Positions 1 to 43,327 of a DNA stretch of 43,327 bases are shown one piece after another; the stretch's first letter is position 1, and each line of letters begins with the position of its first letter. A program made the position numbers and the translations under genes. The notes beneath the pieces were generated by a model. It saw only the letters and a program-made list of their open reading frames with translations, searched no databases and had not been told where the DNA came from. This DNA is from Candidatus Poribacteria bacterium (GTDB lineage: Bacteria; Poribacteria; WGA-4E; B28-G17): assembly GCA_021162805.1 (NCBI GenBank), contig JAGGXZ010000222.1, forward strand, positions 1 through 43,327, read 5' to 3'.

Positions 1-1
1 A

Positions 2-160
2 AATCTAGGCAGCATAAGGGTTTTTGAGCAAATTCGCGATAGATTAGAGCGCGAATTTCCTTTGAATCACTTACACCATCTAAGCCTTTCCCCATCTGCA
101 TTCTTCAAAAGTTTTTGCGAAGTCCTGCTTTCGGGACTGTTGACTTTCAAGAGCTTTTGA
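2..160 (+). CDS. Possible 3' end of an upstream ORF, product unrecognised
   Basis: A reading frame is open from the first bases of the window and ends with TGA at 158-160, giving about 52 residues that finish ...[12 protein letters not shown] do not recognise the family. The stretch is more A+T-rich than the BMC genes that follow and contains a 9-bp inverted repeat. It could be the tail of an upstream gene (a transposase is one possibility) or chance. Its stop lies inside the spacer of the downstream promoter, so it is not part of the BMC operon. Confidence 0.3.
30..58. repeat. 9-bp perfect inverted repeat upstream of the BMC operon
   Basis: AAATTCGCG (30-38) and CGCGAATTT (50-58) are perfect reverse complements around an 11-nt centre. 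It lies about 80 bp upstream of the -35 box. It could be an operator for the BMC operon, a hairpin, or a chance palindrome inside the tail of the upstream frame. Confidence 0.4.
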
Positions 161-168
161 TGTATACT
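140..168 (+). promoter_or_regulatory. sigma70-type promoter of the BMC operon
   Basis: TTGACT (140-145), a 17-nt spacer and TATACT (163-168) match the sigma70 consensus closely. Transcription would begin near 175, leaving a short leader of about 35 nt before the ATG at 210. Just upstream, AGTCC (121-125) and GGACT (134-138) form a small inverted repeat that could be a binding site. Confidence 0.7.
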
Positions 169-209
169 TGAATCGCACAAAACCGGCAAGCTATGTCTGG
201 AGGATTTCA

Positions 210-497
210 ATGGGAGATGCTCTGGGATTGATTGAGACGAGGGGTCTTGTCGCCAGCATTGAGGCAGCCGATGCTATGGTCAAGGCTGCCAACGTCACAC
301 TTGTAGGCTGTGAAAAGGTGGGCGGTGGACTGGTGACCGTCATGGTCAGAGGCGATGTAGGAGCCGTTCAGGCCGCCACTCAGGCCGGTGCCGAGGCGGC
401 CAGACGTGTCGGCGAGCTTATCTCCGTCCACGTCATCCCCAGGCCGCATGCGGAAGTGAGCAGAATGCTTGAGAGCATGGGCGAGATGACAGACTGA
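210..497 (+). CDS. BMC-H shell protein (PduA/EutM-like hexamer)
   Basis: This 95-residue protein is a canonical single-domain microcompartment shell protein. It begins [12 protein letters not shown] and has the alternating helix/strand pattern of Pfam BMC. The pore-loop segment is KVGGGLVT where PduA and EutM usually have KIGSGLVT, so the pore serine position is glycine here. The ATG at 210 is preferred over the GTG/ATG-like starts upstream because GGAGG at 199-203 lies 6 nt before it and the family begins at this residue. It is the first gene after the promoter and is followed 6 nt later by the PduL gene. Its role would be to tile the facets of a protein shell and form pores for small metabolites. 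The family call is secure; the transported substrate is unknown. Confidence 0.93.
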
Positions 498-503
498 TAA
501 ACG

Positions 504-1448
504 ATGCGTGAGGCAGAACTGGTCGAACTCATCACGGAGAGGGTTTTAGAGGAGCTTTGTATCTCCTGCGGCTTTTGTGCGACAAGATCATGTTCAACCG
601 TCCGCGCTTGTGATCTTGTCGCACAGAGGCATAAGGTTCCAGTCGGCATCTCCGCCCGCCATATTCACATCACACCCGAACATCTGGAAGTTCTCTTCGG
701 AGGAGGAGCGCAGCTGACACATCATGTCGATCTCTACCAGCCAGGGAATTTCGCAGCGAAAGAAACCGTCACCATAGTCGGGCCGAGGGGGGCGATAGAA
801 AGGGTTCGGATCCTAGGTCCCCTGAGGGATTACACGCAGGTGGAGCTCGCCCGAACGGATGCCGTGAGGCTTGGGCTTGATCCGCCCGTGAGGGATTCGG
901 GCGATTTGGATGATGCCGCCCCGATCACTATCGTCGGACCCAAAGGATCGATCTTCCTCGAACACGGCGCCATCATAGCTGCCAGGCATATCCATATGCC
1001 CGTTGAAGATGCCGAGAGAATGGGACTCACCTCTCAGGATCTCGTCTCCGTCAGGGTCCCCGGCGAGAGAGGACTGACATTCGAGAACGTCAGGCTCAAG
1101 ATAGGCGAAAATGTCTTGCTCCAGCTCCACCTCGACACCGACGAGGGGAACGCAGCGGGGCTGCAGGGAGGCGAGGCCGTGGAGATAATCCTCCCGGATG
1201 GAAGCATATTCTCACCGTCCGAGGAGGTAGCGGTGGAGGAGAGGGAGCCGATTGTGGAAACGGTCGAGTTCAAACCGGAAGGTCAACGGGGCAAACCGGT
1301 CGTGACAGCCTCCTTTATAGAGTCGCTATCCCCACAGGTTAAACAGCTCCTGGTTCCAAATCCCGTCATCATCACCCCGTTGGCGAAGGATGCCGCCCGT
1401 GAAAAGGGAATACAGATCGTGACCAAAGAGGGCAGGAGGCTGATCTGA
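504..1448 (+). CDS. pduL: PduL-type phosphate acyltransferase with Cys-rich linker
   Basis: The 314-residue product is a BMC-associated phosphotransacylase, which converts acyl-CoA and phosphate to acyl-phosphate and CoA, normally inside the shell. Zinc-site motifs are visible: SARHIHI (His53, His55), AARHIHMP (His162, His164) and LHLDTDEGNAAG (His209). The first 18 residues look like an amphipathic encapsulation helix. Residues 19-36 form an unusual linker with five cysteines (19, 22, 25, 30, 36), partly encoded by a 15-bp perfect palindrome. The C-terminal ~55 residues extend past the catalytic repeats and include an ITPLAKDAAREKGI segment of a kind that, from memory, recurs in other BMC proteins. 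It sits between two shell genes, with a 1-nt gap to the next. Function is well supported; the preferred acyl group (acetyl or propionyl) cannot be read from the sequence. Confidence 0.92.
   Translation: MREAELVELITERVLEELCISCGFCATRSCSTVRACDLVAQRHKVPVGISARHIHITPEHLEVLFGGGAQLTHHVDLYQPGNFAAKETVTIVGPRGAIERVRILGPLRDYTQVELARTDAVRLGLDPPVRDSGDLDDAAPITIVGPKGSIFLEHGAIIAARHIHMPVEDAERMGLTSQDLVSVRVPGERGLTFENVRLKIGENVLLQLHLDTDEGNAAGLQGGEAVEIILPDGSIFSPSEEVAVEEREPIVETVEFKPEGQRGKPVVTASFIESLSPQVKQLLVPNPVIITPLAKDAAREKGIQIVTKEGRRLI
576..625. repeat. 15-bp perfect palindrome inside the pduL linker
   Basis: TGTGCGACAAGATCA (576-590) and TGATCTTGTCGCACA (611-625) are exact reverse complements with a 20-nt loop. 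The element lies entirely in frame inside the linker between the N-terminal helix and the first PduL catalytic motif, and its codons supply three of the five linker cysteines (25, 30 and 36). As RNA it would form a strong hairpin in the coding region. Confidence 0.85.
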
Positions 1449-1449
1449 G

Positions 1450-1749
1450 ATGGCGATCAGGGTGGAGATGATAAACGCTCCTACTGAGGGCACCATCAGG
1501 CGGCTATGCAGAAGGATGAGATATCTGGAGGCGCAGGAGAGGGAGGTCATAGAGTCCAGGAGATGGGGTGCCGTGGCGCTGATACAGGGGCCGTTGGCGG
1601 AGATATTCGCCGCCGCCGATAAAGCCGAAAAGGCGGCGAACGTGATCGTCGAGGAAGTTATCGGAAATTGCCCCCAGCAGATAATCGTCATGGCGATTTT
1701 CGGCGACACATCCGCCGTCCAGGCCGCCGTTGACGCCATAAGAGGCTAG
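1450..1749 (+). CDS. BMC shell protein with GrpU-like Fe-S pore motif
   Basis: The 99-residue protein contains a BMC domain (about residues 38-99: GAVALIQGPLAEIF..., ending FGDTSAVQAAVDAIRG) after a ~37-residue N-terminal segment that is atypical of BMC-H proteins. The loop at residues 72-76 reads GNCPQ (Cys74). This resembles the G-x-C-P motif of GrpU, a glycyl-radical-type BMC shell protein reported to bind an Fe-S cluster at the hexamer axis. That assignment rests on recalled family knowledge plus the visible motif. Neighbours are PduL, one base upstream, and the PduS-like Fe-S flavoprotein, 10 nt downstream, which fits an electron-transfer role in the shell. BMC family is firm; Fe-S binding is likely but unproven. 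Confidence 0.85.
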   Translation: MAIRVEMINAPTEGTIRRLCRRMRYLEAQEREVIESRRWGAVALIQGPLAEIFAAADKAEKAANVIVEEVIGNCPQQIIVMAIFGDTSAVQAAVDAIRG

Positions 1750-1759
1750 GGGGGTTAAG

Positions 1760-3076
1760 GTGCCGTCGCTGGTCGATCTGGTAAGGGAAGCAGGCGTCGT
1801 TGGAGCCGGTGGCGCCGGATTTCCCACCCATGTCAAGATAGATGCTAAGGTCGATACCGTTATAGCCAATGGGTCGGAGTGTGAGCCACTGCTGCACGGG
1901 GACCAACACCTCATGAAAGCCGAACCTCAGAGGATAATCGAGGGACTCCAGGCTGTTGTGCGCCACACCGGCGCCGAGCGCGGGATCGTAGGCATCAAGG
2001 CCAAATACGCCGAGGCGAAGACGGCTCTCAAGGAGGCAATGACCGGATACGAGGGATTGGAAATCTTCGAACTTCAGGATTTCTATCCCGCCGGTGATGA
2101 GTTCTCGCTGGTATATGAGATCACAGGAAGGGTGATACCCGAAGGCGGCATACCGCTTCAAGTGGGAACCTTGGTCAACAACGTCGAAACTCTCTACAAC
2201 ATCGCAAACGCTATCGAGGGAATACCCGTGACACATAAACTCGTCACCGTCACGGGAACCGTTGCAAAACCGCTTACGATGAAACTCCCTGTCGGCATCA
2301 GCTATGCTGAGGCGATAGAGCTGGCGGGAGGAGCGACGGTTGAGAATTACATCCTGCTGGACGGCGGTCCGATGATGGGGAAAGTTGTGGAGGACCCATC
2401 GTCGCCGATCACCAAGACCACAAACGGAGTGCTGCTCCTGCCCAGGGATCACAGATGGGTGCGAAAATTGATAGCGGAAGATCGAACGGCACTTAAGTTC
2501 TCGATGATATGTTGTCACTGCAATATGTGCACCGATATCTGTCCCCGGAATCTGCTCGGACACGAGATATATCCCAGCCGCACGATGCGAGCGATGGCAC
2601 TTTCGAGTATGATCGATATCAGCTCCTACACGAACGCCTTCCTCTGCTCTGAATGTGGGCTGTGCGACTTCATCTGCCCGTTAGATCTCCTCCCACGTGA
2701 GGTGAACGTCATGCTCAAGCGCAGGCTCTCAGAGGCAGGGGTTAAGAACCCTCACCGACGTTCAGAACTCAAGCCTTCGCCTTTCAGGGATTACAGGAAA
2801 GTGCCCACCGGCAGGTTGCTTTTGAGCTTAGGATTGAAGGAGTTCGACTCTCCAGCTCCGATGGCCGATTTCCAGTATGAACCTGAACATGTCAAAATTC
2901 CGCTCAAGCAACACATCGGAGCACCTGCCATACCTATAGTTCGAGTCGGTCAGAAGGTGAAGTTCGGTCAGCCGATAGGCGAGATCCCTGAGGGCGACCT
3001 GGGAGCGAGGATTCATGCTTCTATCTCCGGAACGGTGGTCTCGGTGGATGAAAGATTTATCTCGATAAAACGTTGA
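1760..3076 (+). CDS. PduS/RnfC-like flavo-iron-sulfur oxidoreductase
   Basis: The 438-residue protein resembles PduS (cobalamin reductase of propanediol BMCs) and the RnfC subunit family. The N-terminal GAGGAGFPTH motif and NGSECEP match the flavin/NADH-binding Rnf-type domain. An SLBB-like region follows, then two four-cysteine clusters of ferredoxin type (CCHCNMCTDICP near residues 251-262 and CSECGLCDFICP near 295-306). The C-terminus has a barrel-sandwich segment (VGQKVKFGQPIGEIPEG...). The start is GTG at 1760 with a purine-rich AGGGGGGTT just upstream. In known systems such proteins pass electrons from NADH to cobalamin or across the BMC shell. Here it sits between the Fe-S shell protein and the Hdr genes, so an electron-transfer role is likely. 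Whether cobalamin is involved cannot be decided, because no B12 enzyme is in the BMC region of the window. Confidence 0.87.
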   Translation: MPSLVDLVREAGVVGAGGAGFPTHVKIDAKVDTVIANGSECEPLLHGDQHLMKAEPQRIIEGLQAVVRHTGAERGIVGIKAKYAEAKTALKEAMTGYEGLEIFELQDFYPAGDEFSLVYEITGRVIPEGGIPLQVGTLVNNVETLYNIANAIEGIPVTHKLVTVTGTVAKPLTMKLPVGISYAEAIELAGGATVENYILLDGGPMMGKVVEDPSSPITKTTNGVLLLPRDHRWVRKLIAEDRTALKFSMICCHCNMCTDICPRNLLGHEIYPSRTMRAMALSSMIDISSYTNAFLCSECGLCDFICPLDLLPREVNVMLKRRLSEAGVKNPHRRSELKPSPFRDYRKVPTGRLLLSLGLKEFDSPAPMADFQYEPEHVKIPLKQHIGAPAIPIVRVGQKVKFGQPIGEIPEGDLGARIHASISGTVVSVDERFISIKR

Positions 3077-3088
3077 GGTCGGGAGATT

Positions 3089-4129
3089 ATGTCTGACGCG
3101 AGAGATCTATATTTCGATTTAGTTCAAATGGCGGTTTCGAGCGATCCCCTTTTCAAGGTCCAAGAGGAGCTGGCGCTTGCTCCTCTTGAGATAATCGGAG
3201 CCGATAAATGTACGCTTTGCACGCTCGATCCGACGATGATCACCTTTGAGGTGGTCATGGCAAGGGGATTTCTTAAAGAGGGGAGTTTCAGGGAGGGGGA
3301 TGAGTATGAGTTCAGCAATACCCCCAGGTATATCAGAGATGTCGTCACGACTAGATCTATTATACATATCGAGGATGTTCACTCCGATCCCAGGGTGGAT
3401 GACGTCAGGGCCTCAGAGGGAGGATACATCTCCCTTACCTCGCTTCCTCTGATCGCATATGGATCAACCCTAGGAGTTCTGACGTACTACTATCCCAAGC
3501 CTAAATCCCTATCGACCGAGGAGGAGAAACTGCTAAAAGTCACCTCATCTCTTTTGGCCATCAGGATTCAAAAGGCGAAGGCCGATGAGGAGTATGAGGC
3601 ATTGGCTGAGGAGTTGGAAGCCAGTTCAATAACCTGCCCGTTGACGGGGCTCTACAACAGAAGATTCTTTCTCCAACGGCTTCAGGAGGAGGTCAGCCGA
3701 TCCCAGAGATATAACAGACCGCTTTCGCTCCTCATCTTCGACATAGACAACCTGGAGGAGATAAATGAGACCTACGGCGGGCCGATAGGGGATGCCGTCC
3801 TGGTGGAATTCGCCAAGCTTCTCTCACATGCTATCAGGATCTCAGATATAGCGGCCAGATATGGGGGAGATGAGTTTGCTATACTGGCGGTTGAAACGGG
3901 ATTGGAGGGCGCAAAGGCGATCGGGGAGAGAATCGTCACCCTGATCGGGGAGAAAAGAATATATGAGTTTGACGTGGAGATATCGGTAACCTGCTGTGTT
4001 GGGATAGCTTCTATGCCTTCCTCCTCCATATTTAGCGGCGATCAGCTTATAAAAGCCGCCCTCCAGGCGCTTGCCAATGCCAAACGCACAGGAAGGGGTA
4101 GTGTGGGAATCGCTAAAACGGAAGGGTAG
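3089..4129 (+). CDS. GAF-GGDEF diguanylate cyclase
   Basis: The 346-residue soluble protein has an N-terminal GAF-type sensor domain (about residues 20-155) and a C-terminal GGDEF domain (about 185-345). The signature GGDEF is intact (ARYGGDEFAIL near residue 260), and an RxxD inhibitory-site motif (RISD) lies five residues before it. It should therefore make cyclic di-GMP from two GTP and be product-inhibited. No membrane segment or phosphoacceptor domain is visible. The gene starts 12 nt after the PduS-like gene and precedes hdrC by 60 nt, so it is embedded in the BMC-Hdr operon. The GAF ligand is unknown; a redox cofactor or metabolite would suit the context. Confidence 0.92.
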   Translation: MSDARDLYFDLVQMAVSSDPLFKVQEELALAPLEIIGADKCTLCTLDPTMITFEVVMARGFLKEGSFREGDEYEFSNTPRYIRDVVTTRSIIHIEDVHSDPRVDDVRASEGGYISLTSLPLIAYGSTLGVLTYYYPKPKSLSTEEEKLLKVTSSLLAIRIQKAKADEEYEALAEELEASSITCPLTGLYNRRFFLQRLQEEVSRSQRYNRPLSLLIFDIDNLEEINETYGGPIGDAVLVEFAKLLSHAIRISDIAARYGGDEFAILAVETGLEGAKAIGERIVTLIGEKRIYEFDVEISVTCCVGIASMPSSSIFSGDQLIKAALQALANAKRTGRGSVGIAKTEG

Positions 4130-4189
4130 ATTTAAGGATTCAAAACCAATCGGACCATCCGACAGGTGTATTTCAGGGAGAATCGAGAA

Positions 4190-4717
4190 ATGGAGGATAT
4201 CCTCAGGCGCATAAATGAGGAAACGGGACAGGATCTGGCGCTCTGCTTCCAGTGCGGCAAATGCTCATCAGGGTGTCCCGTGGCCGACTCGGCCGACTAT
4301 ACCGTCAGCCAGATCGTCAGACTCTTACAACTGGGTAAAACGGACAAGGTCCTCTTCTCATCGATGATCTGGATCTGCACAGGCTGTGAGACCTGCGGGG
4401 CAAGATGCCCGAACGACATAAACATGGCCCCCGTGATGGATTTCTGCAAACAGCTCGCGCTCGAAAAGGAGATCGAGATACCCGAAAGGAGGATCGAAAC
4501 CTTCCATAGAACCTTCCTTAAAGAGCTCAGGAGAAAGGGGAGGATGCATGAGGTAGGGCTGATCATGGGATACAAGCTGAGGACGAAGGACCTGTTCTCG
4601 GACTTGATGCTGGGAGCGGGGATGTTCCTCAGGGGGAAGCTTAAACTCTTGCCGTCCAGGGTTAAGGGAAAGGACTACAGGGAGCTCATCGAGTCGGTGA
4701 AAGGAGAGAAGGGATGA
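4190..4717 (+). CDS. hdrC: HdrC-like heterodisulfide reductase Fe-S subunit
   Basis: The product (175 residues from the ATG at 4190) has two ferredoxin-type clusters, CFQCGKCSSGCPV and CTGCETCGARCPND, spaced as in HdrC. Basic helices then lead into the HdrB gene. The ATG at 4190 is chosen over an upstream in-frame GTG at 4166 because AGGGAG at 4175-4180 is suitably spaced and the family begins near this residue. HdrC relays electrons between the flavin subunit HdrA and the catalytic HdrB. Its stop overlaps the hdrB start (ATG at 4714), implying translational coupling. No transmembrane segment is seen, so the complex is expected to be cytosolic. Confidence 0.9.
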   Translation: MEDILRRINEETGQDLALCFQCGKCSSGCPVADSADYTVSQIVRLLQLGKTDKVLFSSMIWICTGCETCGARCPNDINMAPVMDFCKQLALEKEIEIPERRIETFHRTFLKELRRKGRMHEVGLIMGYKLRTKDLFSDLMLGAGMFLRGKLKLLPSRVKGKDYRELIESVKGEKG

Positions 4718-5565
4718 GCGAGGGGAAACTGAGATTCGCCTATTTCCCCGGATGCTCACTTGAATCCTCGGCCAGGGAGTTCGATGAATCGACGAGGGAG
4801 ATATGTAAGGCGCTCGGCGTGGAGCTGGTTGAGATTCCGGACTGGAACTGTTGCGGCGCCACATCCGCTCACAGCCTCGATTCCACCCTCGCCCTCGCCC
4901 TGCCCGCCCGGAATCTCAGGATAGCCGATCGGATGGGACTTGATATGCTGGCGCCATGCGCCGCCTGTTTCAATAGGGAAAAGATGACCGCCGTGCAGTT
5001 AGCTGAGGACGAGTCGCTCCGGGCGAAGTTCCTCGACGGGAAACCGCTCTCGATCGGCGTGCGACATCTTATTGAAGTGCTGGCAAGCCCTCCTCTTCTG
5101 GAGAGGATCAAACGATCGGTTCAAAAGAAGCTCGGATTGAAGGTGGTCTGCTATTACGGATGCCTGCTCGTGAGACCCCCGGACGTTGTGAGCTTCGACG
5201 ACGTCGAAAACCCAAAGATGATGGACGATATAGTGCGCGCCATCGGCTGTGAAGCCCTGGATTGGTCGTTCAAAACGGACTGTTGTGGAGCGGGGCTGTC
5301 GATAGCCAGAACCGATCTGGTCCTGAAGCTGGTCGCCAGATTGATCGAGATGGCCCATGAGGCCGGAGCGGATTGTATCTCAGTGGCTTGTCCGATGTGT
5401 CACGCCAACCTGGATGGCAGACAAAAAGCCGCCGTCAAGCGGTTCGGCATCCAGACCATGCCTGTTCTTTACATCACCGAGCTCGTGGGAATGGCTCTCG
5501 GACTGGATCCTGAGAGATGGTTCAAAAGACATATGATTCCGGTCAGACTCCAGGGGAAAAGATGA
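4714..5565 (+). CDS. hdrB: HdrB-like catalytic subunit (two CCG domains)
   Basis: The 283-residue protein has two cysteine-rich CCG domains typical of HdrB. The first runs from YFPGCSLES through WNCCGATSAHS to CAACFNR. The second has CYYGCLLVRP, DCCGAGLSIARTD and CPMCHANLD. In methanogens these domains bind the non-cubane Fe-S clusters that reduce the CoM-S-S-CoB heterodisulfide. In bacteria the physiological acceptor is usually unknown. All signature cysteines appear to be present, so it is probably active. It overlaps hdrC at its start and the HdrA fusion at its end (ATGA at 5562-5565). Confidence 0.9.
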   Translation: MSEGKLRFAYFPGCSLESSAREFDESTREICKALGVELVEIPDWNCCGATSAHSLDSTLALALPARNLRIADRMGLDMLAPCAACFNREKMTAVQLAEDESLRAKFLDGKPLSIGVRHLIEVLASPPLLERIKRSVQKKLGLKVVCYYGCLLVRPPDVVSFDDVENPKMMDDIVRAIGCEALDWSFKTDCCGAGLSIARTDLVLKLVARLIEMAHEAGADCISVACPMCHANLDGRQKAAVKRFGIQTMPVLYITELVGMALGLDPERWFKRHMIPVRLQGKR

Positions 5566-8500
5566 TCGGCTCGGTTATGGTCATAGGCGGCGGGATAGCC
5601 GGGATGCAGGCCGCTATGGACCTTTCAGAGCAGGGGTATTTCGTATATCTCGTTGAAAGGGAAAGCGCCATCGGCGGCATGATGGCGGGACTGGATAAGA
5701 CCTTTCCGACCAACGACTGCTCCATGTGCATCATGTCCCCCCGACTCATAGATCTCGCCCGAAACGAAAACGTTCAGATCATCACAAACGCCGATCTATT
5801 ATCGGTCGAAGGTAAGCCCGGCCGGTTCAGCGTCAAGCTGCTCCAAAGACCAAGGTTCGTCGATCTCGAGAGATGTAACGCCTGTGGCAAGTGCTTGGAG
5901 GTCTGTCCCGTCGAAGTTCCGGACGAGTTCAACCTCGGTATAAACCGGCGCAGGGCGATCTACAAACGTTACCCTCAAGCCGTTCCGGCGGCCTTCGCCA
6001 TCAGCAAGGAGGATGTTCCCCGGTGCAGATCGGCCTGTCCCATCCACACCAACGTTCAAGGCTACATCGCCATGATCGCCCAGGGTAAGTTCGAGGAGGC
6101 CTACAGGATCAACAAGGAGGTTAATCCCTTCCCCTCCATCTGTGGCAGGGTGTGTCATCATCCCTGTGAGGAGGCGTGTCTGCGGAACAGGATAGACGAG
6201 GCGGTGCCGATTCAGTTTCTCAAGAGGTTTGTGACGGACTGGGTTTTCAAGAACGGACTTGCCGAGCGGCTTGAGCCGATGCCCGAACGTCCCAATTCCT
6301 CCGGCAGGAGTGTGGCGATCGTTGGATCGGGCCCGGCGGGACTATCCGCCGCCAACGACCTCGCGATGCTGGGCCACTCCGTCACGGTCTTCGAGGCGCT
6401 CCCGGTGGCAGGTGGGATGTTGGCCGTGGGAATACCGGAGTATCGGCTGCCAAAGGAGATACTGAACAAGGAGATAGAGCTCATAGCCCGCAAAGGGGTG
6501 GAGATAAAGCTCAATACGCGGGTCGGCCAGGACATACCGCTTCGTCGGCTCGTGGAGGAGTATGATGCCGTATTTATCGCCGCCGGCGCCCACCATGGCA
6601 GGAAATTGGGCGTCGAGGGCGAGAACCTTCGAAATGTGATAGAGGCTGTGGACTTTTTAAGACAGGTCAACCTTAACCGATTCCCCCGCGCGTTGATCCG
6701 CAATGCTAGGGTCGCCGTGATCGGCGGGGGGAACGTCGCGATGGACGCCGCCCGAACTTCGATTCGCCTTGGCGCTAAAGAGGTGACGGTTTACTACCGT
6801 CGATCGCGCCGCGAGATGCCGGCGGATGAATGGGAGCTGAGGGAAACCGAGGAGGAGGGCATCAGGTTTGAATTCCTCACGGCGCCGCTGAAGTTCATCG
6901 GCCGATACGGCAAGGTCCGGGAGATGGAATGCATCAGGATGGAGCTGGGAGAACCGGATGAGAGCGGCAGGCGCCGTCCCGTTCCCATCCCCGGATCGGA
7001 ATACAGGGTCGAGGCGGATGTGGTGATCCTCGCCATAGGACAGCGGCCCGATGGCGAGTTTATGTTGGAGATACCCGATATCAGGCTCTCCAGAAACGGG
7101 TTCATAGATGTCGATCCGAAAACCCTGTGGACAGGGGTGCCGAAGCTGTTCGCCGGAGGCGACATCGTCACCGGTCCGGCCACCGTGACGGATGCCATCG
7201 CCCAGGGCAAGAGGGCTGCCAGGGCCATTCACAGATATCTCAACGGCGAGGAGATGGGAGAGCCGTTTCAATGGGAGCTCAAAACCAGGGACCTGCCGCC
7301 GATAGAGGAGGAGGTTCTGCCTCCCACCGAACCGTACGAATCCCCTAGAGCCGATATCCCGAGGCTTTCACCCGCCGACAGGATCAGATCCTTCGATGAG
7401 GTCCAGCTCGGATTCGACGAGCGGACCGCCATAGAACAGGCCAAAAGATGCCTCAACTGCGGCATCTGCTCCGAGTGCATGCAATGCGTCCAAGTATGTC
7501 AAGCCGAGGCGATAGAACACGATCAGACCCCACGGACCCTCGACCTGGAGGTGGGGGCGATTATACTCGCGCCAGGATACTCCACCTTCGACGCTAAACT
7601 CCGCGGCGAATACGGATATGGCAGATATCCCAACGTGATAACCTCCGCCGAGTTCGAAAGATATCTCAGCGCGTCGGGCCCCACAAACGGACATGTGATC
7701 AGACCCGGTGACGGGAGGGAGCCTAAGAAGATCGCCTTCATCCAGTGCGTCGGCTCGCGTGATGTGACCGGACGTGGTAATCCCTACTGCTCCTCCGTCT
7801 GCTGCATGTACGCGACCAAACAGGCGATCATCGCAAGGGAACACCTCCCCTCCCTGGAACCGACCATCTTCTTCATAGACATGCGCGCACATGGCAAAGG
7901 ATATGAGAGATACTATCGCAGGGCGCAGGAGGAGTTCGGCGTCAGATTCATCAGGGGGATGATCTCATCGGTCAAGGAGCTCAAACGCACGGGAAACCTG
8001 CTGATACGATATGTGGATGATTCGGGCGAGGTGATCGAAGAGGAGTTCGATATGGTCGTCCTATCGGTGGGATTGGAACCTCCAAAGGGGATCTCCGATC
8101 TGGCTGAAAAGCTAGGAGTTGATCTTAACGAGTTCGGATTCATAAGCGTAGATCGATACGCGCCGACTGAGACGAGTCGGCAGGGGATCTTCGCCTGCGG
8201 GGCGGCGGTTGAACCTCAGGACATACCCTCCAGCGTGGTTCAGGCGGGAGCAGCGGCGTGTATGGCCGCCCGGATGCTTTCGGAAAGCCGTGGAACGATG
8301 ATCAGAAGGCGGGAGTATCCGCCTGAAAGGGATATCCGGGGCGAGCCGCCCAGGATCGGCGTCTTCGTCTGTCACTGTGGCAACAACATCGCCGGCGTGG
8401 TGGACGTCAAGGAGGTGGCGGAGCATGCCTCGAAACTCGAAAACGTGGTCCTGGCGGAAACCCTCCTCTACGCCTGCTCGCCGGACGGGTTGAAACGCAT

Positions 8501-10019
8501 CCGCCAGGCCGTCGAGGAGATGAACCTCACGAGGGTGGTGGTCGCCTCCTGCACCCCCAGGACGCATGAGCCGGTCTTCCAGAACGCCATCCGTGAGGCG
8601 GGGCTGAACAGATATCTATTTGAAATGGCGAACATACGGGATCAATGTTCATGGCCGCACATGCACGAACCCGATAGGGCGACGGAAAAGGCCAAGGAGT
8701 TGGTGGCGGCGGCCGTCGCTAAGGCTCGGCTGCTGGAACCCTTGGAGGAGATCAAACTGCCCGTCACGAAATCGGCGCTGGTGATAGGAGGCGGTCCCGC
8801 CGGTATGACCGCCGCCCTGGCGTTGGCCGATCAGGGATTCCCCGTCCATCTGGTGGAACGGAAGGACGAGCTGGGAGGCAATCTCAGACATCTCAGATAC
8901 CTCCTCGATGATACCGATCCGCATCACCTGCTGGAGGATATGATCGACAGGGTCAAGAGCCATCCGTTGATCTCCCTGCACATGGGATGTGAGCTGATCG
9001 ACGCCGAGGGGTTCGTCGGTAACTTCAAAAGCCGAATCGCCCCCAGGGAAAATCCGGACGAGCCGATCGAGATAAGCCACGGAGTGACGATAATCGCCAC
9101 GGGAGCCGAGGAATACAGGCCGAATGAATATCTCTACGGTGAGTCGGAGAGGGTCATGACCCAGAGGGAGTTCGAGGAGAGGCTGGCCTCGGGCCGGATG
9201 GAGAGGCCGAAAAGGCCGGTGGTCATGATCCAGTGTGTCGGGTGTAGGAACGAGGAGAGGAACTACTGCAGCCGGATATGCTGCTCGGTGGCGATCAAAA
9301 ACGCCCTTAAGCTCACAAAGATGTATCCCGACCTCCCGGTCTACATACTCTATAAGGACGTCCGAACCTTCGGATTCCGGGAGGAGTTCTACAGGGAGGC
9401 CCGACGGCGAGGCGTGATCTTCCTCAGATACGATGATGAACACAAGCCCTCCTTACGGGACGAGGGCGATATCATCAGGGTGAGCTATCGTGATCTGAAC
9501 TCCGGGGTCGAGGGTGAGATCGAGGCGAGCTATATCATCCTGAGCGCGGCGGTGGTCAGCGATGGGGAGGCAAAGCGGTTGAGCAAGATCTTCAGCGTGC
9601 CGATAGATGAGGACGGTTTCTTCATGGAGGCACATGTCAAGCTCAAGCCGGTGGAGTTCGCCACTCAGGGCGTATATGTCTGTGGGATGGCCCATTCGCC
9701 GATGTTCCTGGATGAGAGCATGGCACAGGCGATGGCGGCCGCGTCCAGAGCAGCGACCGTTTTGAGCAAGGATGAGCTTCCGGTGGAGAGCATGGTCGCC
9801 GTCGTCAATCCTCTTAAGTGCGTCGGATGTCTGGCATGCGTCAGCGCGTGTCCCTATCAGGTGCCGAAATTCAACGAGGAAAAGAGCGTTGTGGAGATAG
9901 AGCCGGCGGAATGTCACGGATGCGGTGTGTGCGCGGCGGCCTGTTTCGGCAAGGCGATAACGCTGAAGAAGTTCGAGGATGAGCAATTGGCCGAATCGAT
10001 CGACGCATTGCTGTGGTGA
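5562..10019 (+). CDS. hdrA: Giant HdrA-NfnB/GltD-HdrA fusion flavoprotein
   Basis: The ATG at 5562 overlaps the hdrB stop (ATGA) and gives 1485 residues. An in-frame ATG at 5517 would lie within hdrB and is less likely. Visible order: HdrA FAD motif (GGGIAG, ~9), a ferredoxin cluster (CNACGKCLEVCP, ~105), and an inserted NfnB/GltD module with its N-terminal Cys-rich domain (~154-215), FAD motif (VGSGPAGLSAA, ~251) and NADPH-type motif (IGGGNVAMDAA, ~386). HdrA then resumes with a Cys-rich motif near 629 and IQCVGSRD. A second HdrA-like half follows: CHCGNN near 936, FAD motif GGGPAGM near 1074, IQCVGCRN, and two C-terminal 4Fe-4S motifs (~1419-1463). The expected role is to accept NAD(P)H electrons and split or relay them to HdrBC and a ferredoxin-like partner. 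Three flavin sites in one chain fit flavin-based electron bifurcation, but that is inference. Confidence 0.9.
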   Translation: MIGSVMVIGGGIAGMQAAMDLSEQGYFVYLVERESAIGGMMAGLDKTFPTNDCSMCIMSPRLIDLARNENVQIITNADLLSVEGKPGRFSVKLLQRPRFVDLERCNACGKCLEVCPVEVPDEFNLGINRRRAIYKRYPQAVPAAFAISKEDVPRCRSACPIHTNVQGYIAMIAQGKFEEAYRINKEVNPFPSICGRVCHHPCEEACLRNRIDEAVPIQFLKRFVTDWVFKNGLAERLEPMPERPNSSGRSVAIVGSGPAGLSAANDLAMLGHSVTVFEALPVAGGMLAVGIPEYRLPKEILNKEIELIARKGVEIKLNTRVGQDIPLRRLVEEYDAVFIAAGAHHGRKLGVEGENLRNVIEAVDFLRQVNLNRFPRALIRNARVAVIGGGNVAMDAARTSIRLGAKEVTVYYRRSRREMPADEWELRETEEEGIRFEFLTAPLKFIGRYGKVREMECIRMELGEPDESGRRRPVPIPGSEYRVEADVVILAIGQRPDGEFMLEIPDIRLSRNGFIDVDPKTLWTGVPKLFAGGDIVTGPATVTDAIAQGKRAARAIHRYLNGEEMGEPFQWELKTRDLPPIEEEVLPPTEPYESPRADIPRLSPADRIRSFDEVQLGFDERTAIEQAKRCLNCGICSECMQCVQVCQAEAIEHDQTPRTLDLEVGAIILAPGYSTFDAKLRGEYGYGRYPNVITSAEFERYLSASGPTNGHVIRPGDGREPKKIAFIQCVGSRDVTGRGNPYCSSVCCMYATKQAIIAREHLPSLEPTIFFIDMRAHGKGYERYYRRAQEEFGVRFIRGMISSVKELKRTGNLLIRYVDDSGEVIEEEFDMVVLSVGLEPPKGISDLAEKLGVDLNEFGFISVDRYAPTETSRQGIFACGAAVEPQDIPSSVVQAGAAACMAARMLSESRGTMIRRREYPPERDIRGEPPRIGVFVCHCGNNIAGVVDVKEVAEHASKLENVVLAETLLYACSPDGLKRIRQAVEEMNLTRVVVASCTPRTHEPVFQNAIREAGLNRYLFEMANIRDQCSWPHMHEPDRATEKAKELVAAAVAKARLLEPLEEIKLPVTKSALVIGGGPAGMTAALALADQGFPVHLVERKDELGGNLRHLRYLLDDTDPHHLLEDMIDRVKSHPLISLHMGCELIDAEGFVGNFKSRIAPRENPDEPIEISHGVTIIATGAEEYRPNEYLYGESERVMTQREFEERLASGRMERPKRPVVMIQCVGCRNEERNYCSRICCSVAIKNALKLTKMYPDLPVYILYKDVRTFGFREEFYREARRRGVIFLRYDDEHKPSLRDEGDIIRVSYRDLNSGVEGEIEASYIILSAAVVSDGEAKRLSKIFSVPIDEDGFFMEAHVKLKPVEFATQGVYVCGMAHSPMFLDESMAQAMAAASRAATVLSKDELPVESMVAVVNPLKCVGCLACVSACPYQVPKFNEEKSVVEIEPAECHGCGVCAAACFGKAITLKKFEDEQLAESIDALLW

Positions 10020-10143
10020 AATAAGGAAAATGCGGAAATTGTTAACTAATTGCGAACCTATCTGACGAGGTCGAACCGCCAGGTATGACCACGTCCTTCT
10101 TAATCCTTTGTTCGAACTTCCGCCGAAGCTCAGCCCAGAGGAT

Positions 10144-10171
10144 GGTCGAGAGTCAAGAGTCGAGAGACAAA
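10144..10171. repeat. Heptanucleotide tandem repeat, AGTCRAG type
   Basis: Four tandem 7-mers are visible: GGTCGAG, AGTCAAG, AGTCGAG and a degenerate AGACAAA. The period of 7 is the same as in the other short tandem repeats of this window. Confidence 0.75.
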
Positions 10172-10217
10172 AAAGACCGCTCATATTGTGTAGCAGAGAG
10201 AGGAACTAGGAGTAGAA

Positions 10218-10246
10218 AACGTTACAACGTTAAACGTTGAACGTGC
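10218..10246. repeat. Heptanucleotide tandem repeat, AACGTTR type
   Basis: The units are AACGTTAC, AACGTTA, AACGTTG and AACGTGC: four tandem copies with one 8-nt unit. It lies in the same intergenic region as the AGTCRAG tract. Confidence 0.75.
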
Positions 10247-10339
10247 AACGGATTTCCCTTCACCTCGCTCCTCCTCATGGATAACCACTACACTCAAGGG
10301 AAATAAGAGCGAACTAAATAAGCGGAAAGAAGATTGGTT

Positions 10340-13300
10340 ATGTCTCTGAGACATCAGCGAACGCTGCTCAGCGTCCTTTTAACCCTTTTAGTTGGGCTGC
10401 CGGTATATGCGGCTTTGACCGTGTATCATAATACGTTGATACGGTATGGAGGTGAGGTTGTGAGCAAGAGACCATATGAGCTCGACTGGGCCGGGCGGTA
10501 TCAGGATGATCATCCACCTCTGGTTGACTTTGAGAACCTGGAGGGCTGGCACGTGAAGGTCAAGGACGCCGTGGCGAAGTTCGAGCGAACAGACGAACAA
10601 CAGATATGGGATAGCTTCGTGGGTAAGCTTACCTACCGTTCCGCCGGGGCTGATCCTGAGGTGACCATCCTGCCGCCACATCCTATTGAAATCCATCGGC
10701 CGTTCGATGCGGTCACGGTATGGATATACGGCAATAACTGGGCCTGGGCACCGGATCCCACCACGCCACAGGTCGATGTGATCGCTCTCTTCGAGGATGT
10801 TGAGGGTAAGCCCTTCGAAGTGTACATGACGCGCGTGCGATGGAAGGAGTGGTTCCTGGTCCACCGTCGCCTGACGCCGGAGCTGATCGAGCGTGTCCGC
10901 GAGGGAGGCAGATTCCTCGGTTTCCGAATCACAAACGGACATAACAAAGAGGATCGATCGCTGTATTTCGATAACCTAGCGGTTTTCGTGGAACAATTTC
11001 CTCCGCTGAAATTCAAGCCGCGGCCGAAACGCGGGATCGATATGTTCCCAGGTCAAACGGTTGGGACGAACACCGGCTCTGGCCGGCTTCCGTTTCCGAC
11101 GCGGAAAGAGACGATCCTTCCGCCGAACACGACGAAGAACTTTTCAACAGGGGTTATCGAGAGCGAGGGGGCTTTCCTGCTAACCTACTCCGGTGACGAC
11201 GGCGAGCTGATTTACCGTATTGAGCCGAGGACAGGGACCTTCTCCGATATCAGCGCTCACTGGAGCGGATATCCGGGATCGATCAGGCCGTGCGTGGACG
11301 GTGGGGTCTATCTCGTCATCGGCGGTGAGACCGTCGCGCCGGAGAAGGCCGATCATCTGGGCAGCCATATTGAAGGCGATGTGGTGGTTTCCCAATGGCG
11401 CCTTTCGGCCGGTAATGTCTCGGCCGAGGTGACATATCGGTATCGTATCTGGAACAAGTCGCTGGTCATTGAGGTGCTGGCACCGGGCGGAAATGTGGGG
11501 GAGGTGCGGTTCGGAGCAGCTGAAGGTCTTGAAAACCCGCGTCTGGTGACCAATCCGTATTATGTATACAGCCCCGGTCGACCGGCGGTGGTCGTTTTCG
11601 GACCTGAAGACAAACCGCTTTTCCTGGCGGGCGCCATCGACTGGTATCTGTCCAACGCTTCCACAGTTTGGGCGCAGAACGTTATCTCGGACGGCAAGGT
11701 GCTCTACAACGGCGGCACGCGCTACATTCCCAAGACCGATGGGGAACGTAACGGTTGCTATGAGCGCCTCTTCATCACCATCGCTCCGCGTTACGAAGAG
11801 GTTCTGCCGATCATCCCCAATCCGATTTCTCCGTGGAAGCATATCACCGGCACGCGCGTCTGGCGGGCTCATGGCGCTAGCAACCGCGAGAGGGATAAGG
11901 GGTACTGGACGCGCGTTCACCGCTATGGCATGACGCAGATGGTGGTCACCGACCACGAGACCATGTGGCGGGACGGCGGCGAGAGCTTCACATTTCGCAC
12001 CAAAGCCGCTCCGGGCAAAGGCGGCGATGAGGGTCAGTATGAGTACACCCGTTTCATGATTGACAAGCTCGGTTTCGTCTACGGTCCGTACAACAACTTC
12101 ACCGACTTCGCGCCGGTCAACGAATACTGGGATATCAACCGCGTCTCGCGCACGCCGGACAATCAGCTTCAACGGGCCTGGGCACGCTGCTACGCGCCGA
12201 AGCCCGCGTGGGCCGTGGAGATGTGTGAGAGGCTGGCTCCCATCATTCAGGATAAGTTCCACTTTAACACCGCTTATTGCGACGTACATACCGCCGTGAC
12301 ACCATGGGGTCGTGTGGATTATGACCACCGTGTCCCCGGCGCGGGAACCTTCACGGCGGTGTTCTACTCCTTCGGCGAAATCATGCTGCTGCAGAAAAAG
12401 GCATGGGGCGGCCCCGTGTACTCTGAGGGCAATCACCACTTCATGTACTGTGGTCTCACCGATGGCAACTACGCTCAGGATCAGGATTACCGTATCGCCG
12501 ACAATCCGTGGCTTGTGGATTTCGATCTACGTCGCCTGCATGATCTATGTTGTAATTTCGGTATGGGCAACCCCGGGATGTTCTATGTGCGTAAGGGTCC
12601 GGAGGAGTACGGCGGCATCGACGCTTATGTCGACCGGTTCCTCGCCGCCACCGTAGCCTTCGGCCATCCGGGTTTCCTGGTGATGAGTGGCGGTTTCGAT
12701 AAGGCCCTGCGGAGCTATTATATGATCCAGCAGCTCGCCAGCCGATATACCCAAGCCAGCGTTGGGGAGATCCGTTATGTCGACGAGCACGGACGGCTTC
12801 TCGACACGACCATGGCCGTGGCCACAGGGGCCTATAAGCGATCACAGGTCGTCGTCAGATATACCAACGGCTGCGTCGTGGCGGCCAACGGCAATAAGAC
12901 AGAACGCATGAAGGTGGAGGCTTTCGGTCGTAAGCTGGACCTACCGCCGAACGGCTACGCCGGATGGAGCGAGGACGGCGATATCGATGTTCTCAGCGCT
13001 GATGTAGATGGCCATCGCTTCGATTACGCAGCAACGCCAACCTACATATATATCGACGGACGCGGACACTTCGTGCGAATGCCGAAAGCCGCGGGCAATG
13101 GCATCGGAGTCTGCCGAATCCTCGGTGACAACAGATGCGAAATTATCCTCTACAACGGCTCCAAATGTGGCTTTGCCATCGACGCGACCGATGCCACCGC
13201 TATTGACTATAACCGTAAACCTATCGGTAAGGTTGAGCTGCGCCGCTCATGCGGCCTTATCTACGTAACGCCTATGAAAGGAGCATTTAGCTATATCCTC

Positions 13301-13354
13301 TCAGGCACTCATGATAGGAAAGGGAAAGGTAGGGATCCCTCCTCGGATATCTAA
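10340..13354 (+). CDS. Large exported glycoside-hydrolase-like protein
   Basis: The product has 1004 residues from the ATG at 10340; an in-frame TTG six bases earlier is less likely. A hydrophobic stretch at residues ~8-26 (LLSVLLTLLVGLPVYAAL) suggests a signal peptide or anchor. An N-terminal beta-rich region (from ~50, DFENLEGWHV...) looks like a carbohydrate-binding-type sandwich. The middle (about 490-760) alternates strands and acidic/aromatic motifs as in a TIM-barrel glycosidase. CDVHTAVTPWGRVDYD and GGPVYSEGNHHFMYCG are the best candidates for catalytic Asp and Glu. The C-terminus is again beta-rich. The layout recalls large GH101/GH129-like enzymes, but I cannot assign a family. Sampled Arg codons are mostly CGN, unlike the mixed AGR/CGN use next door, so it may have a separate origin. 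Confidence 0.6.
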   Translation: MSLRHQRTLLSVLLTLLVGLPVYAALTVYHNTLIRYGGEVVSKRPYELDWAGRYQDDHPPLVDFENLEGWHVKVKDAVAKFERTDEQQIWDSFVGKLTYRSAGADPEVTILPPHPIEIHRPFDAVTVWIYGNNWAWAPDPTTPQVDVIALFEDVEGKPFEVYMTRVRWKEWFLVHRRLTPELIERVREGGRFLGFRITNGHNKEDRSLYFDNLAVFVEQFPPLKFKPRPKRGIDMFPGQTVGTNTGSGRLPFPTRKETILPPNTTKNFSTGVIESEGAFLLTYSGDDGELIYRIEPRTGTFSDISAHWSGYPGSIRPCVDGGVYLVIGGETVAPEKADHLGSHIEGDVVVSQWRLSAGNVSAEVTYRYRIWNKSLVIEVLAPGGNVGEVRFGAAEGLENPRLVTNPYYVYSPGRPAVVVFGPEDKPLFLAGAIDWYLSNASTVWAQNVISDGKVLYNGGTRYIPKTDGERNGCYERLFITIAPRYEEVLPIIPNPISPWKHITGTRVWRAHGASNRERDKGYWTRVHRYGMTQMVVTDHETMWRDGGESFTFRTKAAPGKGGDEGQYEYTRFMIDKLGFVYGPYNNFTDFAPVNEYWDINRVSRTPDNQLQRAWARCYAPKPAWAVEMCERLAPIIQDKFHFNTAYCDVHTAVTPWGRVDYDHRVPGAGTFTAVFYSFGEIMLLQKKAWGGPVYSEGNHHFMYCGLTDGNYAQDQDYRIADNPWLVDFDLRRLHDLCCNFGMGNPGMFYVRKGPEEYGGIDAYVDRFLAATVAFGHPGFLVMSGGFDKALRSYYMIQQLASRYTQASVGEIRYVDEHGRLLDTTMAVATGAYKRSQVVVRYTNGCVVAANGNKTERMKVEAFGRKLDLPPNGYAGWSEDGDIDVLSADVDGHRFDYAATPTYIYIDGRGHFVRMPKAAGNGIGVCRILGDNRCEIILYNGSKCGFAIDATDATAIDYNRKPIGKVELRRSCGLIYVTPMKGAFSYILSGTHDRKGKGRDPSSDI

Positions 13355-13386
13355 CTCTTCGTTCAGCTTGGATCCGTAAGCTACAG

Positions 13387-14826
13387 ATGATGAAGGTGTT
13401 GCTGATCTTCCCGGATGTGGATGAGCCTTTAAGCGCCTTTGGCACACGTATTCGGAGCTATGCTCCGCCGCTCGGCCCGCTATATCTCGCCGCCCACCTG
13501 AAGGAGCGATTCCAGGTGGAGTTCCTGGATTTCTCCGCTGGAGGTTTCGATCGATCGAGGCTTGAGCGGTCGCTAAACGGGGCTGATGCGGTGGGGATCT
13601 CCGTGACGAGCTACACGAGAGATCAAGCCATCCGGCTTATCGAGATCATAAGATCGGTAAATCCCTCTATCCCTATAGCCCTGGGCGGGCCGGAGTTCGA
13701 TCCATATCATCCCCATCTGCCTAAAGGGGCAGACCTTGTGGCGTTCGGCGAAGCGGAGCTGACAGTTGTGAAGATCTTCGAGGCCCTCACACAGCCTGAA
13801 CCCCGCCGCGACGAGATGCTTTCGGGATGTCCCGGCGTGATCTTCAGGGATAGCGCCGGACGAATACGCCATGGCCGACCATATCAGCCCAACCTCGACC
13901 TCGATTCACTCCGTGAACCTGAAAGAGGAATCGCTGAAAAAGACTTATACACGATCTTCGGGCTGAGAAATCCGGGCGTGGGCGCTTCCATCGTAACCTC
14001 GCGAGGCTGCCCCTTCAGATGCCGTTTCTGCACCCGATCCGCCTTCAGGCTTGACGGATATAGGGAGCGATCGGCCGAAAACGTCATAGATGAGATAGAG
14101 AGGATCTATCAACAGGGATATCACGTGCTCTACATAGTGGACGACAATTTCACGGTCAATATCAGAAGGGTTAACAGGATATTGGATGGGATCATATCCC
14201 GCGGGATAAGGTTGGCAATCCTAGCACAAGGGAGGGTCTCGACGGCATCGGACGAGCTTTTCGCCAAGATGAAAGAGGCCGGTTTCGTCTTGATCTCCTT
14301 CGGTCTGGAATCTGGAAACCAGGATGTGTTGGATTTCTATCGCAAGGGGACGACCGTAGAACAGGGGATCAGAGCGGTGGAATTGGCCGATAGATATGGG
14401 ATCTTCACCAGCGGAAGTTTCATACTTGGTGCTCCGATAGAGACGGAAGCTCATCTGGCTCGGACGGTAAGATACGCTTATGAGATTCCACTCGACGTGG
14501 TTTTCTTCAGTGTGCTCAATTACGCGAGAGGATCGGATCTATGGGCCGAGGCGGTGGATAAGGGGTTGATAAGGGAGGATGAGGAAGAGGTGCTCGCAGA
14601 CAGCGCCAGAGGATTGGGACGATTTCCCTCCGAATATCTCAAAAGGAGGGCTTCGGAGGCACAGATCCGATTTTACCTCAGGCCGAAGCTATGGATGAGA
14701 TACCTTCGAAAGCTTGGAGGATATAAAAACCGTAAATTCGTGAGGTTGCTCGTCAGGGGATTTCTGAGGTTTTGGTGCGATTTCGCCTCCGATCAGCTTT
14801 CGGCCTGGACGGGTTCCTCAGGCTGA
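13387..14826 (+). CDS. B12-binding radical SAM protein (B12-rSAM)
   Basis: This 479-residue protein has an N-terminal cobalamin-binding Rossmann-like domain (MMKVLLIFPDVDEP... to about 150) and a radical SAM domain. The radical SAM cluster motif is GCPFRCRFC (CX3CX2C, near residue 210). It is followed by VDDNFTVN and SFGLESGNQDVL, typical of the Elp3/B12-rSAM superfamily. A basic C-terminal tail of ~80 residues follows. Such enzymes perform methylations, ring contractions or thioether chemistry; the substrate here is unknown. Start codons at 13387 and 13390 are both possible. It lies 32 nt after the glycosidase-like gene, and its 3' end overlaps the convergent minE by 34 nt. Confidence 0.9.
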   Translation: MMKVLLIFPDVDEPLSAFGTRIRSYAPPLGPLYLAAHLKERFQVEFLDFSAGGFDRSRLERSLNGADAVGISVTSYTRDQAIRLIEIIRSVNPSIPIALGGPEFDPYHPHLPKGADLVAFGEAELTVVKIFEALTQPEPRRDEMLSGCPGVIFRDSAGRIRHGRPYQPNLDLDSLREPERGIAEKDLYTIFGLRNPGVGASIVTSRGCPFRCRFCTRSAFRLDGYRERSAENVIDEIERIYQQGYHVLYIVDDNFTVNIRRVNRILDGIISRGIRLAILAQGRVSTASDELFAKMKEAGFVLISFGLESGNQDVLDFYRKGTTVEQGIRAVELADRYGIFTSGSFILGAPIETEAHLARTVRYAYEIPLDVVFFSVLNYARGSDLWAEAVDKGLIREDEEEVLADSARGLGRFPSEYLKRRASEAQIRFYLRPKLWMRYLRKLGGYKNRKFVRLLVRGFLRFWCDFASDQLSAWTGSSG

Positions 14827-15092
14827 ATCTTCCTCGTCTTCATGCTCAGAATCGGTATGTTAGCCACGAGCGCTACTGACTCGTCCTCCCTATGCAGGTC
14901 GACCTCAACCCCTTCGACGTTTATCTCAAAGTATTTCGATAGCAGTTTCAACATCTCCTCTTTCAGCACATCTATTATCTCCGGATCGACTCCCGTTCTA
15001 TCCTGTATTATGACCAGTTTCAGCCTGCTCTTGGCGATCTGTCGGCTTTCGGGCTGTTTTCTGAGAAACTTGAGTATTCTGTCGAGTATCAA
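14793..15092 (-). CDS. minE: MinE, cell division topological specificity factor
   Basis: The 99-residue protein starts at TTG (15092-15090), four bases after the minD stop. It has the N-terminal membrane-targeting/anti-MinCD helix (ILDRILKFLRK) and the conserved core AKSRLKLVIIQDRTGVDP... It stimulates MinD ATPase and drives Min oscillation so that the Z ring forms at mid-cell. The C-terminal ~15 residues overlap the end of the convergent radical SAM gene. It is the last gene of larA-minC-minD-minE. Confidence 0.93.
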   Translation of the reverse strand: MILDRILKFLRKQPESRQIAKSRLKLVIIQDRTGVDPEIIDVLKEEMLKLLSKYFEINVEGVEVDLHREDESVALVANIPILSMKTRKIQPEEPVQAES

Positions 15093-15095
15093 GGT

Positions 15096-15899
15096 TCACC
15101 CCCTTCCGTTCTTGCCGAAGAACCTTCTGATTTTAGCGATCAGACCCTCGGGCTCGATGATATCCCGGAAATCCACCTCTTCTCCCTCCAGTTTTCTCGC
15201 TATCCTGCTGAAAGCCTCGGCGGCGATCGAGCTCGCATTCAACATCAGCGGAAGCCCCCTGTTAGATGAGATCAAGATGTTCTTATCTTCGGGCACGATC
15301 CCTAAAAGCTCTATGGCGAGTATCTCAAGCACATCCTCCTGGCTGAGCATATCTCCCTTTTTGACCATTTGGGGGGAGAACCTGTTGAGGATCAGGCCCG
15401 GGTTCTGAATACCCTCATTTTGAAGCAGTCCGATGATCTTATCGGCGTCTCTGACGGCGGCGACGTCCGGCGTGGTAATGACGATCGCTTCCTCAGCCCC
15501 TGCTGCAGCGTTTTTGAATCCCCTCTCGATACCGGCCGGCGAGTCTATCAGGACGTAATCGAACTCCTCCTTAAGCTTTCCGCAGATCTCCTTCATCTGC
15601 TCGGGCGAGATATCCTCCTTGTTGGCCTTCTGCGACGCTGCGAGCAGCTTCAGGTTTGGGATGCGTCTGTCGGTGACAAGCGCCTTTTTCAGCTCGCACT
15701 TGCCCTCGATGACGTCCATCGAGGTGTAAACCACCCTGCTTTCAAGCCCCATAACCACGTCCAGGTTTCTCAGTCCGATGTCGGCGTCCACCAAAGCCAC
15801 GCTCTTTCCCATCTTGGCAAGGGCTGTGCCCAGATTGGCGGTGGCGGTGGTCTTGCCGACACCCCCTTTGCCTGAGGTGATAACGATAGATCTTCCCAT
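15096..15899 (-). CDS. minD: MinD, septum site-determining ATPase
   Basis: The 267-residue protein carries the deviant Walker A motif KGGVGKTTA (residues ~10-18), the DADIGLRNLDVVMGLE segment, LIDSPAGIE (Walker B region), and a C-terminal amphipathic membrane-targeting helix (IAKIRRFFGKNG). It is a membrane-cycling ATPase that recruits MinC and is released by MinE. AAGGAGGGG lies just upstream of its ATG. It follows minC by 33 nt and precedes minE closely. Confidence 0.96.
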   Translation of the reverse strand: MGRSIVITSGKGGVGKTTATANLGTALAKMGKSVALVDADIGLRNLDVVMGLESRVVYTSMDVIEGKCELKKALVTDRRIPNLKLLAASQKANKEDISPEQMKEICGKLKEEFDYVLIDSPAGIERGFKNAAAGAEEAIVITTPDVAAVRDADKIIGLLQNEGIQNPGLILNRFSPQMVKKGDMLSQEDVLEILAIELLGIVPEDKNILISSNRGLPLMLNASSIAAEAFSRIARKLEGEEVDFRDIIEPEGLIAKIRRFFGKNGRG

Positions 15900-15932
15900 G
15901 AACTCTATCTCCCCTCCTTGATCGGATAAATT

Positions 15933-16622
15933 TCACTTATATCTGCTGACCACGATCCTATCGTCCTCGATTCTGGCGATCTCCATCGCCGATCGGAATC
16001 GCCTTCGTCTTCCCCCCTCCTCCGGTCGGATGCTTATGCAATCGGCGATCCTTATCTGGACGGGATCGAAGTTCAAGGCGGCTATTACGGCGGATCTATC
16101 CCCCAGTGCTCCGGCGAAGGCCCTTCCCCTGAGAGAGCCCAATACGATGATATCGCCGGAGGCTATCACATCCGCCCCCGGGTTGACATCTCCCATCAAA
16201 ATCACGCTACCCTCCAGGAATCTCTCCTCCTGTCCCGCCCTTAAAGTTCGCTTGACCAGTCGGGCGTTGGCCGTCGGGAATTCCTCCAACATCTCGGCCA
16301 CCTCGCTCCGAACCGGCTCAGCCTTTTCAAAGGCGGGTATATCGAGAACTCCTGCCAGGCGTCTCGTCTTGGTGGATGAGGAGATGATACCCTGGATCCT
16401 CACATCGAACTTTCTGAGGAGCACGTTCTGAAGCCTTCGGATATCGTCGTCCGAAAGGGCTCTCTTGCCTGCATCCAGCGTGATAGCACTTCCGACGATG
16501 AAGTCCCCTAAACCCTCGAGCTTTTTGATCAGAGCGATCTCCACCTCGGCCAGAGGAACCTCCTCATCTATTATGACTCTCAATCCTCCTCTATATCCTT
16601 TAAGTTGGATCAACTCCTCCAT
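15933..16622 (-). CDS. minC: MinC, septum formation inhibitor
   Basis: The 229-residue protein has an N-terminal alpha/beta domain (1-~105) and the C-terminal beta-helix domain with the diagnostic run SVILMGDVNPGADVIASGDIIVLGSLRGRAFAG and FDPVQIRIAD. MinC blocks FtsZ assembly at the poles when recruited by MinD. The start ATG is 4 nt after the larA stop, and its ribosome-binding sequence (GAGGAG) lies within the larA end, so the two genes are probably coupled. Confidence 0.94.
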   Translation of the reverse strand: MEELIQLKGYRGGLRVIIDEEVPLAEVEIALIKKLEGLGDFIVGSAITLDAGKRALSDDDIRRLQNVLLRKFDVRIQGIISSSTKTRRLAGVLDIPAFEKAEPVRSEVAEMLEEFPTANARLVKRTLRAGQEERFLEGSVILMGDVNPGADVIASGDIIVLGSLRGRAFAGALGDRSAVIAALNFDPVQIRIADCISIRPEEGGRRRRFRSAMEIARIEDDRIVVSRYK

Positions 16623-16626
16623 TCGG

Positions 16627-17901
16627 TCATCTCCTCACCATTGGAAGGACATATGGTCCCTCCGGCACAGCATATACCCTGGCACGGGACCCATGTTTTC
16701 CAAGCGCCCGATCGAGCCCTTCCTGCGGAGAACGAAGTGGAATGACGAAGAGTTCCTTCAGGGTTTCGTAATCTATCCCGGTCGAGTAACAGTAAACCTC
16801 AGCTTTTCTCAGCACCTTTACCAGCTCCTCAAACTGCCACTGATCCACGACGAATTTATCCAGATCATAAAGGTCTCGTATGAATTTGTCAAGGTCTTTC
16901 GTCTCGATCATAAGCTTTGTGAAGGGCTCGCTGCCTATCCCCTCGCTGCATTCGGCTATAAGGATTATCGTTCCGCCGGGTTTAACCACGTCCAGAACAC
17001 CCACGGCTCCCTTGATCGCCTGATAGAAGGTGGTATCCAGCGGATATCCCGCCGAAGATGTGACAACGATATCAGCAGGCTCATCCACCACCACCTTAAC
17101 GGCCTTTTCGCAGAACCTTACTCCGGCCAGATGGGCCTCCACAAGATCCCCCGCGAATACCCCCGTTATCCGACGTTTCTCATCTATGGTGACGTTGAGG
17201 ATGAAATCCACGCCAGCCATCATGGCCACCTCCGTGGCCTCCTCGTGAAAGGGGTTGCCCTCCAGTATCCCCGGAGCGGCCCGCTCATCCTCCAGCAACA
17301 TCGGACCGTGGGCGTATTTCATCGTCTCCACTGAGGATATGCCGGGGCAGATAGACTTTCTGCCGCCGGAGAAACCCGCCATCAGATGAGGTTCTATCAG
17401 GCCGGTAAGTATTTTCAAATCAGCTTCCAGATAGGTTCTATCGAGGTATACAGGCGTGCCCCGTTTCGTCCTGCCCAGATAAAGGTGTGTCTCGGGTTTG
17501 CCGGAGTAATGATTGACGATCCTGTAATTCCGCATGATCTCCTCACCCACCAGCTCCTTAAGCTCATCGCCCAGATTGGGCCGGTGGATACCGGTTGCTA
17601 TGAGGATTGCGATCCTCTCCCGTGAGATTCCGCTTTTCTCAAGCGTCTCCAGGATAGGTGGCAGGATTATCCTATTCGGTACCGGTCTGGTTATATCGGA
17701 GATCACCACACATGCGGAGCTTTTTCCCCTAGCAAGCTCCGAAAGCGGAGGAGTTTTTATGGGACGTCGCAGGGCGGTGTATACGGCGGAGACAGGATCA
17801 TCTATCGGTGAAACCGGATTCATCTTCAAAATTCCGCCGAGGTTTTCATCCGGAATCTCGATCTGCACCTCTCCCCTGCCGAACCTGATGGGAACCTTCA
17901 C
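16627..17901 (-). CDS. larA: LarA family nickel-pincer racemase/epimerase
   Basis: The 424-residue protein belongs to the lactate racemase LarA (DUF2088) family. Residues that in LarA contact the pincer cofactor or act in catalysis are conserved at nearly the same numbers: His106 (ATGIHRP), His172 and Lys182 (EPHLMAGFSGGRKSICPG) and His198 (KYAHGP). The start is GTG at 17901 with GGAGGTG five bases upstream. LarA homologues racemise or epimerise alpha-hydroxy acids with a nickel pincer nucleotide made by LarB, LarC and LarE. None of these is in the window, so the cofactor would have to be supplied from elsewhere. The substrate could be lactate or a related hydroxy acid. It is the first gene of the minCDE operon, which is an unusual neighbourhood. 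Confidence 0.88.
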   Translation of the reverse strand: MKVPIRFGRGEVQIEIPDENLGGILKMNPVSPIDDPVSAVYTALRRPIKTPPLSELARGKSSACVVISDITRPVPNRIILPPILETLEKSGISRERIAILIATGIHRPNLGDELKELVGEEIMRNYRIVNHYSGKPETHLYLGRTKRGTPVYLDRTYLEADLKILTGLIEPHLMAGFSGGRKSICPGISSVETMKYAHGPMLLEDERAAPGILEGNPFHEEATEVAMMAGVDFILNVTIDEKRRITGVFAGDLVEAHLAGVRFCEKAVKVVVDEPADIVVTSSAGYPLDTTFYQAIKGAVGVLDVVKPGGTIILIAECSEGIGSEPFTKLMIETKDLDKFIRDLYDLDKFVVDQWQFEELVKVLRKAEVYCYSTGIDYETLKELFVIPLRSPQEGLDRALGKHGSRARVYAVPEGPYVLPMVRR

Positions 17902-17929
17902 CTGAACACCTCCAGGACGTGGTAGCTAA

Positions 17930-17958
17930 ATTATAAATCAATACTTCGCCTAAGTCAA
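17930..17958 (-). promoter_or_regulatory. sigma70 promoter of larA-minCDE
   Basis: Read on the minus strand, TTGACT (17958-17953), a 17-nt spacer and a perfect TATAAT (17935-17930) are followed by a ~20-nt leader and the larA GTG. This is one of the clearest promoters in the window. Confidence 0.8.
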
Positions 17959-17999
17959 TTCTCCGTCTAAACATCTTTGATCCAGCCCCGCCCGGAACA

Positions 18000-18028
18000 T
18001 TGACGGAGAGAAATCGGTGTGCTACACT
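18000..18028 (+). promoter_or_regulatory. sigma70 promoter of the CE15 esterase gene
   Basis: TTGACG (18000-18005), 17 nt and TACACT (18023-18028) precede the ATG at 18070. The -35 box is 41 bp from the -35 box of the divergent larA promoter, so one regulator could act on both. Confidence 0.7.
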
Positions 18029-18069
18029 CTAAAAGGTATCCGTGTCACTTGAGCTTTAAGGAGGGTAAT

Positions 18070-19386
18070 ATGTTGACATTGACGTTTATCGCCGCCACAT
18101 CTCAACTCGCTGGTAGCGGGCGGATCGGCTGGCAACCGAAACCGGATCTGGTTAAAAGGCTGAGCGAGAGGCAACCTAACGTCATCTATGATGAGGCGAA
18201 AGTGCCGAAATATACACTTCCGGATCTCCTCACCTGCCTTGATGGTACGAAGGTAACCACGCCGGAGATCTGGCGGGAGAAACGCCGCCCTGAGATCCTT
18301 GAGCTCTTCCGCTCGCATATGTACGGGCGAGCGCCTATCGGCAGGCCGGAGGGGATGAGCTTTGAGCTCTTCGACTACGATAGAAACGCCTTCGACGGGA
18401 AAGCGACCCGAAAACAGGTTCAAATCCGCTTCACGGGCAAGGCCGACGGACCGAACATGGATCTGCTCATCTATCTGCCTAACGATATTCCCCGTCCGGT
18501 GCCTCTTTTCCTGCTCCTCAATTTCAACGGCAATCACGCGATCTGCGATGATTCAGCTATCCGTGTAAAACCGATCTTTGACCGAAGGACCGGAGAGGCG
18601 ATGATGCCGGATGAAAACAGCCGTGGTCAGGATGCCAGCTCGTTTCCCCTCGGGAGAATCCTCTCCCGCGGTTACGGGCTTGCGACGATCTACTATGGGG
18701 ATATCGCCCCGGATTTTCCCGGCTCGCTCGATCACGGAGTTTTCGCCGCATTTGATAGAGCGTTCGGCGAGGAACGTCCTGCCGACGCATGGGGCGCTAT
18801 AGGGGCATGGGCCTGGGGGTTAAGCAGGGCGATGGATTATATCGAGTTAGATGAGGAGATCGATTCGAAGCGCGTTGCCGTCTTAGGTCACTCCAGGCTT
18901 GGGAAAACGGCGTTGTGGGCGGGAGCTCAGGACGAAAGGTTCGCCATCGTTATATCCAACGATTCAGGATGCGGCGGAGCGGCATTGAGCCGTCGCCGAT
19001 TTGGCGAAACGGTGACATTGATAAACAAGGCTTTCCCCCACTGGTTTTGCGAGAATTTCAAGCGATACAACGATAAGGAGGATGAACTGCCGATAGATCA
19101 GCACATGCTCATCGCTCTGATCGCTCCCCGACCGGTGTATGTCGCCAGCGCCGATGAGGATCTATGGGCGGACCCAAGAGGTGAATTTCTCGCCGCAAAG
19201 GCGGCCGATCCGGTTTATAGACTTCTGGGAACCGATGGGCTTCCCGCGGATGGGATGCCTCCGCTTGATACGCCCGTAATGGGTAGGATCGGTTATCACA
19301 TCCGCTCAGGCGGACACGCTCTCACCGAATATGACTGGGAGAGGTACATGGATTTCGCAGATTTGCATTATGGTCACAGGAGGTGA
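18070..19386 (+). CDS. CE15 glucuronoyl-esterase-like alpha/beta hydrolase
   Basis: The product is 438 residues from the ATG at 18070. This start has AAGGAGGG at 18058-18065 and lies downstream of the mapped promoter; an earlier GTG at 18019 would fall at the promoter itself. Motifs fit CE15 esterases: [13 protein letters not shown] (nucleophile Ser), [29 protein letters not shown], and the C-terminal [10 protein letters not shown] (catalytic His). CE15 enzymes split ester bonds between glucuronic acid of xylan and lignin alcohols. Only a short, weak N-terminal hydrophobic stretch is present, so export is uncertain. The family call is good; the natural substrate is inferred. Confidence 0.82.
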
Positions 19387-19472
19387 GATGAAGGTTCCGC
19401 TGCTGAGTCTATCCTGACTTGTCTCGATTCGGCGAGGAGGTTCCGGAAAGGGGTGCAGCTCACCGGCCCAGC

Positions 19473-19501
19473 TTGTTTCAATATCGGCTTGGTGTTATAA
19501 T
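19473..19501 (+). promoter_or_regulatory. sigma70 promoter of the RNase-rarA operon
   Basis: TTGTTT (19473-19478), 17 nt and a perfect TATAAT (19496-19501) place the start site near 19508, about 50 nt before the ATG at 19559. Confidence 0.7.
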
Positions 19502-19503
19502 TT

Positions 19504-19545
19504 CCTTCGTAAGTAAGGGCAAAAGATCTTTTGCCCCTCCGAAGG
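19504..19545 (+). promoter_or_regulatory. Nested hairpin in the 5' leader of the RNase gene
   Basis: A perfect 20-bp palindrome, GGGCAAAA-GATC-TTTTGCCC (19517-19536), is enclosed by a second pairing, CCTTCG (19504-19509) with CGAAGG (19540-19545). It starts at or within a few bases of the predicted transcription start and ends 13 nt before the ATG. It lacks a T-run, so it is not a standard terminator. As DNA it could be a dimeric operator; as RNA it is a strong leader stem-loop. Confidence 0.65.
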
Positions 19546-19558
19546 CAGGTGCGATCGG

Positions 19559-21196
19559 ATGAAATTCACGGCCCTCGGCGGCGGGATGGAGGTCGGCGCA
19601 AGCTGTTACCTCCTGCAGATAGCGGGCAAAAATATATTGCTTGACGCCGGTATAAGGGTTAACAGACGGGGCGAGGAGGCCCTACCCGATATCGAGCTGC
19701 TGCGCGATCTAACCGATGACAGGCTCGATCTGATCCTCATCTCACATGCCCATCTGGACCACTGCGGCGCCCTTCCGATCTTCCATGAGCTCTTCCCCGC
19801 AACCCCGGTTTACTCCACAACCCCGACCAAGCTCATAGCAGCCATACTGCTACAGGATACGGTCAAGATCATGGAGAAGGAGGCGGAGGACAGGGACTCG
19901 GAGGCACAGCTCTACACGCTGGATATGGTCAAAAGCGCCGTATGGGCGATCCGGACGGCGTCGTATCATGAGTGGATCAGACCGTTCGACGATCCGGAGT
20001 ATGAGTTCCACTTTCACCCCGCGGGCCATGTCATGGGAGCGGCCTCGATACTCCTGAAAACCCCCGAAGCTACCGTCGTCTACAGCGGCGATATAGCGAC
20101 CGTATCTCAGAGGACGGTTGCCGGGATGACCCCGATAGACTTCTTCCATCCCGATCTGCTGATACTCGAATCCACATACGGGGATTCGCAACATCCCTCC
20201 AGAAAGGCGGAGGAGGGAAGCCTTGCGAAGGCGGTGGCGGAGGTGATAGAGGAAGGTGGAACGGTCCTCATACCTGCCTTCGCCTTCGGGAGGGCTCAGG
20301 AGATAATCCTGATCCTCAAGTTCAGCATGCTCAGCGGGGTGATACCGAAGTTCCCGATATATGTGGACGGGCTGGTGAGATCCATATGTGATCTCTACAC
20401 GGAGCTCATAGATTTCCTGCCCGAAAGGTTGCAGAACTTCATCGCCAACTCCCGTCAGCCCGTCTTCTGGTCGGCTGAGGGGAGGGGAATGCCCAAGGTG
20501 ACCAAGATACTGTCGCATGAGGAGAGACAATCGCTGCTCCTGCCGGAGCCCAAGTGTATCATCTCCTCATCGGGGATGCTCACCGGCGGGCCGAGCGTCT
20601 ATTACGCCAAATGGCTCGCATCAAACCCCAGAAACGCCATATTCCTGACCGGATATCAGGACGAGGAATCGCCCGGAAGGAGGTTACAGGAGCTGGAGCA
20701 GGGGGGCACGATAGAGCTGGACGGCCAGGAGGTGGAGGTGAAATGCAAGGTTAGCAGATATAACCTCTCGGCCCATGCCGACCAGGTGCAGCTCTGCCAA
20801 CAGGTAAGCTATATGAAGCCCCAATCGATCATACTCGTCCACGGCGAACCCGGATCGATCAAAGAGCTCAGGGAGAAGCTCGTCCTCAAGAGCCTCGTCT
20901 TCGTCGCACCGAACGGCAAGACCATAGATCCGCTCAGGGCGCCGGACTGGCTGACGGAACATAGGCTTCTGCAGATAGATGCCGAGAGGAACCAGTTCTT
21001 CGGCACGCTTGAGTATACGGTGGACGGCGGGGTGGCGATCAAGTTCGGCCCCGATCTGGTCGAGTCCCCTCAGTGGAGGCAGTTCTTCGAGGGATATGAG
21101 GAGGTAAGGGCCAAGTTCTTCGGCAAGCGGCTCCAGATCAGGGCGAAACTGCCCTCAGACGAGGAAGATGAGGAGGGAGCGGAGGATGAGGAATGA
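19559..21196 (+). CDS. Beta-CASP metallo-beta-lactamase RNase (CPSF73-like)
   Basis: The 545-residue protein combines a metallo-beta-lactamase core with the beta-CASP and RMMBL regions of RNA-processing nucleases. Visible motifs are SHAHLDHCG (~61-69, Zn site HxHxDH), HPAGHVMGA, VYSGDIA, ESTYGDS, PAFAFGRAQE, SSSGMLTGGP and NLSAHADQ near the C-terminal core. A ~90-residue extension follows, ending in an acidic tail (DEEDEEGAEDEE). Such enzymes act as Zn-dependent endo- or 5'-exoribonucleases in RNA maturation or decay. The ATG at 19559 follows the structured leader; AGGTG at 19547-19551 is a modest ribosome-binding site. The last bases overlap the start of rarA. RNA as substrate is a strong family inference. 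Confidence 0.92.
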   Translation: MKFTALGGGMEVGASCYLLQIAGKNILLDAGIRVNRRGEEALPDIELLRDLTDDRLDLILISHAHLDHCGALPIFHELFPATPVYSTTPTKLIAAILLQDTVKIMEKEAEDRDSEAQLYTLDMVKSAVWAIRTASYHEWIRPFDDPEYEFHFHPAGHVMGAASILLKTPEATVVYSGDIATVSQRTVAGMTPIDFFHPDLLILESTYGDSQHPSRKAEEGSLAKAVAEVIEEGGTVLIPAFAFGRAQEIILILKFSMLSGVIPKFPIYVDGLVRSICDLYTELIDFLPERLQNFIANSRQPVFWSAEGRGMPKVTKILSHEERQSLLLPEPKCIISSSGMLTGGPSVYYAKWLASNPRNAIFLTGYQDEESPGRRLQELEQGGTIELDGQEVEVKCKVSRYNLSAHADQVQLCQQVSYMKPQSIILVHGEPGSIKELREKLVLKSLVFVAPNGKTIDPLRAPDWLTEHRLLQIDAERNQFFGTLEYTVDGGVAIKFGPDLVESPQWRQFFEGYEEVRAKFFGKRLQIRAKLPSDEEDEEGAEDEE

Positions 21197-22493
21197 GCTG
21201 ACGCTGTTCGAGGAGGAGAGAAAGCCGCTTGCGCTGAGGATGAGGCCCAGAGATCTGGACGAGTTCATCGGCCAGGAGCACATCCTCGGCCCCGGAAAGC
21301 CGCTCAGACGGGCGATAGAGTTAGATAGACTATATTCGAGCCTGATCCTCTGGGGGCCCCCCGGAACCGGAAAGACGACCCTCGCCTCCATCATCGCCAA
21401 TCGCACGAAGGGACATTTTGAAAGGTTAAGCGCCGTGCTCGCCGGGGTGAGCGAATTGCGTAGGATCATCACCGAGGCCCGGAAACGCCGACGTGGATCG
21501 GGACGGAGGACGATACTTCTGGTGGACGAGATCCATCGCTGGAACAAGGCGCAACAGGACGCGTTGCTGCCTCATGTGGAGGACGGCACGATCGTGCTCA
21601 TCGGCGCCACGACCGAAAACCCCTTCTTCGAGGTGATCCCTCCCCTGCTCAGCCGGGCGCGCGTCTTCCAGTTTAAACCGCTCTCGAAGGAGGATCTGAT
21701 CCTCCTGATGCGCCGGGCGCTCGAGGACCCCGTCAGGGGATACGGCGGACAAAAGGTGGAGGTCGAAGAGGAGGTGCTGGAGTTCTGGGCCGACGTCTCG
21801 GACGGAGATGCTCGCTGTGCCCTCAACGCCCTCGAGCTGGCCGTCGAATCCACCCCGCCCGACTCGGACGGCCTGATAAGGATAGACATGGAGATAGCAC
21901 AGCAGGCCATCCAGAGGCGAACGATCCATTACGATAAGGGAGCGGACGAACATTATGACACGATCTCCGCCTTCATAAAAAGCGTGAGGGGATCTGATCC
22001 GGACGCTGCCCTTTACTGGCTCGCCAAGATGATCCACGCCGGCGAGGATCCGAAGTTCATCATGCGAAGGCTGCTTATCCTGGCCGCCGAGGATATAGGT
22101 CTGGCCGATCCGATGGCGGTCGTGATCACGTCGGCCTGTGCGAGGGCGCTCGAATGGGTGGGGTTGCCTGAAGCTCAGTATCACCTGGCAGAGGCCACAT
22201 TGTATCTAGCCACTGCCCCGAAATCCAACAGCGTCGGAGCATACTTCAAGGCCCTTAAGGAGATCGAGGAGCATGGTGCCAAGGAGGTGCCCGATCACCT
22301 TAAAGATCCCTCACGCGATGGCCGTGCCTTGGGACACGGCAGGGGATACAAATACCCACACGATTACCCCGGCCATTGGATCGAACAGAGATATCTCCCC
22401 GAAGGCGTCGAGGGAGGATGGTATAAGCCGGGCGATCAGGGATATGAGAGGAAGATAGCCAAACGGATACGCATTGAGGAGGATCGAAGATGA
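21186..22493 (+). CDS. rarA: RarA/MgsA AAA+ replication-recombination factor
   Basis: The 435-residue AAA+ ATPase has Walker A GPPGTGKTT (~58), Walker B LLVDEIHRWNK (~111), sensor 1 IGATTENPFFEV (~138), and the C-terminal clamp-loader-like region (HYDTISAFIKSVRGSDPDAALYWLAKM... GLADP...). It acts at stalled replication forks in other bacteria. The ATG at 21186 is chosen because AGGAGG at 21171-21176 lies 9 nt upstream; an earlier in-frame start would lack this site. It overlaps the RNase stop and ends in an ATGA overlap (22490-22493) with the next gene. Confidence 0.95.
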   Translation: MRNELTLFEEERKPLALRMRPRDLDEFIGQEHILGPGKPLRRAIELDRLYSSLILWGPPGTGKTTLASIIANRTKGHFERLSAVLAGVSELRRIITEARKRRRGSGRRTILLVDEIHRWNKAQQDALLPHVEDGTIVLIGATTENPFFEVIPPLLSRARVFQFKPLSKEDLILLMRRALEDPVRGYGGQKVEVEEEVLEFWADVSDGDARCALNALELAVESTPPDSDGLIRIDMEIAQQAIQRRTIHYDKGADEHYDTISAFIKSVRGSDPDAALYWLAKMIHAGEDPKFIMRRLLILAAEDIGLADPMAVVITSACARALEWVGLPEAQYHLAEATLYLATAPKSNSVGAYFKALKEIEEHGAKEVPDHLKDPSRDGRALGHGRGYKYPHDYPGHWIEQRYLPEGVEGGWYKPGDQGYERKIAKRIRIEEDRR

Positions 22494-23311
22494 AGGGTTT
22501 CACCGTGAGGGAGTTTCATGACTTCATAAAGATTCTGGAGGAAAGACCGGAGTGGAGAGAGGAACTGAGACGCCTGGTGCTGACCGATGAGCTCCTGAAG
22601 CTGCCGGAGATGGTTAAGGAGCTCGTGGAGGCGCAGAGAAGAACAGAGGAGAGACTGGAGAGCCTTGCGGCAAGAGTAGACGCACTGGCTGAAGCACAGA
22701 GAAGAACAGAGGAGAGATTGGAGAGCCTTGCGGCAAGAGTGGACGCACTGGCTGAGAAGCTGGAGAGCCTGACGGCAAGAGTGAATGCACTGGCTGAGAA
22801 GCTGGAGAGCCTGACGGCAAGAGTGGATGCACTGGCTGAAGCACAGGAAAAGACGGAAAGAACTCTCCATGTTCTTACGGGAGATGTGGGACAATTGAAG
22901 GGTTATATGCTGGAACAGCAGTACAGGCAGAAGGCCTTCTCATACTTCGGTCGTATCGTAAAACGAGCATATGTCTTTTCGTCAAATGAGCTGGCGGGGA
23001 TGATAGCCGATTGGGTGGATGATGGTCTGATCTCCAGAGAAGAAGCCGATGAGATAGGGCAGGCGGACGTGATACTTCGAGGCAGAAAATGGAAGGATGA
23101 TAAGGAGATATACCTTGTGGTCGAAGTGTCTTGGGGGGTCGGGGTTAGTGACGTTGAGAGGGCGAAGAAAAGAGCGGGGATACTGAGGAAGGTGGGATTT
23201 GAGGCTTTGCCCGTTGTGGCCGGGAAAGTGATTATGGAGGATGCCGACATACTGGCCGCGGAGATGGGGGTGATCAGGGTCGTGGATGGACGCGTGATGG
23301 ATTGGCCATGA
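22490..23311 (+). CDS. Coiled-coil protein with PD-(D/E)XK-like C-terminus (paralogue 1)
   Basis: The 273-residue protein has three parts. An N-terminal helical module (FTVREFHDFIKILEERPEWREELRRL...) is shared with the gene at 41781. A coiled coil (~47-125) is made of heptad-multiple tandem units. The C-terminal alpha/beta module (~150-273) has ADVILRG... followed by YLVVEVSWGV..., the D...ExS pattern seen in PD-(D/E)XK-fold families, although the usual Lys is Ser. From memory such proteins, sometimes labelled DUF3782-like, occur in cyanobacteria and related genomes; their function is unknown. The gene is coupled by ATGA overlaps to rarA upstream and to the giant Ig gene downstream. Confidence 0.75.
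   Translation: MKGFTVREFHDFIKILEERPEWREELRRLVLTDELLKLPEMVKELVEAQRRTEERLESLAARVDALAEAQRRTEERLESLAARVDALAEKLESLTARVNALAEKLESLTARVDALAEAQEKTERTLHVLTGDVGQLKGYMLEQQYRQKAFSYFGRIVKRAYVFSSNELAGMIADWVDDGLISREEADEIGQADVILRGRKWKDDKEIYLVVEVSWGVGVSDVERAKKRAGILRKVGFEALPVVAGKVIMEDADILAAEMGVIRVVDGRVMDWP
22628..22837 (+). repeat. Coding minisatellite (2 x 63 nt, 2 x 42 nt)
   Basis: Within the coil, units at 22628-22690 and 22691-22753 (21 residues, EAQRRTEERLESLAARVDALA type) are near-identical. Those at 22754-22795 and 22796-22837 (14 residues, EKLESLTARVNALA type) are also near-identical. All lengths are multiples of seven residues, so copy changes keep the heptad register. Confidence 0.9.
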
Positions 23312-26300
23312 TGATGAGGGCTCACATCCACGACATAGCCGTTAAGTTGATAAGGAAGGTGAGTCCACGTGCCAAAATCCCATTAACGATAGCGCTCCTG
23401 TTTCTCCTCACATCCTCGGCCCTCTCGTCCGAGCTCAGGATATCCGTGCTGACGGAATCGGGGGAGCCGGCGGCGGGGGCTCTGGTGCAGATCTTCCCCG
23501 GAACGCCCTCGCCTGACGATGACACGGAGCCGATCAAGCCCTCCAAACCCCGATCCGACGGTGTGGTCGGGTTCGAGACCTCCCAGGACGGTTCGCTTAA
23601 GCTGGATCTGCCCTCCGGGACGTATACCGTCTTCGCCTTCTCCAATCGGGACGTTCATCGGTTCGCGCTTCTCGATCGAGTTCAACTGAACGGGGTGAGT
23701 ACCGATCTGACCCTCTCGGCAGCGAAGGCGACGGAGGTGATCGTGGAGGCCCTCACCGAATCGGGCTCTCCCGCCGACGCCTCAGAGATCTTCTTCCGAC
23801 CCTGCAGGCGCGCTCGGGGAAACGTGGGCTTTGTGGGAAACGACGGAAAGCTTCGCTGCCTCGTCTCCCCAGGGACTTATAACGTGGTTCTGGCCAGCTC
23901 CTTCCATTACCTCTATCTCGTCCGGCCCGCCGTAGAGGTCAAAGGCCGGAGGATGATCCTACGATTCGCACCGTCACCTCAGACCACGGCCAAGGTTCGT
24001 TTCGATATCCCTCCCGGCAGCTTTCCCGCCATATACGAGGTTCTGGAGACCGATCACACCTATGAGATCGTCCAGGCGATCGAGAAGACGGTTGGGTATG
24101 ACGCCGCATACACGAAGGTCTACTCCCTGATAACCCCTCAGATCCCCGTGATCCTCTCGGCCGGCCAGAATTATACGATCAGCCTCAGCTACGTCGTCAC
24201 CCGTAACGGCGAGTCATACGCATACGAGATCCGACCTCCCGGTAAGGTGCTTACGCCGGGCGAGTATCGGATGGGAAATACGGGAAAGGAACCCTTCGAG
24301 CTGAAGGCGGAGACGGGGAGGGAATCATATCGCCCCGGAGATCAGGTGACCCTGACGTTTCGGATCACCGACACGAGGGGAAACCGGATGACCAGGGCGT
24401 TCGACTTTTCAAGCGCACGCCTCATCTTCCCCTACGCCATCGTCCGAGATCCCGAGGGGAGGGTCATCGCCGACAACCGATACGAGATCGTCAGCGATCC
24501 CATACCGGATAGGTTCTTCCATTTCACTTTCTCCCTCTCCAAAACGGCGATCGCGGGCAGATATACGGTCGAGACCTCGATGGAAGGAGGGATATACGGC
24601 GAGCTTAAGGATATCGCCCATTTCGACGTGACGATCCCCCGGGCTCAGATCCAGATCGAATCGGTTCAGATCCCCGCCAGGGTCGAGGTAGGTTCATCCT
24701 TCAACGTCGTCGTTCGAACGTCCTCCGTGAGCCCCACCTCGGCCACTCTCTCCTTCCGCCTCGGCGAAATCTCTCTCTCCTTCGACCCGGATCTCATGGG
24801 AGGCGAGAAGATCATCTGGAAACCCTCGCTTCCCCAAATCGGGAGGTGGAGCTGGAGGATGAAACTCACCGGGAACGATGGAAGCTCAACCGTCAGGGAG
24901 GGCGAGATCGATGTCGGGGATACGAGTCCGCCTCGGCTGATCCTCCAGTCCCCCTCTCCGGCCGAGTGGGGTATGCCTGTGGAGGTGAGGGTGAGGGTCG
25001 ATGAGAACGATTCCCTCGATTCGGCATGGCTTGAGATCGATAGGGGTGAGTCGGCCTCCGGAGCGGAACGTCTTACGCTTTACGCCCTACGCCTTACGCC
25101 TTACCTCCTCTTCTGCATATCCCCCTCCGAAGCACATCCGCTCCTTTTCCTGAAGGCCTTCGCGAGGGATCGATCCGGCAACGTCGGCTCGAGCGATCGG
25201 GTTCAGATCAATTTCCAGGATACGACCCCGCCGCGGATATCCGATCTCAGGGTGTTTGAGGCAGACGGAAAGGTCAGGTTCGAGGCTCTCGCCTCGGATA
25301 ACAGGGGAATCAGCGAGGTAAACCTGCTCGTTAAGGGGAGAGGTCCCGTCCGAATGACCGGCGTCGACGGTCTCTTCAGCGCCGAGCTGGCGCTGTCGGG
25401 GAGCGTGAGATACGCCGTTGAGGCGAGAGATCTGCCCGGTGATTCGGGATCGACGCGCTCGACGAGGTTTCCGCCCTCCGGATATCTGATCTACACGCCG
25501 AAATCCCCCGCCGCCGTGCGGATCCATCCCTCCTCGCCCCAGCCTCTCGTGATACGGGCCGGCGAAAGGATCTCCTTTGAGGCTGAGGTGATGGACGAGG
25601 AGGGGGCGAGGCTGGACGTGCCCGTCAGGTGGTTTTCATCGAACGGCGTGGGCATGATGCTGGGAAGAGGGGAGCTGGTGGCTACAAAATGCGTTGAGCC
25701 GAAGGGGAGGGAGGGATGGATCGGCGCCGTCACGATGCGGCCGGGAGCTGATGGGCGGCCCGTCGTCGGGAAGATCATGGTGAAGGTCATCCCCGCCGAT
25801 CCCTATCGGATATCCGTTATCCCCAAACATATCCGCGCCTCATCGGGCGATCGAATGCCGATGTTGATCCTGATCCTCGATAGGTTCGGCAATGAGGTGG
25901 AGTTCGATCCGTCCGAGCTGACGATCTCCCTCGATCCGCCGGATCTGGGGCGGGTTGAGGGAAACCTCTTCGTCGCCGATAGGACAGGGAGAGGCGAGAT
26001 CAAGCTCAAGTACGAAAAACTCTCCGCCTCCGTCCCCGTCGAGGTCTATCCCGGGGAGGTCCTCAAGATGGAGATCGATCCTCCTGAAGCGACCTTACGT
26101 GTCGGCGAGAGGGTGGGGTTTCATGTGAGAGGCTTTGACGGGGCGGGGAACGAGATCGAAAAACTCCATCCCGTCTGGCTCGTGCAGGGAGGGGTGGGGG
26201 AGGTGGATGGAGAGGGACGGTTCAGGGCCAAGCGGCCGGGCAAAGGGAAGGTGGTCGCGCTCCTGGGCGACATATCCGCCTCGGCCACGATTGAGGTCAA

Positions 26301-29300
26301 AAGCGGGGAATTAGAGCGGCTGACGCTCGAGCCGTATGTCGAATACCTGCCGCTCTCAAGGCCGGATCGGATCAGGAGGAAGCTGTTTTTGCTCTTCGGC
26401 TGGGATTCGGAATGGAATCCGGTCCCCTATGGCGATGTCAGATGGCAGACCGATCCGCTCGCAGGGAAGATCGACGGCAGCGGGCTCTTCACGGCGACCG
26501 ATCAGACCGGCGGGGCGGCCGTGGGAAACGTGGTCATAAACGGCAGCGTTTTCGCCTTCTCCGGCGGACACTTCGCCAAGAGCGTGGTCGTGATCCAGCT
26601 AAATCCTCCTGGACCGATCTCCAGGCTTCAGATATCGCCTGAGGGTTTCCCATCCAAGCCCGATCCCCTTCTTCTCACAGTGGGCGAGAGGGTTGACCTG
26701 GAGGTGACGGGGTTCGACGCGAGGGGAAACCGGATGTCTGTCCTGCCCTCCTGGCAGGTGATGGGCGGGGTGGGATACATCACCGGCGAGTGCACCTTCG
26801 TGGCCTCAAGGCCGGGTAGAGGTCGGGTGACGGCCAGCGCCTTGGGATGTTCGGACTCGATCTCGATCGAGGTGACCCCCGGAGATCTGGCCCGTATATC
26901 CGTCCTCCCCCGATACGTCGAGCTCCATCCCGGCGAATCGATCCGCTTCACAGCGCGGGGATATGACAGCTTCGGCGATATCATCCCACTCGGCTCACTC
27001 AGATGGTCGGTTCCGGACGGCCTCTTCATGGCCTCAAGGCCGGGATATCACTCCGTCGAGGCGGAATCGGACGGCGTGAAGGGATACGCCATGGTTTATG
27101 TGAGGGCGGTCGGATCATCGCCACGGAAATTGGAGATACGTCCCTCCGGCCCTCTAAAGCTCAGGGCCGGCGAGACGATATCGCTGGAGGCGGACGGATA
27201 CGATGCGGGCGGTAACCGAATGAGCATCATTCCGGGCTGGCGGGTTGAGGGAAACGTGGGCAGGATATCCCCGGACGGAACCTTCCTGGCGATCAGAGCG
27301 GGGAAGGGACGGATCGTGGCATACCAGGATGGGCTCGAGGATGAGGTTGAGATCGAGGTGACGCCGGGCGATCCGGTCGAGCTCTGCATATCCCCTCCCT
27401 TCGTCAGGGCGAGGGAAGGCGATGTGATACATTTCGCCGCTTACGCCCTCGACGAGATGGGCAACGAGACGAGGATCAACCCGACCTGGAGATGCGCGGG
27501 CGAGCTGGGGGAGATCTCTGACGACGGGGTTCTGAAGATGAGGGAGGGATCGTCCGGCGGATATGTGACGGCACAGTTCCAGGGACTTTCAACCGTTGCG
27601 ATCGTCGAGATAAGATCGGAAAGGGAAATCCTGCCTCCTGCCTCCTGCTTCCTGTTTCCCGATCACACATCCATACCAACCCGCATGTTTCAGAGGTTCC
27701 TGGAGATCGGTCTGGAAGGGGATGAGCTCTTCCCGATCCGATCCGTCTCACCCACCGGCGTGGTTCGCCCTGAAACCCCCGGCAACTTCACCGTTGAGTC
27801 CGCCCTCGGAGGCGTGAGAGCTCAGGCCGAGCTTCTGACCCTCGATGAGATCAACCTGCTGGAACCCTCCTCCTCCCTCTGCTACGGCCTTTCGGGGAGG
27901 AGGATGGATGTGGCGAAGGTCCTGCGGGTCGAGGGGGACGGGCTGGGATATCTTCTGGCCGAGGATTCAAACGGGTGGCGAGCGGTCGCCGGATATACGG
28001 TCGAAGCGGGAGCGGGAAAGGAGTTTTGGGATGAACCCGCCCTCGCCGGGGAAACGGAAGGCTCGGATCTCCCCGTCAGGATGGAGATCACGCCCAGATA
28101 TGTCTTCGTCCGCCCTGGGGAGGGGAGATCCCTGAAGTTCAACGTGCATCTCCTCGATCAAAGCGGCGATCTGATCCCGGGGAGACCCGATCTGATCTGG
28201 AGGTTAATCGGGGATATCGGGGAGATGGATGGGACGGGGACCCTGAGGTTGAAAACGGATCTCAAAGCGCCCGATATGGGCGAGGTTGTGGTCATCGCGC
28301 CGAAGCTCAATCTCAGCGCGCGGGCGCGCGTGATCGTCGAAGGTGAGGGAACGATAAGCTCCATCAGGGTTGAGCCTGGATCATACGAGGCGGTCAGGGG
28401 CGAAAGGGTGAGATTCAGGGCGATCGGGACGGACTCCGCCGGCAGAATGATTCCGATCGAGGTCTCATGGGAGCTGCTCGACGAGTCGGGGGGAAAGGCG
28501 GGAGAGATGTCGCAGGACGGGACCGTCTCGACCGATTCCCTTCCCCTTGGCCGAACCTTCAGGGTGAGGGCGATCGCCGAAGGGACCTGGGGCGAGGCGT
28601 TTCTGAAGGTCATCGCCGGTCCGCCAAATCGGATAGAGATCCGTCCCTCACATCTCACGGTTAAGGTGAGGGAATCGGCTAAGCTGACCGCCTATGGATA
28701 CGACGCTTTCGGCAATTCGACGGAACTACGATCGCTGAGATGGGAGGGTTCTGGGGGGATCTCCGTCGAGGGAAGCGACGGAAATGGCGTGAGGATCAGG
28801 GGTGAGAGGCCGGGCAGCGCGTTCCTGACGGCGAGATCCAATGGCATATATGGATATGCCGAGATAGAGGTCGAGTCCCCCCAGGGCGAGCTGGATCTCT
28901 TCTGGCCGGGGAACCCTGAACTCGGATCGTCCTCGTCCCCCGTGCACGTCAGGGCCGGTGACCTCCTAACCTTAGCCCTTTCGCCGCCCGGCCCCGCCAA
29001 ACTGCGCCTGGAAGGTGGCGAGGGGATGGTGAGCCCCGACGGGAGGGTTTCAATCACGAGAACGGGAAGTTATAAGGTCGTGGCTGAGCGGGATGGTATA
29101 AGCGACGAGCTGAACCTGATCGTTCTGCCGGGGGATCTGGCGCGGATATCCATCTCGCCCGAATCCGTCTCCCTTAAACCCGGCGAGACGATCAGATTTT
29201 CAGCCGAGGGATTCGATCGGTTCGGAAATCCGATTCAAGGGATAACTGTCAGATGGGAGGTCGCGGGGAGGGGCGAGATAGATGAAACGGGCCTCTTCAG

Positions 29301-31158
29301 GGCATCCCGATCGGAAGGCATAAGCATGGTGACGGCTGAAACGGATGGGATCCTCGGGATGGCAACCGTCTCGGTGGCCAGTGAGATAGGCGAGCCGGTG
29401 AAGCTGTCGTTCAAGGTGGAACCGCGGGAGATACCGGCGGGCGGAAGGGCCGACGTGAGGTTGACCGGGATAGATCGCAACGGAAACGTCGTGACGAAAG
29501 GGCTGGAAAAGGCGGACCTCAGAGTCGAGCCGAACGTCGGGAAGCTGGAGAGGGTATCGGAGAACCTATGGAGCTACACGGCGCCACAGGGACTGGATGT
29601 GAATGAGATCTCCTTCGTGGCCGAGATGGGCGAGCTGAAGGATGAGATGAAGGTCAAACTCGTCCCGGCGAACCTGAGCGAGATCAAGCTGGAGCCCTTA
29701 TCGATCGACCTGGAGGCGGGCTCATCGGTTGAGATCATAGCTAAGGGGTTCGACGCCTTCGGAAATCCCATCTCCCTCTCGCCCACATGGAGCCTGATCG
29801 AAGGGCTCGGTCGAATCGCCGGCGAGGGAGAAAAGATCCGCTACACGGCGAGGAAAGCGGGATCGGAGAGGATCCGTGCATCGCAGTCCGGCATCTCAGG
29901 CGAGGCCGTCCTCAGGATCTCCCCCTCCGAGCCGGTCGAGCTGAGGCTGGAGCCCGCCTCCGTCCGGATTCACGCCGGGGAGAACCTCCATATCAAGGCC
30001 CTCTCCTCGGATAGGTTCGATAACTCCATCGGCACGATCCGGATCTCATGGGAGCTCAAAGGGGTGGGAGAGTTGAAGCCTTCAGAAATGGGGGCGGACT
30101 TCATCGCTCGCAGATCGGGCAGGGCGGAGATCACGGCGAGATACAAAGATCTCAAGGCCACCTCCACGATCGAGGTCATGCCGGGCGCCCTGAAGGAGAT
30201 AAGGTTCTACCTCTCAGGGGAGAGGATCACCCGGCTCGAGGCCGAATCGGGCAGGAGCTACACTGTGCTGATATCCGGTGCGGACGAGATGGGCAACGAG
30301 ATAAAGCTCGAATCCCCCAGATGCGAGGTGCGCGGGGATGTAGGTGAGATGTCCCAGGAGGGCGACCTGATAAGCTTCCTCGCCACCTTCATCGGCAGCG
30401 GTAAGATATGGGCTTCATCGGGCGGCGTCTCGGCCGAGATACCGGTCAAGGTCGAGCCTGAAAGGATAACGATCGGCAGGGAAGGGGGTAGGATCAAATG
30501 CGCCGAGATGGAGCTGATCCTCCCACCGGGGGCGATCGACGGCGGGACGGAGATAAGATTCTCCATCGTTCCCCCTTTCGGGTTCAGCCGGAACGAGAGG
30601 GTTTACAGCAGGGTCTACCGGATCGAGCCTGAGGGGATGATACTTCACAGGCCCGCTTCGCTCATGATACGTCCCAACCGTCCCGTGGAGACTGAAACGG
30701 TGGTCCCGGCCTTCTGGGACGACTTCTCCGAGAGATGGGTTAAACTGGCCGGCAGGTGTATCGGCGATGGGGTGGAGATCGCCGTTAACCATCTCGGCAC
30801 TTTCGCCCTCGTTTCAGGCAGGGAGTTTCGGATTAGGGGCGATCTTAGGGTGGAGGATGTGAAGATATGGCCCAATCCCTTTTACGCCCCCGATGTCAAC
30901 AGGATGTCGATAGGATACACGCTCATAACGCCCGACGGCGGCCCGGCTGAGGTGACGATGAGGCTGATCGGGATGAATGGGGTGGTGGCGACGATCGTGA
31001 AGGAAGTCGCCAGATATCCGGGACGCAACCTTGAGATGTGGGATTGCAGGGATAAGGACGGCGATCTGGTTCACAACGGCAGATATTTCCTGATCATTAC
31101 CGCATCACATTCCGGGAGGTCCTTCTCGGTCCGGAGGGTGGTCGTCGTATTCAAGTAG
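23308..31158 (+). CDS. Giant exported Ig-repeat protein with ZU5-like and FlgD-like C-terminus
   Basis: The product has 2616 residues from the ATG at 23308, which overlaps the previous stop as ATGA. A basic N-terminus and hydrophobic stretch (IPLTIALLFLLTSSALSS, ~24-41) indicate a signal peptide. Beta-sandwich modules of transthyretin/CNA-B appearance come first (~45-230). A long array of roughly 85-95-residue Big/invasin-like repeats follows (about 830-2380). Its shared signature resembles GFDxxGN...P.W...GxVG.I...G.F.A.RPG.GRV.A...G...S..IEV.PG. Then comes a ZU5-like module (~2390-2510: GREGGRIKCAEMELILPPGAI) and a FlgD-like Ig domain (~2512-2616: WPNPFYAPD... WDCRDKDGDLVHNGRYF). It is probably a surface-displayed or secreted adhesin or structural protein. 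Two in-frame heptanucleotide repeat tracts interrupt it. Confidence 0.88.
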   Translation: MMMRAHIHDIAVKLIRKVSPRAKIPLTIALLFLLTSSALSSELRISVLTESGEPAAGALVQIFPGTPSPDDDTEPIKPSKPRSDGVVGFETSQDGSLKLDLPSGTYTVFAFSNRDVHRFALLDRVQLNGVSTDLTLSAAKATEVIVEALTESGSPADASEIFFRPCRRARGNVGFVGNDGKLRCLVSPGTYNVVLASSFHYLYLVRPAVEVKGRRMILRFAPSPQTTAKVRFDIPPGSFPAIYEVLETDHTYEIVQAIEKTVGYDAAYTKVYSLITPQIPVILSAGQNYTISLSYVVTRNGESYAYEIRPPGKVLTPGEYRMGNTGKEPFELKAETGRESYRPGDQVTLTFRITDTRGNRMTRAFDFSSARLIFPYAIVRDPEGRVIADNRYEIVSDPIPDRFFHFTFSLSKTAIAGRYTVETSMEGGIYGELKDIAHFDVTIPRAQIQIESVQIPARVEVGSSFNVVVRTSSVSPTSATLSFRLGEISLSFDPDLMGGEKIIWKPSLPQIGRWSWRMKLTGNDGSSTVREGEIDVGDTSPPRLILQSPSPAEWGMPVEVRVRVDENDSLDSAWLEIDRGESASGAERLTLYALRLTPYLLFCISPSEAHPLLFLKAFARDRSGNVGSSDRVQINFQDTTPPRISDLRVFEADGKVRFEALASDNRGISEVNLLVKGRGPVRMTGVDGLFSAELALSGSVRYAVEARDLPGDSGSTRSTRFPPSGYLIYTPKSPAAVRIHPSSPQPLVIRAGERISFEAEVMDEEGARLDVPVRWFSSNGVGMMLGRGELVATKCVEPKGREGWIGAVTMRPGADGRPVVGKIMVKVIPADPYRISVIPKHIRASSGDRMPMLILILDRFGNEVEFDPSELTISLDPPDLGRVEGNLFVADRTGRGEIKLKYEKLSASVPVEVYPGEVLKMEIDPPEATLRVGERVGFHVRGFDGAGNEIEKLHPVWLVQGGVGEVDGEGRFRAKRPGKGKVVALLGDISASATIEVKSGELERLTLEPYVEYLPLSRPDRIRRKLFLLFGWDSEWNPVPYGDVRWQTDPLAGKIDGSGLFTATDQTGGAAVGNVVINGSVFAFSGGHFAKSVVVIQLNPPGPISRLQISPEGFPSKPDPLLLTVGERVDLEVTGFDARGNRMSVLPSWQVMGGVGYITGECTFVASRPGRGRVTASALGCSDSISIEVTPGDLARISVLPRYVELHPGESIRFTARGYDSFGDIIPLGSLRWSVPDGLFMASRPGYHSVEAESDGVKGYAMVYVRAVGSSPRKLEIRPSGPLKLRAGETISLEADGYDAGGNRMSIIPGWRVEGNVGRISPDGTFLAIRAGKGRIVAYQDGLEDEVEIEVTPGDPVELCISPPFVRAREGDVIHFAAYALDEMGNETRINPTWRCAGELGEISDDGVLKMREGSSGGYVTAQFQGLSTVAIVEIRSEREILPPASCFLFPDHTSIPTRMFQRFLEIGLEGDELFPIRSVSPTGVVRPETPGNFTVESALGGVRAQAELLTLDEINLLEPSSSLCYGLSGRRMDVAKVLRVEGDGLGYLLAEDSNGWRAVAGYTVEAGAGKEFWDEPALAGETEGSDLPVRMEITPRYVFVRPGEGRSLKFNVHLLDQSGDLIPGRPDLIWRLIGDIGEMDGTGTLRLKTDLKAPDMGEVVVIAPKLNLSARARVIVEGEGTISSIRVEPGSYEAVRGERVRFRAIGTDSAGRMIPIEVSWELLDESGGKAGEMSQDGTVSTDSLPLGRTFRVRAIAEGTWGEAFLKVIAGPPNRIEIRPSHLTVKVRESAKLTAYGYDAFGNSTELRSLRWEGSGGISVEGSDGNGVRIRGERPGSAFLTARSNGIYGYAEIEVESPQGELDLFWPGNPELGSSSSPVHVRAGDLLTLALSPPGPAKLRLEGGEGMVSPDGRVSITRTGSYKVVAERDGISDELNLIVLPGDLARISISPESVSLKPGETIRFSAEGFDRFGNPIQGITVRWEVAGRGEIDETGLFRASRSEGISMVTAETDGILGMATVSVASEIGEPVKLSFKVEPREIPAGGRADVRLTGIDRNGNVVTKGLEKADLRVEPNVGKLERVSENLWSYTAPQGLDVNEISFVAEMGELKDEMKVKLVPANLSEIKLEPLSIDLEAGSSVEIIAKGFDAFGNPISLSPTWSLIEGLGRIAGEGEKIRYTARKAGSERIRASQSGISGEAVLRISPSEPVELRLEPASVRIHAGENLHIKALSSDRFDNSIGTIRISWELKGVGELKPSEMGADFIARRSGRAEITARYKDLKATSTIEVMPGALKEIRFYLSGERITRLEAESGRSYTVLISGADEMGNEIKLESPRCEVRGDVGEMSQEGDLISFLATFIGSGKIWASSGGVSAEIPVKVEPERITIGREGGRIKCAEMELILPPGAIDGGTEIRFSIVPPFGFSRNERVYSRVYRIEPEGMILHRPASLMIRPNRPVETETVVPAFWDDFSERWVKLAGRCIGDGVEIAVNHLGTFALVSGREFRIRGDLRVEDVKIWPNPFYAPDVNRMSIGYTLITPDGGPAEVTMRLIGMNGVVATIVKEVARYPGRNLEMWDCRDKDGDLVHNGRYFLIITASHSGRSFSVRRVVVVFK
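25070..25104. repeat. In-frame heptanucleotide repeat, GCYYTAC type
   Basis: Five exact-length 7-mers (GTCTTAC, GCTTTAC, GCCCTAC, GCCTTAC, GCCTTAC) run through the giant Ig gene and are translated as LTLYALRLTPYLL. The same family appears in non-coding DNA at 42991-43011. Confidence 0.9.
27628..27662. repeat. In-frame heptanucleotide repeat, YTCCTGC type
   Basis: Units are ATCCTGC, CTCCTGC, CTCCTGC, TTCCTGT and a degenerate TTCCCGA, translated as ILPPASCFLF. Bases 27637-27659 are a perfect 23-nt reverse complement of 42934-42956 in intergenic DNA. Confidence 0.9.
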
Positions 31159-31788
31159 CTTGAGGGGGAATCCGCCGTGGATGTGCCGGTAACCTGCGAA
31201 CATCCAGCTTTTCCTCAGTTCGTTATCGGGGAAGTGCTGGACGAGGTAAGATGGATTCGGGGCTATTCCTTTGAGATACTTAACCTGCCAGATGTATACC
31301 TCATCGTTTCTGTAGACAAGTGTGAAGTGGGATGAAGGATGGTTCAACAATAGAAGCTGAATAATAAGGGAACGATAGCCATATTCCGGAAGGAGAAACC
31401 CACGCCAACGCTCTCGTTTCGATGGAGATTTGAAGAGAATCAAAGCCCTTTTCGCAGAAGGGGAATCCGATTTAAGCTCAACCCCTCTATACCAGATATA
31501 CTTAATGGGAAAAACATCGCTGCCCCTAACCAAGCTGGCCTCTTCAGGCTTGACCTTGGAAAACCTCACCTCGATTATCTCTCCCTGTGAGGCGATGGGG
31601 GATAGGCGAAGAACATCCTTTTCGATTCCACTCCTCAGGGGTGTCAATGGTATCAACCGAAAGAGCCTATCGAACTTCTCATCAGAGCCCAAAGCGGATA
31701 TCATATCCAGCCTCTTCAAGTCAGAATAGCTGAGGACGATATGCGTGACTCCTCGACTTTTCAAAAATTCCAGAGCCTCCCTCTCTGA
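31105..31788 (-). pseudogene. C-terminal remnant of a membrane glycosyltransferase (GT39/STT3-like)
   Basis: The minus-strand frame is open from just after an in-frame TAA (31791-31789) and reads SEREALEFLKSRGVTHIVLSYSDL and, later, SHFTLVYRNDEVYIWQVKYLKG. These are typical of the soluble C-terminal domain of GT39/oligosaccharyltransferase-like multi-membrane proteins. The expected N-terminal membrane helices are missing, and there is no good start codon (TTG at 31764 is the first). Its last ~18 codons overlap the convergent giant Ig gene. I read it as a truncated remnant, although an orphan soluble domain is possible. Confidence 0.5.
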
Positions 31789-31911
31789 TTAAGCGCAAAA
31801 GAGGCTGAGGCTGATGGGCTGATCTCAGGTTCTCTGTAATCTGCTACCATAACTATGAACCATCCCCAAAATCCAAGACGAAAAGGGTAAAATGGGATAG
31901 GAGGAATGGAA

Positions 31912-33309
31912 ATGGCTAGGAGGGGGTTGGTATATCTATTGCCCCGGAGTACGGCGAGGTTTGCCGGAAGCTTATTAGCAGTTACCTTCTTATTACTTAG
32001 CTGGTCTGCCCAACATGGAGGGGCAAGTTATAAGCTTGCTTTCATCGCTGGAGGTGGGGTCCGCCTCATAAATCCGGATGGAGCTGATGTGAGACAAATC
32101 ACAATACCTAGCGTTTCCTCTCCAGGCCATCCATCATTCTCACCAGATGGCAGATGGATCGTCTTCGAAGCATCCGCCGTACAGGGTGCCCCAACGGACA
32201 TATTCATGATGGATATCAACGGAAGGAATCTGAAAAATCTGACCGATACGCCCATGGATTGGGAACGAAACCCCTCTTGGCCGCCGGATGGGAGGAGGAT
32301 AGCTTTCATCTCGGAGATGGCGATCCACATCTTGGATCTGGAAACAGGACAGCGCAAAAGGATATCGCCTCCGAACTCTTGTGACTTTTATCCCTCATGG
32401 TCTCCCGATGGTAAGAAGATACTTTTTGAGTCGATTCTATCCGGAAACGCTGAGATATTCATATGCGATGCCGATGGGAGAAATAGAAGGAGGCTGACCA
32501 ATCATCCCTCCTCGGATCAACAACCTGTCTTCACCCCCGATGGTAAGAAGGTGGTGTTCGTGTCCAGGAGAGAAGATACCCCCTCGCTTTTCGTTTTGAA
32601 CCTAACGGGGAGGGAAGTGAAGCGGCTGCCTGTAGGAGGGAAGGTCGTTGCTACTTGGAGGCCAGCTGTGTTACCAGATGGCGGGGTGATAACCTTTAAG
32701 GGGAAGGAAGCTTGGTCTCCCGACGGAAAGAAGATCAGCTTCACAACCAGAATCCTTCCACTTAAGGGAGAGATATGGTTTTTGGATCTTGAAAGTGGTG
32801 AAACGAGAAAGATAACAGATGGGGTAGGAGCCTGCTGGTCACCTGATGGGAGAAGGATAGCTTTCACGAGGTATAAAAATCAGAATGATCCTGATATCTT
32901 CATCTGCGACGTGGATGGGGAGGATGCGATCGATCTGACTAATCGCACCACGAAAGAGAGGTCACCGATATTCACGCCTGATGGGGACAGGCTGCTTTTT
33001 CTCTCGAATATGTTTGATCATACCAGGTGGGATATAGCGGTTATGGATCTTGAGACAAGGCACATCAGGAGGATTCTCGTTGATCCGAGGATATCGATCG
33101 TGTGTTGGGACAGGTTGGCCGTTTCCCCGGATGGGCGTAGGATCTTCTTTAGCGGTAGGGAAGGAGATGCTCCGTGGGATCTCTACTCGATAGACTTCGG
33201 GGGTAAGGGTCTGGTTAATCTGACTAAGACCCCTTTCGTCAATGAGTTCTATCCCCACTGTTCCCCGTTTTTGGGTGAGATGGAGGTGGGACCGTTAGAT
33301 AACCGTTAG
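31912..33309 (+). CDS. Exported TolB/PD40-type beta-propeller protein
   Basis: The product has 465 residues from the ATG at 31912, chosen because AGGAGG (31899-31904) is 7 nt upstream. The alternative ATG at 31906 is only one base from it. A hydrophobic segment at ~18-37 (GSLLAVTFLLLSWSA) indicates a signal peptide. The rest is a series of PD40/TolB-like blades, each with a motif such as WSPDGKKILFES, FTPDGKKVVFVS or WSPDGRRIAFTR and a D.DG-type turn (for example CDADGRNRRRLTNHP). About nine or ten blade motifs are visible. The family includes periplasmic TolB and many secreted propellers used for protein binding; no catalytic motif is seen. No Pal/Tol genes are nearby, so this is not assigned as TolB. 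Confidence 0.87.
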   Translation: MARRGLVYLLPRSTARFAGSLLAVTFLLLSWSAQHGGASYKLAFIAGGGVRLINPDGADVRQITIPSVSSPGHPSFSPDGRWIVFEASAVQGAPTDIFMMDINGRNLKNLTDTPMDWERNPSWPPDGRRIAFISEMAIHILDLETGQRKRISPPNSCDFYPSWSPDGKKILFESILSGNAEIFICDADGRNRRRLTNHPSSDQQPVFTPDGKKVVFVSRREDTPSLFVLNLTGREVKRLPVGGKVVATWRPAVLPDGGVITFKGKEAWSPDGKKISFTTRILPLKGEIWFLDLESGETRKITDGVGACWSPDGRRIAFTRYKNQNDPDIFICDVDGEDAIDLTNRTTKERSPIFTPDGDRLLFLSNMFDHTRWDIAVMDLETRHIRRILVDPRISIVCWDRLAVSPDGRRIFFSGREGDAPWDLYSIDFGGKGLVNLTKTPFVNEFYPHCSPFLGEMEVGPLDNR

Positions 33310-33462
33310 ATAAGAGATTAACCCTTTGGGGGATGTTGAAGGTGGGATTTCAATTTTCCAAGTAAGATAGGCATTGTATTGGTTCGACGTCCCGGCGGCG
33401 GAGGATGTGAAGATACTAGGGGTTGTCGATGCTGCTGCTACGCCAGGCCTAACTGCCCGAAA

Positions 33463-33503
33463 TGGGGCACTTTTAGGGTGCATGTGCACGATTTGGGGCA
33501 CTT
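33463..33503. repeat. 10-bp direct repeats flanking a small palindrome
   Basis: TGGGGCACTT occurs at 33463-33472 and 33494-33503, 31 bp start to start (about three helical turns). Between them GTGCA-TG-TGCAC (33478-33489) is an inverted repeat. The group lies about 90 bp upstream of the LamG-TPR start region, so it could be an operator. Confidence 0.45.
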
Positions 33504-33591
33504 ATCTTATCCGCGGGCCGCATTAAATCGGATCTCATCACTGGCACGGTTGTTGCGTAATCCTTCTTGATAATCCGGGAGGTGAGATGAT

Positions 33592-34628
33592 ATGTGGGTT
33601 TACAGTCTTGCTTTGCTCTGTCTTATTTGGACTTCGGGGGAAACTGGGAGCTGCCGATTGACGACGCCATAACGTTTAAACCGGGCGGATACGCATATGT
33701 GGAGGACAACGGCGATTTCGATCCCATAAAGGAGGGTATGACGATCGAGGCGTGGATATTGATCGAGGAGCCGCCCAGGGATTGGCGTGAAGCTCAAGTT
33801 GTGATCGCAAAGCCCGACTCTTATGTCATACTGCTCAGAGGGAAGGATCCACATTCACCCCTCGATGCCGATCTGCCAGAGGGCGCAACCTTCGTGAGCT
33901 TTTGGACCTGCCGGAGGCCAAATTCATGGGGCGGCTTCACCACCTTGATGAGAGGTGGCCAATCTCCCGCCGGCAGATAGATACATATCGCCTTTCAGAT
34001 CAAGGGAGTGCTTAGTAACGGGTTCGTGGATGGATGGTCACATGGGATGAACACATCTGACGCTCCTCCATTTGAAAACAACGAGCCTCTTTTCATAGGC
34101 GGAGTGAAACCTACCTTGGAAGGGCAGATACCATGGAGTTCGGGAAGCAGAACCTTTAAGGGGATGATAGATGAGGTGCGGATATCAGAGGGGCTGCGAT
34201 ACCCCTTTCAGTTGAGAGCCGTGAAGATTAACCCTGAAAGACGCTTCAAAGACGATTCCAAGACGATAGCGTTGTGGCATTTCGATAAGATATTGTGGGG
34301 CAAGCGTCTTGCCGAGCTCGACAGGGGGAACGCCCGCGAGTACTACTCGCGTATCGCCAGATCTTACATGAGGATCGGAGATCTCGACTCGGCGATGAAG
34401 ATGGCCAGGGAGGTGATCGCACACAGCCCGAGGAATCCCGAAGGATATCGGCTGGCGGCGGAGATCGCCGGGCGGAAAGGCGATTATAAGGGGGCGATCG
34501 ATAACCTCAAACAGGCCGTCCGACTCCGCCCTGAATCCACCGAGCTACGAAGGGATCTGGCGGAGATCTGTGTCAAAGCGGGCGATTACCGTCTGGCCAT
34601 CGAGCAATATTGGCGCTGGACGCGGTGA
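33592..34628 (+). pseudogene. Broken 5' part of a LamG-TPR gene (signal peptide, LamG, first TPRs)
   Basis: GGAGG at 33578-33582 precedes the ATG at 33592, which encodes a signal-peptide-like MWVYSLALLCLIWTSG. The frame is then lost at a run of five G near 33639. Adding one G would join it to GGNWELPIDDAITFKPGGYAYVED, which parallels the intact paralogue at 40646 (AGGNYLDL...YYLAED). The LamG frame next meets TAG at 33978-33980, where the paralogue has the Trp of GKWHYMVFQ, so a TGG to TAG change is likely. The same frame resumes with FVDGWSHGMN... ALWHFD and the first TPRs. It ends at 34626-34628, while the TPR continues in another frame from about 34610 (IEQYW to ALDAVTLYQIG). Other genes here end in TAG, so recoding is unlikely. 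Confidence 0.75.
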
Positions 34629-37600
34629 CGCTCTATCAGATCGGCGCGGCGTTCGCCGAGATAAACGAGCCGGATCGCGCCCTCCGGACCTTCTGGAAGG
34701 TGGTCGAGATGCCCAAGCCCGCCGCTACCGTTCAAAAGCGTAAGACGACAGGGAGCCTTCCTTCCTACGGCACCTTGGTCCCCGCCGGCGTCAATCGGTT
34801 CCTGCTGCCACAGAGGTTGACAAATCAGATAGGGAGACGATATGGAACCGCGGGACGGCCCTGGACGCCGAGCAATTTCGAGGAGGCACAGGCGGGAGCG
34901 CTGGCACGGATCGTCATGATATCCGCCATGGAGGGTAAACTGAACGATCTGATCACACAGCTCGAAACTAAGGCGAGGGAGAACCCGAATGACCTGAAGG
35001 TTCTTGAGAGGCTCGTTCAGATCTACATGCTCACCGAGGAGAACGATAAAGCCCTGAAGGCCGTCAAGCGCATGGCCTCCCTTTCGCCCGACGATCCGAC
35101 GTATCAATACCTGGTGTTCACACTCTCGCTGCGAAGATCCGATGAGGAATCGGCTGAAAAGGCGCTGAAGAAGCTGAAAGAGATCGACCCACAGACATGG
35201 CTCTCCTGTCTCGCCACCTACACATCTCACCTCGAAAGGCGGGGGATGCCGGAGAAGGCTCAGAAGATGCTCCCCGATATCGAATCCATAGAGATAAAAA
35301 GCCCGCAGTCGGGTTTGACGCTCGTCATATCGCTCGCCCGGGCGGGTAAACCTGATCTTGCCAGGAGGATATTCGATGGTATCTCCGTCTCGGACGTCCG
35401 TGCGATGGCCGGCTCCCTGAAGACCGCTCCCATTCCGACGATTTACATCGACGCATGCCAAAACCTCATCACCGCCTATCTGCGCGAGGGGAGGATGAAG
35501 GAGGCCGTCGATTTCCTCTGGGAAACCCTTGAGCGGACGAAACCGGAGATATCGACGGGCCGATATTTGACCCCTCTCTCTTACGCCCCGATCTCATACT
35601 CCGGCTATACCCCCGTCAACACCGCTTTCCCCTCCTCGAACCTCTACTACGACGATAACCGGATGAGGCTTTTGAAGGAGATCTTCATACGGCTTTGGAT
35701 CAGGAATCAGCTTGAGCCGCTATATGCGAAGTTCCAGGCCGAGTTCGATGGGGCGGAGGGCAGGGATCGGATATTTCCCGGACTGGCCCTGAGCTACTTC
35801 TACTGGTGGGAGGGGAAGCGCGAGAAGGCCCAGGAGATACTCGCACAAATTCAAAGGGAGAATCCGGATGATCTCACCCTTAAGCTCAACGCCGCCTTCG
35901 TCTCCATCAATACGGGCAAACACAGGGAGGCGATAGACCTGCTGAGTCAAATCGCCGATGAGGATCCCAGGCATCGCGGCCGATACTACGATCTTATCCT
36001 CCAGTTGGCCACCTATATGGGCGATACGGTCAAGATTCGGGAGGTTCTATCGAAGCTGCTCAGCTCCTTCGCCACCGAGCGCGAGCTTTATCAGTATTCG
36101 CGGAAGCTCCAACAGGGAGGCTTGACTCAGTACGCCATAGCGGCCGCTAAAAAAGCGATGAAGCTGGCGATGTGGAAGGGCGATCCGAACTTCATGATGG
36201 AGCTGAGCCGACATCTGGAAGATCTGGGAAGGGGCCAGGATGCCGCCATCCTGGCCGAGCGGGCGGTACGGCTTATGAACTGGAGCGGATATGGTCGGAT
36301 GATGAGCGGCTATTATTACGGGCAGGCGCTGAACCTGATCCGCGGCAGCAGAGCCTCCAAGGAGAGGGAGGCACGACTGATCGAGATCGCCGGGAAAAAC
36401 CCCGATTCCTTCCGTGCGCAGCTCGATCTAGCCACCTATTATGAGAGCATCAAGCAGTTCGACAAGGCGTCCCTATATTTCAAAAGGGCGCTCGAGTTGC
36501 GTCCGAAGGATATCAGCACGCGCATGCGATACGCACAGATGCTGGGGCAGGCCGGCAAGCTCGCTGAAGCGGTCGAACAGTACACGATCCTACTCAGAGA
36601 ACGTCCGAACATCCTCGGCTATAACTACTGGGAGGTTACGAACCTTTTCTTCCAGGCGGGTAAGGTGGATGAGCTCGTCTCGCTGACGAAGGATATGATG
36701 AGACCCACCGTCGGGACGAACTTCAGCTTATCCTTCGCCTATTCGGTAGCAGACCGATGTCTGCAGAACAACAGGCCGAGAGAGGCCGTGGAGATATATG
36801 AGAGAGTGTTGGAGATAAACCCAAATGACTCCTATGCATGCCGCCAGCTCGCAACCGCTTACGCCTCGGCAGGGGAGCGGGAGAGAGCGATTCAGTTCAT
36901 CAGGGAGAAGCTGGAATCGGATGACCCGATGATCGCTCAGGACACATACTTAAGATCCCATTTGGCGATGAAGTTGATAGAGCTGTATGAGAGATCAGGT
37001 GATATCGCCTCGTTGGCGGAGGAATATGAGGGCAAGCTGACCTCGAATCCCGACGACAGGTTCCTCAACTACGTCGTCGCCATGATAAAGATAAGAAGGG
37101 GGGATCTCGAGGGAGCCGATGCGCTCGTCGAAAAACTGATGGGCGGGACCGCCCCTCTCAGCTCCAATTGGCTACTCTCGCTGGCGGATGCCTATCGCAA
37201 GGTGGGCGATAGAAAGCGGGAGATCCGGCTGCTTGAGCGGGCAGCGGGAGGTGAACTTTACAGCTCGTATGAGCTCACCCGGATCTATGAGAGGCTCGGG
37301 ACGCTCTACGCTCAGTCGGGGGATAAGGAGAGGGCGAAGGGGATCTTCCGCAAGATGGCCGGCATCACGCTTATGAGAAACAACAACCCCTGGGATAAAC
37401 GGCGGCTGGCCGATCTATTCAGGCAGAACGAGATGTGGGAGGAGGCCAAGGCGATGTACATGGAGATAATGAACGATCCCTTAGCGTATCGGTTCTTCCG
37501 CGATGAGGCCCAGCGTCAACTGGTGGAGATCGAGAAACGCATATCAGGGGTGTCCGCGACGACACGGATCGAGAGGAAGACCTCACGGATGAGCGTGGGC

Positions 37601-40591
37601 GTCAAACGATCGCTGGCCCAGCAATACATGCAGCGGAACGAGCTCGACAAGGCGAGGAAATTGCTGCTGCAGATCGTCAAAGAGGTGCCTGAGGATTACG
37701 AGTCGCAGAGGATGCTCGCCCAGATCTACTCCCGAGAGGGCGAGCACGAGAGAGCGATAGCCCTGTGGAAGACCCTGCTGAAGGTCGATCCCGAAAACAC
37801 GAGATACCAGGACGGCCTCATAGAGGCGTATCAGTCGGCGGGCAGGCTCGACGAGGCGCTCAAGCTCGCCCAGGGGTATCTCAAGAAAAACCCCGATAGC
37901 TTCAACTACGCCCGTCTGGGACGGATCTACACCTCCTGTGGCAGGGTCGACGATGCCATCGAGGCATATCGCAAATCCATCGAGCTCAACCCCGGCGATC
38001 AGCGCGTCCATCAGGAGCTCGCCCGACTTTACATGCGTAAAGGCGATCTTGAATCGGCCGAGCGATCCTTCAGGGAGGCGCTGAAATACACCGGACAGGA
38101 CTGGCAGCGACGGCAGATCCAGCGACAGATAATGGAGATATACCGGCGACAGGGGAAACTCGAGGAGATGTTCCAGAAGGCGGAACAGGAGGACAGGATG
38201 ACGTTCGACATGTGGCAGGAACGGGCGCGATACTACCTGAACCGGGGCGATCTGGAGAAGGCGGCTGCCTCTTACAGGAGGGCGATGGATATGGCGACGC
38301 AGAGCTGGGATCGGGAGAACGTCGCCAACGAGCTGATAGGGATCTACGCCCGCCAGGGAAAGGATGATGAGGCGATAGGGCTCTACGAACAGATCTTCCG
38401 CACCTCTTCAAGCGGAGGCATGTCGATCTCCACGAGCTCAACCGGTATCAAGGTTCAGATCGGCGGCGGCCGGGTCAGAGATACGCTCATAAACGCGTAT
38501 AAGGATCAGGGAAGGTTGGGGGACCTGCTAAAACGCTTCGAGAAGAAGCTCGAGGAGAATCCCAAAGATCCAGCCCTCCTCAGGATGGTGGCGGAGATCC
38601 ACAGGGTAAGGGGAGAACACGCCAAGGCCGCCGAGGCTTACTGGAGGATATACAAGCTCGGCTCAGCGGATGTGCTCGCCTTTTATCACGCGGCGGCGGA
38701 GTTCAACCGATGCGGGGAGAAGGAGAAGGCGCTGGAGATGGTGAAAAGCGGCGAAGCCGCCCTCTCCACCAGCAATTGGAGAGGGGATTTCTATTTCCTC
38801 GCAGCGCTCGGAACCATCTGCCTCGAGGGCGAGCTGTATGACGCCGCCATCAAGCTGTTCGAGGACGCCCTCTCTCAAAGCGGTTTCTACCATTGGGGGA
38901 GCGAACGGGTGATGGTATACCGCGGGCTTGCTCGGAGCTACCTCGGAGCTAAAAGGTATGAGGACGCTATACGAACCTATCAGCAGGTGGCGAACGTGGC
39001 ACAGAGCGAAAGCGATCGCCGGGAGGCCGAACAGGCGATAAGAAAGATCTACAAGGAGAGCGGGATGTACGACAAGCTGATAGCCAAACGACAGCAGGCC
39101 GTTAAGGACAACCCCGATGATCCCGACGCATATTACGCCCTGGGACAGGTCTATGAGTGGAATGAGATGTACGATGAGGCGATAAGTGCCTATAAGCGCG
39201 CCGATGAGCTCAGCCCGGATAACAAGATCATCCTGGAATCGCTGGCAAGGATGTATCTAGCCAGAGGCGGGGACGAGGACTTACGGGAGGCGAAGGGTAT
39301 TTACAGGCGCCTTATTCGCCTGACGGACACGGCGGGTGAGAGGATCCAGAAGCGAAACGTCCTGATCGATCTCTACAAGCGATCCGGCGAGATAGATGCC
39401 GCCATATCCGAACTGCGAAACACCATCACCTCCTCATCGAACCGATCCGAGAAAAACGCCGCATTGACGGGGCTCTGGGATCTCTATGTCGAGGCCAAGC
39501 GGGAGAAGGAGGGGATCGCCGCTCTGAAGGAGCTTGAGCCGCAGATGAAGGGGAACTCCACGTTCTACGAGCTGCTGGGGGATGCCTACAGGGAGATCGG
39601 AGATCAGGAGAGTGCGAACGCCGCCTACGCCAGGTGGATCGAGTTGAGGGAGGCTGAGGTCAATAAGAGCGGGAACGCCTGGAATTACGATTACCTCGCC
39701 CGGCAGATCCTCGACAAGGGGGTTATGCCCCGAAAGGCGCTGGAGCTGGCCAAACGGGCCTATAACCTCAATCTGAACTATTACTACTCGCCCCTCACCC
39801 TGGCGCGCGCCTATCTTGCGAACGGGGATTACGAAAAGGCAGTTGAGAAGCTAAAGGAGGGGCTCGACCGACCGGGGGGTATCGTCGAGGATTACGTCCG
39901 ACAGACGTGGACGGAGGTGATCAAGGCCGGTAGGACCCTTAAGGACGATCAGCGGTTCGCCCAGTTGGTGATGGATCTGGCGAAGCTCGTCCCGGAGGAG
40001 GGCAAATCAAGGCTGTACACCGACATCGCCCTGGCGAGCTTCCATCGGGAGAGGGGAGATGAGGAGAAGGCCAAGGCTTATATGAACAGGACGGGATTCA
40101 TCATGGAGGACGCCTGGTGGATCATCGGCCCGTTCGATAACACGGGCGGTATAGGCTACGAACGAGAGTTCATCCCCGAGGAGGCAACTCAGATCGATCT
40201 GAAGGCCGAATATCCCGGTCTGGACGGTACGGTCAAATGGCGGAAATTACAGGATAAGGTGTTCGACGGGTTCGTGGATCTGAACGAGATCTTCGGCGGG
40301 AAGCTGGATTGGGTCACAGCCTATGCCTTCACGACGGTCACATCTCCGGAGGAGAGGAACGCGCAGATGCGGATCGGCAGCGACGATCAAATCAAGGTCT
40401 GGCTTAACGGCAAGCTGGTCTTCACATATGATCAGGCTCGCCCGGCGTCCATCGACCAGGACACCGTTACGGTAACGCTCAAGCAGGGGGAGAATTCAAT
40501 CCTGGTCAAAGTCTGCGATGAAGCCGGGTATTGGGGTTTCTACCTGCGATTCACGGATGTGGACGGCAATCCTCTGTCGATCAACCGTTGA
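34610..40591 (+). CDS. Very long TPR protein with C-terminal jelly-roll-like domain (main part of the broken gene)
   Basis: A 1993-residue open frame is filled almost end to end with tetratricopeptide repeats, for example DKASLYFKRALELRPKDISTRMRYAQML and DDAIEAYRKSIELNPGDQRVHQELARLYMRKGDLESAERSF. From about residue 1833 a beta-rich module begins (AWWIIGPFDNTGGIG... MRIGSDDQIKVWLNGKLVF... LKQGENSILVKVCDEAG), like PA14/carbohydrate-binding jelly rolls in large secreted proteins of planctomycete-type bacteria. The nominal start is TTG at 34610, but the frame is really the continuation of the disrupted LamG-TPR gene upstream. Without that part it has no signal peptide. The frame itself is intact over 6 kb, so either the damage is recent or the 5' lesions are sequence errors. 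Confidence 0.85.
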   Translation: MALDAVTLYQIGAAFAEINEPDRALRTFWKVVEMPKPAATVQKRKTTGSLPSYGTLVPAGVNRFLLPQRLTNQIGRRYGTAGRPWTPSNFEEAQAGALARIVMISAMEGKLNDLITQLETKARENPNDLKVLERLVQIYMLTEENDKALKAVKRMASLSPDDPTYQYLVFTLSLRRSDEESAEKALKKLKEIDPQTWLSCLATYTSHLERRGMPEKAQKMLPDIESIEIKSPQSGLTLVISLARAGKPDLARRIFDGISVSDVRAMAGSLKTAPIPTIYIDACQNLITAYLREGRMKEAVDFLWETLERTKPEISTGRYLTPLSYAPISYSGYTPVNTAFPSSNLYYDDNRMRLLKEIFIRLWIRNQLEPLYAKFQAEFDGAEGRDRIFPGLALSYFYWWEGKREKAQEILAQIQRENPDDLTLKLNAAFVSINTGKHREAIDLLSQIADEDPRHRGRYYDLILQLATYMGDTVKIREVLSKLLSSFATERELYQYSRKLQQGGLTQYAIAAAKKAMKLAMWKGDPNFMMELSRHLEDLGRGQDAAILAERAVRLMNWSGYGRMMSGYYYGQALNLIRGSRASKEREARLIEIAGKNPDSFRAQLDLATYYESIKQFDKASLYFKRALELRPKDISTRMRYAQMLGQAGKLAEAVEQYTILLRERPNILGYNYWEVTNLFFQAGKVDELVSLTKDMMRPTVGTNFSLSFAYSVADRCLQNNRPREAVEIYERVLEINPNDSYACRQLATAYASAGERERAIQFIREKLESDDPMIAQDTYLRSHLAMKLIELYERSGDIASLAEEYEGKLTSNPDDRFLNYVVAMIKIRRGDLEGADALVEKLMGGTAPLSSNWLLSLADAYRKVGDRKREIRLLERAAGGELYSSYELTRIYERLGTLYAQSGDKERAKGIFRKMAGITLMRNNNPWDKRRLADLFRQNEMWEEAKAMYMEIMNDPLAYRFFRDEAQRQLVEIEKRISGVSATTRIERKTSRMSVGVKRSLAQQYMQRNELDKARKLLLQIVKEVPEDYESQRMLAQIYSREGEHERAIALWKTLLKVDPENTRYQDGLIEAYQSAGRLDEALKLAQGYLKKNPDSFNYARLGRIYTSCGRVDDAIEAYRKSIELNPGDQRVHQELARLYMRKGDLESAERSFREALKYTGQDWQRRQIQRQIMEIYRRQGKLEEMFQKAEQEDRMTFDMWQERARYYLNRGDLEKAAASYRRAMDMATQSWDRENVANELIGIYARQGKDDEAIGLYEQIFRTSSSGGMSISTSSTGIKVQIGGGRVRDTLINAYKDQGRLGDLLKRFEKKLEENPKDPALLRMVAEIHRVRGEHAKAAEAYWRIYKLGSADVLAFYHAAAEFNRCGEKEKALEMVKSGEAALSTSNWRGDFYFLAALGTICLEGELYDAAIKLFEDALSQSGFYHWGSERVMVYRGLARSYLGAKRYEDAIRTYQQVANVAQSESDRREAEQAIRKIYKESGMYDKLIAKRQQAVKDNPDDPDAYYALGQVYEWNEMYDEAISAYKRADELSPDNKIILESLARMYLARGGDEDLREAKGIYRRLIRLTDTAGERIQKRNVLIDLYKRSGEIDAAISELRNTITSSSNRSEKNAALTGLWDLYVEAKREKEGIAALKELEPQMKGNSTFYELLGDAYREIGDQESANAAYARWIELREAEVNKSGNAWNYDYLARQILDKGVMPRKALELAKRAYNLNLNYYYSPLTLARAYLANGDYEKAVEKLKEGLDRPGGIVEDYVRQTWTEVIKAGRTLKDDQRFAQLVMDLAKLVPEEGKSRLYTDIALASFHRERGDEEKAKAYMNRTGFIMEDAWWIIGPFDNTGGIGYEREFIPEEATQIDLKAEYPGLDGTVKWRKLQDKVFDGFVDLNEIFGGKLDWVTAYAFTTVTSPEERNAQMRIGSDDQIKVWLNGKLVFTYDQARPASIDQDTVTVTLKQGENSILVKVCDEAGYWGFYLRFTDVDGNPLSINR

Positions 40592-40645
40592 GGGGTGAGG
40601 GTGTCTCCCGGAAGCTCAGCGTTCCAAATCCGAAAGGTGAGCTCC

Positions 40646-41578
40646 ATGGGGTTCGGCGGTAGCTTGGTATGGACGATCGTTGTCGTTATAGGCTGCGCCA
40701 TTCCTTTCACAGGCGCTCAGGAGCCGGAGCTATCACCTGCTGGGGGAAACTATCTGGATCTGTCGGAGGGATATTACCTGGCAGAGGATAACCCCTCTTT
40801 AGATGCCCTTTTGGGGAACGAGTGGACGATAGAGTTCTGGATTTATCCGAAGAGAATTCCACCTCCACCGCCTGATTCTGAGCTACGCGGTTCACCTATG
40901 AGGGCAGCGGTATCAGTTATCATCGAGAAAGCGGGAAGCTATGTCGTATATCTGGCGAGCTATTATGCCGTGTGGGGGAAAGGAAAAGACTGGCTTGTGG
41001 ACTGGGCATTCACGAAATATGTTGAGGAGGAGAACATACCTATCCTCCAAATCCAGGTGACTTCTCTTCCAGAGGTAGGTCAGAGGAAGGTAATCAATAT
41101 GCCCGTTATAGAACCCGGTAAATGGCACTATATGGTCTTTCAACAGGAAGGAAGGAAAACCTTGATAAGTATAGATGGGAAATGGTGCTATGAAGGCGAG
41201 CTGAAAGGATGGGAGAAGGTGGATACCTTGGACAGCGATAGGCCCTTTTACTTGGGAGGGAGAGCACTTGACGAGCCCTTCGTTGAGCCCGTGTGGATCA
41301 GGGTCGCTCTGCCGAGAATCGTGCCGACCGAGGCGATGATAGACGAGCTTCGGATCTCAGATATCGCTCGATATCACGATATGCCGCCGATACCGAAGGG
41401 CGGTTTCGCGAGTGACCTTCACACTCTGGCATTGTGGCATTTCGATGAGCCTCCAAGAAGCCTTAGATATGAGGATTCATCGGGAAACGGCAACATTTTG
41501 ATATCAGGCAGGGCTTTCGATGTCATCCCCGGTGATAAGCTGATAACCACCTGGGGGAGGATAAGGGGAGAACCGTGA
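40646..41578 (+). CDS. Exported LamG-domain protein
   Basis: The product has 310 residues from the ATG at 40646, with AAGGTGA (40634-40640) five bases upstream. An earlier GTG at 40595 lacks this support. The N-terminus (SLVWTIVVVIGCAIPFTGA) is a good signal peptide. The remainder is one LamG/concanavalin-like jelly roll: EWTIEFWIYPKR, PGKWHYMVFQQEGRKTLISIDGKWCYEG, FYLGG, MIDELRISDIARY and the closing LALWHFDE. This is the usual order of LamG-3 domains that bind glycans or proteins. It is paralogous to the LamG part of the broken gene at 33592 and starts 54 bases after the TPR stop, so it may be co-transcribed with it. Confidence 0.87.
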   Translation: MGFGGSLVWTIVVVIGCAIPFTGAQEPELSPAGGNYLDLSEGYYLAEDNPSLDALLGNEWTIEFWIYPKRIPPPPPDSELRGSPMRAAVSVIIEKAGSYVVYLASYYAVWGKGKDWLVDWAFTKYVEEENIPILQIQVTSLPEVGQRKVINMPVIEPGKWHYMVFQQEGRKTLISIDGKWCYEGELKGWEKVDTLDSDRPFYLGGRALDEPFVEPVWIRVALPRIVPTEAMIDELRISDIARYHDMPPIPKGGFASDLHTLALWHFDEPPRSLRYEDSSGNGNILISGRAFDVIPGDKLITTWGRIRGEP

Positions 41579-41696
41579 GCTTTATATCACCATGGATAAG
41601 GCTGTCAGATGAGATGGGGGAAACATGAGGGGTGAAAAGGCTACCTCAGGGATCTACTTTAATACCGGATGGGGATTAACGGAAAACCTTGGGATG

Positions 41697-41726
41697 TTGA
41701 CATCATCTCCTACAGGTTGATAAAAT
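41697..41726 (+). promoter_or_regulatory. sigma70 promoter of coiled-coil paralogue 2
   Basis: TTGACA (41697-41702, perfect), 18 nt and TAAAAT (41721-41726) predict a start near 41733. This rules against using the GTG at 41733 and supports the ATG at 41781. Confidence 0.7.
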
Positions 41727-41780
41727 ATAGCTGTGGACTTGAGAAAGCTAAAGGCTGTTAAGAGAGGTGGAAGAAGACGA

Positions 41781-42848
41781 ATGGCTTTTACCGTGGAAGA
41801 TTACCATGATTTGGTAAGGCTCCTTTGGGAACATCCGGAGTGGAGGGAAGAGCTACGACGCTTGCTCCTTACTTCAGAACTGCTTGCTCTGCCTGAGATG
41901 GTTAAGGATTTAACTAAAGCACAGCGGGAGACCGAGAGGAGGTTAAGCGCTCTTGCTGAAGAGGTAAGAGGGCTGGCCAAGCAAGTTAGCATATTAACTC
42001 AAGGGCAACAACGGCTGACGGAAGAACAGCAGCGCCTGACTGAGCAGGTCCGTGCGCTAACCGAAGGACAGCAACGGCTGACAGAACAGGTTCGCTTGCT
42101 AACCGAGGGACAGCAACAGCTGAGGGAGGAACAACAACGGCTGACTGAGCAGGTCCGTGCGCTAACTGAAGGGCAACAACGGCTGACAGAACAAGTCCGA
42201 TCGCTAACCGAAGGACAACGACGGCTGACAGAACAGGTTCGCTTGCTAACCGAGGGACAGCAACAGCTGAGGGAGGAGCAACAGCGGCTGACTGAGCAGG
42301 TCCGTGCGCTAACTGAAGGGCAACAACGGCTGACAGAACAAGTCCGATCGCTAACCGAAGGACAACAACGGCTGACTGAACGGGTGGATTTGTTGACCGA
42401 TACGGTTGGCAGGATGAAAGGCACTCTCCTAGAGATGAACTATCAAAGGAAAGCATCAGCATATTTCGGCCTTCTGCTGCGACGGGTGAAAGTCGTAGAC
42501 CTCTCCTCAATAGATGATGTTTTAACCTCCGCGCTCACCTCTGAAGAGCTTCGCGATATGCTTCAAATAGACCTCCTCGTGAGCGGAAGATTACGGCATC
42601 TTCCTGAATCGCCGGAGATTATGCTGGCGGTGGAGATCTCATCTGTAGTGGATAGGAATGATGTGCTTCGCGCTGTCCAACGTGCGAAATTACTGAGAAA
42701 GGCGGGTTATTCAGCAGTTCCTGTGGTCTGTGGGGAAGAGGTGACTAAGGGGGGAAGGGATTACGCTGAGAAACAAAGCGTTGTGCTTTTAAGAGACGGT
42801 GGGGTGGAATTCTGGGGCGAAGCCCTATCCTCCTGGGGTATCCCCTGA
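41781..42848 (+). CDS. Coiled-coil protein with PD-(D/E)XK-like C-terminus (paralogue 2)
   Basis: The product has 355 residues from the ATG at 41781, which matches the start of the paralogue at 22490 and lies downstream of the promoter. The N-terminal module (FTVEDYHDLVRLLWEHPEWREELRRLLL) is close to paralogue 1. A long coil (~70-205) is built from LTEGQQRLTEQVRA-type 14-residue units. The C-terminal module (~220-340) has IDLLVSG... followed by IMLAVEISSVVDRNDVLRAVQRAKLLRKAGYSAVPVVCGE, the same D...ExS arrangement. Unlike paralogue 1 it stands alone behind its own promoter. Function is unknown; a coil-mediated oligomer carrying a nuclease-like head is the structural reading. Confidence 0.75.
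   Translation: MAFTVEDYHDLVRLLWEHPEWREELRRLLLTSELLALPEMVKDLTKAQRETERRLSALAEEVRGLAKQVSILTQGQQRLTEEQQRLTEQVRALTEGQQRLTEQVRLLTEGQQQLREEQQRLTEQVRALTEGQQRLTEQVRSLTEGQRRLTEQVRLLTEGQQQLREEQQRLTEQVRALTEGQQRLTEQVRSLTEGQQRLTERVDLLTDTVGRMKGTLLEMNYQRKASAYFGLLLRRVKVVDLSSIDDVLTSALTSEELRDMLQIDLLVSGRLRHLPESPEIMLAVEISSVVDRNDVLRAVQRAKLLRKAGYSAVPVVCGEEVTKGGRDYAEKQSVVLLRDGGVEFWGEALSSWGIP
42093..42386 (+). repeat. 147-nt tandem duplication in the coiled coil
   Basis: Copies at 42093-42239 and 42240-42386 encode almost identical 49-residue segments starting RLLTEGQQQLREEQQ. Each is itself composed of 7- and 14-residue units. Forty-nine residues is exactly seven heptads. Confidence 0.9.
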
Positions 42849-42933
42849 CAATCGGCTTCGCTTATATTATCGTTAAGTGTAGCGGAGATCTGAGAGGTCA
42901 GAAGAGCTTATTTCTCAGAGTTGGAAGGAGACA

Positions 42934-42956
42934 GGAAACAGGAAGCAGGAGGCAGG
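42934..42956. repeat. Heptanucleotide repeat, GGARRCA type
   Basis: GGAAACA, GGAAGCA, GGAGGCA, GG. It is the exact reverse complement of bases 27637-27659 inside the giant Ig gene. Confidence 0.85.
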
Positions 42957-42990
42957 TTTTCCCACGCTTATGATCTTGCTCATGCCGGTC

Positions 42991-43011
42991 GCAATACGCC
43001 CTACGCAATAC
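42991..43011. repeat. Heptanucleotide repeat, GCNNTAC type
   Basis: GCAATAC, GCCCTAC, GCAATAC. Same family and orientation as the in-frame tract at 25070-25104. Confidence 0.8.
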
Positions 43012-43024
43012 GTCTCTTTCCTCT

Positions 43025-43056
43025 CCTTGTCCCCTTGTCTCCTTGTCACCCTGTCT
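43025..43056. repeat. Octanucleotide repeat, CCTTGTCN type
   Basis: CCTTGTCC, CCTTGTCT, CCTTGTCA, CCCTGTCT: four tandem 8-mers. Confidence 0.8.
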
Positions 43057-43058
43057 CC

Positions 43059-43079
43059 CCTGCTTCCTGCTTCCTGCCC
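43059..43079. repeat. Heptanucleotide repeat, CCTGCTT type
   Basis: CCTGCTT, CCTGCTT, CCTGCCC. Same family as 27628-27662, and inverted relative to 42934-42956 only 100 bp away. Confidence 0.8.
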
Positions 43080-43120
43080 CCTATCGGTGATACTGATGAA
43101 GGGGAGTCAGAGGCTCATGT

Positions 43121-43327
43121 ATGAAGATCATGAGAGATATATCCTCAACGCTCTTATTTACCGAGGATGTTGGTGGGATGAGAAGGTTCCTCAGAGAGTG
43201 TCACCTCCATTACATACCTGAAACCATCAAACAGATTCATACTCGCAACCCTGATGTGCAACTGATACAAACTCACATAAAGAGGGAGATTGTATTTTGC
43301 AACTCCCCTGTGGATACGAATGAAGGT
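43121..43327 (+). CDS. Possible 5' end of a gene running off the window
   Basis: From the ATG at 43121 a frame stays open for 69 codons to the window edge (MKIMRDISSTLLFTEDVGGM..., then RFLRECHLHYIPETIKQ). The ribosome-binding site is weak, and I do not recognise the family. A different frame overlaps it (42970-43221) but begins inside the repeats and is less credible. Confidence 0.3.
   Translation, partial: MKIMRDISSTLLFTEDVGGMRRFLRECHLHYIPETIKQIHTRNPDVQLIQTHIKREIVFCNSPVDTNEG

Follow-up and report, generated by a model that had tools for sequence, protein, structure and literature searches.

The solved structure of a microcompartment-associated PduL binds its two zinc ions through His48, His50, Glu109, His157, His159, and His204 (PMC4784909). 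As to inverted repeats, homogenization of their arms in coding DNA, by template switching, has been documented in yeast (PMC8604942), and quasipalindrome (QP) mutations are known from E. coli (PMC7202029). Template switching is also known to give rise to RNA hairpins, and has been described in RNA genes (PMC8794818), and mitochondria of the Nematomorpha carry many palindromes in coding sequence, up to 284 bp in length (PMC6649704).

The locus described here combines a PduL with an unusual linker and an exact inverted repeat in the DNA that encodes part of it. The window, meaning the whole stretch of 43,327 nt that was analyzed, is one complete contig of a 4.35-Mb metagenome-assembled genome (MAG) of Candidatus Poribacteria, estimated as 95% complete. 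Comparison with relatives indicates that the cysteine motif of the linker and the palindrome are two independent features laid over one another, the motif old and the palindrome new.

PduL and its gene neighborhood

The features of the gene and its product are:

504-1448, + strand: pduL, encoding a phosphate propanoyltransferase of 314 aa that is extended at its C-terminus (Pfam, NCBIfam, and PDB matches)
504-560, + strand: predicted encapsulation-peptide-like N-terminal helix, residues 3-19 (AlphaFold2 model; homologous N-terminus in Poribacteria PduL)
567-611, + strand: conserved four-Cys linker motif, C22-x2-C25-x4-C30-x5-C36 (73/73 relatives outside family f3, defined below)
1257-1427, + strand: C-terminal extension, matching NCBIfam TIGR02536 positions 161-206 and residues 196-253 of a protein at relative locus L039 (E 4e-9)

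Identification as PduL is secure by profile, with matches to the PTAC domain (PF06130; 1.4e-70, residues 46-220, 237 bits against a cut-off of 25), to NCBIfam NF011652 (4.5e-73; 245 against 209), and to PDB entry 5cuo (3.1e-50). All six di-zinc ligands are present, as H53, H55, E114, H162, H164, and H209, at a constant offset of 5 from the solved protein, and they are invariant across 40 aligned PduL sequences. The N-terminus has the predicted form of a BMC-type encapsulation helix, with residues 3-19 modeled as helical and a poorly ordered linker after them: AlphaFold2 gives residues 18-32 a pLDDT below 50, and predicts a short helix at 35-41.

At the other end of the protein, the last ~55 residues are homologous to the C-terminus of a TIGR02536-like protein, encoded in relatives by a separate gene directly downstream of pduL. 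No counterpart to the first ~195 residues of this downstream protein turns up in the window genome; taken with the homology of the tail, this suggests a deletion that fused pduL with its downstream neighbor.

The gene is flanked on one side by a BMC shell gene (PF00936) and on the other by a second BMC-domain gene (1450-1749), beyond which lies a PduS-like gene. The 1450-1749 product matches the BMC profile from residue 48 onward, over profile positions 9-57 only, and is possibly a shell protein of the circularly permuted (PduU/EutS-like) kind. Immediately following the shell genes, 1760-3076 encodes a PduS/RnfC-like protein with two Fe-S-type Cys motifs; neither it nor the 1450-1749 gene is found beside pduL at relative loci L039-L041. 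Further along (4166-10019) are HdrC-, HdrB-, and HdrA-like genes, the last of them for a 1500-aa protein into which a GltD/NfnL-like domain appears to have been inserted, and which seems to have several ferredoxin motifs. Other contigs of the window genome (G000), namely C178, C19, C187, C77, and C149, carry additional genes with a BMC domain as well as three for BMC-P (EutN/CcmL), so that its microcompartment genes seem to be scattered.

The four-cysteine module across Poribacteria

The linker carries Cys at residues 19, 22, 25, 30, and 36, as the sequence-only reading had it, and the protein has no others. A PduL turned up in 80 of the 83 genomes from the class, a count that includes the window genome. 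The one other genome examined from the window's family gave no PduL match, and the closest homologue, by best full-length match, is that of genome G005, at 64% protein identity. Cys22, 25, 30, and 36 are invariant in all 73 other Poribacteria PduL sequences outside one family, f3. The spacing in these 73 is C-x2-C-x4-C-x6-C, with x5 in the last interval in G005 and the window, and the consensus can be written C-S-G-C-A-L-R-[TS]-C-x-x-G-x-R-A-C-D (the second position also as x), its Gly, Ala, Arg, and Asp being near-invariant. Cys19 is found in the window sequence and in no relative. The six f3 sequences (L090-L095) are missing the first three Cys but keep the last, in the form E-x-x-A-C or similar.

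Outside the phylum, the four-Cys motif is absent from PduL of the sampled Planctomycetota, and of one Atribacterota and one Kerfeldbacteria genome. Planctomycetota PduL was considered as an outside source of the motif and rejected, none of those sampled carrying it. In the PduL tree, the f3 sequences form one supported group and all remaining Poribacteria another (support for the latter 92/84); with the two as separate groups, one gain of the motif, or one loss in f3, suffices. Judged from these comparisons, the module is a clade-specific part of the encapsulation-peptide linker, and old within Poribacteria. The expectation that ordinary PduL linkers are not Cys-rich thus describes the sampled non-Poribacteria well, but does not apply to Poribacteria, where Cys-rich is the rule.

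As to what the module does, the functional evidence is its conservation, which points to strong purifying selection. The earlier suggestion of a metal or Fe-S site gains from this as regards the four Cys invariant in 73/73 sequences outside f3, but loses Cys19, unique to the window. The likeliest role, we infer, would be as a metal-binding (Zn or Fe-S) or redox/disulphide element that orders the cargo tail. It does not have the form of a Fer4 domain (C-x2-C-x2-C-x3-C with a score over the cut-off): matches reach only 14.1-16.9 bits against 21.1. Fer4 was rejected as an identification, since the sub-threshold match spans residues 14-26 only and rests on the non-conserved Cys19; three relatives have no match at all. 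The PDB search returned no match to the Cys peptide, no description of a four-Cys module in Poribacteria PduL was found in the literature, and to our knowledge none has been noted between helix and core in any described PduL.

The module might instead be a disulphide or thiol switch, or purely structural, and not a metal site. That no metal-binding Pfam family was matched in the relatives tested is in its favor, as is the unordered state of the module in the AlphaFold2 model; against it is that the four invariant Cys are accompanied by near-invariant Gly, Ala, Arg, and Asp, a combination characteristic of a compact ligand knuckle. We give this reading a substantial chance, somewhat short of even, and it is compatible with the origin of the palindrome proposed below. 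A more specific proposal can be put forward only tentatively, and is rather doubtful as it stands: that the cargo tail of Poribacteria PduL is a four-Cys metal/Fe-S module, kept in all families but one, and a switch through which metal or redox state controls docking to the shell. If true, such a switched cargo linker would be an encapsulation tag of a previously undescribed type, and metal binding by the module would in itself offer a new means to build or gate one.

The inverted repeat and its origin

The repeat has the following parts:

576-590, + strand: left arm, TGTGCGACAAGATCA, codons 25-29 (C A T R S)
591-610, + strand: loop between the arms, 20 nt
611-625, + strand: right arm, TGATCTTGTCGCACA, third position of codon 36 through second position of codon 41 (D L V A Q)
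571-630, + strand: stem-loop predicted at the RNA level, with 22 pairs when G-U is counted (571-592/609-630)

The two 15-bp arms were confirmed to be exact reverse complements. Outward of them, the DNA repeat extends to 571-630 with 18 of 20 pairs Watson-Crick. At the RNA level, every pair of the 571-592/609-630 stem can form, four of them as G-U, and the minimum free energy for 560-640 is -38.7 kcal/mol, compared to -19.4 +/- 3.1 for shuffled sequences (z = -6.3). Counted from the first base of the pduL start codon, the hairpin starts 67 nt downstream, inside the ORF. A terminator was ruled out, there being no T run after the stem.

At the homologous site in relatives the best perfect stem is 4-7 bp, the 15-bp stem being found in the window only, and fold z-scores range from -2.7 to +1.9. 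Counted from the first conserved Cys, the linker equals that of G005 in length and falls one residue short of most relatives; the codon missing by comparison with these falls in the loop, and G005 lacks it as well. An in-frame palindromic insertion, which the sequence-only reading had considered, for instance a mobile element like those of Rickettsia, would also give an exact inverted repeat within a frame-preserving segment. There is however no extra sequence by comparison with homologues, and a second copy of the 15-mer pair, which that reading had proposed looking for, was not found in the window genome, where several would be expected of such an element; nor do viral contigs contain exact copies of the repeat. 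With relatives sharing the linker and its Cys pattern without the palindrome, insertion is refuted, and we regard the chance of a mobile element as close to nil.

The repeat is locally unusual. It is the sole perfect short-range inverted repeat of at least 13 bp in the window, and the only one (loop up to 80) in coding sequence in a 411-kb sample of the same genome, where the remaining perfect repeats of 13-18 bp are classed as intergenic; these contigs thus show no excess of coding palindromes. In 400 kb from two relatives, one 14-bp case was the only coding palindrome. Among the intergenic perfect inverted repeats of the window genome, two (L139:19288-19343 and L141:7483-7544) have a common sequence, GTCATTTGTAGTCAT, and perhaps belong to a short palindromic repeat dispersed in this genome.

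The palindrome could have come about by chance, through the usual course of point mutation and codon choice. From base composition, ~0.3 perfect 15-bp repeats (loop up to 80) are expected per 4.3-Mb genome, and one such repeat genome-wide is therefore not an absurd outcome. The expectation within the window genes is lower: synonymous resampling (n = 150) gave 0.08 repeats per window at 13 bp, 0.02 at 14 bp, and none at 15 bp or more, which puts it well below 0.02. When only synonymous codons are allowed to vary, about 0.1% of the possible choices (~1 in 1000) yield the perfect 15-bp stem. Chance would moreover need an otherwise unseen Thr27 and three minor codons together, and is on balance unlikely.

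The composition of the left arm points elsewhere. Residue 27 is Leu in 69 of 73 relatives, and Thr in the window alone. The middle base of codon 27 pairs with the first G of the Val39 codon and is thereby forced to be C, so that Leu is not encodable: the probability of a perfect 15-bp stem is zero with Leu27, as compared to 0.001 with the window residues. Codons 27-29 (ACA AGA TCA) are consecutive minor codons, accounting for 12%, 17%, and 12% of the usage within their respective families, while the right-arm residues D-L-V-A-Q fit the family consensus. On average the left arm differs from relatives at 7.3 of 15 nt and the right at 5.7 of 15, despite the left peptide being the more conserved. 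The left arm thus appears derived (Thr27, minor codons) and the right consensus-like, by comparison with a nearest homologue only 64% identical.

We infer a replication template switch, and its direction, from this asymmetry; a switch writing the right arm over the left, within an old four-Cys module, is our best explanation, and a reasonably probable one. The module would have been present beforehand, through one gain in Poribacteria or with later loss in f3, as would a weak inverted repeat. The outer arm bases may have served as seed; the outer five already pair in 9 of 73 relatives, G005 among them. In the lineage of the window genome, replication would then have switched template to the right arm (611-625), overwriting the left (576-590) and making the repeat perfect, with Leu27 changed to Thr and the minor codons brought in. 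Such a rewriting would have been tolerated because the Cys, Ala, Arg, and Ser/Thr needed by the module were retained. The strong RNA hairpin would be a by-product, whose influence on translation would be local and no more than mild.

The hairpin could conceivably be selected in its own right, slowing ribosomes, or stabilizing or processing the mRNA, and so adjusting how much BMC shell protein is made relative to PduL, a tuning role that the sequence-only reading had also suggested. The fold is very stable, the mismatches flanking the perfect core are all G-U so that the RNA stem (22 bp) exceeds the DNA repeat, and BMC shell and pduL genes have been reported as one Poribacteria polycistron (PMC5087111). 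On the other hand, the stem occurs in no other Poribacteria examined, and is consequently not preserved by covariation as in a functional RNA; the hairpin matches no Rfam family; it is not intergenic but inside the ORF, where cleavage would destroy pduL; and the two inner G-U pairs simply result from two TGT Cys codons. A regulatory role is possible but unsupported, and selection on the hairpin seems improbable.

An assembly or library artefact, in the form of a fold-back chimera, also comes to mind for a MAG contig, library preparation being able to generate perfect inverted repeats. In both arms here the reading frame yields conserved residues (C-A-x-R-S/T-C and C-D-x-V-A-Q), something not to be expected of a chimera, and we consider an artefact very unlikely.

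If a template switch is the correct explanation, it is a single event in one genome. The palindrome would then be a candidate example, from bacteria, of a conserved peptide rewritten by template switching, a useful case and no new system, in which a deceptive DNA pattern can be told apart from a real protein signal.

Comparison with known systems

Like the quasipalindrome and template-switch cases already described (PMC8604942, PMC7202029, PMC8794818), this one has an exact inverted repeat in coding sequence, with one arm that matches the reverse complement of the other and seems to differ from relatives in a cluster; unlike them, it is one case in an uncultured bacterium, compared with relatives rather than with an ancestor. 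With the palindromes of Nematomorpha mitochondria (PMC6649704) it has in common that both arms encode conserved residues, but here there is a single 15-bp repeat.

At the protein level, the window PduL resembles 5cuo and other BMC-associated PduL (PMC4784909) in its core, its zinc ligands, and its predicted N-terminal helix, and differs in having the four-Cys module between helix and core and a TIGR02536-like tail at the C-terminus. The shell proteins PduT and GrpU (PMC6325248) are similar in that they are microcompartment proteins with conserved Cys for which Fe-S has been proposed; in those, however, the Cys/Fe-S site is in the pore of the shell protein, whereas the Cys of Poribacteria PduL are in the linker of a cargo enzyme.
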